Positions 1-64,000 of a DNA stretch of 64,000 nt are shown here, piece by piece. Position 1 is the stretch's first letter. Each line of letters begins with the position of its first letter. The translations under genes and the position numbers were made by a program. The DNA comes from an uncultured Cryomorphaceae bacterium. Lineage in GTDB: Bacteria > Bacteroidota > Bacteroidia > Flavobacteriales > Schleiferiaceae. A model generated the notes under the pieces. That model had not been told where the DNA came from. It searched no databases and was given only the letters and a program-made list of their open reading frames with translations. Where the stretch lies: positions 1 through 64,000 of the forward strand of contig CACMMX010000010.1 in NCBI GenBank assembly GCA_902614915.1, in the 5' to 3' direction.

Positions 1-1455
1 ACTGCATTATATAATTATTTATTTGCCAAGAAACATGGTGGTGATTTCTTGTTGCGCATTGAAGATACAGACCAGACCAGGCTTATTCCTGGTGCAGAAA
101 AATATATAGTTGAATCTTTAGCGTGGTGTGGAATCAGCCCAGATGAAGGAATTGGTGGAGAAGACCGCGGAAATGGGCCATACCGTCAAAGTGAACGAAA
201 AGAGATGTACCGCAAATACGCTGACCGTTTATTGGATGAGGAAAAGGCTTATGTCGCTTTTGACAGCGCTGAAGACCTTAATGTCATGAGACAAATGGCA
301 AAAGATGCTGGGGCAGCAAATTGGCAATACAATTATATAACGCGCGGCAGCATGAAAAATTCATTGACACTGCCTAAAGAAGAGGTGGCTGCTAAAATGG
401 CAGCTGGTGAACCTTATGTTGTGCGCATCAAATTGCCAAGAGATCATGAGGTACGCTTTGAAGACACTATCCGTGGGTGGGTAAGTGTAAACACCAACAA
501 TATGGACGATAAGGTTTTGTTCAAAGCGGACGGTATGCCAACCTACCACTTAGCAAACATTGTAGACGATTATTTAATGGGGATTACTCATGTTATTCGA
601 GGAGAAGAGTGGTTGCCCTCCGCTCCACTTCACGTAATGCTGTATGAGGCGTTTGGATGGAACTGCCCGGCGTTTGCTCACCTTCCTTTATTGTTAAAGC
701 CAGACGGTCCAGGCAAATTAAGCAAAAGAGACGGCGATAGACTAGGGTTTCCTGTATTTCCGATAGATTGGAACAACCAAGAAACAGGGGAGTCCGCTAG
801 CGGCTACCGCGAATTTGGGTTTTACCCAGAAGCATTCATTAATATGCTTGCGCTGCTTGGCTGGAATCCTGGTACGGAAAAGGAAATCTTTAGCTTAACA
901 GAATTAATTAGCGAATTTGATTTAAACAAGGTTTCTAAGTCTGGTGCGAAATTTGATTTTGAAAAAGGGAAGTGGTTTAATCAAAACTTCTTGCGCGGGT
1001 TGAGCCAGGACCAATTGGCCTCTGAATTAAAACGTGAACTGGATAAATGCGGTCTCACATACAAAGAAGCCTTTTTGGGTAAAATAGCTTCAATGATGAG
1101 CGAGCGAGCTACTTTTTCTAAAGACCTTATGACAGAAGGTTTGTTTCTTTTCCAAGCTCCGAGTGAATACGACGAAAAAACACGCAAAAAGAAATGGAGC
1201 GAACAAAGCCAACAAATGATGCAGGATTTGATAGATCGTTTTATGGATTTGGACGACTTCTCAGAGGGTGCAATTGAAGAGGTGTTCAAGAACTATTTGT
1301 CTGAAAAAGAAGTGGGATTTGGAAAAGTGGGGCCTTCATTCAGACTTGCTATTACAGGAAAAGGAATGGGTCCCTCCATGTTCGCTATATGCGAAGTATT
1401 GGGAAAAGAAGAGGTTGTTAGTCGAATCAAAAAAGCAATAAAGGTTTTAGGTTAG
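1..1455 (+). CDS. gltX: Glutamyl-tRNA synthetase (5' end outside window)
   Basis: Class I aminoacyl-tRNA synthetase that charges tRNA-Glu with glutamate in the cytoplasm. The frame is open from base 1 (TALYNYLFAKKHGGDF), so the start codon and HIGH motif lie upstream; the first internal start-like codon (TTG at 49) is not the real start. Visible signatures are LLRIEDTDQTR near the start and the KMSKR-type loop KLSKRDG at about 715-735, followed by a 20-residue stretch rich in NQETGES, as in Bacteroidota GltX. The C-terminal anticodon-binding half is complete to the TAG at 1453-1455. The next gene starts at the last base of this stop, so the two are probably co-transcribed. Confidence 0.97.
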   Translation, partial: TALYNYLFAKKHGGDFLLRIEDTDQTRLIPGAEKYIVESLAWCGISPDEGIGGEDRGNGPYRQSERKEMYRKYADRLLDEEKAYVAFDSAEDLNVMRQMAKDAGAANWQYNYITRGSMKNSLTLPKEEVAAKMAAGEPYVVRIKLPRDHEVRFEDTIRGWVSVNTNNMDDKVLFKADGMPTYHLANIVDDYLMGITHVIRGEEWLPSAPLHVMLYEAFGWNCPAFAHLPLLLKPDGPGKLSKRDGDRLGFPVFPIDWNNQETGESASGYREFGFYPEAFINMLALLGWNPGTEKEIFSLTELISEFDLNKVSKSGAKFDFEKGKWFNQNFLRGLSQDQLASELKRELDKCGLTYKEAFLGKIASMMSERATFSKDLMTEGLFLFQAPSEYDEKTRKKKWSEQSQQMMQDLIDRFMDLDDFSEGAIEEVFKNYLSEKEVGFGKVGPSFRLAITGKGMGPSMFAICEVLGKEEVVSRIKKAIKVLG

Positions 1456-1820
1456 TGGCTGATTTACATAAAATAGACGTTGCGGGTATTCGCTTATATA
1501 CAAACCATGGATGCATGAATGAGGAGGCAATTATTGGGTCTCATTACGAAGTTAACATTAGTGTTTGGGCCGACCTCAGCGCCTCAACAGAATCCGACGA
1601 TTTAAACGATACGGTTGATTATGTCGCGCTTCATGCTATTGCGAAAGAAGAAATGGCCTCACGCTCAAAGTTGTTAGAAGTAGTGTGCCAGCGTATTTTA
1701 GAACGAATTATAATCGAACATTCTTTGGTTCAAAAAGCTGAGGTAAACGTTGTTAAGCTAAACCCTCCAATTAACGGTGATGTAGAGAGGGTGGCCCTAA
1801 CTTTCACTACAGAAAGATAG
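1455..1820 (+). CDS. folB: Dihydroneopterin aldolase
   Basis: Folate biosynthesis enzyme that converts 7,8-dihydroneopterin to 6-hydroxymethyl-dihydropterin and glycolaldehyde. The 121-residue length is normal for FolB. Family signatures are NHGCMNEEAIIGSHYEV near the N-terminus (binding-site glutamate and the Y/H pair), DTVDY at about 55-59, LLEVVCQRI, and a C-terminal KLNPPINGDVERV in which the lysine is the usual catalytic residue. The start is GTG at 1455, which overlaps the gltX stop by one base. Translational coupling is therefore likely. No other folate gene is adjacent. Confidence 0.93.
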   Translation: MADLHKIDVAGIRLYTNHGCMNEEAIIGSHYEVNISVWADLSASTESDDLNDTVDYVALHAIAKEEMASRSKLLEVVCQRILERIIIEHSLVQKAEVNVVKLNPPINGDVERVALTFTTER

Positions 1821-1875
1821 GAACAAAATAAAGTCGTGGCTATATAGAAATTTCTTCTATTTTTGGCCTCCCAAA

Positions 1876-1946
1876 GGTTCCGTGGCCGAGTGGCTAGGCA
1901 CTGGTCTGCAAAACCAGCTACAGCGGTTCGAATCCGCTCGGAACCT
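1876..1946 (+). tRNA. tRNA-Cys (anticodon GCA)
   Basis: A 71-base cloverleaf can be folded. The acceptor stem GGTTCCG (1876-1882) pairs with CGGAACC (1939-1945). The anticodon stem CTGGT/ACCAG (1901-1905 and 1913-1917) holds loop CTGCAAA with anticodon GCA at 1908-1910. The T arm contains GGTTCGAATCC. The discriminator base is T at 1946, a known identity element of tRNA-Cys. CCA is not encoded. The gene lies 55 bases after folB and is followed at once by a strong terminator. Confidence 0.95.
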
Positions 1947-1948
1947 CA

Positions 1949-1985
1949 AACAACCCCAACACACCTTGTGCGTTGGGGTTGTTAT
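1949..1985 (+). terminator. Strong hairpin terminator after tRNA-Cys
   Basis: Stem CAACCCCAAC (1951-1960) pairs perfectly with GTTGGGGTTG (1972-1981), with a smaller inner CAC/GTG pairing, followed by TTATTA. The dyad lies between the rightward tRNA and the leftward aldehyde dehydrogenase, so it probably ends transcription from both sides. Confidence 0.85.
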
Positions 1986-3580
1986 TACAAAAGGTAATCT
2001 GTAGTCATCCACTTACTCTCGCCTCCGGAAATTACTCTGCCTACCAACTCTTTTTGGTCTGAGCCCGCTGCAACAACCGTTCTTATGGAAAAGCTTCGAA
2101 GCGCATCGTGTACACTCAAAGTGGCTACAGCGCTATCCTTGCGCCCTGTAAAAGGCAAGTAATCTGGACCTCTTTGACACGCTACATTTATATTTACTCG
2201 ACACACTTGATTGACCATATTATCTACCGCATAAGCTATAGTCGCGTCATTATCGCTAAACAAACTACACTGTTGACCATAATCTGATTGAGCTATTGAA
2301 TTCATTGGATCTTCAAGATCTTCATATTCCACTATAGGTACAACAGGACCAAATTGTTCTTCATGATAAATACGCATATCTCGAGTAACAGGGTAGAGCA
2401 CTGCAGGAAAGAAAGCTGTTTCTGAAACTCTGCCCGCATTTGAATTCATCACTTTTGCCCCTTTCGCTTTGGCGTCATCAACATAAGCCTGCATCTGCTC
2501 CACTTTGTTCTTCTCAGGAAGTGGTGTTAATTCTGCATCCGTTGCTGGATGATTTAAAACAAGTTTGTCAACAGCCTTGGAAAACTTTTCTATGAATTCC
2601 GAAATTATGTTTTTATGCACAAAAATCAATTTAAGTGCTGTACAACGCTGACCGTTGTAGGACAAAGAGCCATTCACGCATTGCTTCACAGCTAAGTCAA
2701 TATTGGCGTCTTCAAACACAATGCCCGGGTTCTTGGCTTCAAGACCCAATACCTGTCGCAGTCTGTTAGGTTTAGGGTGCTGAGCGACAAGAGCATTAGA
2801 GCTTTTAGAATTTCCTATTAGCGCCAAAACATCTACATCACCTGTTTTCATAATGGGTCCGGCGAGCGTACGGCCTCTACCAAACACTATGTTTATTACA
2901 CCAGGAGGAAATGCTTTCTGAAAAGCCTCCATGAGCGGTGTGAGCAATAGCACTCCGTATTTTGCTGGCTTAAACACTATTGTGTTTCCCATTAAAACAG
3001 AAGGAATAAGCAAACAAAACGTTTCGTTCAAAGGGTAATTGTAAGGCCCTAAACAAAGTACTACACCTAATGGGCCTCTGCGAACTTGGGAAATTACAGC
3101 ACCATTTCGCCCTACTTTAGAACCTCTTCGCTGCAGTTCTTTGTATTCCTCAAGTGTATCTTCTATATAATCTACTGTTCTATCAAACTCTTTATAGGCA
3201 GAGGATTTGTTCTTGGCTATTTCCCACATCAAAAGAGTGCTTACCTCTTCGCGCTTAGTTTTCATGATTTCCAAAAACGTTTCCATAGCAGAAATGCGTT
3301 CTGAAGCGCTTGCAGTTGGCCACAAACCTCTGCCGTTATTGTATGCTTTTTTTGCCGCGGCCAAAGCTGTCAATCCTACCTCTTCATTTAAAGTTGGGGC
3401 CTCCCCTAAATAGTGTCGCTGTATTTTTCCTTCTGCAGAAATGGGGCCCATAGGGCTGAATACCTTTTCCATTTCTCCTTCCCATTCATGCAAGTAGCCG
3501 TCAACAAGATATTGCTTCCACGTTATAGGAGTTGGTGACTCAAACTGTTGAATTTTCTGTGCTAAATGTGCTGCACTCAT
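1985..3580 (-). CDS. gapN: NADP-dependent glyceraldehyde-3-phosphate dehydrogenase (GapN-type ALDH)
   Basis: Member of the aldehyde dehydrogenase superfamily, 531 residues, closest by memory to non-phosphorylating GAPDH, which oxidises glyceraldehyde 3-phosphate straight to 3-phosphoglycerate and yields NADPH. Visible are PYNYP (oxyanion Asn about 181), the general base in LGLEAKNPG (Glu about 281), the nucleophile in NGQRCTALK (Cys about 313), and a C-terminal PFTGRKDS / FSIRTVVA region typical of GapN. It is a single-gene unit with its own promoter-like element. The exact aldehyde substrate is inferred from family resemblance only. Confidence 0.85.
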   Translation of the reverse strand: MSAAHLAQKIQQFESPTPITWKQYLVDGYLHEWEGEMEKVFSPMGPISAEGKIQRHYLGEAPTLNEEVGLTALAAAKKAYNNGRGLWPTASASERISAMETFLEIMKTKREEVSTLLMWEIAKNKSSAYKEFDRTVDYIEDTLEEYKELQRRGSKVGRNGAVISQVRRGPLGVVLCLGPYNYPLNETFCLLIPSVLMGNTIVFKPAKYGVLLLTPLMEAFQKAFPPGVINIVFGRGRTLAGPIMKTGDVDVLALIGNSKSSNALVAQHPKPNRLRQVLGLEAKNPGIVFEDANIDLAVKQCVNGSLSYNGQRCTALKLIFVHKNIISEFIEKFSKAVDKLVLNHPATDAELTPLPEKNKVEQMQAYVDDAKAKGAKVMNSNAGRVSETAFFPAVLYPVTRDMRIYHEEQFGPVVPIVEYEDLEDPMNSIAQSDYGQQCSLFSDNDATIAYAVDNMVNQVCRVNINVACQRGPDYLPFTGRKDSAVATLSVHDALRSFSIRTVVAAGSDQKELVGRVISGGESKWMTTDYLL

Positions 3581-3612
3581 AGTCCAATGTTATGTTAGTT
3601 TTGTTCGAAGGA

Positions 3613-3642
3613 CAAACCTAAGCGTGTTTCGTAAAAAAACAA
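3613..3642 (-). promoter_or_regulatory. Bacteroidota-type promoter for the GapN gene
   Basis: On the minus strand TAGGTTTG (3613-3620) matches the -7 consensus TAnnTTTG, and TTG (3640-3642) lies 19 bases upstream, as expected for the -33 element. Transcription would start near 3607, giving a leader of about 27 bases before the ATG at 3580. Confidence 0.7.
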
Positions 3643-3795
3643 GATTGTGCCCATCTATTTTTACCCACAAAAAATCAGGTTTTTGTTTGGTGTTTATTTT
3701 AGCTTTTTAACCAACAAAAGATTAGAATGTTTATATCAGGGGCACGCGCAGAAAAATTCGCTGCTTTTGTACCTTCGGTAAAAATTAAAGCTTCA

Positions 3796-4653
3796 ATGAC
3801 CCTTTATCCTATACATACTGGCAACTTCAAACTAGACGGAGGCGCCATGTTTGGTGTAGTTCCGAAAGGCCTTTGGGAGCGCACAAATCCCGCTGACGAA
3901 AAAAACTTATGTACATGGGCCATGCGTTCTTTACTGATTGAAGACGGCGAAAGGTTAATCTTAATTGATACCGGAATCGGTGATAAACAAAGTGAAAGAT
4001 TTTTTGAACATTATCACCTGCACGGAGACAACAGCTTAGACAAGTCGTTAGCGAGTTATGGTTTTGGCAGAAACGATATTACGGACGTGTTTCTCACCCA
4101 TTTACATTTTGATCACGTTGGTGGCGCTGTACAATGGAATAAAGAAAGAACAGGTTATGTGCCTGTATTCAGCAATGCGCGATATTGGACCAATTCTCGT
4201 CACTGGAAATGGGCAACCCAACCAAACAGAAGAGAAAAAGCCAGTTTCTTGAAAGAAAACATTATTCCACTTAAAGAAAGTGGGCAACTCAATTTTATTG
4301 ACACTCCTGAAGAATCCATTAGGGTTGATTGCGGTTTAGGTTTTGACGCTTTTGTAGTCAATGGACATACGGATGCTCAGATGTGTCCTATTATTAAGCA
4401 CAAAGGTGAAACACTTGTGTTTATGGCAGACCTTCTGCCGTCTACAGGACACATCCCTTTGCCTTATGTGATGGGTTATGATACTCGCCCACTGCTTACT
4501 CTAGAGGAAAGAACGCTGATTTTCACAGAGGCAGCAGAAAAAAACTATCACCTCTTTTTGGAACACGACGCTTATAATGAAATGTGTACCCTTAAACTAA
4601 CTGAAAAAGGTCCACGGTTAGCAAATAGTGGCCGATTGGACCATTATATGTAA
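3796..4653 (+). CDS. MBL-fold metallo-hydrolase
   Basis: Metallo-beta-lactamase-fold hydrolase of 285 residues with the dinuclear-zinc motif HLHFDH (HxHxDH), a later VNGHTD histidine and FMADLLPS aspartate. The N-terminus MTLYPIHTGNFKLDGGAM matches Flavobacteriales homologues as I recall them, so I choose ATG 3796. The frame also extends to an ATG at 3727, which would add 23 residues without homology. The family includes lactonase-like and quinoprotein-like hydrolases; the substrate cannot be told from sequence. It ends six bases before the M1 peptidase gene. Confidence 0.85.
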   Translation: MTLYPIHTGNFKLDGGAMFGVVPKGLWERTNPADEKNLCTWAMRSLLIEDGERLILIDTGIGDKQSERFFEHYHLHGDNSLDKSLASYGFGRNDITDVFLTHLHFDHVGGAVQWNKERTGYVPVFSNARYWTNSRHWKWATQPNRREKASFLKENIIPLKESGQLNFIDTPEESIRVDCGLGFDAFVVNGHTDAQMCPIIKHKGETLVFMADLLPSTGHIPLPYVMGYDTRPLLTLEERTLIFTEAAEKNYHLFLEHDAYNEMCTLKLTEKGPRLANSGRLDHYM

Positions 4654-4659
4654 ACTAAA

Positions 4660-6475
4660 ATGAAAAACCTTCTTTCGCTCGGCTTTGTTTGTTCAGCTTT
4701 TATCACAAACGCTCAATATTGGCAACAATCTGTGCATTACAACATGGATATCAGTATGGATGTCGAAACAAGCCAATACACCGGGCAACAACAAATCACA
4801 TACACCAATAATAGTCCAGACACTCTACACAAAGCATACTTCCATTTATACTTCAATGCTTTTCAGCCAGAAAGCATGATGGATGTTCGTTCACGCACCA
4901 TAGATGATCCAGATCGACGCGTTAAAGACCGTATTAAAGGATTAGGGCAAAATGAAATAGGTTATCAAGATATACAATCCCTTACACAAAACGGACAGCC
5001 ATTGGATTGGAACATTCGCGGTACCGTTCTGAAATGTCTACTCGCGGAGCCACTTTTGCCTGGTCAAAAAACAACGTTTGAAATGAATTGGAATGCTCAA
5101 GTTCCAAAACAAATAAGGAGGTCGGGCAGAAACAATAAAGAGGGTATTGAATTTACCATGACACAATGGTATCCTAAGCTAGCTGAATACGATGACGACG
5201 GATGGCACCCCGATCAATACGTGGGTCGTGAGTTTTATGGTGTTTGGGGGTCTTTTGATGTTCACATTAAAATTCACCGGAATTATATTTTAGGGGGGCA
5301 CCGGCTACCTGCAAAACCCGGAAGATGTTGGTTTTGGATATGGCGGAATAAAAAAGGTGCGTTTACAAAGAAACACGCTTCGCCATTGGCATTTTAAAGC
5401 AGATAGTGTGCACGACTTTGCGTTTGCGGCAGATCCAGACTTTAAACATGTACAACTTCAACTTAAAAATGGACCATTAATTCACTTATTGTATGATCCT
5501 AAAACTGCAAACAAATCTAATTGGGAAAAAATTCAACAAGGTTATTTTCAAAACTACTTTGACTTTATGGCCAAACACTTTGGGACTTACCCTTACAAAC
5601 AGTTCTCGCTCATTCAAGGAGGTGACGGAGGCATGGAATATCCTATGTGTACCATGATGCTTGGTGGTGGAGATTCATTTGAAGGATTCACCAGTCTATT
5701 TGTTCATGAAGCGACACACAATTGGTATTATGGGGTTATTGGAACCAACGAGGCTGCTTATCCATGGATGGATGAAGGTTTTACTTCTTACGCAGAAGAA
5801 GAATTTATGAACACTGTTTTTTATGGCAATGAACTAAATCCACACCTAGGCGCTTACCGATCTTACGTATATCTAGATACTTCCGGTTTACGTGAACCTT
5901 TAAGTACACCAGCAGATCACTTCCACTTTAACCGCACCTACAGCATAAATAGTTATAGCGCGGGGGCTTTGTTTTTAAACCAGCTTGAATACATAATTGG
6001 CGAAGAACCCTTTGCAAAAGGAATGAAAAGGTACTGGAACAGATGGCAATTCAAACACCCAAGGCCTGAAGATTTTTTACGCATTATGGAAGAAGTTTCT
6101 GATATGGAATTAGATTGGTACCTCAGTTATTACAAAGACCAAGTAAAAAGCATTGACTATAGTATTGAGAACATTAAAAACAATATGTCGGGGGCACAAA
6201 TCACCTTGAATCGAATAGGTCTTTTTCCCATGCCAATTGATCTACTTATCACCTATGAGAGCGGAAGACAAGAACGTCACAACATACCATTAATAAGTAT
6301 GTATGGTGCAAAGAAAGAAAAGGGGCTACAAACGCATAAACCCTGGCCATGGACTCATCCTAAATATCAATTGCTTATTCCCGCCACTGAGAGTGTTCGT
6401 GCTGTTGAAATAGACCCTTCTTTGAGAATGTTAGATATAGATCTCAGCAACAATAAAAAGCAGAGCGAATTATAA
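4660..6475 (+). pseudogene. M1 family zinc aminopeptidase, interrupted by a frameshift
   Basis: Secreted M1 metallopeptidase in two overlapping frames: N-terminal part 4660-5397 and catalytic part 5357-6475. The first has a signal peptide ending ITNAQ. The second has HEATHNWYYG (HExxH) and the downstream ligand in WMDEGFTSYAEEE, the gluzincin zinc site. The break is at a run of six G at 5293-5298: with five G the protein reads on as GGTGYLQNPEDVGFGYGG, the expected M1 text, into the second frame. Everything else is intact (about 605 residues when joined). This is either a real single-base insertion, a phase-variable tract or a sequencing error. Confidence 0.85.
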
Positions 6476-6549
6476 ACAGCCTGTACTAACGTTTATTATT
6501 AGAGCCTAATCCGTGTTTTTAGGTTTATTCAAGGCTTTTTTCGCGGACG

Positions 6550-6578
6550 TTCCAATGTTATAATCTTTGGAATTTTTA
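6550..6578 (+). terminator. Hairpin with T tract after the M1 peptidase gene
   Basis: TTCCAA (6550-6555) pairs with TTGGAA (6567-6572), followed by TTTTTAGTTTTTT. It lies between the rightward peptidase and the leftward paaE gene. The stem is short (6 bp), so this is a moderate call. Confidence 0.45.
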
Positions 6579-6639
6579 GTTTTTTCTCTTGGAACGAAGG
6601 GCCAAGTTCATCCTTAGCCCATTTTTACCTTAAACTACT

Positions 6640-7767
6640 TTATTCATCGAAGCTAACGATGACTTTTTCGCTTGTTGGCTGTGCTTGGCAAGTTAAAATA
6701 TACCCATCCTTAACTTCTTCATCAACCAACGCATAATTCATAACCATCTCTGCTGAACCTTTGATAATTTTTGCTCTACAGGTACAGCACACAGCTCCTT
6801 TACAAGCATATGGAACGTCCGCCCCGGCATCAAGTGCTGCGTCTAAGATAAAGCCCTTCCCAGTGGCTTCAAAATTAGTTTCCTCTCCATCTAAAATAAT
6901 TGTTACAGATGATGTGCCCGTAGTGCCCGAAGTGGTATCTTTTTTATCTACTGTTGATGTTGAGGTGTTAAATAATTCAAAGTGTATTTTTTCTTTTTGC
7001 GTACCCATTTGCTCTAGGGCCTCACTAACGCTTTCAATCATGCCAAGCGGACCACACACGTAATGTGCTGTGACACTCTCCGACTTAAAAAATCGGCCTT
7101 TAAAAACCTTCACTTTTTCTGCATCAATTCGGCCTTTAGAAAAATCACTTCCTTGATCTTCTCTACTTAATATGTGATGGAATTCTAAGCGGTCTACATA
7201 ACTGTTTTTTAAATCTTCTAAAGCGTCTTTAAAGATGATGCTGTTGCTCTTTTTGTTGCCATAAAAAAGCGTGAATGTATTGTTTTCATTACTTTCTAAG
7301 ACCGTTTTAGCTATTGACATTATAGGTGTAATTCCAGATCCCGCAGCCCAACCTACAACATGAGCTGTTAATTCAGAAGGTTGCCACTTAAAGTTTCCCA
7401 TTGGAGGCATGCACTCAATAGATGTTCCTGCCTGAAGTTTTCGGTTTGCGTATGTTGAAAATTTTCCTCCCTCTATCTCCTTAACTGCTACGCGCAGCTC
7501 TCCTTCGCTCGGTGCAGCACATATTGAATATGAACGCCTTACCTCCTCCCCATTAATATTTGTTTTGAAGGTTAAATACTGACCGGGTATAAAAGTAAAC
7601 GTCTGTTTTAACCCTTCTGGTACTTCAAAAAATATACTAACCGCATCTTCTGTTTCTCTTCTTACTTCTGAAACGACTAAAGGGTAAAATTTTGTGTCTG
7701 TTGTTTTGGCTGCACCAGCCATCAAAGATGGTTTTTCTTCTTTCTTTTTTTTGAAAAACTTCAACAT
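6640..7767 (-). CDS. paaE: Phenylacetyl-CoA epoxidase reductase subunit
   Basis: PaaE-type oxidoreductase that passes electrons from NADPH to the di-iron epoxidase PaaA. The N-terminal half is a ferredoxin-NADP reductase fold (FIPGQYLTFK, RSYSICAAP for flavin; GWAAGSGITPIMS for nucleotide). The C-terminus is a plant-type 2Fe-2S ferredoxin with cysteines in ACKGAVCCTC and LTCQAQP. I choose ATG 7767 (375 residues). The open frame continues to 7935, but that would overlap paaA by 70 bases and add a non-homologous tail. It diverges from paaABC, and both sides carry promoter-like elements. Confidence 0.92.
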   Translation of the reverse strand: MLKFFKKKKEEKPSLMAGAAKTTDTKFYPLVVSEVRRETEDAVSIFFEVPEGLKQTFTFIPGQYLTFKTNINGEEVRRSYSICAAPSEGELRVAVKEIEGGKFSTYANRKLQAGTSIECMPPMGNFKWQPSELTAHVVGWAAGSGITPIMSIAKTVLESNENNTFTLFYGNKKSNSIIFKDALEDLKNSYVDRLEFHHILSREDQGSDFSKGRIDAEKVKVFKGRFFKSESVTAHYVCGPLGMIESVSEALEQMGTQKEKIHFELFNTSTSTVDKKDTTSGTTGTSSVTIILDGEETNFEATGKGFILDAALDAGADVPYACKGAVCCTCRAKIIKGSAEMVMNYALVDEEVKDGYILTCQAQPTSEKVIVSFDE

Positions 7768-7785
7768 GCATTGTAATTTGAAGGG

Positions 7786-7816
7786 CAAAGGTAAGCCCGA
7801 TTTTAAACCATAACAA
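7786..7816 (-). promoter_or_regulatory. Promoter of paaE
   Basis: On the minus strand TACCTTTG (7786-7793) fits the -7 consensus TAnnTTTG, with TTG (7814-7816) upstream after a 20-base spacer. The predicted start near 7780 leaves a short leader before ATG 7767. Confidence 0.65.
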
Positions 7817-7835
7817 GAGATAGCTTGTTGTGTTT

Positions 7836-7843
7836 TAACTTTG
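7836..7843 (+). promoter_or_regulatory. -7 element upstream of paaABC
   Basis: TAACTTTG fits TAnnTTTG and lies 22 bases before the paaA ATG. No TTG sits at the ideal upstream distance, so activity may need an activator. It lies on the opposite strand from the paaE promoter in the same 98-base divergent region. Confidence 0.5.
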
Positions 7844-7865
7844 TAAATAACCAAATTAACAGAAT

Positions 7866-8738
7866 ATGGGAACCAATGTTTCTCTAAAAGACAAATTTCA
7901 AGCCTATGTAGACGCCGAAAATAAGGTGGAACCAAAGGATTGGATGCCTGAAAAGTACCGCAGGACCCTTATTCGCCAAATATCTCAACACGCTCATAGC
8001 GAAATTATTGGGATGCAACCTGAGGCGAATTGGATAACCCGTGCGCCTTCATTAAGAGCTAAGCTAATTCTTCTTGCCAAGGTTCAGGATGAAGCAGGGC
8101 ATGGACTGTATTTATATTCGGCAGCAGAAACTCTCGGGGAACCTAGAGAAAAAATGATTGCTGATCTTCAAAGCGGTAAAGCTAAATACAGCTCCATTTT
8201 TAATTATCCCACACCTTCGTGGGCTGACATGGGTACAATAGGTTGGTTGGTTGATGGTGCTGCTATTCAAAACCAAGTGATGCTCACAAGAACATCATAC
8301 GGACCTTACGCGCGCGCTATGGTAAAAATCTGTAAAGAAGAGAGTTTTCACCAAAGACAAGGGTACGAAATTGTCATGAAGCTTGCGCAAGGAACACCGG
8401 AGCAACGTTCGATGGCACAAGAAAGCCTGAATCGTTGGTGGTGGCCCTCTCTGATGATGTTTGGCCCTTCAGATGATAACAGCCCGAACTCTGAACAGAG
8501 CATGCAATGGAAAATCAAACGCAAGAGCAACGATACGCTTCGTCAAGAATTTATAGATAAAACTGTTCCCCAAGCTGAATACCTAGGGCTAACTATTCCT
8601 GATGATAATTTAAAGTGGAATTCAGAGCGGGGTCATTATGACTTCGGCGAAATCGATTGGAGAGAATTTTACGAGGTAATCAAAGGCAATGGTCCGTGTA
8701 ACAAAGAACGAATAGCTCATCACAAAAAAAGCACATAA
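7866..8738 (+). CDS. paaA: Phenylacetyl-CoA epoxidase catalytic subunit (C-terminus frameshifted)
   Basis: Di-iron oxygenase subunit that epoxidises the ring of phenylacetyl-CoA, working with PaaB, PaaC and PaaE. Carboxylate/histidine helices are visible ([38 protein letters not shown]). As written it has 290 residues and ends HHKKST at 8738. The normal C-terminal tail is present just beyond in the next frame: removing one A from the A7 run at 8724-8730 gives [20 protein letters not shown] to a TAA at 8821-8823. The catalytic core is intact. Either a frameshift, transcript slippage or a sequencing error removes the last 28 or so residues. Confidence 0.93.
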
Positions 8739-8823
8739 AGAGGGCGCTTGGGTTAGAGAGGCGGCTTTAGCATACGCTCAAAAACAATCAGCAAGAAAAG
8801 CTAAAAACACTCCTGCTGCATAA
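8731..8823 (+). other. Out-of-frame remnant of the PaaA C-terminal tail
   Basis: Read from GCA at 8731, this stretch encodes [17 protein letters not shown] and a lysine/alanine-rich end to TAA 8821-8823. This is what PaaA proteins usually carry after the conserved RIAHHKK. It fills the otherwise empty gap before paaB, so it is coding sequence lost by the +1 shift in the A7 run rather than spacer. Confidence 0.8.
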
Positions 8824-8841
8824 AACCTAATCACAAGCGCT

Positions 8842-9129
8842 ATGAGTGAATCAAATTGGAAACTGTGGGAAGTATTTCTCAGAAGCAAGAACGGCCTATC
8901 ACACAAACACGTAGGAAGTCTTCATGCTGCTGATAGTGAAATGGCTATAAAAAATGCGCGAGATGTTTACACAAGAAGATCTGAGGGAATTAGCATATGG
9001 GTTGTTCCTTCAGAAGAGATTACCGCTAGCGCTCCTGATGAAAAAGATCCTTTGTTTACCCCTTCAGATGACAAGGTATATCGACACCCTACCTTCTATG
9101 ACATCCCTGACGATGTTGAACACATGTAG
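8842..9129 (+). CDS. paaB: Phenylacetyl-CoA epoxidase subunit PaaB
   Basis: Small 95-residue subunit of the multicomponent epoxidase, known to bridge PaaA-PaaC dimers. The N-terminus WKLWEVFLRSKNGLSHKHVG and the middle NARDVYTRRSEGISIWVV are the family hallmarks. It begins 19 bases after the restored paaA stop and ends 3 bases before paaC, so it sits in a paaABC operon. No cofactor site is expected or seen. Confidence 0.93.
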   Translation: MSESNWKLWEVFLRSKNGLSHKHVGSLHAADSEMAIKNARDVYTRRSEGISIWVVPSEEITASAPDEKDPLFTPSDDKVYRHPTFYDIPDDVEHM

Positions 9130-9132
9130 CAC

Positions 9133-9924
9133 ATGGCTAAAGGTTGGTTAAACAGTGTAAAGCGAGGCTTTACAAAAGAAGAGGCGTTAAAAGAGTATTT
9201 ATATTTCCTTGCGGACGACTCTCTTATTCTGGGACAGCAGCTCAGTAAATGGTGTTCAAACGGACCCGTTTTAGAACAAGATATTGCCATAATAAATACG
9301 GCATTGGATCATATTGGAAGAGCACGGTTATTATTCCAAGAAATCGCTCGACTAGAAGGAAAGGGAACCACAGAAGACTCTTTAGTTTATTTCCGTGATC
9401 ACCTGCATTTTAAAAACGCTTTATTAGTCGAGCAGCCCAATGGCCATTGGGGCGATACGATAACTAGAAGCTTTTTAATGGATACTTTCAACTTTTACCT
9501 ATATGATTCTTTAAGGACGTGTGAGGTCAATTCTATACGGACAATTGCGGAAAAGGCAATCAAAGAAATTTCCTACCAAGCACAATGGAGCGCAGAATGG
9601 ATCGTTCGATTGGGAGATGGAACAGAAGAAAGCCATACTAAAATTCAAGAAAGTATAGATAACCTATGGATGTGGAGCGGGGAATTGTTTGAAAATCATC
9701 CGGTCTTTGAAATATTGAATGAAGAGCTTCCTTCATTCACTTCGATTAAAGACCTCTGGCTTAAAAAGGTTGGTCAAGTACTCAAAATGGGAATGTTAAT
9801 CATGCCCTCGCCTGAACTCTGGATGCAAACCGGGGGTCGTTTCGGTATACATTCCTCACAACTTGGTTTTATTTTAGGAGAAATGCAAAGTCTCGCCCGC
9901 TCATATCCAAACGCTACCTGGTAA
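9133..9924 (+). CDS. paaC: Phenylacetyl-CoA epoxidase subunit PaaC
   Basis: Structural non-catalytic partner of PaaA (263 residues, ferritin-like helices). Typical text includes YLYFLADDSLILGQQLSKWC, ALDHIGRARLL and a C-terminal MQTGGRFGIHSSQLG. It pairs with PaaA in the epoxidase core. PaaD, which normally follows and helps mature the iron-sulfur or di-iron parts, is not downstream: the next gene points the other way and belongs to a metal importer. Confidence 0.93.
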   Translation: MAKGWLNSVKRGFTKEEALKEYLYFLADDSLILGQQLSKWCSNGPVLEQDIAIINTALDHIGRARLLFQEIARLEGKGTTEDSLVYFRDHLHFKNALLVEQPNGHWGDTITRSFLMDTFNFYLYDSLRTCEVNSIRTIAEKAIKEISYQAQWSAEWIVRLGDGTEESHTKIQESIDNLWMWSGELFENHPVFEILNEELPSFTSIKDLWLKKVGQVLKMGMLIMPSPELWMQTGGRFGIHSSQLGFILGEMQSLARSYPNATW

Positions 9925-10053
9925 ATTAGTTAACTATTAAGGTTAGTATAAAAACCTCTCTTGTAAGGTCAAACTGTTTTTTTTTACAAACTTTTGTCCT
10001 TGAAATCATTTTGATGGTTTATCCTATGAATTTTGGGTCTAAGTAAGTGCGTG

Positions 10054-10899
10054 TTATGGTATGGACTTTAGTCCTCTTTTTTTTACGACAAAAACAATGG
10101 AAAAACCAACGAAACTAATAACAGCCATTGAACCACTAATCGAAGCGTTTAATATATTCGATAACATATAGCCGCCTAATGAACTCAAAAACCCTTGAAC
10201 GATTATAACCATAACCATTCTTTTTAAGTCTTTGGTGATTAAAAATGCTGTAGCTGCTGGAACCACTAAAAAAGCAATAACGAGAATAGCGCCTACGCTT
10301 TCGAAACTTACAACCGTGGCCACACTCGTTGCTGCCATTAAAGAGTAATGCCATAATGCTGTTTGGATACCTATGCTGGCCGCATATTCAGAGTTAAAAC
10401 TAGTAAGGAGCCAACCCTTATATCCTACCCAGAAAACCAATTGAATAAGTGTAAACAACAACAGCAGGGTCCATACAGCGTCCGGTGCGGCTATCCCTAA
10501 ATAAGAAGATTTTTGTAGGGGCACAAAAGCCAGCTCACCGTGTAAAACACAGTCGGCATCAATATCCGCTTGTCCGGCATACTTGGTTACTAAAATAATT
10601 CCTATTGCAAACAGAAAGGTAAATACTGTTCCCATAGCTGCATCACCTTGAATTTTTCCCTTATTTGAAAAAAAGTGAATTAAAAACGTGGTCAATAGCC
10701 CCATAATTATAGCGCCCATTAGCAAAGGAAAAGACGCTCTTGATCCGCTTATTAAATAGGCAATAACAATCCCTGGAAGCACTGCATGGGATAAGGCGTC
10801 TCCCATCATACTCATTTTTCTAAGCAAAAGTAAATTTCCTAACATTCCTGTTGAAGAAGCTACTAGAAAACCTGTTAAAACTATCCAAAAACCGTCCAT
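10054..10899 (-). CDS. Metal ABC transporter permease (MntD/ZnuB-like), cluster 1
   Basis: Inner-membrane permease of the ABC-3 family for Mn, Zn or Fe, 281 residues with about eight to nine hydrophobic helices. The family motif GDALSHAVLPGIVIAYL is near residue 35, and SFESVGAILVIAFLV lies in the C-terminal half. ATG 10899 follows the upstream stop by one base; a TTG at 10908 in the same frame would overlap it. It is the last gene of a leftward cluster with a substrate-binding lipoprotein and a permease-DtxR fusion but no ATPase gene. It is paralogous to the permease at 60733-61602. Confidence 0.88.
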   Translation of the reverse strand: MDGFWIVLTGFLVASSTGMLGNLLLLRKMSMMGDALSHAVLPGIVIAYLISGSRASFPLLMGAIIMGLLTTFLIHFFSNKGKIQGDAAMGTVFTFLFAIGIILVTKYAGQADIDADCVLHGELAFVPLQKSSYLGIAAPDAVWTLLLLFTLIQLVFWVGYKGWLLTSFNSEYAASIGIQTALWHYSLMAATSVATVVSFESVGAILVIAFLVVPAATAFLITKDLKRMVMVIIVQGFLSSLGGYMLSNILNASISGSMAVISFVGFSIVFVVKKRGLKSIP

Positions 10900-10900
10900 A

Positions 10901-12205
10901 TTAAGCAATATCAGGGTCTGGTATGATTTCGTGTATTTCTAAAAGCGGGTTGAATCTAGAACATAAACCCAACTCTCCTAATATTTCTTCTTCTATTTCA
11001 GGTGTTAAAAAATGCTCCATGGTCTCCGCTTCATCATGAACCAAGTGTACACTCATCTGCATTCTACGTTGAAGGTATACTTCCCAAATCTTGTGTCTTC
11101 TATCTATGTCTGCGCCGTAATTTCTTCCCGTCATGCTCAAGGTGTATCCTGTATGTACTTTATAAACAAAACCTTTGTTTTTCAACCTATTTATGGTTCT
11201 GTTCCATAATTTCTGTTCAAAATATTGACGTTTATTTATTTGTGCTCGATCGAAAAGCTTCCCTTTACCTCTGACCTCATTTTGGACAGCTGCCTTAAGT
11301 AGGTTTTCTTCATTAATTCTCCTTCTTAATAGTAGTTTATTCCATCGTTGGTATATGATTCCTTTCTTTGGCGCAAACATCATTGATACAAATGCAAATA
11401 AACTTACGCAGACTATGGTTAAAGGTCCGGTGGGCATGTTGGTTTCGTAATAACTAATAAAAGAACCCAGCCACCCGCCTAATGCGCCAAAACATCCACT
11501 AATAATCAACATAGGGACCAAGCGATCAGTCCAAAATCTAGACGCAGTGGGAGGTATTATTAATAGCGCACTCATCATAATTATTCCTACTGCTTTTATT
11601 CCTACACTAATTGTAAGTATTGTGAGTATGCTAATTAAAACATCAATCTTTCTTCTGCTTATTCCTATACTTTGAGCATAATCTGAATTAAAAATAGTGG
11701 CTTTAATACTCAGATAACTCGATGCAACTAGGAGAAAAACAATTAAACAAACCGCTGCAAAAGCAGTGCTATCTTCAGGTGTCATTGCTGCTGCATTACC
11801 AAAAATATAATGATCTAAACCGCTTTGATTTCCAGAGAAACTTGACTGGATCATAGTAAGTAGAACAATACCTAATCCAAAAAAACTTGATAATACAATT
11901 GCTAAAGCACTGTCGCTCTTTATTTTGCTTTTGTGGGTTATGTAGTCTACTAACCAAATACTCATCCATCCACTTAAGGCAGCACCCAGAATCATAATAA
12001 TTGGGCTTTTGACCCCGCTTAATAAAAAAGCAATTAATACACCTGGAAGCATACTATGAGCAACTGTCTCTCCTATTAAGGTTTTCTTTCGTAGAAAATT
12101 GAAACTTCCTACTATCCCGCTTACTGCCCCAAGAAGGATTATAGCAACTACTACAAACCTAACGTTTGGGTCTTCTAGTATTATATATTTTAGTAGTAAG
12201 TCCAA
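10901..12205 (-). CDS. Metal ABC permease fused to a DtxR/MntR-like domain, cluster 1
   Basis: Residues 1 to about 285 form an ABC-3 metal permease (LIGETVAHSMLPGVLIAFLL; VGIIMMSALLIIPPTASRFW). Residues about 300-434 resemble a winged helix plus the dimerisation/metal-binding domain of DtxR/MntR regulators (RRHKIWEVYLQRRM, EAETMEHFLTPEIEEE). The usual DPHxxPIP end is altered to NPLLEIHEIIP, unlike the sister protein at 58579-59841, so metal sensing may differ. The start is TTG at 12205, directly abutting the lipoprotein stop. The regulatory role of the fused domain is inference. Confidence 0.85.
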   Translation of the reverse strand: MDLLLKYIILEDPNVRFVVVAIILLGAVSGIVGSFNFLRKKTLIGETVAHSMLPGVLIAFLLSGVKSPIIMILGAALSGWMSIWLVDYITHKSKIKSDSALAIVLSSFFGLGIVLLTMIQSSFSGNQSGLDHYIFGNAAAMTPEDSTAFAAVCLIVFLLVASSYLSIKATIFNSDYAQSIGISRRKIDVLISILTILTISVGIKAVGIIMMSALLIIPPTASRFWTDRLVPMLIISGCFGALGGWLGSFISYYETNMPTGPLTIVCVSLFAFVSMMFAPKKGIIYQRWNKLLLRRRINEENLLKAAVQNEVRGKGKLFDRAQINKRQYFEQKLWNRTINRLKNKGFVYKVHTGYTLSMTGRNYGADIDRRHKIWEVYLQRRMQMSVHLVHDEAETMEHFLTPEIEEEILGELGLCSRFNPLLEIHEIIPDPDIA

Positions 12206-13111
12206 TTATCTTAGATAATCCGCTATAGTTCGTGCATTAAATAACAACATATCAGTATATGTGTTTTGGTCTTCTTTATCACCCAATGAATCACTCAATA
12301 ATTCGGGTCCTATTTTTACTTCAAACCCTTTAGTTTTACATCCTTTTTGGACACTTATCATTGCCTGTGGGCTTATAATATTCTCTAAAAATATTGCAGG
12401 AATTTGTTGATCAACAATAAAATCTACAAGGCTAGTGATCTCTTTTAAACCAAATTCACTTACTGTGCTTGAACCCTGCAGGGTTTTCACATTAAAGCCA
12501 AAAGATCGACCAAAATAACTCAATGCATCATGAGTTGTAATAACCGTACGTTGGCCTTCTGGTATTGAAGAAATTATACTTCTAACCTCTATTGCGACAT
12601 CATTAATTTGTGAAAAGTACACTTGTTTATTAGAATATAATTCATCTTCGAATTGAGGATACTGTGTAGAAAGGTTTTGTATAATAGTTGAAATAGCACT
12701 CCTTGTTAAATCTAAATCAAACCAAACATGAGGGTCTGTAGATGTTGGGAAATTAGGATCACTAATAATTAAATCCTGAGGATAATTTTGAGACACATTA
12801 ATGACTAAAGGACCTTCCATCTTCTTCAAAACCTCAATGATTTTACCTTCTAAATGCAAGCCGTGATAAACAACCACATCCGCGGAGCGTAAAATATCTA
12901 AATCTCTTTTTGATGGTTTATACACATGAGGGTCTATTCCTGTTTTAAGTAATGGAATAATTTGCATTTCATTTGAGGCAATGTTTTCAACCCAATCTGA
13001 AATAATACTAGTAGTACAAACTATTTTTATTGTGTTTCTATTCTCCTTTTTTGACTTTGTTAAACATGCAGTAAATGAGAATAACATTAGATAAAGCAGT
13101 ACTTTGCGCAT
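12206..13111 (-). CDS. Metal ABC transporter substrate-binding lipoprotein, cluster 1
   Basis: Cluster A-I solute-binding protein of the TroA/MntA/PsaA type. The signal peptide ends at a lipobox FTAC (Cys 16 from ATG 13111). Expected metal ligands are His 62 (GIDPHVYKP), His 128 (TDPHVWFD), Glu 219 (VSEFG) and Asp 274 (LSDSLG). The H-H-E-D set is the one seen in Mn-binding members. The long His-rich loop of ZnuA proteins is missing, which favours Mn or Fe. The frame extends to an ATG at 13138, but a -7 element at 13136-13143 would overlap that start. Confidence 0.87.
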   Translation of the reverse strand: MRKVLLYLMLFSFTACLTKSKKENRNTIKIVCTTSIISDWVENIASNEMQIIPLLKTGIDPHVYKPSKRDLDILRSADVVVYHGLHLEGKIIEVLKKMEGPLVINVSQNYPQDLIISDPNFPTSTDPHVWFDLDLTRSAISTIIQNLSTQYPQFEDELYSNKQVYFSQINDVAIEVRSIISSIPEGQRTVITTHDALSYFGRSFGFNVKTLQGSSTVSEFGLKEITSLVDFIVDQQIPAIFLENIISPQAMISVQKGCKTKGFEVKIGPELLSDSLGDKEDQNTYTDMLLFNARTIADYLR

Positions 13112-13135
13112 CTTATTTTTATTTATTCTAAATAA

Positions 13136-13143
13136 CAAAAATA
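13136..13143 (-). promoter_or_regulatory. -7 element before metal cluster 1
   Basis: The minus strand reads TATTTTTG, matching TAnnTTTG, about 25 bases before ATG 13111. No convincing -33 element or palindromic operator was found in the 133-base divergent gap shared with the ALDH7 gene. Confidence 0.4.
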
Positions 13144-13244
13144 CATGATGTAGCCGCTTAATAGCACATTGACTTCACTTTTTTTATTAGAACTCTTGAG
13201 TGCATATTCTATTGTATTTTTAATAAAAATCTATAACCTAAATA

Positions 13245-14786
13245 ATGGAAACATTTACACCTTCACAAATTCTTAATTCTTTAGGATTAAAATCTAAAAA
13301 CCACGGAACATCCACAGGTAAAACTTGGATGGAAAACACAGAATCCATTAGTTCATTTTCTCCAATTGATAATTTACTTTTAGGACATGTGAGTATTACT
13401 ACTAAAGAACAATATGAAACTGTCGTTTCCTTTGCCCAATCTGCATATAAAGAATTACGAAGTATTCCAGCTCCAAAACGAGGGAAACTTATTCGTCAGT
13501 TTGGTAATGCCTTAAGAGATCAAAAAGCAGAATTAGGTGCATTAGTTTCTCTTGAAATGGGGAAAAGCTACCAAGAAGGTTTAGGTGAAGTACAAGAAAT
13601 GATTGATATCTGTGATTTTGCAGTTGGTTTGTCTCGTCAATTGTATGGTCTAACTATTAAAAGTGAACGAGGTAATCACCACATGATGGAGCAATGGCAT
13701 CCACTTGGTGTGGTTGGGGTAATATCTGCATTTAACTTTCCTGTAGCTGTTTGGGCATGGAATTTTGCTCTTGCAATTGTGTGTGGAAATACGGTAATAT
13801 GGAAAGGAAGTGAAAAAACACCTCTATGTGCCATAGCTTGCCAAAACATATGGAATAAAGTTGCCGCAAATAATAAGCTACCCGAAGGTATTTCTTCGAT
13901 TGTTTCAGGGGATTATTCTCGTGGAGAATGGATGACTCACGATGAACGTTTGCCTTTAATTTCTGCTACTGGTTCTACTCGTATGGGTAGAATTGTTGGT
14001 GCCCAAGTTGCCTCAAGATTCGGAAAGTCTATTCTAGAATTAGGTGGAAATAACGCAATCATTATTACTCCAACATGTGATCTCAAAATGACAGTAACTG
14101 GAGCATTATTTGGTGCTGTTGGAACTTGTGGACAACGTTGTACTTCTACACGTAGGTTAATTATCCATGAAAGTGTTTATAACAAGGTTAAAAAGGCTTT
14201 AATTGAAGCTTATGGTCAAATTAAAATTGGCAATCCTTTAGATGAAAACAATCACGTTGGTCCGTTGATTGATAGAGATGCTGTGAATGCTTTTTTAGCT
14301 ACTATAGAAAATGTTAAAAAAGAAGGTGGGGTAGTTCTTTATGGAGGGGGTCTTTTAGTCGATGGTATCTATAATGAAGGTTTTTATGTTGAACCTTGTA
14401 TAATTGAGGTATTAAACTCTTATAAAAATGTTCAAAAAGAAACATTTGCTCCAATATTATATTTAATTAAATATACCGGTGATATTGAGAATGCCATCGC
14501 TATTCAAAATGATGTGAAACAAGGATTATCTAGCGCAATTATGACTAGTGATGTGAGAGAAGCTCATTTGTTTTTAAGTGAATGTGGTTCTGATTGTGGA
14601 ATTGCAAACGTAAATATTGGTACCTCTGGAGCTGAAATAGGAGGAGCATTTGGAGGAGAGAAAGAAACAGGTGGAGGAAGAGAAAGTGGATCTGATGCTT
14701 GGAAAGCGTATATGAGGAGACAGACTAATACCTTAAATTATGGTAAAGATTTACCTCTAGCCCAAGGTATTGAATTCAATATTTAA
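13245..14786 (+). CDS. ALDH7-type aldehyde dehydrogenase (aminoadipate-semialdehyde dehydrogenase family)
   Basis: NAD(P)-dependent aldehyde dehydrogenase of 513 residues resembling ALDH7/antiquitin, which oxidises alpha-aminoadipic semialdehyde in lysine breakdown. Visible features are SAFNFPVAVW (Asn about 164), ILELGGNNAIII (Glu about 265) and GTCGQRCTST (Cys about 299), plus GGGRESGSDAWKAYMRR near the end, which is typical of the ALDH7 branch. It is the first gene of a short rightward unit with the GSCFA protein. Base composition is more AT-rich than in the flanking 40-kb core regions. Confidence 0.85.
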   Translation: METFTPSQILNSLGLKSKNHGTSTGKTWMENTESISSFSPIDNLLLGHVSITTKEQYETVVSFAQSAYKELRSIPAPKRGKLIRQFGNALRDQKAELGALVSLEMGKSYQEGLGEVQEMIDICDFAVGLSRQLYGLTIKSERGNHHMMEQWHPLGVVGVISAFNFPVAVWAWNFALAIVCGNTVIWKGSEKTPLCAIACQNIWNKVAANNKLPEGISSIVSGDYSRGEWMTHDERLPLISATGSTRMGRIVGAQVASRFGKSILELGGNNAIIITPTCDLKMTVTGALFGAVGTCGQRCTSTRRLIIHESVYNKVKKALIEAYGQIKIGNPLDENNHVGPLIDRDAVNAFLATIENVKKEGGVVLYGGGLLVDGIYNEGFYVEPCIIEVLNSYKNVQKETFAPILYLIKYTGDIENAIAIQNDVKQGLSSAIMTSDVREAHLFLSECGSDCGIANVNIGTSGAEIGGAFGGEKETGGGRESGSDAWKAYMRRQTNTLNYGKDLPLAQGIEFNI

Positions 14787-14790
14787 TTTA

Positions 14791-15555
14791 ATGATTACTG
14801 AAGTTAAAGTGGGGACGGAAAAACTTTCTGATCCCCCTTTTTTTTTAGGTTTAGGAAGTTGTTTTGTAAATAACCTCACACCATTTCTTAATAAATGGGG
14901 GTACGACTATATATACAATCCGTTAGGAACTACTTTTAATCCTATTAGTATAGCAAAACAACTTCAATGGATGTTCAATTCAGTTGAGTTAAACACACCT
15001 TTTCAATACGATAATATTTTTCATCAGTTAGATGCATCTAATCAGTGGCAAAATGTGAATAAGCAGAACTTACTTTTTGAATTAAGTGAAATAAAAAAAA
15101 ATATTCAAGACTACGTATTTAAAGACAATAAGCAACTTGTATTAATTATCTCTTTTGGAACCGCCCACGCTTGGTTTAAAGAAAAACAACTAGTTAGTAA
15201 TTGTCACAAATTACCAGGATCTTTATTTGAAAGACAAATACTTTCAATACAGCAAATTATTGAGTCTTGGAAGTTAGTTTTTAATGTTTTACCCCCTTAT
15301 ATCCAGGTTGTATTTACTGTAAGTCCAGTGAGATACACTAAAATAGGATTGCAAGATAATTTTTTAGGTAAATCTATTTTAAGACTTGCTATTGAAGAAT
15401 TGATTCAACATTCTTCAGCTCTTTATTTCCCTAGTTTCGAAATTATTAATGACGAATTAAGAAATTATGGTTTCTATGAACCGAATGGTACTCACCCTAA
15501 TAAAAAAGCGATAGAAGTAGTTATGAAGCGATTTAAAGAGTTTCTACAACTTTAA
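14791..15555 (+). CDS. GSCFA domain protein
   Basis: A 254-residue protein with the family-naming motif LGLGSCFVNN at the start, a middle ISFGTAHAW and a late EPNGTHPNKKA. GSCFA proteins have an SGNH/GDSL-hydrolase-like arrangement (Ser in GSCF, His in the last motif), but the substrate is unknown. In Bacteroidota this family often follows an aldehyde dehydrogenase gene, as here. ATG 14791 starts four bases after the ALDH stop; a TTG at 14770 in the same frame would overlap it. No signal peptide is seen. Confidence 0.85.
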   Translation: MITEVKVGTEKLSDPPFFLGLGSCFVNNLTPFLNKWGYDYIYNPLGTTFNPISIAKQLQWMFNSVELNTPFQYDNIFHQLDASNQWQNVNKQNLLFELSEIKKNIQDYVFKDNKQLVLIISFGTAHAWFKEKQLVSNCHKLPGSLFERQILSIQQIIESWKLVFNVLPPYIQVVFTVSPVRYTKIGLQDNFLGKSILRLAIEELIQHSSALYFPSFEIINDELRNYGFYEPNGTHPNKKAIEVVMKRFKEFLQL

Positions 15556-16027
15556 TTAATCCCTTAAATAATTAAAAATAACCTTTAAGGTTATTTAATT
15601 ACTTCTATTCATAAATTATTAAACCACCTACTATATTATAGTTTAATTAAAATATATAATAATAATATTATCGTGTTAATAACCGTGATAACTTAATAAG
15701 ATTGATATGAGGTATTATGAGTTATTAAATGTTATAAACATCATTTAATTCATAAATTACTTAAACGGACTTATATGACTTAGTTTTATCTACAATGTTA
15801 AATTAGTTATTAATAGATTATAGTTGATTAAAATTGATTTTTTATAATAATAATTCCGTTGGTAAGATGTGAAATTGTTTTGTAGAAATAACTCCATATT
15901 TTAAATAGAAATAAATAAAAAAAAACAACTAACAAATTATATGCTTAATTCCAAGAGGAAGTTGTTGTTTTAAATTAATAGTCTTATAAACACTTATTAA
16001 AAAGTAATACACATATAATAACAAGAA
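15556..16027 (+). other. 472-base AT-rich region without a gene
   Basis: No open frame of coding character was found on either strand. G+C is roughly 15-23 percent in the 60-base rows I counted (15601-15660 has 9, 15661-15720 has 14, 15721-15780 has 12). It holds a terminator-like dyad at 15576-15596, many TTAAT/ATTAA repeats, one imperfect DnaA-box-like TTATCTACA near 15786, and an inverted repeat AACAACT (15924-15930) / AGTTGTT (15960-15966). Its function is unknown. Confidence 0.7.
15576..15600 (+). terminator. Dyad after the GSCFA gene
   Basis: AAATAACC (15576-15583) and GGTTATTT (15589-15596) form an 8-bp stem around TTTAA, 20 bases after the GSCFA stop. It is AT-rich with only a weak T tract, so it may end the ALDH7-GSCFA transcript inefficiently. 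Confidence 0.4.
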
Positions 16028-16459
16028 ATGAAAATAGCTATCGGAACTGATCATGCGGGTGTAAAATTAAAGAATAAGTTAATTGAACAATTAGAAACTC
16101 AAGGTGCTACAGTTTTAGATCAAGGACCTTTTAATACTGATAGTGTAGATTACCCAGATTATGGACATAAAGTAGCTTCTTTAGTTTCAAATGGTACCTG
16201 TTTATTTGGTGTAGTTATATGTGGGTCTGGGAACGGAATTAATATGACAGTGAATAAATACCAAAATATTAGAGGTGCCCTTTGTTGGAAGCCTGAAATT
16301 GCAGCATTAGCACGTCAACATAACGATGCTAATATAATTGCTATTCCAGCTCGTTTTGTGACAAATAATGAAGCGAAAAATATTTTAAAAGAATTTCTTG
16401 AAAGTAAGTTTGAAGGCGGTAGGCACGAGCAACGTGTGAACAAAATTGCTTGCGATTAA
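16028..16459 (+). CDS. rpiB: Ribose 5-phosphate isomerase B
   Basis: Interconverts ribose 5-phosphate and ribulose 5-phosphate in the pentose phosphate pathway. The 143-residue length and the opening MKIAIGTDHAGVKLK are diagnostic. The catalytic cysteine lies in VVICGSGNGINMT, and HNDANIIAIPARFV forms the conserved middle. It is preceded by the AT-rich gap and overlaps the leftward gene by four bases at its end, so it is probably monocistronic. Confidence 0.93.
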   Translation: MKIAIGTDHAGVKLKNKLIEQLETQGATVLDQGPFNTDSVDYPDYGHKVASLVSNGTCLFGVVICGSGNGINMTVNKYQNIRGALCWKPEIAALARQHNDANIIAIPARFVTNNEAKNILKEFLESKFEGGRHEQRVNKIACD

Positions 16460-17121
16460 TATAATTTATTTATTATAAGCCTCCCTGAATACGGTTTCAA
16501 ATGGATTAAAGGTGTAATATTTCTAAATTCTTTTAAATACTGATAAGAATAATTATTAATCAATCCAGAATTAGGAATATCTGAATTTAATAAAGTATAT
16601 AAATCAAGAGCATTTATGGAATTAGAATGTTGTTTGAATGCAGCTTGATTAGATGAAATTTGTTGTCTTAAATAATCGTTTAAACTGGAGTTAAATATTG
16701 GATAAAGATGAATTTCTGATGGTCTTACATTAATTCCCCAATTAATAACATGTAAACATTCTAATCCAGAAGCAGCAATACCTTTTAATGGCACTTGGTT
16801 ATTTATATAATTATAGATTGAAATACTATTTAAAGATCGTGTTAATTGATTGTCTGAATTTTGTTTTAATACAAGATTTGAAGAAGTATCTAATACTGTT
16901 AAAACAAAGTATTTTTTATTTAATTCTTTAATTATTGAGTCGTTAGAGTTTAAATTAATATCACTAAAAAACAAAAGAGCTGGCTTTCGAATATTTCCTT
17001 TTGTTTCAATAATAAATGTAGAATTTTGTAATAAAAATTTTTGAGAAGTACAGCTATAAAACAATGATAAAAGAAGGACAAATATTAAAATTTGTAAAAG
17101 GTTTGTTTTTACGTAAGTCAT
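16456..17121 (-). CDS. Putative lipoprotein of unknown function
   Basis: A 221-residue frame with a hydrophobic N-terminus ending in a lipobox-like LFYSC (Cys about 24), so probably an envelope lipoprotein. The rest is rich in Asn, Ser and Ile, with segments such as KPALLFFSDIN and GIAASGLECLHVINWG. I do not recognise a family. Its first 58 bases overlap the start of the divergent gene on the other strand. Low G+C and Asn/Ile richness match the neighbours. The signal peptide and long frame argue that it is real, but no homologue is known to me. Confidence 0.6.
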   Translation of the reverse strand: MTYVKTNLLQILIFVLLLSLFYSCTSQKFLLQNSTFIIETKGNIRKPALLFFSDINLNSNDSIIKELNKKYFVLTVLDTSSNLVLKQNSDNQLTRSLNSISIYNYINNQVPLKGIAASGLECLHVINWGINVRPSEIHLYPIFNSSLNDYLRQQISSNQAAFKQHSNSINALDLYTLLNSDIPNSGLINNYSYQYLKEFRNITPLIHLKPYSGRLIINKLY

Positions 17122-19586
17122 TATATTACAGTGTTTTAATTTTTTTATTACTCTTATTTACTACATTAATAATTACCGGTGTTAATTATTTATTTTTTCC
17201 TCCAATAAAACTTATTCAATCGGTTGTTTTAATCTGTGGTTTATTCTTTACACTAGTATTAATTCTTCTTCCTTTAAAGTTTTTAATATTCTATTTTTTT
17301 ATAAAAAAAATATCTGATCAGTATCTAGCTAAAGTTGTTCGAAGTTATGATGAAGGGCGATTACAACAATCGTTAGATCTTAATAAACAAAAAGAATTAG
17401 GAAAATGGTCATCTCGTGTATCCTTGAGAGAAAGTCAAATAATTTTGAAAACTTCACTGAGTTTAATAAAATTAAATTGGCCACTAAAGAAATGGTCTCT
17501 AGGTTTAATTTCAATACTAATACTTTCACTTCTTGTTAATGGGAGGGTATTAGATAGTTCTAAAGAAATATTTACAGGTTATCTAAGGCCTTCACTGGAA
17601 TTAAATATTCTTCCTGACACTATAAAAGTTCCTTTCAATACAGTTTTAGATATAAATAATTTTAAAGACAAAGGGTTCTACATCAATCAAATTCCTAATT
17701 CAGTGATTTCTAGTTTCACTGTTAAGTGGATGTTTCAAGGTCGTTTTATTAAGGATTTATTTATTAAATGCGATTCTATAGTTCGTCTTAATTCATGGTA
17801 TGCTGTAGTAGAACCCCCTGTGTATTCTTCAATGAACAGATATAATACAAAGGATACTATAGATGTATTATTAGGTAGTAAAATTGAATTAGTACTTAAA
17901 GGGATTTTAACAAATCAATTAAGAGTAAATGTTCCACGTGAAACATTATTATCGAAGAGAAAATTTAAAATAAAAGAAAAAATAAACTCTATTGATCTAA
18001 TATTTAAAAATCAGGTTTTCACTATTCCTGTAAAAATCAAAGAAGATTTTCCACCGGTAATAGAAGTTCAGAACAATACAATAGATTCACTGAGTTTATT
18101 TATTTATGATGATTTCGGTGTAAAGAACATTTTGATTAATGATGTTCCAGTTGAAACAAATAGTCAGTTTATTATTTACTGGAATTCGGATGATGAAATA
18201 ATTGTAAAGGTTTTTGATGAAATCAACCAAATCACAGTTAAAACCATAAAAAAACCTCAACCTTCTTTTAATGAACTGAACAGAACAATAACTAAGAATA
18301 CAAAACCTGTCCTAACAAGTTTTAATGAGATTAAAAAACAAACCTTTTTAAACAAAGATTTTCAGAAAAAAAACAAATTATTGGATTTAGAAAAAACAAA
18401 AGAGAAAACACAAATAGAGAACAACGATATAAATAAAAACGAATTAAGTAATGATAGTTTATCACAAAAACTTACAGAATCATTGGATGAATTATGGGAG
18501 ATTCAAAAACTAATTACTGCTTTAGAACAAGTAACAGAAGAAGAAAATGCAAGTTTAGATTCTGTGCTTGATCAAAGTATAAATGAACTAGAAGAAACAC
18601 AAAACAACGAATTAAAAGAGGAGTTACAATCTCTTGAGAAATTAGAAAAGAAAGGGAATGACCGTAAAAAGCAAGCAGAACAAAGTGTTGAGAAACTTAA
18701 AGAATTATTATCAGAGAAAGCGGTAGATATTCAAATTGACAACATGAATAGGCTGAAACGATTATTGAAAACATCATGGAACTCAAGCTTATATCAAGAA
18801 ATTAATAGATCAATATACACTGGCAGTAAGTATAGAAACCAACGTCAACTCTTAAAAATAGAGCAATCTATATCTGATACCTTAGGTGATTTAATTATAA
18901 CTGATCCAATGATGGGTGTGGTCTTAGGTAATGCAGAGAGTAATCTAAAGAAGGCTATTCAAGATTTGGAATCAAATCTATTAGCCTCCAAAGATATTGT
19001 GGTTCAATCGGCTTATATGTTCAACGCTTTGAATGAATTAAACGTGGTGCTTTATAGAATATTAGAAAGCGAAAAAAGTGCTCTAGCGCAAGCGAAAAAA
19101 GAATGTAAAAACGGCCAACCCGGATCAAAAGGAAAACCGAATAAAGGAAAAAAAGGCGAAAACAAATCGAAGAAAATAAGTCAATCTCCAGGAAAACAAA
19201 AGGGTAAAAAAGGAACCAAACGAAAAGAAGAAAAACAGGGTGATAAACCAGGGGAAAACGGAAAAGGCACAAAAGAGCTCCTTAAAAAAATAGACGAGTT
19301 ATCAGGTGAACTACCTGGTGAAGGTAAAAACCCAACAAAAGAAAAGATAGAAGAGCTAAAAAAAGAATTGTTATTTAATAAAGACGATAGCCCTGAACAA
19401 ATTCAAGAAATTGAAAAAAGGTTGTGGGAGTCATTAAAGTCTGAATTACAGAAGGAATCTGAAGGTGAAAGCAGAAAATCCAATACCGCTACTGATGTAT
19501 ATTCAGATAACGGTGTGGTTATAAAAAACAAACCCTCTGATACGAGCAGAAGCACATTACCTTTGCCAGTGTTAAAAAAGAAGTGA
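17064..19586 (+). CDS. DUF4175-like membrane-anchored coiled-coil protein
   Basis: An 840-residue protein with two to three N-terminal membrane helices (about 18-75 and 145-160), an extracytoplasmic beta-rich part, and a long charged, probably coiled-coil region from about 430. After it comes a lysine/glycine-rich low-complexity segment (about 680-745). This layout resembles DUF4175-type proteins of Bacteroidota; the role is unknown. A parS-like 16-mer lies inside the frame at 17930-17945. The gene runs into ybeY with one base between stop and start. The first codon is uncertain because the ATG at 17064 overlaps the antisense lipoprotein gene. Confidence 0.7.
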   Translation: MIKEGQILKFVKGLFLRKSLYYSVLIFLLLLFTTLIITGVNYLFFPPIKLIQSVVLICGLFFTLVLILLPLKFLIFYFFIKKISDQYLAKVVRSYDEGRLQQSLDLNKQKELGKWSSRVSLRESQIILKTSLSLIKLNWPLKKWSLGLISILILSLLVNGRVLDSSKEIFTGYLRPSLELNILPDTIKVPFNTVLDINNFKDKGFYINQIPNSVISSFTVKWMFQGRFIKDLFIKCDSIVRLNSWYAVVEPPVYSSMNRYNTKDTIDVLLGSKIELVLKGILTNQLRVNVPRETLLSKRKFKIKEKINSIDLIFKNQVFTIPVKIKEDFPPVIEVQNNTIDSLSLFIYDDFGVKNILINDVPVETNSQFIIYWNSDDEIIVKVFDEINQITVKTIKKPQPSFNELNRTITKNTKPVLTSFNEIKKQTFLNKDFQKKNKLLDLEKTKEKTQIENNDINKNELSNDSLSQKLTESLDELWEIQKLITALEQVTEEENASLDSVLDQSINELEETQNNELKEELQSLEKLEKKGNDRKKQAEQSVEKLKELLSEKAVDIQIDNMNRLKRLLKTSWNSSLYQEINRSIYTGSKYRNQRQLLKIEQSISDTLGDLIITDPMMGVVLGNAESNLKKAIQDLESNLLASKDIVVQSAYMFNALNELNVVLYRILESEKSALAQAKKECKNGQPGSKGKPNKGKKGENKSKKISQSPGKQKGKKGTKRKEEKQGDKPGENGKGTKELLKKIDELSGELPGEGKNPTKEKIEELKKELLFNKDDSPEQIQEIEKRLWESLKSELQKESEGESRKSNTATDVYSDNGVVIKNKPSDTSRSTLPLPVLKKK
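17930..17945 (+). promoter_or_regulatory. Candidate parS partition site (inside DUF4175-like gene)
   Basis: TGTTCCACGTGAAACA fits the bacterial ParB-binding consensus TGTTNCACGTGAAACA at all defined positions. It lies within coding sequence (residues NVPRET), which is normal for parS sites. A second copy is 3.9 kb away. Confidence 0.75.
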
Positions 19587-19587
19587 T

Positions 19588-19971
19588 TTGCTCAAATTAA
19601 GTGATCAATTTTTAGATGTGTTTAAAAAGCTTTACGCTGATCATAGGTTTGGTGATATTGTCATTCACTGGGTTAATGATGATGAATTACTAGAAATGAA
19701 TAGGATATTTTTAAAACATAATTATTATACAGACATTTTAACGTTTGATTATTCTCGTGGAAAAAAAATAAGCGGTGAGTTATTCATAAGTGAAGACAGA
19801 GTTCTTGAAAACGCTAAAAAAGAAATCACACCCTTTAATCAAGAACGTGATAGAGTTATAGCGCATGGTGTATTACATCTGCTTGGGTTTAAAGACACGA
19901 CAGAGAAGGAACAAGAGGAAATGAGACTAAAAGAAGATCAATTTTTAAAAGAACTCTATCATGGTTCTTGA
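19588..19971 (+). CDS. ybeY: Endoribonuclease YbeY (rRNA maturation factor)
   Basis: Zinc-dependent RNase needed for 16S rRNA maturation and ribosome quality control. The C-terminal HGVLHLLGFKD gives the H-x3-H-x5-D arrangement; the third ligand is His in proteobacteria and, as I recall, often Asp in Bacteroidota. At 127 residues it is slightly short but complete. The start is TTG at 19588, one base after the previous stop. It overlaps mnmG by 11 bases, indicating a tight ybeY-mnmG operon. Confidence 0.9.
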   Translation: MLKLSDQFLDVFKKLYADHRFGDIVIHWVNDDELLEMNRIFLKHNYYTDILTFDYSRGKKISGELFISEDRVLENAKKEITPFNQERDRVIAHGVLHLLGFKDTTEKEQEEMRLKEDQFLKELYHGS

Positions 19972-21814
19972 TGAAAAGTACGATGTAATTGTAGTAGGCG
20001 GTGGACATGCGGGTTGTGAGGCTAGTTATTGTGCGGCAAAAATGGGGGCTAATGTTCTTCTTGTGACGATGAATATGCAGACAATAGGTCAAATGAGTTG
20101 TAATCCAGCAATGGGAGGTGTTGCTAAAGGTCAAATTGTTCGTGAAATAGATGCTCTAGGAGGAGGCTCAGCTGTAATTACTGATAAGAGCATGATTCAG
20201 TTTAGAATGCTGAATAAAAGCAAGGGTCCTGCTATGTGGAGCCCAAGGGTGCAAAGTGATAGAATGCTTTTTGCTCAATACTGGAGGGAGCTATTGGAAG
20301 AGACAAAAGGTTTGAATATGTTTCAAGATATGGTGATAGGCCTTTTGGTTTCTGATGGAACAGTTTCCGGAGTAAAAACTGCTTTAGGACTTACTTTCGA
20401 GGCACAAACCGTTGTGCTTACAAGCGGTACTTTTATGAATGGTTTAATACATGTCGGAGATCAAAACTTTGGCGGTGGGAGAGCGGGAGAAAGAGCAAGT
20501 AAGGGTATTACTGAGGAGTTGATAGCTCTTGGTTTTGAGACAGGTAGAATGAAAACAGGCACTCCACCGCGAATAGACGGAAGAACTATTGATTTTAAAG
20601 TTATGGAGGAGCAAAAAGGTGATGAAAACCCCGGGCAATTTAGCTTTATGGGAGAATCAGCACTAAAAAATCAGCGGAGTTGTTGGATAACGCACACCTC
20701 ACAAGAAGTTCATGATACATTAAAAAAAGGGTTTGACAGGTCTCCGCTGTTTAATGGATCAATTAGAGGAAAAGGCCCTAGATATTGCCCGTCTATTGAG
20801 GACAAAATTGATCGATTTAATGATAAAAAATCACACCAAATATTCGTTGAGCCAGAGGGTTGGAACACAGTAGAGGTATATGTAAATGGATTTTCTACGA
20901 GCTTACCTGTGGAAACACAGTATGAAGCTCTTCATAAAGTGAGAGGGTTTGAACAAGCCAAGTTTTTCCGCCCAGGCTATGCAATAGAATATGATTATTT
21001 TCCACCCACACAACTTAAATCTACGTTAGAAACAAAACTAGTGACAGGTCTATATTTTGCCGGTCAAATAAACGGAACCACCGGTTACGAGGAGGCGGCT
21101 TGTCAAGGGCTTATGGCCGGCGTAAACGCAGTCCTTTCTGTTCGTGGAAAACAACCTTTTGTTTTAGGTAGAGATGACGCATACATAGGTGTTTTAATAG
21201 ACGATTTGATTACAAAAGGCACAGAAGAGCCATATAGAATGTTTACTTCTAGAGCTGAATACAGGCTTTTATTGAGACAGGATAACGCAGATCTTCGTTT
21301 AACTTCTTTGGGGCACCAAATAGGGTTGGCAGGAAAGGATCGTAAGAATCTTTTAGAGTATAAAGAAAACCTAATAATTAAAGGAAGGGAATCATTGGAT
21401 AATAGCCTTTCGCTTAAGGAAGCAAACACAGTTTTGGGGGCAAAATCTGAGCGTACAGTAAAAGAGAAAATAAAAACAAATAAACTAATAGCAAGGCCAA
21501 ACATTTCAATAATGGACTTCCATAAAGAATACTCTAAAGAACCTTGGTGGCAAAATGATGTTTTAGAGCAGCTTGAAATAGAGATAAAATATGGAGGTTA
21601 TATAGCGCGTGAAAAAGAAAATGTGGCCAAGATGAAACGACTTGATGATAAAGAAATCCCAGAAAATTTTGACTACGACAAGGTGAAAGGGCTTAGTTTT
21701 GAAGGTAGAGACAAGCTAAGCGCTATTAGGCCCACTACAATAGCTCAAGCTGGCCGAATTAGCGGGATTAGCCAAAGTGACATTCATGTGTTATTGGTTT
21801 TTATGGGGCGTTAA
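19961..21814 (+). CDS. mnmG: tRNA U34 carboxymethylaminomethyl-modifying enzyme, FAD subunit
   Basis: MnmG (GidA) works with MnmE to make the cmnm5 modification at tRNA wobble uridine. The N-terminus shows the FAD motif DVIVVGGGHAGCEA. NPAMGGVAKGQIVREIDALG, TGTPPRIDG and the late INGTTGYEEAACQG are family signatures. The length (617 residues) is normal. It overlaps ybeY upstream. Its TAA (21812-21814) runs straight into a parS-like palindrome. In many bacteria mnmG lies near the replication origin and par genes. Confidence 0.97.
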   Translation: MVLDEKYDVIVVGGGHAGCEASYCAAKMGANVLLVTMNMQTIGQMSCNPAMGGVAKGQIVREIDALGGGSAVITDKSMIQFRMLNKSKGPAMWSPRVQSDRMLFAQYWRELLEETKGLNMFQDMVIGLLVSDGTVSGVKTALGLTFEAQTVVLTSGTFMNGLIHVGDQNFGGGRAGERASKGITEELIALGFETGRMKTGTPPRIDGRTIDFKVMEEQKGDENPGQFSFMGESALKNQRSCWITHTSQEVHDTLKKGFDRSPLFNGSIRGKGPRYCPSIEDKIDRFNDKKSHQIFVEPEGWNTVEVYVNGFSTSLPVETQYEALHKVRGFEQAKFFRPGYAIEYDYFPPTQLKSTLETKLVTGLYFAGQINGTTGYEEAACQGLMAGVNAVLSVRGKQPFVLGRDDAYIGVLIDDLITKGTEEPYRMFTSRAEYRLLLRQDNADLRLTSLGHQIGLAGKDRKNLLEYKENLIIKGRESLDNSLSLKEANTVLGAKSERTVKEKIKTNKLIARPNISIMDFHKEYSKEPWWQNDVLEQLEIEIKYGGYIAREKENVAKMKRLDDKEIPENFDYDKVKGLSFEGRDKLSAIRPTTIAQAGRISGISQSDIHVLLVFMGR

Positions 21815-21829
21815 GTTTCACGTGAAACA
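21814..21829 (+). promoter_or_regulatory. Candidate parS partition site after mnmG
   Basis: AGTTTCACGTGAAACA contains the perfect 14-base palindrome GTTTCACGTGAAAC (21815-21828) and matches the 16-base parS consensus except for its first base. It starts at the last base of the mnmG stop and ends four bases before the methyltransferase ATG. Confidence 0.75.
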
Positions 21830-21833
21830 TAGT

Positions 21834-22718
21834 ATGATAGAAAGTATAAACAATTGCCCGGTGTGTGGGGAGACAGATTCTGAGTTAACTGTTAATACGG
21901 TAGATTATTCAACGAGTAAAGAGTGTTTTGATATTCATAAGTGCATTAAATGCGGTCATCTATATACAAATCCTAGAATAAAGGAAGACAGCATAGGTCC
22001 TTATTATGATAATCCTGATTATATAAGTCACACTAATGAAAACAAAGGTTTGTTTGGCCGCACCTATCAGTTTTTACGAGGCATAAATCTTCGTAGAAAA
22101 ATTTCTTATGTGGACCAGGTGTTTTCAGGAAAAGGTACTGTTTTGGATTATGGATGTGGAACAGGTCAATTTTTAGAAGCCTTAGTTGCTAGTGGTAAAA
22201 AATCACTTGGTGTAGAAATCAATCAAAACGCTCGGAAGGCAGCAGAACGATTTGGGAGTGTTTATTCTTCTATTAATGAAGTTGATAAAGGTGTTGAGGT
22301 TATTACAATGTGGCATGTCTTAGAGCACGTTTACGATATTCACAGATTGTTGTCTGAGTTTAAAAAACGAATGCTAAAAGGAGGATACCTTATTGCTGCT
22401 GTTCCAAACCCACAGAGCTATGATGCGAAACACTATAACGAATTTTGGGCAGCTTGGGACGTTCCAATTCATGTTCATCATTATACAGAGAATAGTATTA
22501 AAACCTTAATGGGTCAACACGGGTTTTCTTTAGAAAAAGTAATACCCATGAAGTTGGATAGTTATTACATTTCTTTGTTGTCCGAGCAATATAAGAGTAA
22601 GAAAGAAAAAAGAAATATAAAGCATTGGTTTAGAGGTGCTTATGTAGGCGCGTTGAGTAATGTGAAAGGAAAAAACACTAATACAAGTTCCAAGATATAC
22701 GTTTTAAAATACAACTAA
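21834..22718 (+). CDS. Class I SAM-dependent methyltransferase with N-terminal zinc-ribbon-like motif
   Basis: A 294-residue protein. Cysteines in NNCPVCGE and HKCIKCGHLY suggest a zinc-binding N-terminus. A class I methyltransferase core follows (TVLDYGCGTGQFLEAL, then WHVLEHVYD). This layout is common in sugar or small-molecule methyltransferases of the Methyltransf_23 type. ATG 21834 is chosen; the frame extends to 21777 inside mnmG, but that would run through the parS site. The substrate is unknown. It follows mnmG by 19 bases. Confidence 0.82.
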   Translation: MIESINNCPVCGETDSELTVNTVDYSTSKECFDIHKCIKCGHLYTNPRIKEDSIGPYYDNPDYISHTNENKGLFGRTYQFLRGINLRRKISYVDQVFSGKGTVLDYGCGTGQFLEALVASGKKSLGVEINQNARKAAERFGSVYSSINEVDKGVEVITMWHVLEHVYDIHRLLSEFKKRMLKGGYLIAAVPNPQSYDAKHYNEFWAAWDVPIHVHHYTENSIKTLMGQHGFSLEKVIPMKLDSYYISLLSEQYKSKKEKRNIKHWFRGAYVGALSNVKGKNTNTSSKIYVLKYN

Positions 22719-23807
22719 CTACAACCCCTTGAAGGCTCTGTTTAATTGATAACTCGTTACAGACAATGAGGTCTTAACATGTATGTTTCTTTCTATATCT
22801 CTTAGACAAGAATCAAGTGCTCTAGCAATCAAATACGATCCCGAAGGAATAACAGCACTGCTTAGTTTTTTTAGATTAACAACACCCAGCTCAGTTGACG
22901 AGGTGTTAGTTCCTTGAACGTTATGATAAAAACCTTTTTCTAAAAGGTGTAATGAAGTGGATACAAGGTTCTTTAAGCCCTCTTTGGATAGAGATGCTAG
23001 TTCATTGACGACTGCTGTAATTTCTATTGGTGAACCTTTATAGCAAGTGCGCATCCAATTAGCAAAAACCGCCGTTTGGTTGTTGTTTAAGTTATTATTC
23101 GCTGCAATAGCTGCACCAAGATTTGGAGCAAAAAGCATGCTCAGAATAGCTTTTGTTTCTTGGGTTTCATTGGGGAAATACGAAAGAAAATCATCTACAC
23201 CTAAAGGCTTACAATGCCACGGTGCGCATCGTGAGAGAATGGTGGACAAAAGCTTTTTTTTGTTATAAGAAACAAGTATGATATATGTGTTATCTAAGGG
23301 CTCCTCGATAAGCTTAAGAAGTTTGTTGGATGCGCCAGTTTTTATGGACTCAGGCATCCATATAAGCAAAACCCTGTTTTTACCTTCGGCAGCTGTTAGC
23401 GAGAGGTTTCTTTGAATTCGCTGGATTTCTTTAACAGGTATTTGAAGTTGTTGGTTTTTAGAAGCTATTTCGCGTTGCCAAGTGCTGGGGTCAAGAAATG
23501 GGTTTTCAATAAGTTGTTTTCTAAAATCCGATATATAATCATCTGAGGTGCCAGAACTACCACCAGAAACTATAGGAAACGTTAAGTTCAAGTCGGGGTG
23601 TTCAAGCTTTGACACGCGGGTACAGCCACTACAACTTCCGCATCCGGTTTCTTTATCACATAACAGTAGTTTCGATAGCTCAATTGCTAAAGGCAGTCCC
23701 TCTCCTCCAATTCCGCTCAAAATCAGGTTTGCATGATGTAGCTTTCCGGCCTTAAAGGCGTGCTTTAATTGCTCTAAAAGAAATATGTTTTTATATGCAA
23801 CAACCAT
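22719..23807 (-). CDS. holB: DNA polymerase III delta-prime subunit
   Basis: Clamp-loader subunit, 362 residues. The N-terminal AAA+ domain shows HANLILSGIGGEGLPLA with no functional P-loop lysine, as in delta-prime proteins. The zinc module has cysteines in CDKETGCGSCSGC, and SRCAPW carries the sensor/arginine-finger SRC motif. It is convergent with the methyltransferase gene (ends adjacent) and divergent from pgk with a 58-base gap. Confidence 0.9.
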   Translation of the reverse strand: MVVAYKNIFLLEQLKHAFKAGKLHHANLILSGIGGEGLPLAIELSKLLLCDKETGCGSCSGCTRVSKLEHPDLNLTFPIVSGGSSGTSDDYISDFRKQLIENPFLDPSTWQREIASKNQQLQIPVKEIQRIQRNLSLTAAEGKNRVLLIWMPESIKTGASNKLLKLIEEPLDNTYIILVSYNKKKLLSTILSRCAPWHCKPLGVDDFLSYFPNETQETKAILSMLFAPNLGAAIAANNNLNNNQTAVFANWMRTCYKGSPIEITAVVNELASLSKEGLKNLVSTSLHLLEKGFYHNVQGTNTSSTELGVVNLKKLSSAVIPSGSYLIARALDSCLRDIERNIHVKTSLSVTSYQLNRAFKGL

Positions 23808-23865
23808 TGAATGTCAACATTGAAATTGGTGTAAATTAGTCGTCCAACTCAATGCTTAAAAATAG

Positions 23866-25047
23866 ATGAAAACCTTCGATTTTTCAGGAAAGAACGTGCT
23901 GATTCGTGTGGATTTCAATGTACCACAAGACAAAACACTTAAAATCACAGACAACACTAGAATAAAGGCAGCATTACCAACTATTATGAAAGTAGTTGAG
24001 GGAGGTGGCAAGGCAGTGTTAATGAGCCATTTGGGTCGTCCAAAAGGAAAATGGGTTGCAGAACTCACTCTTGCTTCATTGGTGGAGGAGGTAGCTTTTC
24101 TAACAGGAAGAAAAGTTCATTTTGCTAAAGATTGTATCGGTGATCAGGCGCAAGAGGCTATTTCTATAGCGTCTTTTGGGGAAATCGTGCTCTTAGAAAA
24201 CCTCCGTTATTATATAGAGGAAACAGCGGGTGATGAGTCTTTTGCCGCCTCGCTTTCAGAACTTGGGGATATATATTTAAATGATGCTTTTGGTACGGCG
24301 CACAGAGCGCACGCTTCAACAGCGCTCATTGCTGAATTTTTTGAAGAATCAAAAAAGGGTTTTGGTGAGTTAATGAACCGTGAGGTGGCAAGTATTTCTA
24401 AAGCACTGGGTAGTGATAAAAACACAACGGTTGCAATTATAGGAGGAGCTAAAGTCAGCTCGAAAATAGGGGTGATTAACAACATGATTGCGAATGTTGG
24501 AACTGTAGTAATTGGCGGCGGCATGGGCTTTACTTTTGTAAAGGCAATGGGTGGATCCATAGGGACGTCCCTAGTAGAGGACGATAAACTAGACCTGGCA
24601 CGTGATCTTATTTCTAAAGCAAAAACATACCGCTGTAACCTAATGATACCCGAGGATACGGTAATAACAAGTGAATTCAAAGATTCCCCGCCGGCAGGCG
24701 TTTGTCCAATAGGTGAAATTCCAGATGGCTATATGGGACTAGACAATGGACCCGCAAGTATTTCTAAGGTAATAAGTGTATTGTCCACAGCGAAAACAAT
24801 AATATGGAACGGACCTATGGGTGTATTTGAGTTTGAGTATTATGCAGAAGGGACAAAAAAAGTAGCACAAGCTATAGCAGGTAGCACAGAGAATGGGGCT
24901 TTTTCTTTGATTGGAGGCGGAGATAGTGTTGCCGCTATCAATAAGTTTGGTTTTACAGATAAAGTAAGCTACATATCAACAGGAGGAGGAGCAATGCTTG
25001 AGTTTCTGGAAGGGAAAGAACTTCCAGGAGTGGCAGCTTTAAGCTAG
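23866..25047 (+). CDS. pgk: Phosphoglycerate kinase
   Basis: Glycolytic enzyme that transfers phosphate from 1,3-bisphosphoglycerate to ADP. Substrate-binding texts are LIRVDFNVP near the start, LMSHLGRPKG about residue 50, and IGGAKVSSKIGVI about 195. The nucleotide part has WNGPMGVFE and IGGGDSVAA. The length (393 residues) is normal. It overlaps the convergent cvpA gene by nine bases. Together with pyk and GapN nearby it gives lower-glycolysis functions, but these are not in one operon. Confidence 0.97.
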   Translation: MKTFDFSGKNVLIRVDFNVPQDKTLKITDNTRIKAALPTIMKVVEGGGKAVLMSHLGRPKGKWVAELTLASLVEEVAFLTGRKVHFAKDCIGDQAQEAISIASFGEIVLLENLRYYIEETAGDESFAASLSELGDIYLNDAFGTAHRAHASTALIAEFFEESKKGFGELMNREVASISKALGSDKNTTVAIIGGAKVSSKIGVINNMIANVGTVVIGGGMGFTFVKAMGGSIGTSLVEDDKLDLARDLISKAKTYRCNLMIPEDTVITSEFKDSPPAGVCPIGEIPDGYMGLDNGPASISKVISVLSTAKTIIWNGPMGVFEFEYYAEGTKKVAQAIAGSTENGAFSLIGGGDSVAAINKFGFTDKVSYISTGGGAMLEFLEGKELPGVAALS

Positions 25048-25509
25048 GTAGTTATATAAAATTTCAGCGAAATCAACTAAAATAGGAAAATACCTTGAGT
25101 CTTGTATCCATATTGGATGATCGAAACCAACGTTGGTTTTGGCAATGGTATAAGCATAGGTAATTATGGTAAACCATAAAGCGGATTTTATACCCCCAAA
25201 AAGACCCCCTAATATTCTGTTTACACCACCAAGCATAATGCTCTTTAAGATGTTATCAATAAAACCCCCTATTAGTTTCACTAGTAAATAAACACCAACA
25301 AACAACACAACGTAGGTAGCAGAGGACAAATAGGCAAAGTGGAGTCGGTTACTTAAAAGAACAATAGCTTCGTCATGTAAAGAAAAAGACAACACAACAG
25401 CTAAAAACACTGCGATTATTCCAGCTATTTCTTTAATAAAACCTTTCCACATACCTTTAGCTATAAGTAAGGATGTACATATTATAACAACTAGGTCGAA
25501 TCCTTTCAT
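25039..25509 (-). CDS. CvpA family membrane protein
   Basis: A 156-residue protein with four predicted membrane helices, opening with DLVVIICTSLLIAKGMWKGF. GFIKEIAGIIAVFLAV and FIDNILKSIMLGGVNRILGG are the CvpA-type stretches. E. coli CvpA was named for colicin V export and is more broadly an envelope protein of unclear function. It overlaps the 3' end of pgk on the other strand. Confidence 0.85.
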   Translation of the reverse strand: MKGFDLVVIICTSLLIAKGMWKGFIKEIAGIIAVFLAVVLSFSLHDEAIVLLSNRLHFAYLSSATYVVLFVGVYLLVKLIGGFIDNILKSIMLGGVNRILGGLFGGIKSALWFTIITYAYTIAKTNVGFDHPIWIQDSRYFPILVDFAEILYNYLA

Positions 25510-25521
25510 AAAAGAAAAATA

Positions 25522-25872
25522 GTGAGAAGTGAAGAATTAAAAGCAGATTGGCACAACCTTCTAGAAAAACTTTCTAAACAGTTTCCCGGCAATGGAGACC
25601 TTGATCTCGATGGTGTGTTGTTGTTAATAGGCACACAAGAATTACAAATGGGTTTTATAAAAATGAAAAAAGACGTCAAAATCAACCTCCTTCATGTGGG
25701 TATTTGCTCTGTTTTAGAGCCCTATGGTTACTATGAGTTTGAAAAGCGAGATGGCGAGGGTTGGCCGCATTTTAAGTCTATAAAACAACTTCCTGCGCTT
25801 AGGGCTGGTGAACAATCAATACTACTGAAACAAGCAGTCGTTAATTACTTTAAAAACAATAAGTACATTTGA
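25522..25872 (+). CDS. Conserved hypothetical protein
   Basis: A 116-residue soluble protein with no signal peptide or membrane helix. It begins at GTG 25522, 12 bases from the divergent cvpA start. Recognisable patterns are LKADWHNLLEKLSKQF, VLLLIGTQELQMGF and LLHVGICSVLEPYGYYEF. I recall similar uncharacterised Flavobacteriales proteins but no assigned function. The compact, well-spaced hydrophobic pattern makes it likely to be a real gene. Confidence 0.7.
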   Translation: MRSEELKADWHNLLEKLSKQFPGNGDLDLDGVLLLIGTQELQMGFIKMKKDVKINLLHVGICSVLEPYGYYEFEKRDGEGWPHFKSIKQLPALRAGEQSILLKQAVVNYFKNNKYI

Positions 25873-25910
25873 ATATCATACTAAGCGTATCTGTATAAGA
25901 CAAATAGCTT

Positions 25911-26282
25911 TTAACAACCCGGATCTGCAGGATCGTATGGTAATATAACAATCGTCGACTCTACGGTTTGGTTTGGTTCAAGCTTAATAAAACCACAGCC
26001 AATGTGGGTAAATGGGTTACCTCCACGAGTTGTTAATACTTTAAAAACAGCTTCATAGTCGTATTCAAACTCTACAATACCATCCAACCCAGTTTTATCA
26101 ACCATATAAGCTTCTACTCTGTGACCCGGTACATCTACAGATGCTTCAACCATTACGTTTTGAATTGGGATACCATCGGTATTAGTTACTTTTATTCTAA
26201 ACGTATAGGTTGGATTTTCTATTCTACAACCACTGAGTATTGAAATACTCAAAATAAAAAGGAATATTACTTTTTTCATCAT
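25911..26282 (-). CDS. Small lipoprotein, paralogue of its upstream neighbour
   Basis: A 123-residue predicted lipoprotein (signal peptide ending LSGC, Cys about 19) with an Ig-like or carboxypeptidase-regulatory-like fold suggested by RIKVTNTDGIPIQNVMVEAS. It shares VTN-DG-PIQN and a cysteine-bearing IGCGFIKLEPNQTV with the gene at 26279-26626, so the pair is a tandem duplication. The genes overlap by ATGA (26279-26282). The role is unknown; surface display or matrix binding is possible. Confidence 0.7.
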   Translation of the reverse strand: MMKKVIFLFILSISILSGCRIENPTYTFRIKVTNTDGIPIQNVMVEASVDVPGHRVEAYMVDKTGLDGIVEFEYDYEAVFKVLTTRGGNPFTHIGCGFIKLEPNQTVESTIVILPYDPADPGC

Positions 26283-26626
26283 TCAGCACAACCATTAGGG
26301 TCACCAATAGGGTAAATTACAACATTTACATTAATTGTTTCACCTTTGACTAAACGAACATAATTACAACCCTCATAAATCATTTTTCGGGCTTTAATAT
26401 CATGATATGCTTCAAAACCAGAACGAAAAACTAATTCTCCGCTTACATCTGTAAAGTTGTACCATGACGTAGAACCAGGAATGGGCGTAAACATTCTTAC
26501 TTGAGCGTTTTGGATAGGCACTCCATCTTCATTGGTTACACGTATCTTTACAAAGTATTCTGAGCTTTCCTTTTCACAAGAAGAAAAGGTGAGCACAACC
26601 AGAAAAAAAAGAAATAAGCGTTTCAT
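26279..26626 (-). CDS. Small lipoprotein, first of a tandem paralogous pair
   Basis: A 115-residue predicted lipoprotein (signal peptide ending FSSC, Cys about 17). The body has KIRVTNEDGVPIQNAQVRM, the same beta-rich module as the next gene, and a second conserved cysteine in EGCNYVRLVKGE. It is the first gene of a two-gene leftward unit. A -7-like element lies 23 bases upstream. Homology beyond the shared module is not recognised. Confidence 0.7.
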   Translation of the reverse strand: MKRLFLFFLVVLTFSSCEKESSEYFVKIRVTNEDGVPIQNAQVRMFTPIPGSTSWYNFTDVSGELVFRSGFEAYHDIKARKMIYEGCNYVRLVKGETINVNVVIYPIGDPNGCAE

Positions 26627-26648
26627 CTTTGTAATTCAGTAATTTTGC

Positions 26649-26656
26649 CAAATCTA
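26649..26656 (-). promoter_or_regulatory. -7 element for the lipoprotein pair
   Basis: The minus strand reads TAGATTTG, fitting TAnnTTTG, 23 bases before the ATG at 26626. No TTG lies at the ideal -33 spacing. A plus-strand TAATTTTG at 26640-26647 could likewise serve pheS. Confidence 0.4.
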
Positions 26657-26688
26657 CAACAAACAAATCGTATTTAGACTACGCAGTA

Positions 26689-27705
26689 ATGTTAGAACGT
26701 GTTCAAAATCTTCGGAATCAAATAGAATCTTATTCACTAACAAGTAAAGAAGAAGCAGAACTATTTAGACTTCAGTTTTTAAGTAAAAAGGGTGCTATAC
26801 AAAACTTATTCAAAGATTTTCGACTGGTTCATGTTGATCAGAAGAAGTCGTTTGGCGCTGCCTTGAATGACCTTAAGCACTCTGCAGAGGCTATATACAA
26901 AGTGGCAATGGAATCTTTTGATGAGAGGGCTGTTGTGAAAGAAAACATCGATATAACTCGTCCTGGAAAACCTCTTGAAATAGGGGCTATTCACCCTATT
27001 AACGCTATAAAAGATGAGATTATAGAGATATTTAAAAGAATAGGATTTAATGTAAGCTTTGGACCTGAAATAGAAGACGATTGGCACAACTTTACTGCAT
27101 TAAATTTCCCTGAAGAACATCCTGCACGAGATATGCAGGATACTTTCTTTGTGCAAAGAAATCCAGATTGGGCGCTCCGAACCCACACTTCTTCTGTTCA
27201 GGTTCGTGTTATGGAAAACTCCTCTCCGCCTATAAGAACAATAAGCCCCGGTCGTGTTTTTAGAAACGAGGCTATTTCGAGTAGAAGCCACTGCGTTTTT
27301 CATCAAATAGAGGGCCTGTATATAGATAAAGATGTCAGTTTTGCTGATCTCAAACAGGTTTTGACGTATTTCGCAGAAGAGTTTTTCGGAAACGCGAGAA
27401 TTAGAATGCGCCCTTCCTATTTTCCTTTTACCGAGCCAAGCTCAGAAGTGGATGTTTGGTGGGGACTAGAAACAGAAACGGATAATAAAATAACTAAAGG
27501 AACAGGTTGGTTAGAGGTTATGGGTTGCGGAATGATAGATCCAAACGTCCTACAAGCGAGCGGGATAGATCCAGAAATTTATTCAGGATATGCTTTCGGA
27601 ATGGGAATAGAGCGGATAGCTATGAATCGTTATCAAGTCCCTGATATTCGCTTATTTACTGAAAATGACAAACGATTTTTGAAACAGTTTAAAAATGGAA
27701 TTTAA
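26689..27705 (+). CDS. pheS: Phenylalanyl-tRNA synthetase alpha subunit
   Basis: Catalytic subunit of the alpha2-beta2 enzyme charging tRNA-Phe, 338 residues. The N-terminal coiled coil is followed by a class II core: motif 2 region FRNEAISSRSHCVFHQIEGL, substrate site FTEPSSEVD, and motif 3 GYAFGMGIERIAM. pheT is not adjacent, which is common in Bacteroidota. The gene overlaps the convergent pterin dehydratase-like gene by four bases. Confidence 0.96.
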   Translation: MLERVQNLRNQIESYSLTSKEEAELFRLQFLSKKGAIQNLFKDFRLVHVDQKKSFGAALNDLKHSAEAIYKVAMESFDERAVVKENIDITRPGKPLEIGAIHPINAIKDEIIEIFKRIGFNVSFGPEIEDDWHNFTALNFPEEHPARDMQDTFFVQRNPDWALRTHTSSVQVRVMENSSPPIRTISPGRVFRNEAISSRSHCVFHQIEGLYIDKDVSFADLKQVLTYFAEEFFGNARIRMRPSYFPFTEPSSEVDVWWGLETETDNKITKGTGWLEVMGCGMIDPNVLQASGIDPEIYSGYAFGMGIERIAMNRYQVPDIRLFTENDKRFLKQFKNGI

Positions 27706-27962
27706 CTATAAAGAATATAGTGTTCGTCAATTTTAGATGCTAACCTGTAATCCAAATCTGTAATTATATTTCCCTTATCTTTTGACACTGTTTTTAAAGT
27801 GACCATTGTATATTCTACAAGTATGCTTGGGTGATGGTTTTCGGTTTCAGCAATTTGTCCCACGTTTTTTACAAAAGCGATAGCGGCGGTAAAAGTTGAA
27901 AACCGAAAGGATCGAACAAGTTTTCCATCAACAACACTCCAATTGTTTCCTGTGTTCGTCAT
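27702..27962 (-). CDS. 4a-hydroxytetrahydrobiopterin dehydratase-like protein
   Basis: An 86-residue PCD/DCoH-fold protein. The motif ETENHHPSILVEY supplies the two adjacent active-site histidines. The third, normally in a T-H-D/E context 17 residues after the second His, is lysine here (VSKDKG). The tail TDLDYRLASKID fits the family. With an incomplete triad it may be weakly active, have a different substrate, or act in pterin salvage or regulation. No phenylalanine hydroxylase gene is nearby. Confidence 0.8.
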   Translation of the reverse strand: MTNTGNNWSVVDGKLVRSFRFSTFTAAIAFVKNVGQIAETENHHPSILVEYTMVTLKTVSKDKGNIITDLDYRLASKIDEHYILYS

Positions 27963-28015
27963 ATAAATAATTCAGAATGTCAATGGTTTCTTTAACAGTA
28001 TATTATCAATAGTAA

Positions 28016-29446
28016 TTATACTGCGGAAATCTTAAGCATATTAGTGAAACCTTTCTCTTCAATAGGCATAGAAGCGATTTTCACAATTAGGTCATTTTTT
28101 GCGACAATCTTATTTTTTATAAGAATAGCTTTAATGTCATCAAATGATTTATCCGTGCTTTCCATACCGTCGTAATAAAAAGCCTCTACCCCCCAAACCA
28201 AGGACATCTGATTCATAATCTGATAGTTTGCTGTAAAAACAACAATTTTTGTTCTTGGTCGGTGACCAGCAATTTTAAGTGCTGTATAACCACTAAAAGT
28301 TAGCGTTAAAATTGCAGAGGCTCCAACTTGGTCCGCAATTTTAGCAGCGTTATAACAAATTGTTTTAGTAATAAAACGCTCATTTCTTATTGAAGGCGGG
28401 TTTTCTGTAATTGGTTTAACGTCGAAAGTGGACTCCACGTGTGCAACAATTCTTGCCATTGTTTCAACTACTTTAACAGGAAATTTCCCTACAGACGTTT
28501 CTCCAGATAGCATAACAGCGTCTGCTCCATCACAGACAGAGTTGGCAACATCATTTACCTCAGCTCTGCTTGGACTTTGGCTTTCAATCATGCTTTCCAT
28601 CATTTGTGTTGCTATTATACAAGGCTTTGCTTTAATGTGACATTTTTCCACAATCATTTTTTGAACCATTGGAACAGACGAGTAAGCAATTTCAACACCT
28701 AGGTCACCTCTGGCAACCATGATGGCGTCTGTCGCATCTATGATTTGGTCAATATCTGTTATCGCTTCGGGTTTCTCTATTTTTGAAACAATTTTAGCGT
28801 GACTACCGAATTCTTCAATTATACTTCGCAGTTCGCGAACATCTCGAACATCTCGAACAAAGCTAAGCCCAATCCATTCAACCTCCTCCTCCATTGCGAC
28901 CACGACATCAGCTAAATCTTTTGGGGTAAGACAAGGGAGGCTAACCTTCGTATTGGGAAGATTTACACCTTTTTTGCTTTTTAAAGGTCCACCTTGAACA
29001 ACACGCGTGATAACAGTATTTTTGTTGTTGGTTTCCATCACCTCACATATTAGTTTACCATCGTCAAGAAGTATTTTTTCACCTGTTTTGACATCTGAAG
29101 GAAAGTTTTGATAGTTCATATAAACCAATTGAGCGGTTCCTTTTACCTTTTCAGTAGTAAACGTTAGGGTACCTCCTTCATGAATTTCAGCACCACTTTC
29201 GACCTCACCAATTCGAAGCTTAGGACCCTGAAGGTCTGCAAGAACAGCCACTTTGCAGTGGTGCTGTTTATTGATTTGTTTAATTAGACGAATAGTTTTT
29301 CTATGTGTTTCATGATCGCCATGTGAAAAATTGACGCGAAACACATTAACACCCGCTTTAACCATATCTATCATAATGTTTTTATGCCAAGATGCAGGTC
29401 CAAGAGTTGCTACTATTTTTGTGTTGTTAATTGTTTTTAATCTCAT
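28016..29446 (-). CDS. pyk: Pyruvate kinase
   Basis: Final glycolytic kinase, 476 residues. Substrate site texts include VNFSHG near the start, VSKIEKPEAI, and IMVARGDLGVEI with the catalytic lysine region; ATQMMESMI and DAVMLSGETSVGKFP are classic. The C-terminal allosteric domain is complete. Its start overlaps the upstream IPExxxVDY-family gene by 20 bases, so acpP-fabF-rnc-IPE-pyk form one long leftward unit, an order typical of Flavobacteriales. Confidence 0.96.
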   Translation of the reverse strand: MRLKTINNTKIVATLGPASWHKNIMIDMVKAGVNVFRVNFSHGDHETHRKTIRLIKQINKQHHCKVAVLADLQGPKLRIGEVESGAEIHEGGTLTFTTEKVKGTAQLVYMNYQNFPSDVKTGEKILLDDGKLICEVMETNNKNTVITRVVQGGPLKSKKGVNLPNTKVSLPCLTPKDLADVVVAMEEEVEWIGLSFVRDVRDVRELRSIIEEFGSHAKIVSKIEKPEAITDIDQIIDATDAIMVARGDLGVEIAYSSVPMVQKMIVEKCHIKAKPCIIATQMMESMIESQSPSRAEVNDVANSVCDGADAVMLSGETSVGKFPVKVVETMARIVAHVESTFDVKPITENPPSIRNERFITKTICYNAAKIADQVGASAILTLTFSGYTALKIAGHRPRTKIVVFTANYQIMNQMSLVWGVEAFYYDGMESTDKSFDDIKAILIKNKIVAKNDLIVKIASMPIEEKGFTNMLKISAV

Positions 29447-29912
29447 ATAGTAGGTGTGTTTCAGGTTGTGTCAGTTGTGTGTGTGCCTCAAAGTAAGAGG
29501 CAGCCGTGATTTTAGGATTACGTTTTAGAGCTGTTTCTAAATCGATTGCAAATTCGGCATTTTCTGCCATTAAAAAACAATCCCAATGTTTAAGCGAGGG
29601 TAAAAGATGTTTTTCAGGTGTGCTCTCAAATAAATTTAGACCTAAGTTTATTTTTTCCTTTACCCCGCTGCTAAGGTTTGTTACCATACAAAGGCCTTCA
29701 CCTTTGTGATCTAACCCATCAAAAACATTGTATTCATAGATGTCTCCGCCAATTTGAAAATCAGTAGCATCCCCGCGCGCAATGAGCTTAATATCAAAAT
29801 ACAGGTTTAGCCAATAGGCTAGCTCATAATCTTTAAGTTCACTTCGAATTCCAAGTGTACTAAAGTTCATTTTTTCGCTTACGAGCGCATTTATTTTTGT
29901 GATTTTATCCAT
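29427..29912 (-). CDS. IPExxxVDY family protein
   Basis: A 161-residue soluble protein in the position between rnc and pyk occupied by IPExxxVDY-family genes in Bacteroidota. It contains YELAYWLNLYFDIKLIAR and, toward the end, DCFLMAENAEFAIDLE. The eponymous motif is not conserved literally, so the name rests on context and overall look. The function is unknown. It overlaps rnc by eight bases upstream and pyk by 20 bases downstream. Confidence 0.75.
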   Translation of the reverse strand: MDKITKINALVSEKMNFSTLGIRSELKDYELAYWLNLYFDIKLIARGDATDFQIGGDIYEYNVFDGLDHKGEGLCMVTNLSSGVKEKINLGLNLFESTPEKHLLPSLKHWDCFLMAENAEFAIDLETALKRNPKITAASYFEAHTQLTQPETHLLYEIKNN

Positions 29913-30630
29913 TAGCTAGTGTCTTCTCGTAATATAACTTTGAAGCCGCCTCTTCACCTTTCTTTTTAGAAGACCCCTCTCCTTTTGCGACAAGCGTGTT
30001 GCTTATAAACAGTCCCATGGTAAACCTACTGTTGTGTTGTTCCCCTTGTCTCTCAATTTCTTCAAATCGAAAAGAAATTCTTTCAGCCTGAAAGTGCTCA
30101 ATGACCTCGCTCTTGTAATTGAGTGTTGTTTCAAATAAGTCTTTATTGGAAAGAAGAGGATCTATAATTTTTTGAATGATAAAATGTTCTACACGCTTAA
30201 TGCCCTGATCCAAATATATTGCTCCTATTAAAGCCTCCAAGGCATCACCATAAATACTATCACTATAATTTCCTTTTAGATTTGCAACGACAAGGCTGGG
30301 TATTCCCAGCTCATCTGCTACTCGATTAAGGTTGTTTCTTGAAACAATTTTGCTTCTGAGCTTTGTCAGGTATCCTTCGTCTTCTGCGGGGTATCTATAG
30401 TAGAGAATGTCAGCAACAATCAAATCAATAACCGCATCGCCTAAAAACTCTAATCGTTCATTGTTACGCTCACCTTTCTTTTTTCTAAAGGGATATGCGC
30501 TTGCGTGCCTCAGCGCTAGCTTGTAAAGGGAGGCTTCTTTAGGCCAAAAACCAGTGATGGTTTTAATTTTTTTATCGAATGAATTGCGCCTAAGTAACGC
30601 AAAGGAAAGCATGGATTTCTTACCATTCAT
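29905..30630 (-). CDS. rnc: Ribonuclease III
   Basis: Double-strand-specific endoribonuclease for rRNA and mRNA processing, 241 residues. The signature NERLEFLGDAVIDLIV holds the catalytic acidic residues, and YGDALEALIGAIYLD provides the second set. A double-stranded RNA-binding domain follows (NYKSEVIEHFQ to EGSSKKKGEEAAS). It begins directly after the fabF stop (30631) and overlaps the next gene, so it is translated from the acpP-fabF-rnc operon. Confidence 0.95.
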   Translation of the reverse strand: MNGKKSMLSFALLRRNSFDKKIKTITGFWPKEASLYKLALRHASAYPFRKKKGERNNERLEFLGDAVIDLIVADILYYRYPAEDEGYLTKLRSKIVSRNNLNRVADELGIPSLVVANLKGNYSDSIYGDALEALIGAIYLDQGIKRVEHFIIQKIIDPLLSNKDLFETTLNYKSEVIEHFQAERISFRFEEIERQGEQHNSRFTMGLFISNTLVAKGEGSSKKKGEEAASKLYYEKTLANG

Positions 30631-31881
30631 TTAATAGGTCTTTCTGAAAAGTACAGAGGCATTATGCCCTCCGAAACCGAAGGTGTTGCTTAATGCTGCT
30701 CGTACTTCTCTTTTCTGAGCCGAATGGAAAGTAAAGTTGAGTTTTGAATCAAGATTCTCGTCGTCTGTAAAGTGGTTTATCGTAGGCGGTACCGTATTAG
30801 TGTGAATGGACAGGATTGCCGCCATTGCTTCAACAGCACCAGCAGCACCTAATAAGTGACCGGTCATGCTTTTTGTTGATGATATGTTTAAATTATATGC
30901 ATGCTCTCCAAAGACTTGCTTAATAGCCTGTGTTTCAGCGATATCACCGAGCGGCGTGGAAGTACCATGAACATTGACATAATCAATTTCATCAGGAGTC
31001 ATTTTAGCGTCCTCAATAGCATTTAACATAACGTTATGCGCTCCTAGGCCTTCAGGGTGTGGTGCTGTGAGGTGATGGGCATCAGCGCTTAATCCCCCGC
31101 CCACCATTTCGGCATAAACTTTTGCTCCTCGTGCTTTGGCGTGCTCGTATTCTTCTAGAATAAGTCCCGCTCCTCCTTCACCCATGACAAATCCGTCTCG
31201 ATTTGCGTCAAACGGACGGGAAGCGGTTATCGGGTCATCATTTCTTGTGGACAACGCATTCATAGCATTAAAACCACCCATTCCCACTGGATTTATGGCC
31301 GCTTCAGAACCTCCTGTAACAATGATGTCCGCTTTATTCAAGCGAATAAGGTTAAACGCATCTATAAGGGCATTGGTTGAAGATGCACATGCACTAACTG
31401 TTGTATAGTTTGGTCCGCGGAGACCATGTTTCATAGATATTCTGCCTGGGGTGATATCAGAAATCATCATTGGAATTAAGAAGGGATTAAAACGGGGGCT
31501 TAGGCCGTTGTCGACAAACCCCTTGACTTGGTCAAAGAAGGTGTCTATACCTCCTATTCCAGATCCCCAAACCACTCCGATTCTATCAAGATTTTCTTTT
31601 TTTAAATCCAATCCGGAATCGGTAATGGCTTCATTTGCCACTACCACTCCGAATTGTGTGAATCGATCCATACGACGAGCCTCCTTACGGTCGAGAACAT
31701 CGTTAGGTTCAAAGTCTTTAACCTCGCACGCAAATTTTGTTTTAAACAAGGAAGCGTCAAACCTAGTGATAGGTCCTGCACCTGACTTGCCAGCAAGTAG
31801 GTTTTTCCAAGTTTCTTCAGCGGTCTTACCCAGAGGGGTAAGCGCCCCTAAACCAGTTACAACGACACGTTTAAGGCTCAT
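30631..31881 (-). CDS. fabF: Beta-ketoacyl-ACP synthase II
   Basis: Condensing enzyme of fatty acid elongation, 416 residues. The catalytic Cys lies in VSACASSTNA, and the two histidines in NVHGTSTPLGD and MTGHLLGAAGAVE. NTFGFGGHNA near the C-terminus is also typical. It follows acpP by 15 bases in a leftward operon. KAS II is distinguished from KAS I by overall resemblance. Confidence 0.96.
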   Translation of the reverse strand: MSLKRVVVTGLGALTPLGKTAEETWKNLLAGKSGAGPITRFDASLFKTKFACEVKDFEPNDVLDRKEARRMDRFTQFGVVVANEAITDSGLDLKKENLDRIGVVWGSGIGGIDTFFDQVKGFVDNGLSPRFNPFLIPMMISDITPGRISMKHGLRGPNYTTVSACASSTNALIDAFNLIRLNKADIIVTGGSEAAINPVGMGGFNAMNALSTRNDDPITASRPFDANRDGFVMGEGGAGLILEEYEHAKARGAKVYAEMVGGGLSADAHHLTAPHPEGLGAHNVMLNAIEDAKMTPDEIDYVNVHGTSTPLGDIAETQAIKQVFGEHAYNLNISSTKSMTGHLLGAAGAVEAMAAILSIHTNTVPPTINHFTDDENLDSKLNFTFHSAQKREVRAALSNTFGFGGHNASVLFRKTY

Positions 31882-31896
31882 AGAATAAGACTTTAG

Positions 31897-32133
31897 TTAT
31901 CCTTGTGCTTCTTCGATATACGAGATAGCTTGACCAACAGTACCAATGTTTTCTGCTTGATCGTCTGGAATTTGAATGTCAAATTCTTTTTCAAATTCCA
32001 TAATTAATTCTACGGTATCCAGAGAATCTGCACCTAAATCGTTTGTGAAGCTAGCTTCAGTGCTTACTTCATTTTCGTCAACACCTAATTTGTCAACGAT
32101 AATCGCTGTTACTTTTGCTGAAATGTCAGACAT
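31897..32133 (-). CDS. acpP: Acyl carrier protein
   Basis: A 78-residue acidic helical protein. The phosphopantetheine attachment serine is Ser 37 in [12 protein letters not shown]. It is the first gene of the acpP-fabF-rnc-pyk unit. The 103-base gap before the divergent purN gene should hold the promoters of both; only a rightward -7 element was clear. Confidence 0.97.
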
Positions 32134-32207
32134 GATTATTTAATTTTAATTAATCAAGCACAAAGAAAATAAAACTTTAGTTATTCTGCTTGGGTAGTAT
32201 CCATGCC

Positions 32208-32215
32208 TAACTTTG
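32208..32215 (+). promoter_or_regulatory. -7 element for purN
   Basis: TAACTTTG fits TAnnTTTG and lies 21 bases before the purN ATG. A TTG at 32190-32192 is 15 bases upstream, shorter than the usual spacer. Confidence 0.45.
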
Positions 32216-32236
32216 GCTTAAGAACAAATAATTTTA

Positions 32237-32809
32237 ATGTATAAAATAGCTGTATTTGCCTCAGGATCAGGAAGTAATGCTCAAAGAGTGTGCGAGTATT
32301 TTGAAAAAAGTCGACTTGCACGTATAGAAATGATAGTTACTAACAACTCGAAAGCAGGCGTGATTAGTCGATTTAAAGAGAGAAACACAGATCTTTTAGT
32401 ATTTAACCCCTACACGGATTCTCAAGAAATGCTGGAAAAACTAGAGAGCACAGTAGATGTTATTTTACTTGCGGGTTATACAAGGCTTATTCCAAAGGAT
32501 TGGACGATAGTATTCACAAATAGAATAGTTAATATTCATCCCTCTTTATTGCCTAAATTCGGTGGTAAAGGAATGTACGGTAAGCGGGTTCATCAAGCAG
32601 TTTGTGAATCAGGTGATTCAGAATCCGGAATAACGATTCATCTAGTTAATGAGCATTATGATATGGGCTCTATAATTGCACAATTTAAGGTAAAGCTTTT
32701 GCCTGGTGATTCAGCGGATGAAATAGAAATAAAAGTAAGAGCCTTGGAACAAAAATACTATGCTCCGACCGTAGAAAAGTGGATGAAGAATAATATTTCA
32801 CTACAATGA
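32237..32809 (+). CDS. purN: Phosphoribosylglycinamide formyltransferase
   Basis: GAR transformylase of purine synthesis, 190 residues. The N-terminal ASGSGSNAQ binds the phosphoribosyl part. NIHPSLLPKFGGKGMYG carries the catalytic Asn/His, and HYDMGSII the catalytic Asp. KFGGKGMYG is the form usual in Bacteroidota. It overlaps rnhA by ATGA, suggesting co-translation. Confidence 0.93.
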   Translation: MYKIAVFASGSGSNAQRVCEYFEKSRLARIEMIVTNNSKAGVISRFKERNTDLLVFNPYTDSQEMLEKLESTVDVILLAGYTRLIPKDWTIVFTNRIVNIHPSLLPKFGGKGMYGKRVHQAVCESGDSESGITIHLVNEHYDMGSIIAQFKVKLLPGDSADEIEIKVRALEQKYYAPTVEKWMKNNISLQ

Positions 32810-33264
32810 GAGTAACTATTTATACAGACGGAGCAGCAAGTGGTAACCCTGGTCCTGGTGGTTACGGGGTTGTTTTAGAGAGTAGCGCAGGGCACAAAAA
32901 AGAATTAAGTGGAGGTTTTCGGAGAACCACAAACAACAGGATGGAATTGCTTGCTGTCATAGTCGGCTTGAAGGAGCTTAAGGGCACTAACATTTCTGTG
33001 ACTGTGGTATCTGATAGCAAATATGTTGTTGACGCCATTAATAAGGGATGGTTAAAATCTTGGGTAAAAAAAGAGTTCAAAGACAAAAAGAATAAGGATT
33101 TATGGAAAAGGATATTGCCCTTATTGGAAAAGCAGAAACCTATTTTTAAATGGGTTAAGGGCCACAATAATCACCCTCAAAACGAGCGTTGTGATTTTTT
33201 AGCCGTCCAGGCCAGTAAGGGGAATACATTGCCCGCAGATATAGGGTATGAAGACCAAGTTTAG
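32806..33264 (+). CDS. rnhA: Ribonuclease HI
   Basis: Degrades RNA in RNA-DNA hybrids. The acidic catalytic set is visible: Asp in YTDGAASGNPGPGG, Glu in NRMELLAVI, Asp in VVSDSKYVV, and Asp in ERCDFLA; a His in VKGHNNHPQNE completes the site. The length (152 residues) is normal. It overlaps purN and converges with the M23 peptidase gene, sharing four bases with it. Confidence 0.95.
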   Translation: MRVTIYTDGAASGNPGPGGYGVVLESSAGHKKELSGGFRRTTNNRMELLAVIVGLKELKGTNISVTVVSDSKYVVDAINKGWLKSWVKKEFKDKKNKDLWKRILPLLEKQKPIFKWVKGHNNHPQNERCDFLAVQASKGNTLPADIGYEDQV

Positions 33265-34121
33265 AATTGAATAAAACCTAGCGGATCAATTGGTGCGCCT
33301 TCATACCACAATTCAAAGTGTAGATGAGGTCCGGTAGAGTTTTCTCCACTATTTCCAATAATAGCAATTGCTTCCCCGCTCCTAACAAATTCTCCAGCCT
33401 CTTTCAGAAGGGCACTGTTGTGTTTGTAGGCGCTAATCAGGTTGTTTTCGTGTTGAATAATTATAATATTACCAGTTTCACTCGTCCAGTCTGCGAAAAT
33501 TACGGTTCCTTCATGGCACGTTTTTATTGGTGTGTTTGCTGCCGCCGCAATATCTATTGCGTAGTGCTCACCAACTTTGTCAAAACCACTGGTGATGATG
33601 CCCTCAAGAGGAGAAATTAGTTGAGGTATACCGAGATTTGCACCGCTTTCATTAAGTGTAAAAGCGTTTTCTTGTTCTACCCATTCTCGGAATGCGCTAT
33701 CTTGTGTGCTTGGGTTGGAAAGTGTCAAAGAAATGGTGGAGTCGGTATACTTGTCTTCAATTTCCATAAGAACGGTATCAATAACTTCGCCTTCAAGTAT
33801 GCGCTTTATACCGATGATGTATCTCTCGTTGCTTTCAAGAGCCGCTTGAAGACTGTCTGATGTCAAGGCTAGTTCAATAGCCTCTCTTCTAAGCTTTGAA
33901 GAAGCGTGTCCAGGAATTAGCTCTTTGAGTGAAGTAAATGCAATTAAAATGGTCGTTAAAGCTATAGTAGATATTATCGCAATAACGGAAACAACAAAAA
34001 TATTTAGTGGACTAAGCTTTAATGTGATAATTTCCTCAAATGTATCGTCATTAAGGATTATGAAACGGAATTTATTGCGCCACCGCTGTACTCTTGTTTT
34101 GTTTTTACTTTCTTTTGCCAT
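33261..34121 (-). CDS. Membrane-anchored M23 family peptidase
   Basis: A 286-residue LytM-type endopeptidase. A short cytoplasmic basic N-terminus is followed by one membrane helix (about 38-62), a coiled-coil linker and a C-terminal M23 domain. Zinc-site texts are GEHYAIDI and GPHLHFELW (HxH). Such enzymes cut peptidoglycan cross-links during envelope growth or division. It is divergent from sprE and convergent with rnhA. Confidence 0.9.
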   Translation of the reverse strand: MAKESKNKTRVQRWRNKFRFIILNDDTFEEIITLKLSPLNIFVVSVIAIISTIALTTILIAFTSLKELIPGHASSKLRREAIELALTSDSLQAALESNERYIIGIKRILEGEVIDTVLMEIEDKYTDSTISLTLSNPSTQDSAFREWVEQENAFTLNESGANLGIPQLISPLEGIITSGFDKVGEHYAIDIAAAANTPIKTCHEGTVIFADWTSETGNIIIIQHENNLISAYKHNSALLKEAGEFVRSGEAIAIIGNSGENSTGPHLHFELWYEGAPIDPLGFIQF

Positions 34122-34194
34122 TATTCAACAAATATCGCACTATGAATTTCTCTCTTGGTATGAAATAAAATAATTTTAATACGTTATTAGGTCT

Positions 34195-36798
34195 ATGCAA
34201 TATTTCCGTAAGTCTATTTTAACCTGCTTAGTTCTGTTTTTGGTTGGATGTTCTACAACCAAAGATAAATGGGTAAACAGAAATTACCACAAAACCACTG
34301 CTCATTATAACTCCTATTTTAATGGGCTCGAGGCTTTTAATGAAGGCGTGCGCACGTTTGAGGAAAAAGAAAAATTAAACTTTGAGGAGATGCTTCCTCT
34401 ATACAACTGGCCAAATGAAAAGGAAGCGACGGCCTTATTTTCAAAGATGGACCGGGCTTTAGAAAAAAGCGCTAAAGTAATCAAAGGTCACAGCATGGTT
34501 TTTAATGGAAAACAGAAAAACCCTTTCGTGGTTAAAGCCTATTTACTTATCGCTCGAAGCCGTTATTATAAGCATGAATTTATTAAAACGTTAGAGGCCT
34601 GCGCATATATTCAGGATCAGTTTGGTAATATTGAATTCGCAGAAGAAGAGGTGTTTTGGTCAAAGTTGTTGGCTGCACATACGCACATACGTATGGGTAA
34701 CTCCTTCGCTGCAGAACCTTTGTTGAACGATAGCTACACAAAAAAACTTGCTAAAACAAGGTTACACGAAGCTCAAAAAGCATATGCTTATTACTACATA
34801 AAAACGGGGCGCTTTGAGGAGGCTCAAAATTGGGTTAGCGCAGCGTTTGAAACCGCACCAACCAAAGAGCAGAAGGTGAGACTGGCGTATATCAATGCTC
34901 AGCTTCTTGCGGAATTAGACTTAGGCTATGAGAGCGCGCTTGCGTATGAAAAAGTTCTAGAGTTACACCCGAACAACTATGATATAACATTTTCAGCTCA
35001 AATAAAACGAGCGGAAAATTTTGATGTGTTCAAGGAAGATATTGCAATTATTGAAAAGGAATTGCGAAAAATGCTTCGAGATGACAAAAACATTTCGTAC
35101 CGCGATCAAATTTATTATGTGTGGGGACTGAAGCACCTCGAATTGGAACATTTTTTGGAAGGAGAAAGCTTGTTGAGAAGGTCCATTTCCTCCTCAGTAG
35201 ATAATTACAGACAAAAAGGAAAGAGTTTTTTGCGTCTGGCAAGTCTAGAGTTTGATTTTAGAGAATTTGTAGAGGCCAAAGAGCTTTATGATAGCGCTTT
35301 GGCTGTCCTTCCTTTGGATTATCCCGGGCTTGACACTCTCGAAGAGAGGGTGTCTGTGCTCTCTGAGCTTGCCTTTCATTTCACAGAGGTTAAACTACAA
35401 GACAGCTTACAATACCTCTATACCTTAAGCGAGGAGGATATCATAATGAAGTTTGAAGATTTTATAGATCGGAAAAGGAAAAGAGAGGCAGAGGCAGCTC
35501 GATTGGCTGAAATAGCCGCATTAAATGCCGCTCAAAACGCTGTACTATCCGATGCAGGTCCAACTGCAGGCAGAGGTTCGGGTAAGTGGTATTTCTACAA
35601 TCCTGCTGTCCGATCATCCGGACTAGCGGCCTTCAAAAAGTCATGGGGTGAGCGAGAACTAGAAGACCATTGGAGGCAAATAGACAAACCTGTTGACGGC
35701 TTTAATAAAGAAGATATATCACAATTTAATTCGGACACCACAACAATAGAAGAGGCTGCCCCTTTACCTGTTGATGATAGTAGTTTAGAGTATTATCTAG
35801 CACGATTATTAAAATCTGATAAAGACCTTACAAAAAGCCTCCAAAAGGAAGCGGAAGCATTGGCAGAGCTTGGGTTTGTATATAAAGATGGATTGAATGA
35901 TTTACGCGCTGCAGAAGAGGTATGGGACAGGTATTTGTTGAGTTTTAGTGCTGAGCCATTAACAGCCAAGGTATATTATGGAAAATATTTGCTTTACGCT
36001 CAACAACGAGATAATCAGAACCAAGAGAAGGCTAAAAACAAATTATTGAATGATTTTGAATACAGTCCCTACGCAGCATTAGTTCGTGGTGGTGTTATGG
36101 GTCCAGAAATACCGCAAAAAGAACAGATGGCGTATAACAAGGCCTTTGAAGCTTTTGTTGAAGGACAACCAAATCAAACTGGTTTATTTTTAGATGTTTT
36201 TGAATCAACTTTTCCTAATAGCGTGTTAATGTCTAAATCAGCTCTTTTAAGGGCGTATTTATTTGGTCTTGAAGAAAAACAGGCAGAGGTTTTATCCCAG
36301 TTGGGATTGATAATCAAGAACTTTCAGGGCACGGAGGAAGCAGCAAAAGCAGCCCAAATATTAGCACTATTCAAGGACGATAAATCCAACGAGGAGAACA
36401 CTAAAGGCTTTGGTGATTTAAAAGTGCAGGTTGTTGAATTTGAACAGCTTCCAAAAGCTCCCCACAAAGTGGTTATTGTTGTTCCAGCTGAGAATGTGAA
36501 AATTAATGAGATGAGGAATGCTTTGGCCGATTTTAATAAAGCTAATTTTAAGTTTGAGAACCTCAGAATACAAAATATTTTTTACGATCAAAACACTCAG
36601 TTGGTTATTGTGAGTGGTTTCCGGTCTAAGAATAAGGCAGTTATATATTTAAATAGCTTTGATTCGCTTGGGGCAAATGTGAAGCAGTTTTATCCAGTTA
36701 ATTTGAGCGAGGTTTTTTACATAAATAATCCGAACTTTGGAAAAGTTTATAGAGACAAAGTTCTCAAAGATTATGTACGTTATTTTAAACAGCAATGA
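34195..36798 (+). CDS. sprE: Gliding motility / type IX secretion lipoprotein SprE (PorW)
   Basis: TPR-rich outer-membrane-associated lipoprotein, 867 residues, close to the F. johnsoniae SprE length. The lipobox is LVGCSTT (Cys 19), followed by the telling YHKTTAHYNSYFNGLEAFNEG. Several helical-repeat segments follow. In known systems SprE/PorW links the type IX secretion machinery to its periplasmic partners and is needed for secretion and gliding. Its last bases overlap the bactofilin gene by ATGA, so surface secretion and cytoskeleton genes may be co-expressed. Confidence 0.87.
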   Translation: MQYFRKSILTCLVLFLVGCSTTKDKWVNRNYHKTTAHYNSYFNGLEAFNEGVRTFEEKEKLNFEEMLPLYNWPNEKEATALFSKMDRALEKSAKVIKGHSMVFNGKQKNPFVVKAYLLIARSRYYKHEFIKTLEACAYIQDQFGNIEFAEEEVFWSKLLAAHTHIRMGNSFAAEPLLNDSYTKKLAKTRLHEAQKAYAYYYIKTGRFEEAQNWVSAAFETAPTKEQKVRLAYINAQLLAELDLGYESALAYEKVLELHPNNYDITFSAQIKRAENFDVFKEDIAIIEKELRKMLRDDKNISYRDQIYYVWGLKHLELEHFLEGESLLRRSISSSVDNYRQKGKSFLRLASLEFDFREFVEAKELYDSALAVLPLDYPGLDTLEERVSVLSELAFHFTEVKLQDSLQYLYTLSEEDIIMKFEDFIDRKRKREAEAARLAEIAALNAAQNAVLSDAGPTAGRGSGKWYFYNPAVRSSGLAAFKKSWGERELEDHWRQIDKPVDGFNKEDISQFNSDTTTIEEAAPLPVDDSSLEYYLARLLKSDKDLTKSLQKEAEALAELGFVYKDGLNDLRAAEEVWDRYLLSFSAEPLTAKVYYGKYLLYAQQRDNQNQEKAKNKLLNDFEYSPYAALVRGGVMGPEIPQKEQMAYNKAFEAFVEGQPNQTGLFLDVFESTFPNSVLMSKSALLRAYLFGLEEKQAEVLSQLGLIIKNFQGTEEAAKAAQILALFKDDKSNEENTKGFGDLKVQVVEFEQLPKAPHKVVIVVPAENVKINEMRNALADFNKANFKFENLRIQNIFYDQNTQLVIVSGFRSKNKAVIYLNSFDSLGANVKQFYPVNLSEVFYINNPNFGKVYRDKVLKDYVRYFKQQ

Positions 36799-37193
36799 TT
36801 TCATCTTCTAAAAAAACGCAAGAACAAGCCCAAGCTTCTAATAGAGTTTTAACAGGAACGTATATTCAAGGAGACGTTCAAACAGATGGAGACATACGCG
36901 TTGACGGTTCAGTTATGGGTAATATGAAAGTAAGAGGTAAACTTGTAATTGGCCAACAAGGAATTATCGAAGGCGAAGTCGAGTGTAAAAACGCTTCAAT
37001 AGCTGGTGCCTTAAAAGGCACCCTTAAAGTTGCTCATAGCATGTCTTTGTCCGCGACCGCAAATATTGAGGGAAATGTTCACACTGAGAAGCTTTCTATT
37101 GAACTAGGCGCCTCCATCAACGGTGCGGTTACCATGGGTACAGTAATGAAAAAAGTAGAGGTAAACATAAAAGAGTCTTCAATAACAGCCTAA
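36795..37193 (+). CDS. Bactofilin (polymer-forming cytoskeletal protein)
   Basis: A 132-residue bactofilin. Short flexible ends surround a beta-helix repeat core (GDVQTDGDIRVDGSVMGN, IIEGEVECKNASIAGALKG). Bactofilins self-assemble into filaments that position envelope enzymes. It overlaps sprE by four bases upstream and lies 14 bases before the AtpZ/AtpI-like gene. In Flavobacteriales a bactofilin gene often stands just before the ATP synthase genes. Confidence 0.92.
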   Translation: MISSSKKTQEQAQASNRVLTGTYIQGDVQTDGDIRVDGSVMGNMKVRGKLVIGQQGIIEGEVECKNASIAGALKGTLKVAHSMSLSATANIEGNVHTEKLSIELGASINGAVTMGTVMKKVEVNIKESSITA

Positions 37194-37207
37194 CAAGACA
37201 CGTTGTA

Positions 37208-37420
37208 GTGCCAAAGGAAAACTCTAAAATGGACAATAAATTCTTGCGTTTTGGCTCTTTAGGTGTTCAAATGGGGGCTCTGATTTACCTAGGCTCCGAG
37301 TTAGGTAAATATTTAGACCATAAATACCCTTCTGAGAATAACTGGTATACTATTTTATGTGTTCTTGCAACAGTGGGCATATCCTTTTATCAACTGATAA
37401 AAAAAATGCCAAAAGACTAA
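37208..37420 (+). CDS. AtpZ/AtpI-like ATP synthase assembly membrane protein
   Basis: A 70-residue protein with two membrane helices (FLRFGSLGVQMGALIYLGS; WYTILCVLATVGISFY). This is the small F0 gene 1 type that often begins ATP synthase operons and may help c-ring assembly or ion uptake. The start is GTG 37208; ATG 37229 is an alternative that removes seven residues. It is followed after four bases by another membrane gene. Confidence 0.82.
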   Translation: MPKENSKMDNKFLRFGSLGVQMGALIYLGSELGKYLDHKYPSENNWYTILCVLATVGISFYQLIKKMPKD

Positions 37421-37424
37421 GCGC

Positions 37425-37802
37425 ATGATAAAACAGGTTCGTCAATTTTATCAGTACCTGTTCATTGTTGCCGTAATTGGCTGGCAATTTCAATCATATA
37501 TCATGCAGCTTCCTATGGATGGACTTTTGGGCACGTCCTATCTATTGAATTACATGATGGCTGCAGCTATTTTTGTAACTCTTTTAAAGCTCAAAAACAA
37601 ACATGTAGACAAATTGGGGTTCATTTCACTCGTAGGGACGCTAATTAAGTTTGTTCTCTTTTTCTTAATTTTTGATCCATTGTTTAAGGAGGACGGCGAA
37701 ACAACAAGTAGTGAATTCGCGATTTTTTTTATCCCTTACGTGTGTGCTACAATTATTGAAACGGTGTTTTTAGTGCGCATATTAAACCGACAAATAAACT
37801 AG
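37425..37802 (+). CDS. Hypothetical four-helix membrane protein preceding atpB
   Basis: A 125-residue protein with four predicted membrane helices (about 8-25, 37-55, 65-85, 98-118). It lies in the place of atpI in Flavobacteriales ATP synthase regions, so an assembly role is inferred from position. Sequence similarity to E. coli AtpI is not visible. Confidence 0.75.
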   Translation: MIKQVRQFYQYLFIVAVIGWQFQSYIMQLPMDGLLGTSYLLNYMMAAAIFVTLLKLKNKHVDKLGFISLVGTLIKFVLFFLIFDPLFKEDGETTSSEFAIFFIPYVCATIIETVFLVRILNRQIN

Positions 37803-37927
37803 ACCAATTACTTGCCCGCGCCCAATTTAATCTCGTGTTTAATCAACTATTTAGCAGCCTTTTAGAAGGTGTTAATTATAACCATAAATAATAGCGTGTA
37901 ATTTTTCACGGCGTCGACTTTCTGTAT

Positions 37928-37935
37928 TAGATTTG
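37928..37935 (+). promoter_or_regulatory. -7 element before atpB
   Basis: TAGATTTG fits TAnnTTTG, 38 bases before the atpB ATG. No TTG at the ideal distance upstream was found (the region reads TTTTTCACG). It could start a separate atpBEFHAG transcript. Confidence 0.45.
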
Positions 37936-37972
37936 CAGCGTTTTTAAGCCGCTAAAATTCCGGAAACGGAAA

Positions 37973-39118
37973 ATGCAGAATTGTATGATTACAAACTTTA
38001 AAGCCTTTTGGGCCTTATTAGGGTTCATGTTCGTCACTTCATCAGCGGTTGCTCAAGACCACGGCCATGAAGCTCATAACGAAGCAGCTCACCATGAAGA
38101 AGTTGCTCATAACGACTCTCATCAACCTGCAGCACACAAGGAAGAAGATTCCGAAACAGACATCAAAGCGGTTATTAAAGAAACCATAGACCACCACCTT
38201 GCGGATTCGTATGACTTTCATATTACGGACGGTATTGGATTTCCTCTTCCCGTAATCCTTTTTGACAATGGTCTCAAAGTTTTCAGCTCCACGAAGCTCA
38301 ATCATGGTCATGAAGTAGCTAGTATAGATGGAGATAATTACGTCTTACATCACGACAAAATTTATAAGGCTCTTTCCACAGATATCCATACGGCATTAGA
38401 TTATGATGATCACCATCATGTTACAAATGAGAAGCCTCTTGACTTTTCCATCACCAAAAACGTCTTCATGATTTTGGTGATGGCGATTTTCATGTTTTTC
38501 TTATTCAGCGGAATTGCTAAATCGTACAAAACAAGTCTAAAACCACAAAAAGCGGGTAAGTTTTTGGAGCCTATTATTATTTACGTACGAGATGAAATCG
38601 CAATACCGAATATTGGAGAAAAGCATTACAAGAAGTACATGAGTTATTTGCTCACGGTATTTTTCTTCATTTGGTTCTTAAACTTAGCCGGAATGACCCC
38701 TCTAGGCATCAATGTTACGGGAAACATTGCCATTACTTTTTCGCTGGCCTTGATGACATTTATCATCACACAGGTTTCCGGTAAAAAAGATTATTGGATG
38801 CACATCTTTTGGATGCCTGGAGTGCCGGTAGTTTTAAAGCCTATAATGGCCATTATAGAATTGATAGGCCTGTTTGTAAAACCATTTTCTTTAATGATTC
38901 GTTTGTACGCGAATATGCTTGCGGGCCACGTAGTGCTCATGAGTATTATCGGTTTGATTTTTGTTTTTGGCAAGTGGGTTATTTCGCCGGCATTTTTTGG
39001 TTTAACCCTTGTTTTGTCTTTGTTGGAGCTGTTGGTGGCAGCACTGCAAGCATATATTTTTACCATGTTGGCTGCATTGTATTTTGGTTCTGCAGTGGAA
39101 GAACATGCCCACCATTAA
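37973..39118 (+). CDS. atpB: ATP synthase F0 subunit a
   Basis: Proton channel subunit of F1Fo ATP synthase, 381 residues. It has a signal peptide (ending SSAVAQ) and a large periplasmic domain very rich in His and acidic residues (about 30-150), as in many Bacteroidota. C-terminal membrane helices hold the essential Arg in LMIRLYANMLAGH. The cluster order is B-E-F-H-A-G; beta and epsilon genes are absent here, as is usual in this phylum. The His-rich region could bind metal ions, but no role is established. Confidence 0.95.
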   Translation: MQNCMITNFKAFWALLGFMFVTSSAVAQDHGHEAHNEAAHHEEVAHNDSHQPAAHKEEDSETDIKAVIKETIDHHLADSYDFHITDGIGFPLPVILFDNGLKVFSSTKLNHGHEVASIDGDNYVLHHDKIYKALSTDIHTALDYDDHHHVTNEKPLDFSITKNVFMILVMAIFMFFLFSGIAKSYKTSLKPQKAGKFLEPIIIYVRDEIAIPNIGEKHYKKYMSYLLTVFFFIWFLNLAGMTPLGINVTGNIAITFSLALMTFIITQVSGKKDYWMHIFWMPGVPVVLKPIMAIIELIGLFVKPFSLMIRLYANMLAGHVVLMSIIGLIFVFGKWVISPAFFGLTLVLSLLELLVAALQAYIFTMLAALYFGSAVEEHAHH

Positions 39119-39147
39119 AATTGAGTATTAATTAAATTATATATACT

Positions 39148-39339
39148 ATGGAAATTCCTGAAATTGTAGGTGCTGGTTTGATTGTCATTGGTGCTGGTTT
39201 AGGTATCGGTAGAATTGGAGGATCAGCTATGGAAGCGATTGCTCGTCAGCCAGAAGCTACTGCTAAAATTCAAACAGCGATGCTAATTGCAGCTGCACTA
39301 ATCGAGGGTATTGGTTTTGCTGCGCTTTTTGCGAAGTAA
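39148..39339 (+). CDS. atpE: ATP synthase F0 subunit c
   Basis: Rotor-ring subunit of 63 residues with two membrane helices and the polar loop RQPEA. The ion-binding carboxylate is Glu 53 in ALIEGIGFAA. It lacks the Gln and Glu-Ser pair of sodium-driven rings, so proton coupling is expected. The protein is short for the family. A strong hairpin follows, before atpF. Confidence 0.95.
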   Translation: MEIPEIVGAGLIVIGAGLGIGRIGGSAMEAIARQPEATAKIQTAMLIAAALIEGIGFAALFAK

Positions 39340-39356
39340 CGAATTGGTTAAGGAAA

Positions 39357-39388
39357 GCACGACGATTGGTCGTGCCTCCCTTTTCTTC
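39357..39388 (+). promoter_or_regulatory. Intercistronic hairpin between atpE and atpF
   Basis: GCACGAC (39357-39363) and GTCGTGC (39369-39375) form a perfect 7-bp GC-rich stem on a five-base loop, followed by a pyrimidine stretch with TTTTCTTCTT. It sits 18 bases after atpE. It may act as a partial terminator or an mRNA-stabilising end that raises subunit c relative to downstream subunits. Confidence 0.6.
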
Positions 39389-39424
39389 TTCCCAAGTTGT
39401 ATAATTTGATTTTAATCAAAGCAT

Positions 39425-39925
39425 ATGGATAAGTTAATCAATGATTTTTCGGTCGGGCTATTCTTCTGGCAAACGCTCGTTTTTGTTACGCTCATTTTAG
39501 TTCTCAGACGTTTTGCTTGGAAGCCCATACTCAACGCTGTTAATGAAAGAGAGGAGTCTATTGAAGGTGCTCTTAAGGCTGCAGAAAAGGCTCGTGAAGA
39601 AATGGCTTCTTTGCAAGCGAGCAACGAAGCAATCATGAAAGAAGCACGAGAGGAGCGTGAGCGAATTTTAAAAGAAGCTCGCGACATGAAAAACAGCATT
39701 GTTGCAGAAGCTAAAGAGCGTGCGGTTGCGGAGGCAGATAAAACCATCACTGCTGCAAAAGCCACAATCGAGTCTGAAAAAGCGGCTGCGATTGCAGAAT
39801 TAAAAAATCAAGCCGCTACGTTGAGTATTGAGGTTGCAGAAAAAGTTCTGGGTCAGGAATTGAGTACCAAGAACAAGCAAGCGGAAATGATCAGCAAGAT
39901 GATTGATGAAGTAAAAATCAATTAA
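39425..39925 (+). CDS. atpF: ATP synthase F0 subunit b
   Basis: Peripheral stalk subunit, 166 residues. One N-terminal membrane helix (about 9-27, VGLFFWQTLVFVTLILVL) is followed by a long Ala/Glu/Lys-rich coiled coil (about 35-135) and a short end that binds the delta subunit. Length and layout are normal. The gene starts 85 bases after atpE, across the hairpin, and is nine bases from atpH. Confidence 0.95.
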   Translation: MDKLINDFSVGLFFWQTLVFVTLILVLRRFAWKPILNAVNEREESIEGALKAAEKAREEMASLQASNEAIMKEAREERERILKEARDMKNSIVAEAKERAVAEADKTITAAKATIESEKAAAIAELKNQAATLSIEVAEKVLGQELSTKNKQAEMISKMIDEVKIN

Positions 39926-39934
39926 GAATAGGGT

Positions 39935-40492
39935 ATGAACTATCCAAGAGTTGCTTCCCGTTATAGCAAAGCGCTGCTTGAACTAGCTGTTGAGATGAAG
40001 CAGTTGGACAAAGTGAGTGAAGATGTGGCCACAATGAAAAAAGCTATTACAGGTTCTCGAGACCTAGAGTTATTATTGGCGAGCCCCATTGTAAAAACGG
40101 ACAAGAAACAGACCATCTTAAATGAAGTGTTCAAAAACGCGTTTTCGCCCATTTTTGAAGGCTTTGTCTCTTTGATAACAAAAAACGGTCGAGAATCAGT
40201 TTTGGTTTCAATTTGTGAAAAGTTTGAAAAGGACGTTCTTGAGTACAAGGGGATTGTTGAAGCCCAAATTACTACAGCGGTTTCTTTGAGCAACGCAGAC
40301 AAAACAAAACTAATCAAATCACTAAAAGCCCAGTTAGGCAAGGAAGTGACTCTTAGCGAACGAGTAGATGCATCCACCATTGGAGGTATGAAACTTTTTG
40401 TTGGGGGATATCAAATAGATAACACGGTTTCAGGAAAGCTTAGGGCATTGAGAAACCAATTAATTGACAAGTCTTACGAGGCAAAACTTTAA
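39935..40492 (+). CDS. atpH: ATP synthase F1 subunit delta
   Basis: Stator subunit connecting F1 to subunit b, 185 residues. The N-terminal helical bundle begins NYPRVASRYSKALLELA, and the C-terminal ASTIGGMKLFVGGYQID is the family signature. It lies between atpF and atpA with short spacers. No unusual features. Confidence 0.94.
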   Translation: MNYPRVASRYSKALLELAVEMKQLDKVSEDVATMKKAITGSRDLELLLASPIVKTDKKQTILNEVFKNAFSPIFEGFVSLITKNGRESVLVSICEKFEKDVLEYKGIVEAQITTAVSLSNADKTKLIKSLKAQLGKEVTLSERVDASTIGGMKLFVGGYQIDNTVSGKLRALRNQLIDKSYEAKL

Positions 40493-40520
40493 GAAAAACA
40501 AAGCCTTAATATAAAATATC

Positions 40521-42101
40521 ATGGCAGAAGTAAATCCAGCTGAAATTTCAGCAATTCTCAAGCAACAACTCTCAGGTATGGCGTCAAGTGCCGACCTCCA
40601 AGAGGTAGGTACCGTTTTAGAGGTAGGTGACGGTATTGCCCGCGCTTACGGTCTAACGAACGCTCAATCGGGTGAGTTGGTAGAATTTGAAAGCGGTCAA
40701 AAAGGTATTGTGTTAAACCTTGAAGAAGACAATGTAGGTATAGTATTGCTTGCTCCGTCAACAGACATCAAGGAGGGCTCTACAGTTAAACGAACAAATA
40801 CCATTGCATCAATTAATGTTGGTGAAGGAATGGTAGGTCGCGTTGTGGACACTTTAGGGAAACCAATTGACGGTAAAGGACCTATAGAAGGCGAAACTTA
40901 CGAAATGCCTTTGGAGCGCAAGGCGCCAGGTGTAATTTTCCGTCAACCGGTAAACGAGCCATTACAGACAGGTATAAAGTCTATTGATGCAATGATTCCT
41001 ATTGGTCGAGGTCAACGGGAATTGATTATTGGTGACCGCCAAACGGGAAAAACGACAGTGGCTATCGATACCATAATCAATCAAAAAGAATTTTTTGATA
41101 AAGGCGAGCCGGTTTATTGTATTTATGTGGCTGTGGGCCAAAAAGGTTCAACAGTTGCCGGTATAGCAAAGACTCTTGAAGACGCAGGGGCTTTACAATA
41201 CACAACCATTGTGGCGGCTAATGCTTCAGATCCAGCGCCAATGCAGTTTTATGCTCCATTTGCAGGAGCTGCAATAGGCGAGTACTTCCGTGACACAGGT
41301 CGCCCGGGTCTAATTATATACGACGATTTATCAAAGCAGGCGGTTGCCTATAGAGAAGTTTCCCTTCTTTTACGCCGACCACCTGGTCGTGAAGCATATC
41401 CAGGAGATGTATTCTATTTGCACTCAAGGTTACTTGAGCGTGCAGCAAAGGTGATTGCAGATGATACCATAGCGTCTCAAATGAACGACCTTCCTGAATC
41501 TTTGAAAAGCAAGGTGAAAGGTGGAGGGTCATTGACGGCTTTGCCAATTATTGAAACACAAGCAGGTGACGTATCTGCATATATTCCTACAAACGTAATT
41601 TCTATTACGGATGGTCAAATTTTCCTTGAAGCTGATTTATTCAATTCAGGGGTAAGACCTGCCATTAACGTTGGTATATCTGTTTCGCGAGTTGGAGGGT
41701 CTGCTCAGATTAAGCCAATGAAAAAGGTATCGGGAACACTGAAGCTTGATCAAGCACAGTTCCGAGAGCTAGAAGCCTTCGCTAAGTTTGGATCTGACCT
41801 TGATGCGGCAACAATGGCTGTAATTAATAAAGGTCAGCGCAATGTGGAAATTTTGAAGCAGGGCGTGAACGCACCCATGTCAGTGGCCCATCAAGTAGCA
41901 ATTATCTACGTTGGAACTAAAGGAAAATTAAACAAGGTTCCTGTAAATAAAGTGAAAGCTTTTGAAGCTGCTTTAATTGAATATATGGAGGCAAACCAAA
42001 AAGCGTCCCTAGAAAATATTGCGGCAGGCAATTGGACTGATGCAGAGATGGGGGCGATAGAGAAATCTATTTCAGAAGTTCTGCCGGCATACGAAGAATA
42101 A
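40521..42101 (+). CDS. atpA: ATP synthase F1 subunit alpha
   Basis: Non-catalytic nucleotide-binding subunit, 526 residues. The P-loop is GDRQTGKTT (171-179); the C-terminal signature [14 protein letters not shown] and the beta-barrel N-terminus are present. The preceding gap is 28 bases and the following 47 bases. The catalytic beta subunit is not encoded in this window. Confidence 0.97.
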
Positions 42102-42148
42102 CAATAAACTGGCTTAGGCGTCAAAACCCAAGATTAAACGTTCCCATT

Positions 42149-43000
42149 ATGGCGAATTTAAAAGAGCTAAGAAACAGAATAACTTCCATTGGTAACACAA
42201 TGAAAATCACTTCAGCAATGAAGATGGTCAGTGCTGCCAAGCTTAAGAAGGCTCAGGATGCGGTTGTGCAAATGCGCCCGTATGCCTCTAAGCTAACTGA
42301 AATTCTGCAGAAGGCCTCATCAACCTTAGATAGCGGTGAAAACGCATATGGTGAATCACGCGAAAGCAATCGGACGTGTCTTGTGGTAATCACTTCTAAC
42401 CGCGGTTTATGTGGGGCTTTCAATTCAAGCATTGTCAAACAAGCCAAGGTATACATCGCGGAGACGAGCGAAGAATTATCTATTGTAGCCATTGGAAAGA
42501 AAGCAGGAGATGCATTTAAAGATGATTCACGACTTGTTGATCGTAACATAGAATTATGGGACAACATCAACCTTGATGCGGCATCATTATATGCGGAAAA
42601 ACTAATGAAAGCATATTTGTCTGGTGAATATGACAAGGTCGTTCTTGTATATAATTCATTCCGCAATGCTGCTGTTCAAGAACCTACGGTTGAGCAGATG
42701 TTACCCGTTTCAATGGAAACAGAAGGGCCTGTTGATACCACGGAATATTTGTATGAGCCGTCAAAAACAGAAATCCTTGAGGATTTAATACCGACTTCTT
42801 TAAAGACACAGTTTTTTGCTTCTCTGCTAGATGCTAACGCATCAGAACACGGTGCCCGTATGACCGCAATGCATAAGGCAACAGATAATGCAAATGCTTT
42901 GCGCGGAGAGTTAAAGCTGGAATACAATAAGGCGCGTCAAGCGGCGATTACCAATGAAATCCTAGAAATTGTTGGTGGTGCAGATGCCCTAGCTGGCTAA
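42149..43000 (+). CDS. atpG: ATP synthase F1 subunit gamma
   Basis: Central shaft subunit, 283 residues. The N-terminal helix ELRNRITSIGNTMKITSAM and the C-terminal YNKARQAAITNEILEIVGGA form the coiled coil that turns in F1. The middle LVVITSNRGLCGAFNSS is typical. It ends the ATP synthase cluster here. A weak dyad (ACTGTTT/AAACAGT, 43089-43110) follows but lacks a T tract, so termination is unclear. Confidence 0.95.
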   Translation: MANLKELRNRITSIGNTMKITSAMKMVSAAKLKKAQDAVVQMRPYASKLTEILQKASSTLDSGENAYGESRESNRTCLVVITSNRGLCGAFNSSIVKQAKVYIAETSEELSIVAIGKKAGDAFKDDSRLVDRNIELWDNINLDAASLYAEKLMKAYLSGEYDKVVLVYNSFRNAAVQEPTVEQMLPVSMETEGPVDTTEYLYEPSKTEILEDLIPTSLKTQFFASLLDANASEHGARMTAMHKATDNANALRGELKLEYNKARQAAITNEILEIVGGADALAG

Positions 43001-43190
43001 TAGCGTATGACATAGGTTAAAATCTTGAATGCCGGATGCTTACCAAGCACGAGGAGGTTTTCGACTTTCCTATGGCCATAACTCAATTACTGTTTAGCAA
43101 GGAAAACAGTTTACTGGGCCAGTCTTAGAAAAAGTTTTATAAAATATTGGGATTTTCTTACCTCTCTTCATGAAAGCGTTAAATTAGAAT

Positions 43191-44609
43191 ATGCGTTTTC
43201 TAACACTTAGGGTCCGTACTTTCTTGTTTATGATACTTAACCTTTTGTTGGCATTTCTGTTAACAGGTGCCTTTAGTTTCTATCATTTTAAAAAAGAGAC
43301 AAAAGAATATCACAATGAACGTTTTGAGCGTAAGGAGCGAGCAATTATAAGTCATATAGAATATGTTGTTTCAGGCAAAGACAGTCTTATTCAAACAGCA
43401 GAGACGTTGAGGAACTCTCTTATTAAAAGGATAAATGAAATAGGCTCGATTCATAAACTCGATATCGGTATTTATCTTTCAAATGGGGAGCTTATAGCAA
43501 AATCAATTTTACAAAAGGAAAACAATGCGGTTCTACCGAATAAATTAACTTTATTACAAGTTGATAATTATACCTCTTCGATCGGAAGACAGGTAACAGA
43601 ACACGAGGGAAACCTTCTTGTAAGTACCAGCGAAATTTTTTTACCGGAAGATCAATACAGTTTGATAGTAAGGACATTATATCGTGTTGATAATTCAACC
43701 AAACCTAAAGGACAAATAGACTTTCTGAAACAACTTGTATATGTGTATCTATTTCTCTTATTATTAGGCATTTTATTAGCATTCATTTTATCCAATTATA
43801 TAAGCCAAAATATGAAGCGAGTCATAGAACAACTGAAAAAGGTTCGGTTGAATAAATCCAATGAAAAGCTGGATTGGCGCTTTAATGATGAAATTGGAGA
43901 GCTTATCCAACAGTATAATGTAATGGTTGATAAGTTGGAGCAAACAGCTGTTGAATTGGCTACAACAGAACGTGAGAGCGCCTGGAAGGAAATGGCTCAA
44001 CAAGTTGCGCATGAGATAAAAAACCCCCTAACTCCAATGCGTTTAACATTACAAATGATGGAGCGCGAGAAAGATGTTGCAGAGATCCAAGAGATGGCTT
44101 CAAACCTCCTTGATGAAATTGAAAACCTCACTAATATTGCTGAGGCGTTTTCTCGATTTGCTCAGATGCCCAAGTTGAAACTTGAGCTATTAGATATCTC
44201 TTATCAAACAAATCGCGCTGTTGCACTTTATTTAGACCGAGGAGTTAGTTTTGAATCTTCGGGATCTGTTTATACGAAAATAGACAAGGAACAGTGGTCT
44301 AGAATTCTCCATAATCTTGTTACAAATGCGATTCAGAGTATTCCAAAAAGCAGAAAAGCAGATGTTAATGTTCGTGTTGATGGCCGAGATGATCGAATCT
44401 TCATTTTTGTAAAGGACAATGGTGAGGGTATTCCGGAGTACATGCAAGATCGCGTTTTTGAGCCTAATTTTACCACTAAGAATTCAGGAATGGGCTTAGG
44501 TCTTGCTATGGTTAAAAACCTTATTGAAAATTTGGGAGGAGTAATTCGGTTCAACACATCTGCTAAGGGCACAGAATTTACCATAGAACTACCCATAATA
44601 AGAGATTAA
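43191..44609 (+). CDS. NtrY-like sensor histidine kinase
   Basis: Membrane histidine kinase, 472 residues. Two membrane helices (about 10-30 and 183-203) flank an extracytoplasmic sensor of about 150 residues. A HAMP-like linker, a HisKA domain with phospho-acceptor His 274 in QVAHEIKNPLTPMRL, and a HATPase (NAIQSI, DNGEGIP, GMGLGLAMVK) follow. The HEIKNPLTP box is typical of NtrY. No response regulator gene is adjacent; the enoyl-CoA hydratase starts one base after the stop. Signal and target are unknown. Confidence 0.88.
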   Translation: MRFLTLRVRTFLFMILNLLLAFLLTGAFSFYHFKKETKEYHNERFERKERAIISHIEYVVSGKDSLIQTAETLRNSLIKRINEIGSIHKLDIGIYLSNGELIAKSILQKENNAVLPNKLTLLQVDNYTSSIGRQVTEHEGNLLVSTSEIFLPEDQYSLIVRTLYRVDNSTKPKGQIDFLKQLVYVYLFLLLLGILLAFILSNYISQNMKRVIEQLKKVRLNKSNEKLDWRFNDEIGELIQQYNVMVDKLEQTAVELATTERESAWKEMAQQVAHEIKNPLTPMRLTLQMMEREKDVAEIQEMASNLLDEIENLTNIAEAFSRFAQMPKLKLELLDISYQTNRAVALYLDRGVSFESSGSVYTKIDKEQWSRILHNLVTNAIQSIPKSRKADVNVRVDGRDDRIFIFVKDNGEGIPEYMQDRVFEPNFTTKNSGMGLGLAMVKNLIENLGGVIRFNTSAKGTEFTIELPIIRD

Positions 44610-44610
44610 T

Positions 44611-45396
44611 ATGAACCAATCTGAACATCTTTTAGTCGAAAAAAATGAGGGTATAGCCCTTGTAACACTGAATCGGCCAAAACAGCTAAACGCTCTAAAC
44701 AAAGCCCTTTTAAGCGAATTAAGTGAAGTGCTTGAATCGCTTAGAGACGCTACAGAAATCAAGGTTGTTTTACTAACAGGCGCCGGCGAGAAAGCGTTTG
44801 TCGCAGGAGCGGATATAAAAGAGTTCGCGTCTTTCAATGGAGCTCAAGGGGCCGAGCTGTCTAAAGAAGGACATCTTACTGTTTTTAATGTGATTGAAGA
44901 GTTTCCGAAACCTGTTATTGCAGCGATAAACGGCTTTGCGCTAGGTGGGGGATTAGAACTTGCGATGTCAGCACATATTAGAATTGCATCTAACAATGCG
45001 CGAATGGGCCTTCCAGAGACCTCGTTGGGGTTAATTCCTGGTTATGGAGGCACTCAGCGTCTCCCTCAGCTAATTGGAAAGGGAAGGGCATTAGAAATGA
45101 TTTTTAGTGCAAGAATGATTGATGCAGAAACAGCTTTGAATTATGGATTGGTGAACCAGGTGGTCCCTCAAGAGAAGCTCCTAGAAGCCGCCCAGAAAAT
45201 GGCACGTTCATTTATGAAGAACAGCATTGTGGCCATGGGCTATGCTATTGAAAGCGTTAATGCCGGGCTGCTCGAAGGTTCTCTAGGTTATGACGTTGAG
45301 GTTCAGGCTTTTGGGGATTGTTTTGAGACGAAAGATTTTAAAGAAGGAACTCAAGCGTTTGTGGAAAAACGTAAACCTCATTTTCCCGGTGCCTGA
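44611..45396 (+). CDS. Enoyl-CoA hydratase/isomerase family protein
   Basis: Crotonase-fold enzyme, 261 residues. The oxyanion-hole texts are AFVAGADIKEF and INGFALGGGLELAM; the two expected catalytic glutamates lie in LGGGLELA (Glu about 113) and LPETSLGLIPGYGGTQRL (Glu about 133). It may hydrate 2-enoyl-CoA in fatty acid or phenylacetate degradation; a link to the Paa genes is only contextual. It overlaps the downstream esterase gene by one base and directly follows the kinase gene. Confidence 0.9.
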   Translation: MNQSEHLLVEKNEGIALVTLNRPKQLNALNKALLSELSEVLESLRDATEIKVVLLTGAGEKAFVAGADIKEFASFNGAQGAELSKEGHLTVFNVIEEFPKPVIAAINGFALGGGLELAMSAHIRIASNNARMGLPETSLGLIPGYGGTQRLPQLIGKGRALEMIFSARMIDAETALNYGLVNQVVPQEKLLEAAQKMARSFMKNSIVAMGYAIESVNAGLLEGSLGYDVEVQAFGDCFETKDFKEGTQAFVEKRKPHFPGA

Positions 45397-46061
45397 TGTC
45401 AACGCATTTTATTGAAACCATACAGAAACTGCGCATAGAAAGTGTAGGTGACTTAAATGAAAACACAACCAACATTTGGCTTGCCCTGCATGGCTACGGA
45501 CAATTGGCAGAATATTTTAAAAGACATTTTATTCCGTTAAGTCATCAAGGACGTGTATTTGTTGTGCCGCAAGGAGCACATAAATTTTACCTCCACGGTA
45601 CCGAAGGGCGGGTAGGTGCATCTTGGATGACCAAAGAAGATCGAAAAATGGATATTGACAATCAACGATTTTTTTTGAACGAAGTAGTTAGTTGGGCTGC
45701 AAAAGAGGCGCCAAACGCACGGTTCCATATGGTGGGTTTTAGCCAAGGTGTGGCAACGGGGATGCGCTTTTTGGGTTATTCTAAGACCTATATCCACTCT
45801 CTTTTGGCTTGGGCGGGAAGTTGGCCGCCGGATTTAGAAGAAGAAAGCCAAAAAACTCTTGCTCAAATGCCTATGAGTTCATGGTTTGGTACGAAGGATC
45901 CCTTTATTGGTAAAGACAAAAGGGAGGAGCGTATAGCTTTATATAACAACAAGTTTGATCTTCACCCAGAAGTGAACACTTATGATGGCGGACATACTTT
46001 TTGTTCTGATATCTTAGCGAATGAAATAAATCGATTAGAAAATATAACTCTTAGGCGATGA
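45396..46061 (+). CDS. Alpha/beta-hydrolase (carboxylesterase/phospholipase-like)
   Basis: A 221-residue serine hydrolase. The nucleophile elbow is MVGFSQGVATG (GFSQG, Ser about 112). The late YDGGHTFCSD supplies the His, and the Asp is probably in FGTKDPFIG. It resembles small carboxylesterases of the phospholipase/thioesterase family. There is no signal peptide, so it is probably cytoplasmic. It overlaps the flanking genes by one base upstream (TGATG) and four downstream (ATGA), so it belongs to an operon with the enoyl-CoA hydratase and DUF819 genes. Confidence 0.83.
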   Translation: MSTHFIETIQKLRIESVGDLNENTTNIWLALHGYGQLAEYFKRHFIPLSHQGRVFVVPQGAHKFYLHGTEGRVGASWMTKEDRKMDIDNQRFFLNEVVSWAAKEAPNARFHMVGFSQGVATGMRFLGYSKTYIHSLLAWAGSWPPDLEEESQKTLAQMPMSSWFGTKDPFIGKDKREERIALYNNKFDLHPEVNTYDGGHTFCSDILANEINRLENITLRR

Positions 46062-47314
46062 CTCACGAAATAGATCCTTGGATTACAAATGACGCAACAC
46101 TCTTTGGTATTTTAGCAGCAATGTTGGGGGGAGTTTTTCTGACTGCTAAAAGTGAAAATCCCTTTTGGAAGAAGTTTTATAGCTATATCCCTGCGCTACT
46201 ATTGTGTTACTTTTTGCCGTCATTGCTGACCACCTTTGAAATCATTGATCCTAAGCAAAGTCGATTGTATTTCATGGCGTCCCGTTATTTACTGCCGGCG
46301 GCACTCATTTTACTGACGCTCAGTATTGATTTTGGAGAGGTAAAAAAACTAGGCCCCAAAGCGCTGATAATGTTTTTTACAGGAACATCTGGTGTAATTA
46401 TTGGTGGTCCTTTATCCATTTTTTTATTCAGTTTTATTGCTCCTGAAATTATTGGCGCTAACTCTGACGCAATTTGGCGAGGGATGACAACGGTCGCGGG
46501 TTCATGGATTGGTGGCGGCGCGAATCAAGCAGCTATGAAGGAAGTTTTTGAAGTAAGTGAAGATATTTTTTCTGCTATGGTAACCGTAGATGTTTTGGTA
46601 GCGGAACTTTGGATGGCTTTTCTTCTCATTGGCGTTGCCAAAGCAAAAAACATTGATGCGTGGTTTAAGGCAGATTCCTCTTCGGTATTGGCGCTTCAGG
46701 AAAAGATGGAGGCGTACACTGCGAGCATTTCAAAAATTCCGTCTTTTAATGATTTAATATATATTTTAGCCATAGCTTTTGGCGCAACAGGTTTGGCTCA
46801 TGGGCTAAGTGACGTTATTGCGCCATTCATCAATAACAACTACCCTGTTTTAGCAAAGTTTAGTCTTACTTCTGGTTTCTTTTGGTTGGTTGTTGTGGCA
46901 ACGACCATAGGAATTGCGTTGAGTTTTACAAAGGCAAGAAACCTCGAAGGCATAGGTGCTTCAAAGGTCGGATCTGTATTTATTTACATTCTTGTAGCAA
47001 CCATAGGTATGAGTATGAATGTTATGGAGGTATTTGAGAATCCTGGGTTATTTGCTGTTGGGTTAGTTTGGATGATTATTCACGTTGGGTTAATGTTCTT
47101 GGTGGCAAAAATCATAAAGGCGCCGTACTTCTTCTTGGCAGTTGGTTCAAAGGCCAATATTGGTGGCGCTGCAAGCGCACCGGTTGTTGCAGCAGCATTC
47201 CACCCAGCGTTGGCCCCGGTAGGGGTTTTGTTGGCCGTATTGGGTTACGCGCTTGGAACATATGGGGCCTACATCTGTGGGCTTTTAATGCAAGGCGCTG
47301 CAGGTGTTTATTAA
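46058..47314 (+). CDS. DUF819 family membrane protein
   Basis: A 418-residue integral membrane protein with roughly ten to twelve helices, matching DUF819 (YjcL-like) transporters: TTVAGSWIGGGANQAAMKEV in the first half and KANIGGAASAPVVAAAF in the second are conserved inverted-repeat motifs. The substrate is unknown. The previous two genes overlap tightly, so a metabolite made or cut by the hydratase or esterase could be its substrate, but this is speculative. Confidence 0.87.
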   Translation: MTHEIDPWITNDATLFGILAAMLGGVFLTAKSENPFWKKFYSYIPALLLCYFLPSLLTTFEIIDPKQSRLYFMASRYLLPAALILLTLSIDFGEVKKLGPKALIMFFTGTSGVIIGGPLSIFLFSFIAPEIIGANSDAIWRGMTTVAGSWIGGGANQAAMKEVFEVSEDIFSAMVTVDVLVAELWMAFLLIGVAKAKNIDAWFKADSSSVLALQEKMEAYTASISKIPSFNDLIYILAIAFGATGLAHGLSDVIAPFINNNYPVLAKFSLTSGFFWLVVVATTIGIALSFTKARNLEGIGASKVGSVFIYILVATIGMSMNVMEVFENPGLFAVGLVWMIIHVGLMFLVAKIIKAPYFFLAVGSKANIGGAASAPVVAAAFHPALAPVGVLLAVLGYALGTYGAYICGLLMQGAAGVY

Positions 47315-47416
47315 GGAAATCAATGCTTTAAATGGTACCGTTTTCCAAGAGCCGTTCCGATTTTATATTTTGGTGGTTTTAGTCTGTATAGAAACGCCAT
47401 TCATTCGTGAGTGAAA

Positions 47417-47445
47417 AGCGCTATTTTCTTCGCTTAGCGTTTTTA
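47417..47445 (+). terminator. Candidate terminator after the DUF819 gene
   Basis: AGCGCTA (47417-47423) pairs with TAGCGTT (47435-47441, one G-T pair) and is followed by TTTTAGG. The stem is weak, but the place, 100 bases after the stop and before a new unit, fits. Confidence 0.4.
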
Positions 47446-47489
47446 GGTTTTATAGTAAGACGTGTCATATAATACACCTTAAAACATCA

Positions 47490-47511
47490 GCGTCTATACC
47501 ATAACAGACGC
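47490..47511 (+). repeat. Inverted repeat upstream of the M28 peptidase gene
   Basis: GCGTCT (47490-47495) and AGACGC (47506-47511) are perfectly complementary around a 10-base centre, 22 bases before the ATG. It could be an operator or a 5' leader hairpin; there is no T tract, so it is not a terminator. Confidence 0.35.
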
Positions 47512-47533
47512 GCATATAAAAACAGAAGACAAC

Positions 47534-48898
47534 ATGAAGAAAGTTATTCTATTTGTCCTCATTGGGATAAACGTACCGGTTAATGCTCAGCAGCTTCCAT
47601 CTGAAGCAAAAGACGTTATCAAAGCAATCTATACCGAAGCCTTAGGCACACAACAGGGGTATAAATGGCTCCATCATATTTGTACTAAGATCGGTCCTCG
47701 ATCAAGCGGCTCGGATGCTGCAAATCAAGCGGCGATATACACTAAACAAATGATGTTGAATGCCGGTGCGGATACTGCTTGGCTTCAACCTGTTGAGGTT
47801 CCAAAATGGTACCGAGGCGAAGAATGGTCAAAAGCATATACCAGAGGGGATACGTTGTCCTTACCAACTACAGCCTTGGGGGGTTCTGTTCCTACACCAA
47901 AAGAGGGAATTAAGGCAGCTGTGGTTGAGGTTGGTTCTTTTGAAGAACTTGAGAAGCTTGGAAAAGAGGGTATAGAAGGAAAAATAGTATTTTATAACAC
48001 CTATATGGACCATAGTCTAATTAGCACTTTTAATGCCTATGGTGGCGCCGTTAAGTATCGCTGGGCAGGCGCCATGGAGGCGGTGAAGTACGGTGCTTTG
48101 GCTACGGTAATGCGCTCCGTGACGTTATTGCGGGATGATTTGCCTCACACAGGAGCCATGAGTTATGGGGATAGTGAGGTGAAAATTCCAACAGCCGCTA
48201 TTTCTTGGCTTGCTGCGGATAAATTAGCGAAAATGTTGAATAATGGTTTGGTTGAACTTGAGCTTTTCTTGGATTGTGGTGTACGAGGTAAATCAATAAA
48301 TTACAACATGATAGCAGATTTCAAGGGCGCGGAAAAGCCGAACGAAATCATGCTTGTAGGAGGACACATTGATTCTTGGGATTTAGGGCAAGGCGCGCAG
48401 GATGATGGCGCAGGATGCGCTCAAGCAATGCAAGTTCCTAACTTAATAAAAAAAGTGGGTTATAAAAACAACCGAACAATCCGTGTGGTCTTATGGGCCA
48501 ACGAGGAATTTGGTCTGGATGGAGCAAAAGAATATGCCCGTTGGGCCAAATCGCAAGGCGTTCGACATTGGGTAGCGATGGAAAGCGATGCGGGAGGAGA
48601 TGTGCCTAGGGGTTTCGGAATCAGTGCAGACGATATTCGACTTGAGCAGGTAAGAACGTATGAAGAGTTGTTTAGTCCTTATGGATTACATGTTTTTGCA
48701 AAAGGAGGCGGCGGAGCCGACTTAGGTCCATTACGAGGTTATGACGATTTTTTTATAGGTTATCGTCCAGAAAGCCAACGTTATTTTGATTTTCACCACA
48801 GCGCTAGAGACAACATTAATGCGATTCATCCAAGAAGCTTAGAAATGGGCGCAGCATCTATGAGTGCATTATTTTATTTATTAGATCATTTAGACTAA
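47534..48898 (+). CDS. M28 family zinc peptidase, secreted
   Basis: A 454-residue exported aminopeptidase/carboxypeptidase. The signal peptide ends NAQQ. A protease-associated-like insert (about 115-250) precedes the M28 core, whose dizinc site shows GGHIDSWDLGQGAQDDGAG, the catalytic ANEEFGLDGA, ESDAGG and the last ligand in DFHHSARDN. It resembles glutamate carboxypeptidase/PGCP-like M28B enzymes. It is a single gene with an inverted repeat upstream. Confidence 0.9.
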   Translation: MKKVILFVLIGINVPVNAQQLPSEAKDVIKAIYTEALGTQQGYKWLHHICTKIGPRSSGSDAANQAAIYTKQMMLNAGADTAWLQPVEVPKWYRGEEWSKAYTRGDTLSLPTTALGGSVPTPKEGIKAAVVEVGSFEELEKLGKEGIEGKIVFYNTYMDHSLISTFNAYGGAVKYRWAGAMEAVKYGALATVMRSVTLLRDDLPHTGAMSYGDSEVKIPTAAISWLAADKLAKMLNNGLVELELFLDCGVRGKSINYNMIADFKGAEKPNEIMLVGGHIDSWDLGQGAQDDGAGCAQAMQVPNLIKKVGYKNNRTIRVVLWANEEFGLDGAKEYARWAKSQGVRHWVAMESDAGGDVPRGFGISADDIRLEQVRTYEELFSPYGLHVFAKGGGGADLGPLRGYDDFFIGYRPESQRYFDFHHSARDNINAIHPRSLEMGAASMSALFYLLDHLD

Positions 48899-48990
48899 GC
48901 GGTGAGCAGGTAATGCTGCTTATAAAGAACGCCGTTTATCCTGCCGAGGTCGGGGAGAGAAATCTTCCAGGTCTTTTTTATCTACCACAT

Positions 48991-49021
48991 AAAAAACGGG
49001 GCAGCCGAAGCCACCCCGTTT
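48991..49021 (-). terminator. Terminator of the DUF5777-YceI-cytochrome unit
   Basis: Stem AAACGGGG (48994-49001) / CCCCGTTT (49014-49021). Read on the minus strand, the stem ends in a run of T (CCCCGTTTTTT), as expected for the leftward genes ending at 49048. On the plus strand it may also help end the M28 gene. Confidence 0.75.
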
Positions 49022-49047
49022 AGGTTAAGGTTTTTTATTCCCAAACG

Positions 49048-49959
49048 TCATTCTTTAATTGTGAAGACACGAGAAACATTAAAACCTAAAAAAACACTTG
49101 CATCCCTAATATCATATGGGTTCTGAGCCATCCAGAAGGGCGCATTCATTGATTGAGTATTTGAAAGATGAAATTGGAAAACATGTCCACCTGTTTCAAT
49201 GTCTATACCTATTGCCATCGGAACCCTGTGACGAACCTCTCCGCTTTCATTGGGGACACCATATGCATTGTTAGACATAAAAGTTGTTTCTGCGGTTAAA
49301 GCTATGCGTGTTGATAACTTGTACCTTCCTCCTAGCGTTAAATGGGCCGTAGTATTTTTGTCGTCTTGCGTTGGGACCAAGTTAAAGTGTACTATTGAAG
49401 GGCTAATAAGTGTGCTTAATTTGCGATTCCATTTTCGGGCTATAATCGCTTGATGTAGGTAGGATAAACGATCAGATATGTAGTGATTTATATTGTCTGT
49501 GTATTTTGCGTTTCTGTAATTTATCGAACTGTGTAGAGCTAGACTGAACGGTGTATTTATCGTCCCTGATTTTTGTTGTAGAAGCTGATATTTAACAAAT
49601 CCATCTGCGATTTTAAGGAAAGAGCTTCTGCCAATGCCAGCATTCAACCTGTTGGTTATCCCATAATCAACTTGCATTCTTATTTGTGCGTTGTCGAGAC
49701 CAAAGAAATTATAGAGGTAATCGTCACCAAAACTACCAAAACGATGAGCTATAATATATTGAAGAACTCCTTTACCTGGGGTTTCGTTGGTTGCTGCATT
49801 TATTAATTGCGTTCCCTTAAAAGTGGCATAAATAACATTGTTTGCATCCACGGTACTTGCAATTGAATCTTCATCTAATAAATCGAACAAATCCTTTTTC
49901 TGTGCTAAAGCGACTGAGCTTGTGCAAAACAAGCATACGAGTAATAGGTTCTTTCTCAT
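49048..49959 (-). CDS. DUF5777 family outer-membrane beta-barrel protein
   Basis: A 303-residue exported barrel. Its signal peptide ends ALAQKK, and strands alternate in the usual aromatic-ended pattern. Recognisable texts are IYATFKGTQLINAATNE and QYIIAHRFGSFGD, as in DUF5777 proteins. It is the last gene of a leftward trio with a YceI protein (overlap four bases) and a monohaem cytochrome. In Bacteroidota these families often occur together, pointing to a periplasmic electron-carrier or lipid function that is not yet defined. Confidence 0.83.
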   Translation of the reverse strand: MRKNLLLVCLFCTSSVALAQKKDLFDLLDEDSIASTVDANNVIYATFKGTQLINAATNETPGKGVLQYIIAHRFGSFGDDYLYNFFGLDNAQIRMQVDYGITNRLNAGIGRSSFLKIADGFVKYQLLQQKSGTINTPFSLALHSSINYRNAKYTDNINHYISDRLSYLHQAIIARKWNRKLSTLISPSIVHFNLVPTQDDKNTTAHLTLGGRYKLSTRIALTAETTFMSNNAYGVPNESGEVRHRVPMAIGIDIETGGHVFQFHLSNTQSMNAPFWMAQNPYDIRDASVFLGFNVSRVFTIKE

Positions 49960-50459
49960 CTCGCTATCATTTCACAGTTTAATTTTATTTTGGCCTCTGA
50001 GGCGATTTTATTAGCAACAATTTTAGGAATTGAAACCTTGAAATCTTCAATTTTCACTGAAAATTGTGCGTTAAAAAAAGCGCGTTTTTCCGTTATCTCT
50101 AGAGTAGCAGGCACATTAACATCTTTGGTAACACCATGTATATTTAGCGTACCAATTGCCCTTCCGTCCTTATACTTTCCCTTGAATATAGCTTTTGGGT
50201 AAATTTCACTCTCCACATAATTTTCGTTGAAATGTTCCTGCATTAAGGCACGTTTAAACTCAAAGGAAGTCATAAGTACTTGAATACCAAGCTTGTTGTC
50301 CTCTCCATCATATACGGCTGTAGCGCTTTTGCTGACTGCATAGATGTCCTCCAAAGGGGATCCGGCGTCAAAAGAAAGCAACCCTTGTCTTGTTAAGTAT
50401 TGTTGTGCATTTGCTGACAACGCAACAATAAAAAACATAGCGGTTAGTTTAAAATTCAT
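49956..50459 (-). CDS. YceI family periplasmic protein
   Basis: A 167-residue exported lipocalin-like protein; the signal peptide ends SANAQQ. The YceI pattern shows FNENYVESEIYPKAIFKG and IGTLNIHGVTKDVNVP. YceI proteins bind polyisoprenoids or quinone-like lipids in the periplasm. It begins three bases after the cytochrome gene's stop and overlaps the barrel gene, indicating a unit that works in the envelope. Confidence 0.88.
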   Translation of the reverse strand: MNFKLTAMFFIVALSANAQQYLTRQGLLSFDAGSPLEDIYAVSKSATAVYDGEDNKLGIQVLMTSFEFKRALMQEHFNENYVESEIYPKAIFKGKYKDGRAIGTLNIHGVTKDVNVPATLEITEKRAFFNAQFSVKIEDFKVSIPKIVANKIASEAKIKLNCEMIAR

Positions 50460-50462
50460 AGG

Positions 50463-50849
50463 TTAATTATCTAATGCACCTTGGTTAATCCAGGCTCTTA
50501 ATTTCTTTTGATTGCAATCGCTTAACGGACCGTTTGGAGGCATGGAAAGTGGATCGCTTAGCGGTCTTCTAACCCTATCCATTATTAATCCGTTCAATGC
50601 AGCGGATTGAATGTTTTGATGATCGGCTAGATTTAAACCCCCGCTTGCTGAGATTCCGTTGTGGCAGCCTTCGCAACTCTGTTGAATGATTGATTCGATA
50701 TCTTGACTAAAGGAAACCGCGGAGGTATCGCAAAAAATACCGGAGCCAGTACGGTCTTCAATATTATCATAAGTGCAACGGGAAGCGGTCATTAGAAACA
50801 TAAAACCAAGTGCTGCCGAAGCTGTTTTGCTCCAACGATTAACGCGCAT
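50463..50849 (-). CDS. Monohaem c-type cytochrome lipoprotein
   Basis: A 128-residue exported protein with a lipobox-like TASRC (Cys about 25), one haem motif CEGCH (about 59-63) and a probable distal Met in LSMPPNG (Met about 103). It is therefore a small electron-transfer cytochrome anchored to a membrane. ATG 50849 is chosen because it gives a tidy signal peptide and clears the upstream helicase gene; ATGs at 50876 and 50903 in the same frame would overlap it. It is the first gene of the cytochrome-YceI-barrel trio. Confidence 0.82.
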   Translation of the reverse strand: MRVNRWSKTASAALGFMFLMTASRCTYDNIEDRTGSGIFCDTSAVSFSQDIESIIQQSCEGCHNGISASGGLNLADHQNIQSAALNGLIMDRVRRPLSDPLSMPPNGPLSDCNQKKLRAWINQGALDN

Positions 50850-50868
50850 TCTTTTATTTAGGTTTAAT

Positions 50869-53800
50869 TTAAACATAAAGTAATTCCCCTTGAACGTTTT
50901 CAAAGCAGGCAGAGAGAAGATTTATATATTCATTTAACTGCTTTTCGTCCTTTTCTTTTGGAACGCCAGTTTTATAATCTATAACAATCAGTTCCTTTTC
51001 CTGTTCAATTATTAAATCGGGTCTAAAGAAGCTCTCGCCATCAACAAGGCTTCGTTCGGTATATACTGCAGTATTTTCCTTTTCCAATAGGTTCAATATT
51101 TTATGGGTACCTATTTGGTTAAGAATATTATATGCACGTTCTCTGAGGGCATTAGAGATGATACCGCTGCGGTATAAGCGCTCTAAGCTTTGATGCCTCT
51201 TTTCTTTAGGGCCTTGAAGAATTCGGTGTATAGCGGTGCCCCATTTTCTCGGGTCTATTCCGCCCTCGTACCAATTTTGTGGAGCAGCATGTGCCATTTT
51301 TAGTTTTGCAGCCCCAAGAGTTGTTTTTGTTAAAAACATTTCTGCTTTGGTATTTACTTCATTTTTATCTTTAGGAAGAACTGCTTTACCTATTCTATGC
51401 TGTCCTGCATTTCCTTCCACACCAAGGTAATCAAAGATTGCCTTGGAGAGATTTTTAGCCTCCTCGTCTTCTTTGAGAATAATGTGTAATCCACGAACAG
51501 GCCTTGTTAATGCGACATAAATCATATTCATCCAGTCGAATCGACTCTTGGTTTCCAATTCTATAATGTGGTCCTTCTCAAATAAATCTAAATTTTCTTT
51601 GGTAAACGAAACAGGTATACGTTCAATTTCGTCGTGGTATGGAAACTCTAGCCAATGTTCAGTATTGTCAATTTTGTAGTTGATGTCGAAAGGAACTATT
51701 ACATGTTCAAACTCTAGCCCTTTACTCTTGTGAACTGTCATTACACGTATCGCTGATGCGTTTGCATATGTCTGTATTGGTCTGTTGAAGGCTTCTTCCC
51801 TCCACCAAATGGGTAAATTTGCAAACGTACCCTCCCTGTTTTGGTATTCATAGACAGCGTCTAAAGCGGCGTCTACAAAAGCATTTGGTGTGTCTAAATA
51901 GCCAAAAATATCAAAGGCACGAAAGGCAAAATCAAATAGACTATCCGCTGGATGGAGTAACTGTGATACCTTTGGAAAGTCGTTTATTAGTGCTGAGACA
52001 CCAAATGAAGCAGTTGACTTTTCTAAGATAAACCCATCTTCTGCCTTTAACTTGTTATGGCGAACAAGCGCATGAGCTAATGCGAATCGCGACGGTTTAT
52101 CTTCTGGATTAAGATACATTTTAAATGCCGCGTGAAGTAGTTTTCCTTCGTGGCTGTTTCCAAGAATTAGTCCGTCTGAAGTAAAAACTGGACAGCCATT
52201 ATTCGTTAAGTAGTTGGCAATGAGTTTCCCGTCAGCATTGCCCCTAACTAGAATAGCAATATCTGAATAGTCGAATTTACGCTTATGCAATTCTTTGATG
52301 CGTTCTAGTGTTTTTTTACAGGCTAATTCTTTAAAGTTATTCGCATCACTTGCATCGATAACATCAACTATGACTTCTCCCTCATCATCTTTTTTAGTGG
52401 CTATTTGATATACCCGATCTCTTGAATAGACACTCTTGTGTCCCTCTTGCAAGAGTTCATTGGACAGAGATGCAAATAGGTTGTTGTTGAAATTTACAAT
52501 GGCTCCGTATGTTCGGTGATTCTTTTTTAGGCGAAGCGTTTTCCTTTTGTACTGTTCAACCCCTCCCGCCTTATTGATAGGATGCGCATTGTCAACAAGC
52601 GCCATAAATTGTTCTGCCTTTCCTCCGCGCCAACGATAAATACTTTGCTTAGCGTCTCCAACAATAAGGGCGGAATTTTTAAACACATCTTTTGTTAATG
52701 TGTGTTCAATTAAAGGATGAAGATTAATGAATTGAACCTCTGAAGTATCCTGGAATTCGTCAATATAAAAGTGCCAATATTTTTCTCCTAATCGAGCATA
52801 TAAGAATCCGGCTGGCTCGTTTTCCAGCTCTTTGTATATAAGCTTGTTAAAGGCGCTCAAAGGCATGGTGTTTTGTTTTTTCTGTAAATCATCAAACTTT
52901 TGCAGCAGCGCCTTTATGGCTGCTAATCTTTGCAGTTTTACCGCAGCTAGTTTTAAAGCCATGAGCTTTCGCTTGTTTTCTGATTCAAAACGCTTGGCTT
53001 TGTTTAAAAAGTCTTCCCAAACCTGCCCGTTGTTTTTGACGTGAGATTTCCAAACGCTGTCTGCAGCAGATAGTGGGTTTTTTTTAAGGTTTTGCCATTT
53101 ATCTAGTATGTGATTTTTTACTGGTTTGTAATGAACAATTGAGCCTTTAAGTCCATGTTCTTTGATAAGATTGCGTGCTTCATTTGATAGGTCCCTGCCT
53201 TCAGTTACAATGGCTTCAACTTGACTTTTTAACTCAAGTTCAACGCTAAGCAGCCGTCCAGGTTGAGGAAGTTTTTCAAGATATTGCCAATTGTCTTCTT
53301 CAAAACTATCCTTTCCTTCTTTTTTGAGGTGATAGTCAGGATTATAATTTTCATCCCGAGCCATTCTTTCATGTACCATTGTCACCATGGTATTTTTCAG
53401 GTCGGAATGATCGCCTAATGAAGTGTATAGATCTTCAAGAGCCTCGGCAATCATGGCGTCTAAATCTAAGCGGACTTCAAAATTGTCGTCTAAGTTTAGG
53501 TCTTTTGTAAAAGTGCGAACAAGACGGTGTGTAAACTGGTCAATAGTCCCAACGTTCAATGTTGAGTAATTATGAAGCATATGCTTGGAGGTAGAAGCCG
53601 CCCTGCATTGTAGCTCTTTCGCGTCTAATCCTAAGGTTTCCCAGATGGGCTTGAAAAAAGTGTCTTCCCATGGCTTGTCAAGTTTACTAAAGGCTAGTAA
53701 ATGTTCTAGCAAACGCGTTTTCATTTCGTCTGCCGCGTTATTTGTAAAGGTGATAGCTAGTATTTTTTGATAAGCGTATTCCGTTTTAGGGTGTTTCAAA

Positions 53801-53919
53801 GCATTCATTAGAATATGCTGCACAAGTGTGTATGTTTTCCCTGACCCTGCAGATGCGTCTAACACTAAAAATGCCTCTTGGGCTGTTAGTGGAGATTCTG
53901 AATTAACGCTTTTAGACAT
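50869..53919 (-). CDS. UvrD/AddA-like helicase with C-terminal nuclease domain
   Basis: A 1016-residue superfamily 1 helicase of the RecB/AddA type for double-strand-break processing. Visible motifs are the P-loop DASAGSGKTY (21-30), DExx region FYIDEFQDTSEVQ, motif III/IV region KKNHRTYGAIV, motif V VHKSKGLEFEHVIVPF, and motif VI VALTRPVRGLHI. The C-terminus has a PD-(D/E)XK-type nuclease site (RPDLIIEQEKELIVIDYKTG). The AddB partner usually found beside it is not adjacent here. Confidence 0.88.
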   Translation of the reverse strand: MSKSVNSESPLTAQEAFLVLDASAGSGKTYTLVQHILMNALKHPKTEYAYQKILAITFTNNAADEMKTRLLEHLLAFSKLDKPWEDTFFKPIWETLGLDAKELQCRAASTSKHMLHNYSTLNVGTIDQFTHRLVRTFTKDLNLDDNFEVRLDLDAMIAEALEDLYTSLGDHSDLKNTMVTMVHERMARDENYNPDYHLKKEGKDSFEEDNWQYLEKLPQPGRLLSVELELKSQVEAIVTEGRDLSNEARNLIKEHGLKGSIVHYKPVKNHILDKWQNLKKNPLSAADSVWKSHVKNNGQVWEDFLNKAKRFESENKRKLMALKLAAVKLQRLAAIKALLQKFDDLQKKQNTMPLSAFNKLIYKELENEPAGFLYARLGEKYWHFYIDEFQDTSEVQFINLHPLIEHTLTKDVFKNSALIVGDAKQSIYRWRGGKAEQFMALVDNAHPINKAGGVEQYKRKTLRLKKNHRTYGAIVNFNNNLFASLSNELLQEGHKSVYSRDRVYQIATKKDDEGEVIVDVIDASDANNFKELACKKTLERIKELHKRKFDYSDIAILVRGNADGKLIANYLTNNGCPVFTSDGLILGNSHEGKLLHAAFKMYLNPEDKPSRFALAHALVRHNKLKAEDGFILEKSTASFGVSALINDFPKVSQLLHPADSLFDFAFRAFDIFGYLDTPNAFVDAALDAVYEYQNREGTFANLPIWWREEAFNRPIQTYANASAIRVMTVHKSKGLEFEHVIVPFDINYKIDNTEHWLEFPYHDEIERIPVSFTKENLDLFEKDHIIELETKSRFDWMNMIYVALTRPVRGLHIILKEDEEAKNLSKAIFDYLGVEGNAGQHRIGKAVLPKDKNEVNTKAEMFLTKTTLGAAKLKMAHAAPQNWYEGGIDPRKWGTAIHRILQGPKEKRHQSLERLYRSGIISNALRERAYNILNQIGTHKILNLLEKENTAVYTERSLVDGESFFRPDLIIEQEKELIVIDYKTGVPKEKDEKQLNEYINLLSACFENVQGELLYV

Positions 53920-54166
53920 AGCCTTAATTTACACCGTTTAAATTCATTTGGCGTCATTCTCCGTTAATTCTTTAAGCCCACCGCTCTTTAGGATATAAGG
54001 CATATCGATTTTCATATTTTACCAATTAATTTTATGACTTTCTATGCCTTGCATATTGATACCCCTTGCTATAATAACGGGAGCGAGCAATATAAGATTC
54101 TTGAATATCTGCTTGAAGAGCAAACCACCGAGGTTTTAAAAATTTAGTTAAGTGGTCTTTATAGTT

Positions 54167-54179
54167 TAGTTTTGCTAAA
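54167..54179 (+). promoter_or_regulatory. sod promoter element with overlapping dyad
   Basis: TAGTTTTG (54167-54174) fits TAnnTTTG and lies 26 bases before the ATG. It is embedded in the dyad TTTAG-TTTTG-CTAAA (54165-54179), which resembles the one before the MntR-like gene at 56195-56210. The spacing differs by one base, so shared control is only a suggestion. Confidence 0.5.
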
Positions 54180-54199
54180 AATTAAAACCCTTTTTTATT

Positions 54200-54802
54200 A
54201 TGGCATTTAAATTACCACAATTGGGATACGCACATGATGCGCTAGAACCTCACTTTGATGCGCGTACCATGGAAATCCACCACGGGAAACACCATGCAGG
54301 ATACACGTCAAAGCTAAATGCAGCAGTTGAAGGCACAGATATGGAAGGTAAGTCTATTGAGGAGTTGCTTGCAAACCATTCAGACAATGTAGCTATCCGT
54401 AATAACGGTGGCGGTTATTACAATCATTGCTTGTTTTGGGAAGTGCTTTCTCCAAACGGCGGCGGCGCGCCAACAGGTGATTTGGCAGCGGCTATTGACG
54501 ATGCATTTGGTTCGTTGGACGGTTTGAAAGAAAAATTCAATGCCGCTGCTGCGACTCGTTTCGGATCAGGTTGGGCTTGGTTGTGTGTTAAAGACGGCAA
54601 GCTGGAGGTTTGTTCTTCTGCAAACCAAGACAACACATTGATGCCAGGCGTTAGCTGTGGTGGTCACCCAATAATGGGCTTGGACGTTTGGGAGCACGCA
54701 TATTATTTGAACTACCAGAATCGTCGTCCTGATTACATAGTAGCATTTTGGAATGTAGTTAATTGGGCTGCAGTAGCTGAAAAATATGCTGCTGTAAAGT
54801 AA
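54200..54802 (+). CDS. sodA: Superoxide dismutase, Mn-type
   Basis: Fe/Mn superoxide dismutase of 200 residues. Metal ligands are His 27 (EIHHGK), His 76 (YYNHCLFW), Asp 162 and His 166 (LDVWEHAYY). Gly in the GGGYYNH region and Gln 143 in SSANQDN are the arrangement of Mn-type enzymes; Fe-types place the Gln elsewhere. Cambialistic use cannot be excluded. It is a single gene with a promoter-like element and strong terminator, 1.4 kb from the MntR-like gene that starts the manganese-type operon. Confidence 0.95.
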
Positions 54803-54828
54803 CTTTATATCTTGTTTTATAAACAAAG

Positions 54829-54856
54829 AGCTCGAGAAATTTTTCGGGCTCTTTTT
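54829..54856 (+). terminator. Terminator after sodA
   Basis: GAGCTCGA (54829-54836) pairs with TCGGGCTC (54844-54851, one T-G pair) and is followed by TTTTT. It lies 26 bases after the sodA stop. Confidence 0.85.
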
Positions 54857-54892
54857 ATGTTGCGGGACTAGCTTAATGTCGCCGTATATCTT

Positions 54893-55360
54893 TTAATTGG
54901 ACCTTAGATAGAAATAAAACCTCCCCCCTACGCCAACATTTATTACTAATTCCGGTGAGGGAATGACGGCAATACCTGGCGAAAATTCGAAAAAGATATC
55001 TGCCGGATAATTGTTAAATTCATAAGCCACCCCGAATGGTACGCGAGCGTAAACCTGACTTTCGCTTTCATAGCTTTTTATATGTGCCCCAAAACCATAA
55101 TAAAGCGGGACATAACCTTTATCGGTAGTTATGAAACTGCGGTCGTGTAAAAGAAAATCCACTCCTAAATTGATTCCAGAATTCCTAGTAGTGCTATAGC
55201 CGAGTGTAAATTGAAACGCTTGGTTAGTGTTGTTGAATTTCTTAACGCTAAAGCCGCTTGGTTCCCCTATTGCCATTCCAACTCCATGGGGTCTGTTGAA
55301 ATTCTGTGCGCTCGTAGATAAGACAGTGAGAAGAGCCAATGAAAGAGTGATTTGTTTCAT
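54893..55360 (-). CDS. Small exported beta-barrel-like protein
   Basis: A 155-residue exported protein (signal peptide ending STSAQ) with alternating strand patterns such as FQFTLGYSTT, GINLGVDFLLHD and a C-terminal GVGGRFYFYL ending in aromatic residues, so probably an outer-membrane barrel of about eight strands. No family is recognised. It overlaps the lpxH-like gene by four bases and is its downstream partner, which suggests an outer-membrane/lipid A context. Confidence 0.72.
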   Translation of the reverse strand: MKQITLSLALLTVLSTSAQNFNRPHGVGMAIGEPSGFSVKKFNNTNQAFQFTLGYSTTRNSGINLGVDFLLHDRSFITTDKGYVPLYYGFGAHIKSYESESQVYARVPFGVAYEFNNYPADIFFEFSPGIAVIPSPELVINVGVGGRFYFYLRSN

Positions 55361-56130
55361 TTTTCTGGATTAAAAGTATCTGTGATTAAACGAGTTCCGT
55401 TCCATTTTGCAAAAGAATCTATGCTAATCCAATCGCCCAAAACAACGTATCTTGATTCAATATTTATGCCGTTTTTTCGAGTATGTTCAAGCGGTATGTC
55501 CTTAAGATAGTGTCTGTGCCCGTAAATAAAATAATCTATTTGCGTGCTCTCAAGGATAGTCAAACTGTGTTGAAGTAGCCTTTCCTTTACCCCTAAAAAC
55601 TTGTGGTCCTCTTCGGTTTGGGAAGCGCGTGAGGCGCGAGACATTTTAGCGGCAAACCAGATACCGAAATTGGGATGAAGCCTTCGATAGAGCCATTGAC
55701 ATACCTTATTCATAAATACCTTTTTCAGCAGTTTGTATTGCAGTTCACCTGGGCCTAGACCATCGCCGTGGGCAATATAAAACCGCTTTGATCCTAGTTT
55801 AATTTCTAAAGGTTTGCGATGGATGGTTGCTCCTAGTTCAACGACTAGATAGTCGCTAATCCACAAGTCGTGATTACCGGTGAAAATATGCAAATCAAGC
55901 CCGTTGTCTACAAGTTGAGCAAGTCGTCCTAATAATCTACTGTGGCCGCGTGGGACAACATGTTTGTATTCAAACCAATAATCAAAGAGATCTCCAACGA
56001 TGTAAAGCCTCTTACAATCGGATTCAATGGCATCCATGAAGCGGATTAATTTGCGCTCACGTTTCTGGCTTTCCGTTATTGAAGGCGCACCAAGGTGAAT
56101 GTCTGAGATGAAGTATATATTTTCCTTCAT
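55357..56130 (-). CDS. lpxH: UDP-2,3-diacylglucosamine diphosphatase (LpxH-like)
   Basis: Metallophosphoesterase of lipid A synthesis that cleaves UDP-2,3-diacylglucosamine to lipid X and UMP. Metal-site texts are FISDIHLGAP (DxH), VGDLFDYWFE (GDxxD), FTGNHDLW (GNHD), YIAHGDGLGPG and YGHRHYLKD (GHxH). DYWFEY is typical of LpxH. ATG 56130 (257 residues) places the DxH motif close to the N-terminus as usual; ATG 56139 would add three residues. It forms a leftward unit with the small barrel gene. Confidence 0.88.
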   Translation of the reverse strand: MKENIYFISDIHLGAPSITESQKRERKLIRFMDAIESDCKRLYIVGDLFDYWFEYKHVVPRGHSRLLGRLAQLVDNGLDLHIFTGNHDLWISDYLVVELGATIHRKPLEIKLGSKRFYIAHGDGLGPGELQYKLLKKVFMNKVCQWLYRRLHPNFGIWFAAKMSRASRASQTEEDHKFLGVKERLLQHSLTILESTQIDYFIYGHRHYLKDIPLEHTRKNGINIESRYVVLGDWISIDSFAKWNGTRLITDTFNPEK

Positions 56131-56193
56131 GCGTTGCAAGTTACACTCTTCTTAGAAGATATTCATAGGTTAATTGCGTATATGCGCTCAAAG

Positions 56194-56211
56194 GTTTAGT
56201 TTTACCTAAAC
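56194..56211 (+). promoter_or_regulatory. Palindromic operator at the mntR-like promoter
   Basis: GTTTAG (56194-56199) and CTAAAC (56206-56211) form a perfect inverted repeat with a six-base centre. It overlaps a near-consensus -7 element (TAGTTTTA, one mismatch) 20-30 bases before the GTG start. DtxR/MntR-family operators are palindromes of this size, so this is a good autoregulation site. Confidence 0.6.
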
Positions 56212-56226
56212 TTATTTGTAGGCAAA

Positions 56227-56886
56227 GTGAATAATCATACAGAAAGCGAGGAGAACTATATTAAAGCGCTGTACTATTTAGGCGGTGAAGCTACCGTTGC
56301 TAGCGGCGCTCTTGCAAACCGAGTGGGTGCCAAGGGTCCTTCGGCAACACAAGCGGTGAGAAGACTCGCTTCAAAAGGTCTTGTTGAAGTTATTCCTTAC
56401 AAGGGAGTTAAGCTCACTTTAGACGGGCTAACCTTGGCTAAACATATTTTACGTAAGCATAGATTATGGGAGACGTTTTTGGTTGAAAAACTTGGCTTTG
56501 GCTGGGAAGAAGTTCATTCTATCGCTGAACAGCTAGAACACATTCAAAGCCGAGAACTGGTAGAAAAGCTGGCAGAGTATCTGGACTCACCTGCTCATGA
56601 TCCTCATGGCGATCCAATTCCTCAAGCAGATGGAAAAATACCACCTGCGGTGGGAAAACCGCTGCAGCAATTTCCTCAGGGCAGCAGCCTGAAAGTCGTT
56701 CGTGTGGAGGACGCAGGAACAGACTTTTTTACACAATTAGATCTTTTAAAAATAAGCTTAGGCAAAGAGTATACTTTAAAATCTGTGTCAAGTTTTGATT
56801 TTAGTATCCAGCTTCAGGCTGAAGAAGGCGAATCCTTCTGGTTAAGCCATAGTATGTCCTCAAACATTTACGCAATATCCCTATGA
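56227..56886 (+). CDS. DtxR/MntR-family metal-dependent repressor
   Basis: A 219-residue regulator. Winged-helix N-terminus (SEENYIKALYYL; ALANRVGAKGPSATQAVRRL), dimerisation/metal domain (HRLWETFLVEKLGF, AEQLEHIQS, SPAHDPHGDPIP), and a C-terminal FeoA/SH3-like domain (about 150-219). The metal ligands of the family are His and Glu in these blocks. It begins with GTG 56227 downstream of a palindrome and overlaps the substrate-binding gene by ATGA. It is likely to repress its own importer operon when Mn (or Fe) is plentiful. Confidence 0.9.
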   Translation: MNNHTESEENYIKALYYLGGEATVASGALANRVGAKGPSATQAVRRLASKGLVEVIPYKGVKLTLDGLTLAKHILRKHRLWETFLVEKLGFGWEEVHSIAEQLEHIQSRELVEKLAEYLDSPAHDPHGDPIPQADGKIPPAVGKPLQQFPQGSSLKVVRVEDAGTDFFTQLDLLKISLGKEYTLKSVSSFDFSIQLQAEEGESFWLSHSMSSNIYAISL

Positions 56887-57773
56887 AAGCCCTAATCAAA
56901 TTTCTTTTACCAATTACTCTTCTTGTTTCTTGTGAAGCGCCTAAGGGAGCGGAAGTTTTAGCAACCACTTCTGTAGTTGCAGATGCTGCTCGACAGTTAC
57001 TGCCTCCCGAAGTTGAAGTGCAGGCGTTAATGCAAAGCAACATTGACCCTCATTCATACAAACCTGTAGAAAAAGACGTACATGCCATTACTAGTGCACA
57101 AATTGTATTGCACAATGGCCTTCATCTTGAGGGTAAAATGACAGAAATATTAGAAAAAGTTTCCTTGACAAAACCTGTTTATGAAATGAGCGAATCGCTT
57201 ACGAGTTTAGAGTTAATAACTGTTGGCCCAAATGTTTTTGATCCACACATTTGGTTTGATCTTAAACTTTGGGAACGTTGTGTGAGTGAATTAGCCCTGT
57301 TTTTAATTGAACAATACCCTGAGTACAGCGTGATTATTGAAAGCAGAAGTGAAGCATATAGTGCTAAATTGTTAAACGCGCATAATACGTTCTATAATAA
57401 AAGCAACGAGATACCTGACTCGTTAAGGGCCATAGTTACCGCACATGATGCCTTCTCATATTTTGGAAGAGCTTATGGTGTAAAGGTTAAGGGGCTACAA
57501 GGCGTTAGTACTGCAGCTGAATTTGGTGTGAAGGACATGAGCAATACAGCGGACTTTATAGTTAAGACAGGCTTAAATACCGTATTCACAGAAACCTCAG
57601 TAAATTCAAAAAGTATTGAAGCATTACAGGAGGCTGTAGAACAGAAGGGGGGAAAGGTTAGACTTGGCAAGCCCCTCTATTCAGACGCCCTTGGGGAACA
57701 AGGAACGAAAGAAGCGACTTTAATCGGTGCATTTAAATACAATACAACACAAATATTAAACTCTTGGAAATAA
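56883..57773 (+). CDS. Metal ABC transporter substrate-binding lipoprotein, cluster 2
   Basis: TroA/MntA-like solute-binding lipoprotein, 296 residues, lipobox LVSC (Cys 17). The ligand set is His 57 (IDPHSYKP), His 122 (FDPHIWFD), Glu 213 (AAEFG) and Asp 268 (YSDALG), as in Mn-binding members; there is no His-rich zinc loop. It overlaps the regulator gene upstream and shares one base with the ATPase start downstream (TAATG). It is paralogous to the protein at 12206-13111. Confidence 0.9.
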   Translation: MKALIKFLLPITLLVSCEAPKGAEVLATTSVVADAARQLLPPEVEVQALMQSNIDPHSYKPVEKDVHAITSAQIVLHNGLHLEGKMTEILEKVSLTKPVYEMSESLTSLELITVGPNVFDPHIWFDLKLWERCVSELALFLIEQYPEYSVIIESRSEAYSAKLLNAHNTFYNKSNEIPDSLRAIVTAHDAFSYFGRAYGVKVKGLQGVSTAAEFGVKDMSNTADFIVKTGLNTVFTETSVNSKSIEALQEAVEQKGGKVRLGKPLYSDALGEQGTKEATLIGAFKYNTTQILNSWK

Positions 57774-58576
57774 TGGAAAAGAGCATTGAAGTACATAACC
57801 TTACGGTAAGCTATCATAGTAAACCGGTGCTGTGGGACGTGGACTTTTCATTACCTATGGGAAAAATAATAGGAATCGTTGGCCCAAATGGGTCGGGTAA
57901 AACTACTATGCTTAAAACTATAATGGGTCTAATGAAGCCCGATAGCGGCTACACGGAAATCTTTGGGCAGCCATTGGATAAAGTGCGTTCCCGAGTAAGT
58001 TATGTTCCTCAACGAGAAAGTGTAGATTGGGATTTTCCTGCAGACGTCATGGATGTGGTGTTAATGGGTCGGTACAGAAAGAATAATCTCTTTAGAAGAA
58101 TTTCTAAAGACGACAAGAGAATTGCCACAGAGGCTTTAGAGAAAGTAAATCTTTTGGAGTTTGCGCATAGACAGATTTCTCAGCTTTCTGGAGGACAACA
58201 GCAGCGTGTTTTTATTGCAAGGTCATTGGCGCAGCAGGCAGACATCTATTTAATGGATGAACCTTTTGTGGGTGTTGATGCAGCGACTGAGGACGCGATT
58301 TTACAATTATTGCAAGAGATGAAAAATCAGGGTAAGACGGTTGTTATTGTCCACCACGACTTGCAGACGGCTAACGAATATTTTGATCACATCGTATTGT
58401 TGAATACAAGGCTTGTAGCCGCTGGTCCTAAGAATGAGGTGTTCACAAAGGACTTGCTACAAGAAGCGTATGGCGGGCGTTTAACGGTTCTATCCAAGTT
58501 AGGAGATTTGATAAGCACGGAAGAGTTTCCTCTACGTGAGCCAGAATTTAAGGAAAATAAACCTGATAAAGAATAA
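57773..58576 (+). CDS. Metal ABC transporter ATP-binding protein
   Basis: ATPase of the Mn/Zn importer, 267 residues from ATG 57773. Walker A GPNGSGKTT (37-45), Q-loop YVPQRESVDWDFP (SVDWDFP is typical of Mn/Zn/Fe importer ATPases), signature LSGGQQQR, Walker B IYLMDEP and the switch His in VIVHHDL. The frame also opens at TTG 57764, but the ATG overlapping the upstream stop is more likely. It is the only ATPase of this family in the window. Confidence 0.93.
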   Translation: MEKSIEVHNLTVSYHSKPVLWDVDFSLPMGKIIGIVGPNGSGKTTMLKTIMGLMKPDSGYTEIFGQPLDKVRSRVSYVPQRESVDWDFPADVMDVVLMGRYRKNNLFRRISKDDKRIATEALEKVNLLEFAHRQISQLSGGQQQRVFIARSLAQQADIYLMDEPFVGVDAATEDAILQLLQEMKNQGKTVVIVHHDLQTANEYFDHIVLLNTRLVAAGPKNEVFTKDLLQEAYGGRLTVLSKLGDLISTEEFPLREPEFKENKPDKE

Positions 58577-58578
58577 GA

Positions 58579-59841
58579 ATGGACCCTGTTTTCCTAAAGG
58601 TTTTAGTCGGTACAACCCTTTTAGCAGCTTCTTCTTCTGTGGTTGGTGCTTTCAGTTATCTCAAAGGACAGAGTCTTATTGGAGACGCTATTGCTCATGC
58701 GTTGTTGCCGGGAGTTGTCCTTGCATTTATTCTTGGCGGAATTAGAAATTCTAGTTTGCTGATTTTCGGAGCCCTCATTAGCGGTTTGTTGGCACATTAT
58801 GGAATAGGATATATAGAAAACAAGACAAAACTCAAGAACGATACCGCGGTGAGTTTAGTGCTTTCAACTTTTTTTGGGTTTGGAATTATGTTGATGTCCT
58901 ATATTCAGCGAACAGGAATAGGTCAACAAGCCGGGCTAGAGCGTTTTCTTTTGGGTAAAGCAGCGGCTATAACTATGCAGGACATTTATATTTTTACAGT
59001 ACTTGCCCTTCTATTAATTATTGGCGTTGGTCTATTTTATAAGGGTTTTCAGCTCATGACGTTTAATGAAGATTTTGCTCAAGCTATAGGGCTGCCTATG
59101 CCGCTTATTCGCTGTGCGTTTACGGTTCTTACGGTTTTGGCAATTACAATTGGCATACAAACCGTTGGTGTTGTTTTGATGGCAGCATTACTTATTACGC
59201 CCTCCGCTACCGCAAGGGTTTGGACAAATAGTCTGCCTTCGATGTTAGTTCTAACCGCGTCATTTGCCGGTGTCGCAGCTGTACTAGGAACTTACATATC
59301 TAGCGCACTTTCAAAGATGCCTACGGGACCGTGGGTGGTCCTGGTTATGGCTTTTTTTGGTTTCTCATCGTTATTGTTTGCGCCTAAAAGAGGGTGGTTT
59401 TCTAAACAAAAACAGGCTAATGCGAACCAACGAAAAACGATTCGAGAAAACGTCCTTAAACTTCTCTTTCAGCAGGAAGAGCATAGGGGGCTTCCTATTG
59501 TGCTTTCTGTTGATGAAATACAGCGCAAAAGGGTAATCCGCTTAGACAGATTAACATCGGCACTCAAGGAGCTGAAAAAGCGCTTGTTAATTATTGACTA
59601 TGGCGGCTGCTATGGCTTAACTGAGCTTGGTCGTAGTGAAGGTAGGAGGGTTGTTCGTCTTCATAGATTGTGGGAATTGTATCTTACAGAACGTCTTGGG
59701 ATGGCCGCTGATCACATTCACCCACAAGCTGAAACGATGGAGCACGTGATTACTCCAGAAATAGAAGAATTACTAGTTAAAGAATTGGGGAATCCCGAAG
59801 TGGATCCGCACAAAAGTCCAATACCTTATGAAGAAGATTAG
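58579..59841 (+). CDS. Metal ABC permease fused to a DtxR/MntR-like domain, cluster 2
   Basis: A 420-residue fusion. Residues 1-275 are an ABC-3 permease (LIGDAIAHALLPGVVLAF; GVVLMAALLITPSATARVW). Residues 285-420 form a DtxR-like winged helix plus dimerisation domain (LSVDEIQRKRVIRLDRL; HRLWELYLTERLG; QAETMEHVITPEIEE) ending DPHKSPIP, the intact metal-site text. It starts two bases after the ATPase stop and overlaps the barrel gene by 14 bases. The cytoplasmic domain may sense metal and gate transport or bind DNA; both are inference. Confidence 0.9.
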   Translation: MDPVFLKVLVGTTLLAASSSVVGAFSYLKGQSLIGDAIAHALLPGVVLAFILGGIRNSSLLIFGALISGLLAHYGIGYIENKTKLKNDTAVSLVLSTFFGFGIMLMSYIQRTGIGQQAGLERFLLGKAAAITMQDIYIFTVLALLLIIGVGLFYKGFQLMTFNEDFAQAIGLPMPLIRCAFTVLTVLAITIGIQTVGVVLMAALLITPSATARVWTNSLPSMLVLTASFAGVAAVLGTYISSALSKMPTGPWVVLVMAFFGFSSLLFAPKRGWFSKQKQANANQRKTIRENVLKLLFQQEEHRGLPIVLSVDEIQRKRVIRLDRLTSALKELKKRLLIIDYGGCYGLTELGRSEGRRVVRLHRLWELYLTERLGMAADHIHPQAETMEHVITPEIEELLVKELGNPEVDPHKSPIPYEED

Positions 59842-60736
59842 CATTTTGATTTTAACAGTCTCATCTTTTTGGGGCATGGCTCAGGAGCGTCCTGAGACAG
59901 ATGATAATGTAGGCCAAATAAGTCCGAATACCCCAATGATTAAAACATTTCCCATTGCGACGGACCGTCCAGATATGACAGAGAGTGCTTTTATAACACC
60001 TGTAGGCTGGTTACAGTATGAAGGCGGGTATCAGTATTCACATAGCGAGAGCCTCTTGCCTGGAGGTGAAGTTATAGATATTCATCAGGTTGAGCAGGTG
60101 TTGCGGTTTGGTATTAATAGACGATTTGAATTTCGTAGTGTGGTTAATTCGAATACTCAACAATTTGATAATCCATCTACTTTGAATGATCCTTATCGCA
60201 GAACAGGTGTTAGTCCATTGACTATTGGTTTTAAGTATAATTTGTTGGAAGAAAGCCATAAAATGCCACAGACAACCTGGTTGAGTCATACCACACTTCC
60301 TTGGCTTTCCTTAGGTGATTACCGTCAGGTTTATCCAAACAATACAGTGTTTCACGAACAGCGATTGATGCTAGAAAAAGGGATTACCTCTAAGGTCGCC
60401 CTTGCCTCTAACATTGGTTTTTCTGGCGCTTTAAATGGAACCGCTGGCTATATTAACGAGGGGATGTTTTCTTTCGCAGTAGGCTATGATTTCGGTAATG
60501 ATTGGGGAGTATATATAGAATATTTTACCAACTGGGAATTGGTACAGACGCAGCTTTTTCATACCCCTTTTGTTGACGGGGGAATCACTAAACTATTGTC
60601 TAGTGATTTGCAATGGGATGTTTATGCAGGTTATGATATATCAGAAACTGTTGACGCCCGCAATCCAACGACCGGCTTTATTGCAGGCGCTGGAATTAGC
60701 TACCGACTTCCGTTAGCCCATCGTTTAAGCCGGTGA
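59828..60736 (+). CDS. Outer-membrane beta-barrel protein inside the metal-importer operon
   Basis: A 302-residue exported protein (signal peptide ending GMAQ) with barrel-type alternating strands and a terminal GAGISYRLPL. The opening TDRPDMTESAFITPVGWLQYEGG matches MetA-pathway/transporter-type barrels in Bacteroidota. It overlaps the permease-DtxR gene by 14 bases and the next permease gene by four (GTGA), so it is co-translated with the importer. I infer an outer-membrane entry port for the metal, comparable in idea to MnoP. No metal site is identified. Confidence 0.85.
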   Translation: MKKISILILTVSSFWGMAQERPETDDNVGQISPNTPMIKTFPIATDRPDMTESAFITPVGWLQYEGGYQYSHSESLLPGGEVIDIHQVEQVLRFGINRRFEFRSVVNSNTQQFDNPSTLNDPYRRTGVSPLTIGFKYNLLEESHKMPQTTWLSHTTLPWLSLGDYRQVYPNNTVFHEQRLMLEKGITSKVALASNIGFSGALNGTAGYINEGMFSFAVGYDFGNDWGVYIEYFTNWELVQTQLFHTPFVDGGITKLLSSDLQWDVYAGYDISETVDARNPTTGFIAGAGISYRLPLAHRLSR

Positions 60737-61602
60737 ATCCTACGTTATCCATAGCATTGGTTGCTTCTTTTATAGGTGTCTCATGCGCATTGCTTGGGGT
60801 GTTTTTAGTGCTGCGAAAGATGACGATGGTTGGAGACGCTATTTCTCACGCTGTATTACCTGGAATCGCAATTGCCTATTGGTTAAGTCAAAGCAGGGCA
60901 AGCCTTGTCATGTTTGTCGGAGCGGCCATCGTGGGTGTTGGCGCCACGGTAATAATAGAGCTATTGAGAAAAAAGCTTCGCGTACAGAGTGACGCAAGTA
61001 TAGGCATGACATTTACTTCCCTTTTTGCCTTAGGAGTGGTTCTAATAACCTTTTGGAGCGACAGTGTGGACCTAGACCAAGAGTGTGTTCTTTATGGAGA
61101 AATAGCATATGTACCTTTCAATCTTTGGATAATAAACGGGACTTCCTATGGGCCCATTGCTCTTTGGTCTTCAAGTGTTTTGTTTTTGGTAGTCCTAGTA
61201 TATTTAATCATTGGGTACAAAGGGTTAAAAATGACTAGTTTTAATGAAGATTATGCCATGGTGTTAGGTATTTCAGCGGGTCTTTGGAACTTGAGCTTAA
61301 TGTCCATGGTTAGCTTGGCTACGGTGGTTAGCTTTGAAAGTGTTGGAGCTATTCTTGTGGTGGCTTTACTTGTAGCTCCTGCGGCAAGTGCATATTTGCT
61401 GGTCCAAAAATTGAAACCATTGCTAATTTTAAGCGCTGTTTATGGTTTATTGGGCGCCTTAGGCGGGTATGGACTTAGCAAGCTCATAGAAACAAGCATA
61501 GCAGGCTCAATTACAACAGTATTGGGGATTCTATTTTTATTTTCGTTGGTAATTCAAATAACCATAAAAACTAAAAAAACAGTTCATGCACTGGAAAGTT
61601 AA
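60733..61602 (+). CDS. Metal ABC transporter permease (MntD/ZnuB-like), cluster 2
   Basis: ABC-3 family permease, 289 residues, eight or nine helices, with GDAISHAVLPGIAIAYWL and SFESVGAILVVALLVAP. It is the paralogue of the cluster 1 permease. The start is GTG 60733, overlapping the barrel gene by GTGA. It completes a regulator-lipoprotein-ATPase-permease/DtxR-barrel-permease operon and overlaps the ElaA-like gene by 17 bases. Confidence 0.9.
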   Translation: MNPTLSIALVASFIGVSCALLGVFLVLRKMTMVGDAISHAVLPGIAIAYWLSQSRASLVMFVGAAIVGVGATVIIELLRKKLRVQSDASIGMTFTSLFALGVVLITFWSDSVDLDQECVLYGEIAYVPFNLWIINGTSYGPIALWSSSVLFLVVLVYLIIGYKGLKMTSFNEDYAMVLGISAGLWNLSLMSMVSLATVVSFESVGAILVVALLVAPAASAYLLVQKLKPLLILSAVYGLLGALGGYGLSKLIETSIAGSITTVLGILFLFSLVIQITIKTKKTVHALES

Positions 61603-62029
61603 GTGGTTCGACGAGCTTACTAATATGGAGTTGTACAGTATACTTCGACTACGTTCGGAAGTGTTCGTGGTAGAGCAGGATTGTGTATATCTGGACGCTG
61701 ACGGCTATGACGATAAATGCGCCCATTTATGGGCAGAGCATAATAATGAGTTTGTTGCTTGTACACGAATTGTTCCTCCGGGAGTATATTATGATGAGGC
61801 TTCTATAGGAAGGGTTATTGTGGCGAAATCAATGCGCGGCAGTGTTTTGGGTAAAGAGCTTATGCGGCGCTCCGAAGAGACAATGTACAGTTTAGGCTAC
61901 ACAGGGCCCATTAAAATTATGGCTCAGTCCTATCTATTGAATTGGTATGAATCTCAAGGATACGTTGGTGAAGGGAAAGATTTTCTTGAAGACGGTATCC
62001 CTCATCGTATTATGATAAAAGTGCTGTAA
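61586..62029 (+). CDS. GNAT acetyltransferase, ElaA-like
   Basis: A 147-residue GCN5-related N-acetyltransferase of the ElaA type. LRLRSEVFVVEQDCVYLDAD at the N-terminus and IGRVIVAKSMRGSVLGKELM (acetyl-CoA loop region) are the family texts. The substrate is unknown. It overlaps the end of the permease gene by 17 bases and may be the last gene of the metal operon, although a functional tie is not apparent. Confidence 0.87.
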   Translation: MHWKVKWFDELTNMELYSILRLRSEVFVVEQDCVYLDADGYDDKCAHLWAEHNNEFVACTRIVPPGVYYDEASIGRVIVAKSMRGSVLGKELMRRSEETMYSLGYTGPIKIMAQSYLLNWYESQGYVGEGKDFLEDGIPHRIMIKVL

Positions 62030-62192
62030 ATCCAAAGGTAAGACCCGGTTTACAGGTGATTAGCGAATAATTTCATAACAAGCCTGTATTTTGTTACAAA
62101 TACTTTATTCTAAATAAGACTCTGTATAAGCCATAAGAATAAATGTGAGTTTCATATTTGATGTGTTAGTTGGAATACCCTGAGTCTCGTAC

Positions 62193-62214
62193 TTAAGGGA
62201 CTTTTATTCCTTAA
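62193..62214 (+). repeat. Inverted repeat upstream of the unknown gene
   Basis: TTAAGG (62193-62198) and CCTTAA (62209-62214) are perfectly complementary on a 10-base centre, 11 bases before the ATG at 62226. It could be an operator or a leader hairpin. Confidence 0.35.
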
Positions 62215-62225
62215 ATTCGTTAATT

Positions 62226-62726
62226 ATGAATAAAGTTAAAGCAAATGGGTTAATCTCATTAAGGGAGAGTATTCTTGAATTAGAGGGATGGAACAATGAG
62301 CTTTTTCAGCAGAATTTTGATGATTTCCTTGATAGTCAGCCGTTCTTGTTAGGTACACTCATGGATGCAGATGAAGGCATAGATGAAGGCGCCCACTCAT
62401 GGATGCTTAAAGCTGTCCTTGTTTTGAAATGGTCTTTCCAAAAGATGGGTTGGCGCACCACTATGCTGAGTGAAGAGAAATGGGCCGGAATCATCGAATC
62501 AAGAATGGAGGTGTATGAAGACTTTCAGGAAGATAATGGGCTTGATATTCACTCTCTCATTAAGATAAGTAGCTCTCCCAATACACTTAATGAACTCTAT
62601 TTATATGTTGCCGAAAACAATACTATGAGTAATGAGGTTGCTGGAAACATTTTATTTCTTTTAGACTGCGCTGTAGAAGCCTTGGAAATGGCCGTACTTC
62701 AAGACAAGACTGAAAGCGACGCGTGA
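62226..62726 (+). CDS. Conserved hypothetical protein upstream of paaI/paaJ-type genes
   Basis: A 166-residue acidic, mostly helical soluble protein with no signal peptide. Texts such as FLLGTLMDADEGIDEGAH and SEEKWAGIIESRMEVYED are not tied to any family I recognise. It overlaps the PaaI-like gene by four bases (ATGA), so it is probably translated with the thioesterase and thiolase. A helper role in that pathway is inferred from position only. Confidence 0.7.
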   Translation: MNKVKANGLISLRESILELEGWNNELFQQNFDDFLDSQPFLLGTLMDADEGIDEGAHSWMLKAVLVLKWSFQKMGWRTTMLSEEKWAGIIESRMEVYEDFQEDNGLDIHSLIKISSSPNTLNELYLYVAENNTMSNEVAGNILFLLDCAVEALEMAVLQDKTESDA

Positions 62727-63139
62727 TGGAAAAAGCACAACAAATAGTAAAGCACATGATGAAAAATGACGCGTTCAGTCAGTGGCTAGGTATTCAAGTA
62801 GTATCTAGTACGGTAGAATCAGCAGTCCTTGAGATGACGGTACGCGAAGAAATGACCAATGGGTTCAATATTGCTCATGGAGGAATTACCTATTCTCTTG
62901 CAGACTCTGCACTGGCTTTTGCTTCGAACGGCGGCGGTAAACAGAGTCTATCCATTGAGACAAGCATTCATCACATTGAAAAAGTGCTCGCCGGTGATGT
63001 CATAAGAGCGCGCGCGTCGATTGTAAGTGAAACCCATAAAACAGCCATTTATCAAATAGATATTACCAACACCTCAGATAAACGAGTGGCGTGGTTTAAG
63101 GGAACGGTATACCGTACGTCCAAAGAATGGAAGCTATGA
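62723..63139 (+). CDS. paaI: PaaI-type hot-dog thioesterase
   Basis: A 138-residue hydroxyphenylacetyl-CoA thioesterase-like protein. FNIAHGGITYSLADSALAFA carries the family HGG motif and the catalytic acidic residue; VLAGDVIRARA follows. PaaI rescues CoA from dead-end phenylacetate intermediates. It overlaps both flanking genes (ATGA on each side), so a paaI-paaJ order is likely. Related hot-dog thioesterases with other substrates look similar. Confidence 0.88.
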   Translation: MMEKAQQIVKHMMKNDAFSQWLGIQVVSSTVESAVLEMTVREEMTNGFNIAHGGITYSLADSALAFASNGGGKQSLSIETSIHHIEKVLAGDVIRARASIVSETHKTAIYQIDITNTSDKRVAWFKGTVYRTSKEWKL

Positions 63140-64000
63140 AAGAAACGTATATTATAGATGGTGTTAGAACACCTATAGGAAAATTTAAAGGCACCCTTGC
63201 GGCTATTCGTACGGATGACTTGGCGGCCATGACAATTGCTAAACTCATTGACAAGAACTCACGTTTAGATTCATCCACCATTGATGATGTTATTCTAGGC
63301 TGCGCGAATCAGGCAGGTGAAGACAATCGCAATATCGCTCGCATGGCAGCGCTTCTTGCTGGGCTCCCTTGGAGCGTCCCAGGTGAAACGATAAATCGCC
63401 TATGCGCATCAGGAATGAGTGCGGTTATTCATGCTCATCGTGCAATTAAGGCAGGGGATGGCGACCTATTTATCGCTGGTGGCGTAGAAAATATGAGCAG
63501 AGGACCCTATGTAGTCTCCAAATCACAAAGCGCGTTCGGAACGGACAGTAAAATGTACGATAGTTCATTTGGTTGGCGTTTCGTCAATCCAAAGATGCAA
63601 ACACTTTACGGTACACACTCTATGGGGGAAACAGCAGAAAATCTGGTGGAGCAATTTGGCATTAGCCGTGAAGATCAAGATGCTTTTGCGTTATGGTCAC
63701 AACAGAAAGCAACATGTGCCAATGAAATTGGAAGATTTGATCTTGAAAGAATGTCGGTTGAAATACCACAACACAAGAAGGATCCAATAATCTTTGCGGA
63801 AGATGAATTTATTAAGCCTAACACCACAAAGGAAGGATTGGCAGGGTTACGTGCCGCATTTAAAAAAGACGGCACTGTAACAGCGGGAAACAGTTCAGGT
63901 CTTAACGATGGAGCGGTGGCTTTGTTGATTGCTAGTGGCGACGCCGTGGAGAAACACCAACTAAAGCCTTTAGCGCGAGTTGTTTGCTCTGCGGTTGCGG
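63136..64000 (+). CDS. paaJ: Beta-ketoadipyl-CoA / acetyl-CoA thiolase (3' end outside window)
   Basis: Thiolase open to the last base (at least 288 residues), begun by ATG 63136 overlapping the paaI stop. TYIIDGVRTPIGKFKGTLA at the start, the acyl-enzyme Cys in NRLCASGMSAV (about 94), GGVENMSRGPYV and TAGNSSGLNDGA are thiolase signatures. Its position after PaaI favours a PaaJ/PcaF-type enzyme that cleaves beta-ketoadipyl-CoA to succinyl-CoA and acetyl-CoA; acetyl-CoA C-acetyltransferase is the alternative. Confidence 0.9.
   Translation, partial: MKETYIIDGVRTPIGKFKGTLAAIRTDDLAAMTIAKLIDKNSRLDSSTIDDVILGCANQAGEDNRNIARMAALLAGLPWSVPGETINRLCASGMSAVIHAHRAIKAGDGDLFIAGGVENMSRGPYVVSKSQSAFGTDSKMYDSSFGWRFVNPKMQTLYGTHSMGETAENLVEQFGISREDQDAFALWSQQKATCANEIGRFDLERMSVEIPQHKKDPIIFAEDEFIKPNTTKEGLAGLRAAFKKDGTVTAGNSSGLNDGAVALLIASGDAVEKHQLKPLARVVCSAVA

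Follow-up and report, generated by a model that had tools for sequence, protein, structure and literature searches.

In the genome of an uncultured Cryomorphaceae bacterium, the permease of an ABC-type metal importer is fused at its C-terminus to a two-domain unit of the DtxR/MntR family. We propose that this unit acts as a cytosolic metal sensor, which would be rigidly coupled to the permease and gate metal uptake by trans-inhibition, and we give this reading a probability of roughly one half. It is based on the strict constraint on the metal ligands of the fused unit, the drift of its DNA-reading face, the fixed length of a join, predicted to be helical, between the two parts, and the presence of a separate MntR with its own operator. 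The same four features agree with a preliminary description of this DNA, in which the domain was regarded as probably not just a repressor and possibly as a sensor of cytoplasmic metal that gates transport. Throughout this text, the window is the whole stretch of 64,000 nucleotides that was analysed.

The fusion and its operon

The fusion is encoded by a single open reading frame with the following features:

58579-59841, + strand: permease-sensor fusion, single ORF, 420 aa
58585-59379, + strand: ABC-3 metal permease domain, residues 3-267 (PF00950, E 6.4e-62)
59386-59448, + strand: join from permease P269 to the helix-1 ligand N291, residues 270-290
59440-59619, + strand: winged-helix domain, residues 288-347, placed by fold; sequence drifted
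59542-59580, + strand: recognition helix of the fusion, residues 322-334
59620-59826, + strand: DtxR metal-binding/dimerisation domain, residues 348-416 (PF02742, Fe_dep_repr_C, E 1e-23)
Metal-ligand positions of the fusion: N291 (helix 1), H362, E366, H381, E385, E388, H389, D409 and H411

The central observation of the preliminary description, i.e. that a permease and a DtxR/MntR-like domain share one reading frame, is real, as both parts are matched by their Pfam families; the Fe_dep_repr_C match at residues 348-416 scores 83 bits against a cut-off of 27. The permease part is matched by PF00950 over the full domain, its relatives in the PDB are the manganese permease 7kyp/7kyo and ZnuB, and a binding protein, an ATPase and a second permease are encoded in the same operon. 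The tail behind the permease is 148 residues long, rather than the about 135 first counted. It contains the DtxR/MntR unit (residues 288-417) in the domain order of this fold, a winged helix followed by the metal-binding and dimerisation domain, and the DPHKSPIP motif noted earlier is indeed present at residues 409-416. The fusion lacks the third, SH3-like domain that larger DtxR proteins have.

The operon consists of six genes, of which the fusion is the fourth:

56195-56210, + strand: inverted-repeat operator TTTAGTTTTACCTAAA, upstream of mntR; conserved
56227-56886, + strand: stand-alone MntR/DtxR regulator, 219 aa, with the three domains PF01325, PF02742 and FeoA; HTH conserved
56883-57773, + strand: metal substrate-binding protein of the ZnuA/TroA type (PF01297)
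57764-58576, + strand: metal ABC ATPase (PF00005); start codon uncertain by a few residues
58579-59841, + strand: the fusion
59828-60736, + strand: outer-membrane-type protein (PF13557), between the two permease genes
60733-61602, + strand: second permease of the importer, plain and sensor-free (PF00950); own clade in the tree

About 20 loci from genomes of the Schleiferiaceae/Cryomorphaceae type share this gene order, and they contain the fusion at full length. Matches to the fusion were found in 50 of the 75 genomes of the family, and nearly all of these are full-length fusions. A chance joining or misassembly of two genes can therefore be ruled out. The nearest NCBIfam models of the ATPase are manganese/iron ATPases, and no extra regulatory domain was detected by Pfam in its 270 residues. 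The PF13557 gene overlaps the fusion stop by 14 bases and is kept in most relatives; its product may provide an outer-membrane route for the metal.

As already described, the first gene of the operon encodes a separate MntR-like protein (56227-56886). Just before it lies an inverted repeat, TTTAG-N6-CTAAA with the consensus TTTAGNTTTNCCTAAA, which is present in all 19 aligned sequences (the window included), and the sole exact copy of this consensus in the 1.65-Mb genome assembly is that of the window itself. From its type and place, MntR presumably binds this repeat. The 19 sequences showed no further conserved inverted repeat ahead of the operon. Control of operon transcription appears to be provided already by an MntR with an intact HTH and one operator. 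An operator-like sequence, TTTAGTTTTGCTAAAA, is located at 54165-54180, just before a gene for an Fe/Mn superoxide dismutase (54200). We rejected it as a second MntR-type operator, as it carries two mismatches, is unconserved in most relatives and belongs to a number of matches in the window that is near chance; its resemblance to the operator is probably accidental.

Metal site, join and DNA-reading surface

Ligand positions in the fusion were assigned by alignment to SloR, and the aligned positions are established metal ligands in SloR, ScaR, MntR and DtxR. Six of them (H362, E366, H381, E388, H389 and H411) are invariant in 49 of 49 fusions and the others vary conservatively: E385 is Glu or Asp in the 49 fusions, D409 is Asp in 47 of them, and position 291 in helix 1 is always Asn, Asp or His. 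This is the ligand set of a DtxR/MntR metalloregulator. It should be noted that, for this count, the 49 fusions were set against 39 rows of stand-alone proteins, one of which is the fusion fragment L025. E385 occupies a position that is Glu in MntR and Cys in DtxR, and the residue would favour Mn2+ or Fe2+ as the sensed metal. In DtxR proteins, the helix-1 ligand couples the metal to domain movement.

The AlphaFold2 model of the full-length fusion is weak (pLDDT 67), with residues 281-370 being good. In this model, a single helix is predicted to span residues 273-303, that is the join and helix 1, and to be followed by the HTH and a beta wing. When the sensor alone (residues 273-420) was modelled with close fusions and stand-alone MntRs, the pLDDT reached 92, and in comparisons with Foldseek and VIA-align the model fell among DtxR, IdeR and Mn-dependent repressors, with Z values reaching 18.9 over 134 residues. 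The winged helix of the preliminary description thus stands as a fold, given the pLDDT of 92 and a Z of about 18, but not as a Pfam match, since PF01325 was not detected in this part of the fusion. Likeness of fold to the DtxR repressors does not by itself show DNA binding.

The join is fixed in length. The permease ends in an A/S-P motif, with glycine in place of proline in one case, and the count from this proline to the helix-1 ligand is exactly 22 positions in 48 of 49 fusions, the one exception having 21. The sequence of the join is variable, a proline occurs inside it in only 1 of 49 fusions, and its 22 positions hold across two permease clades; the helix 1 to helix 3 segment, on the other hand, varies by up to 10 residues. 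A fixed length combined with a variable sequence would fit mechanical coupling through a helix better than a loose linker made for cleavage, and the permease's own C-terminal helix may account for part of the constraint on length.

The DNA-reading surface behaves differently from the metal site. PF01325 is detected by Pfam in the adjoining MntR. In 20 loci with both a fusion and a stand-alone MntR, which allowed a comparison within the same genomes, the mean identity of the fusions was 93.7% for the metal/dimer block, 80.7% for the permease and 49.3% for the HTH, as opposed to 83.4% for the metal block and 75.2% for the HTH of the stand-alone MntRs. The same picture was obtained across the Bacteroidota with 26 fusions and 38 stand-alone regulators: the entropy of the recognition helix was 2.40 bits in the fusions versus 1.23 in the stand-alone regulators, whereas that of the metal block was equal (1.21 versus 1.24). 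The motif of the stand-alone proteins, i.e. S324, V325, S/T326, M328, K/R331, Y342 and G344 in fusion numbering, is lost in the fusions, the S-V-T-x-M pattern of the DNA-reading helix included, and the only winged-helix positions retained are those of the core, such as L332 and L347. The recognition helix is on average more basic in fusions (+2.7) than in stand-alone regulators (+1.0). Judged by conservation, the DNA-reading function appears to have drifted in the fusions. The winged helix is among the most divergent in the fusions of L074, L076 and L077, which belong to one family and have an HTH far from the consensus; in two sampled genomes of this family the fusion is the sole PF02742 protein.

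These observations bear on the possibility that cells cleave the fusion and that the DtxR unit, once freed, acts beside MntR as a second metalloregulator and represses genes of metal uptake. The fusion has the architecture and size of Chlamydia YtgCR, whose C-terminal 139 residues are an iron-dependent repressor, and both the fold and the ligand positions are intact and the recognition helix is basic. This explanation is the main rival of the gating proposal, but we consider it unlikely. The DNA-reading positions are unconserved even among close relatives, PF01325 goes undetected in the fusion, and the same operon contains an MntR with a conserved operator while showing no second conserved repeat upstream. 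In addition, a join of fixed length that is poor in proline would argue against a loose linker, and the HTH of L074, L076 and L077 has moved far from the consensus, even though the fusion is the only PF02742 protein seen in two of them.

Distribution and relatives of the fusion

Fusions are not confined to the locus described above. Within the genus, all 18 genomes (the window's own included) contain at least one fusion and most contain two, and strong matches were obtained in 70 of 395 Bacteroidota genomes. The relatives include:

10901-12205, - strand: second, paralogous permease-sensor fusion of the window, 434 aa, 37% identical to the first
L078-L086 and L093-L106: winged-helix-only tails, in many Bacteroidota

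In the second fusion of the window, which the preliminary description of the first does not mention, the ligand positions are kept, five residues are inserted and the C-terminal DPHxSPIP is lost. It belongs to a second metal ABC cluster (10054-13138, - strand) that comprises a plain permease as well as a binding protein and the fusion but has no adjacent ATPase gene.

The Bacteroidota matches fall into three groups, which we call F, Fb and H. Group F consists of first permeases with a full sensor. Group Fb comprises six loci, whose permeases form a separate clade (support 99/94) and whose sensors also stand apart from those of F (support for F 100/99). Three Fb proteins are about 495 residues long (L087:3762-5252, L090:4139-5626 and L092:4307-5791), and the tail of L092, the only one of the three that was scanned, contains a winged helix, a metal domain and a FeoA domain. 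Apparently, the long Fb tails are full three-domain MntRs fused to a permease of another clade. One permease was found per Fb locus, and the Fb importers are probably homodimers with two sensors.

The permeases of group H have no metal block; their tail, usually present on both permeases, is a winged helix of about 90 residues. By hhalign, tails from H first permeases share homology with the winged helix of F (98%, E 5e-14), as do, less strongly, tails from second permeases (95%), and no Pfam family scored above its cut-off on the tails of the four H proteins scanned. An unrooted tree is compatible both with a loss of the metal block in H and with its gain in F. A search of plasmids beyond the Bacteroidota returned a metal permease of a gammaproteobacterium whose tail is a winged helix only, encoded on a plasmid of Halomonas sp. 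PA16-9 (L107:3477-4583), as well as haloarchaeal loci in which permease and regulator are separate adjacent genes; no full permease-DtxR fusion from outside the Bacteroidota was present among the plasmid matches listed.

The winged-helix-only tails, which many Bacteroidota importers have on both of their permeases, show that a tail can be retained without a metal block. This would suit a passive role, in which the domain takes over or buffers the metal that comes out of the channel, or does no more than stabilise the assembly of permease and ATPase, with no regulation being involved. Such a role seems improbable for the fusions with a full sensor, as the complete ligand set of a regulator, including the ligand in helix 1, is under strong constraint in them.

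The sensor tree, from which the fusion fragment L025 was left out as it was from the entropy comparison, places fused and stand-alone sensors in separate supported clades, so that a recent duplication of the adjoining mntR can be ruled out as the origin of the fused sensor. This is also relevant to the idea that the dimerisation domain lets the fused unit pair with the stand-alone MntR and keep it at the importer, thereby linking transcription to the state or number of transporters. Both genes belong to one conserved operon, both proteins have kept the dimerisation domain, and the single sensor per importer has no obvious fused partner. On the other hand, the two clades are old, the two sensors are only 39% identical over 93 residues, and two genomes that bear a fusion show no stand-alone DtxR protein, all of which makes such pairing doubtful. 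Lastly, the earlier suggestion that the domain tethers DNA to the importer, by binding operon DNA while in the membrane, is disfavoured and appears very improbable: the winged-helix fold is kept and the recognition helix is basic, but the DNA-contact positions of the stand-alone regulators are not conserved in the fusion, and MntR is the simplest candidate for binding the operator.

Proposed gating of the importer and comparison with known systems

In the reading that we prefer, the fusion would be the first permease of a manganese/iron-type ABC importer, and its DtxR/MntR unit would be a former DNA repressor that now serves as the transporter's own sensor. At high cytosolic metal, an ion would bridge helix 1 (N291) and H362, E366, H381, E385, E388, H389 and H411, and this bridging would alter the pose or the dimer state of the sensor unit. 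As helix 1 would be continuous with the last membrane helix via the fixed-length join, the change could be passed on to the permease and the ATPases and slow import, i.e. cause trans-inhibition, negative feedback being the simplest form. The binding of metal, its identity (Mn2+ or Fe2+), the direction of the effect, the stoichiometry and the action on transport are what we infer in this scheme. Because the full-length model has a pLDDT of only 67, it does not place the sensor relative to the ATPases.

Gating agrees with the Fb loci, where one permease would put two sensors on one importer. Against it speaks the fact that Chlamydia YtgCR, the only studied permease-DtxR fusion that we found, functions as a repressor after cleavage. 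In addition, the permeases of the window's importer presumably form a hetero-pair with a single sensor, and an intramolecular sensor dimer like that of MetNI is therefore unavailable to it. Moreover, the basic recognition helix may make some contact with DNA or lipid, and the winged-helix-only tails of many relatives may point to a non-sensing structural role of the tail. With these reservations, we tentatively extend the proposal to the phylum, at somewhat less than even odds: in the Bacteroidota, a DtxR/MntR unit may have been fused to metal permeases at least twice, have lost DNA reading and kept its metal switch, and now gate uptake. The operon would thus possess a transcriptional sensor (MntR) and a post-translational one of the same family, with a large further group keeping the winged helix only, on both permeases.

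Transition-metal ABC importers are mostly regarded as transcriptionally controlled. If the proposal is true, a DtxR unit that is rigidly attached to the permease and kept for its metal and not for DNA would represent a direct post-translational brake on manganese/iron uptake, and would show a route from a repressor fold to a transporter valve.

Compared with importers of the MntBC-A and ZnuBC type, the families of permease, ATPase and binding protein are alike. We know of no sensor tail on the permeases of these systems, and solved permease chains of this type have 260-290 residues. The fused unit resembles the repressors MntR, DtxR, IdeR and SloR in its fold (Z up to 18.9) and metal-ligand positions, but differs from them in being tethered to a permease, in the absence of the third SH3/FeoA domain and in the loss of the recognition-helix motif. 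MetNI and ModBC are trans-inhibited via C-terminal substrate-binding domains (reviewed in PMC10710835). What they share with our proposal is the concept of a cytosolic domain at the C-terminus to which the transported substrate binds, and inhibition in the fusion would be by analogy with them. Their regulatory domain has another fold and is fused to the ATPase subunit, whereas the fused domain of the Bacteroidota is located on the permease and derived from a repressor.

The closest known system, not named in the preliminary description, is YtgCR of Chlamydia trachomatis (CT069/CTL0325), the permease-DtxR fusion of the ytgABCD operon, whose metal ligands are reported to be conserved (PMC5599777). 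YtgR is cleaved off and binds DNA as a repressor (PMC5599777, PMC7755916), and it is described as the sole known iron regulator of Chlamydia (PMC6504234, PMC7755916). YtgCR is the only experimentally studied permease-DtxR fusion that we found in our literature search. The fusion architecture as such is thus already known from Chlamydia, and no description of a Bacteroidota permease-DtxR fusion was found in the literature searched, neither of the form with a drifted DNA face beside an MntR, nor of the second and the winged-helix-only relatives. Like YtgCR, the Bacteroidota protein joins a metal ABC permease to a two-domain DtxR unit of about 140 residues at its C-terminus, and its gene lies in a metal ABC operon. 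Unlike YtgCR, which was compared by its description, it has a drifted DNA-reading surface and is not the only DtxR regulator of its operon, which is headed by the MntR at 56227-56886. Beside YtgCR, so far treated as a chlamydial peculiarity, there now stands a broader set of permease-DtxR fusions from free-living bacteria, and these can be assayed in laboratory hosts.
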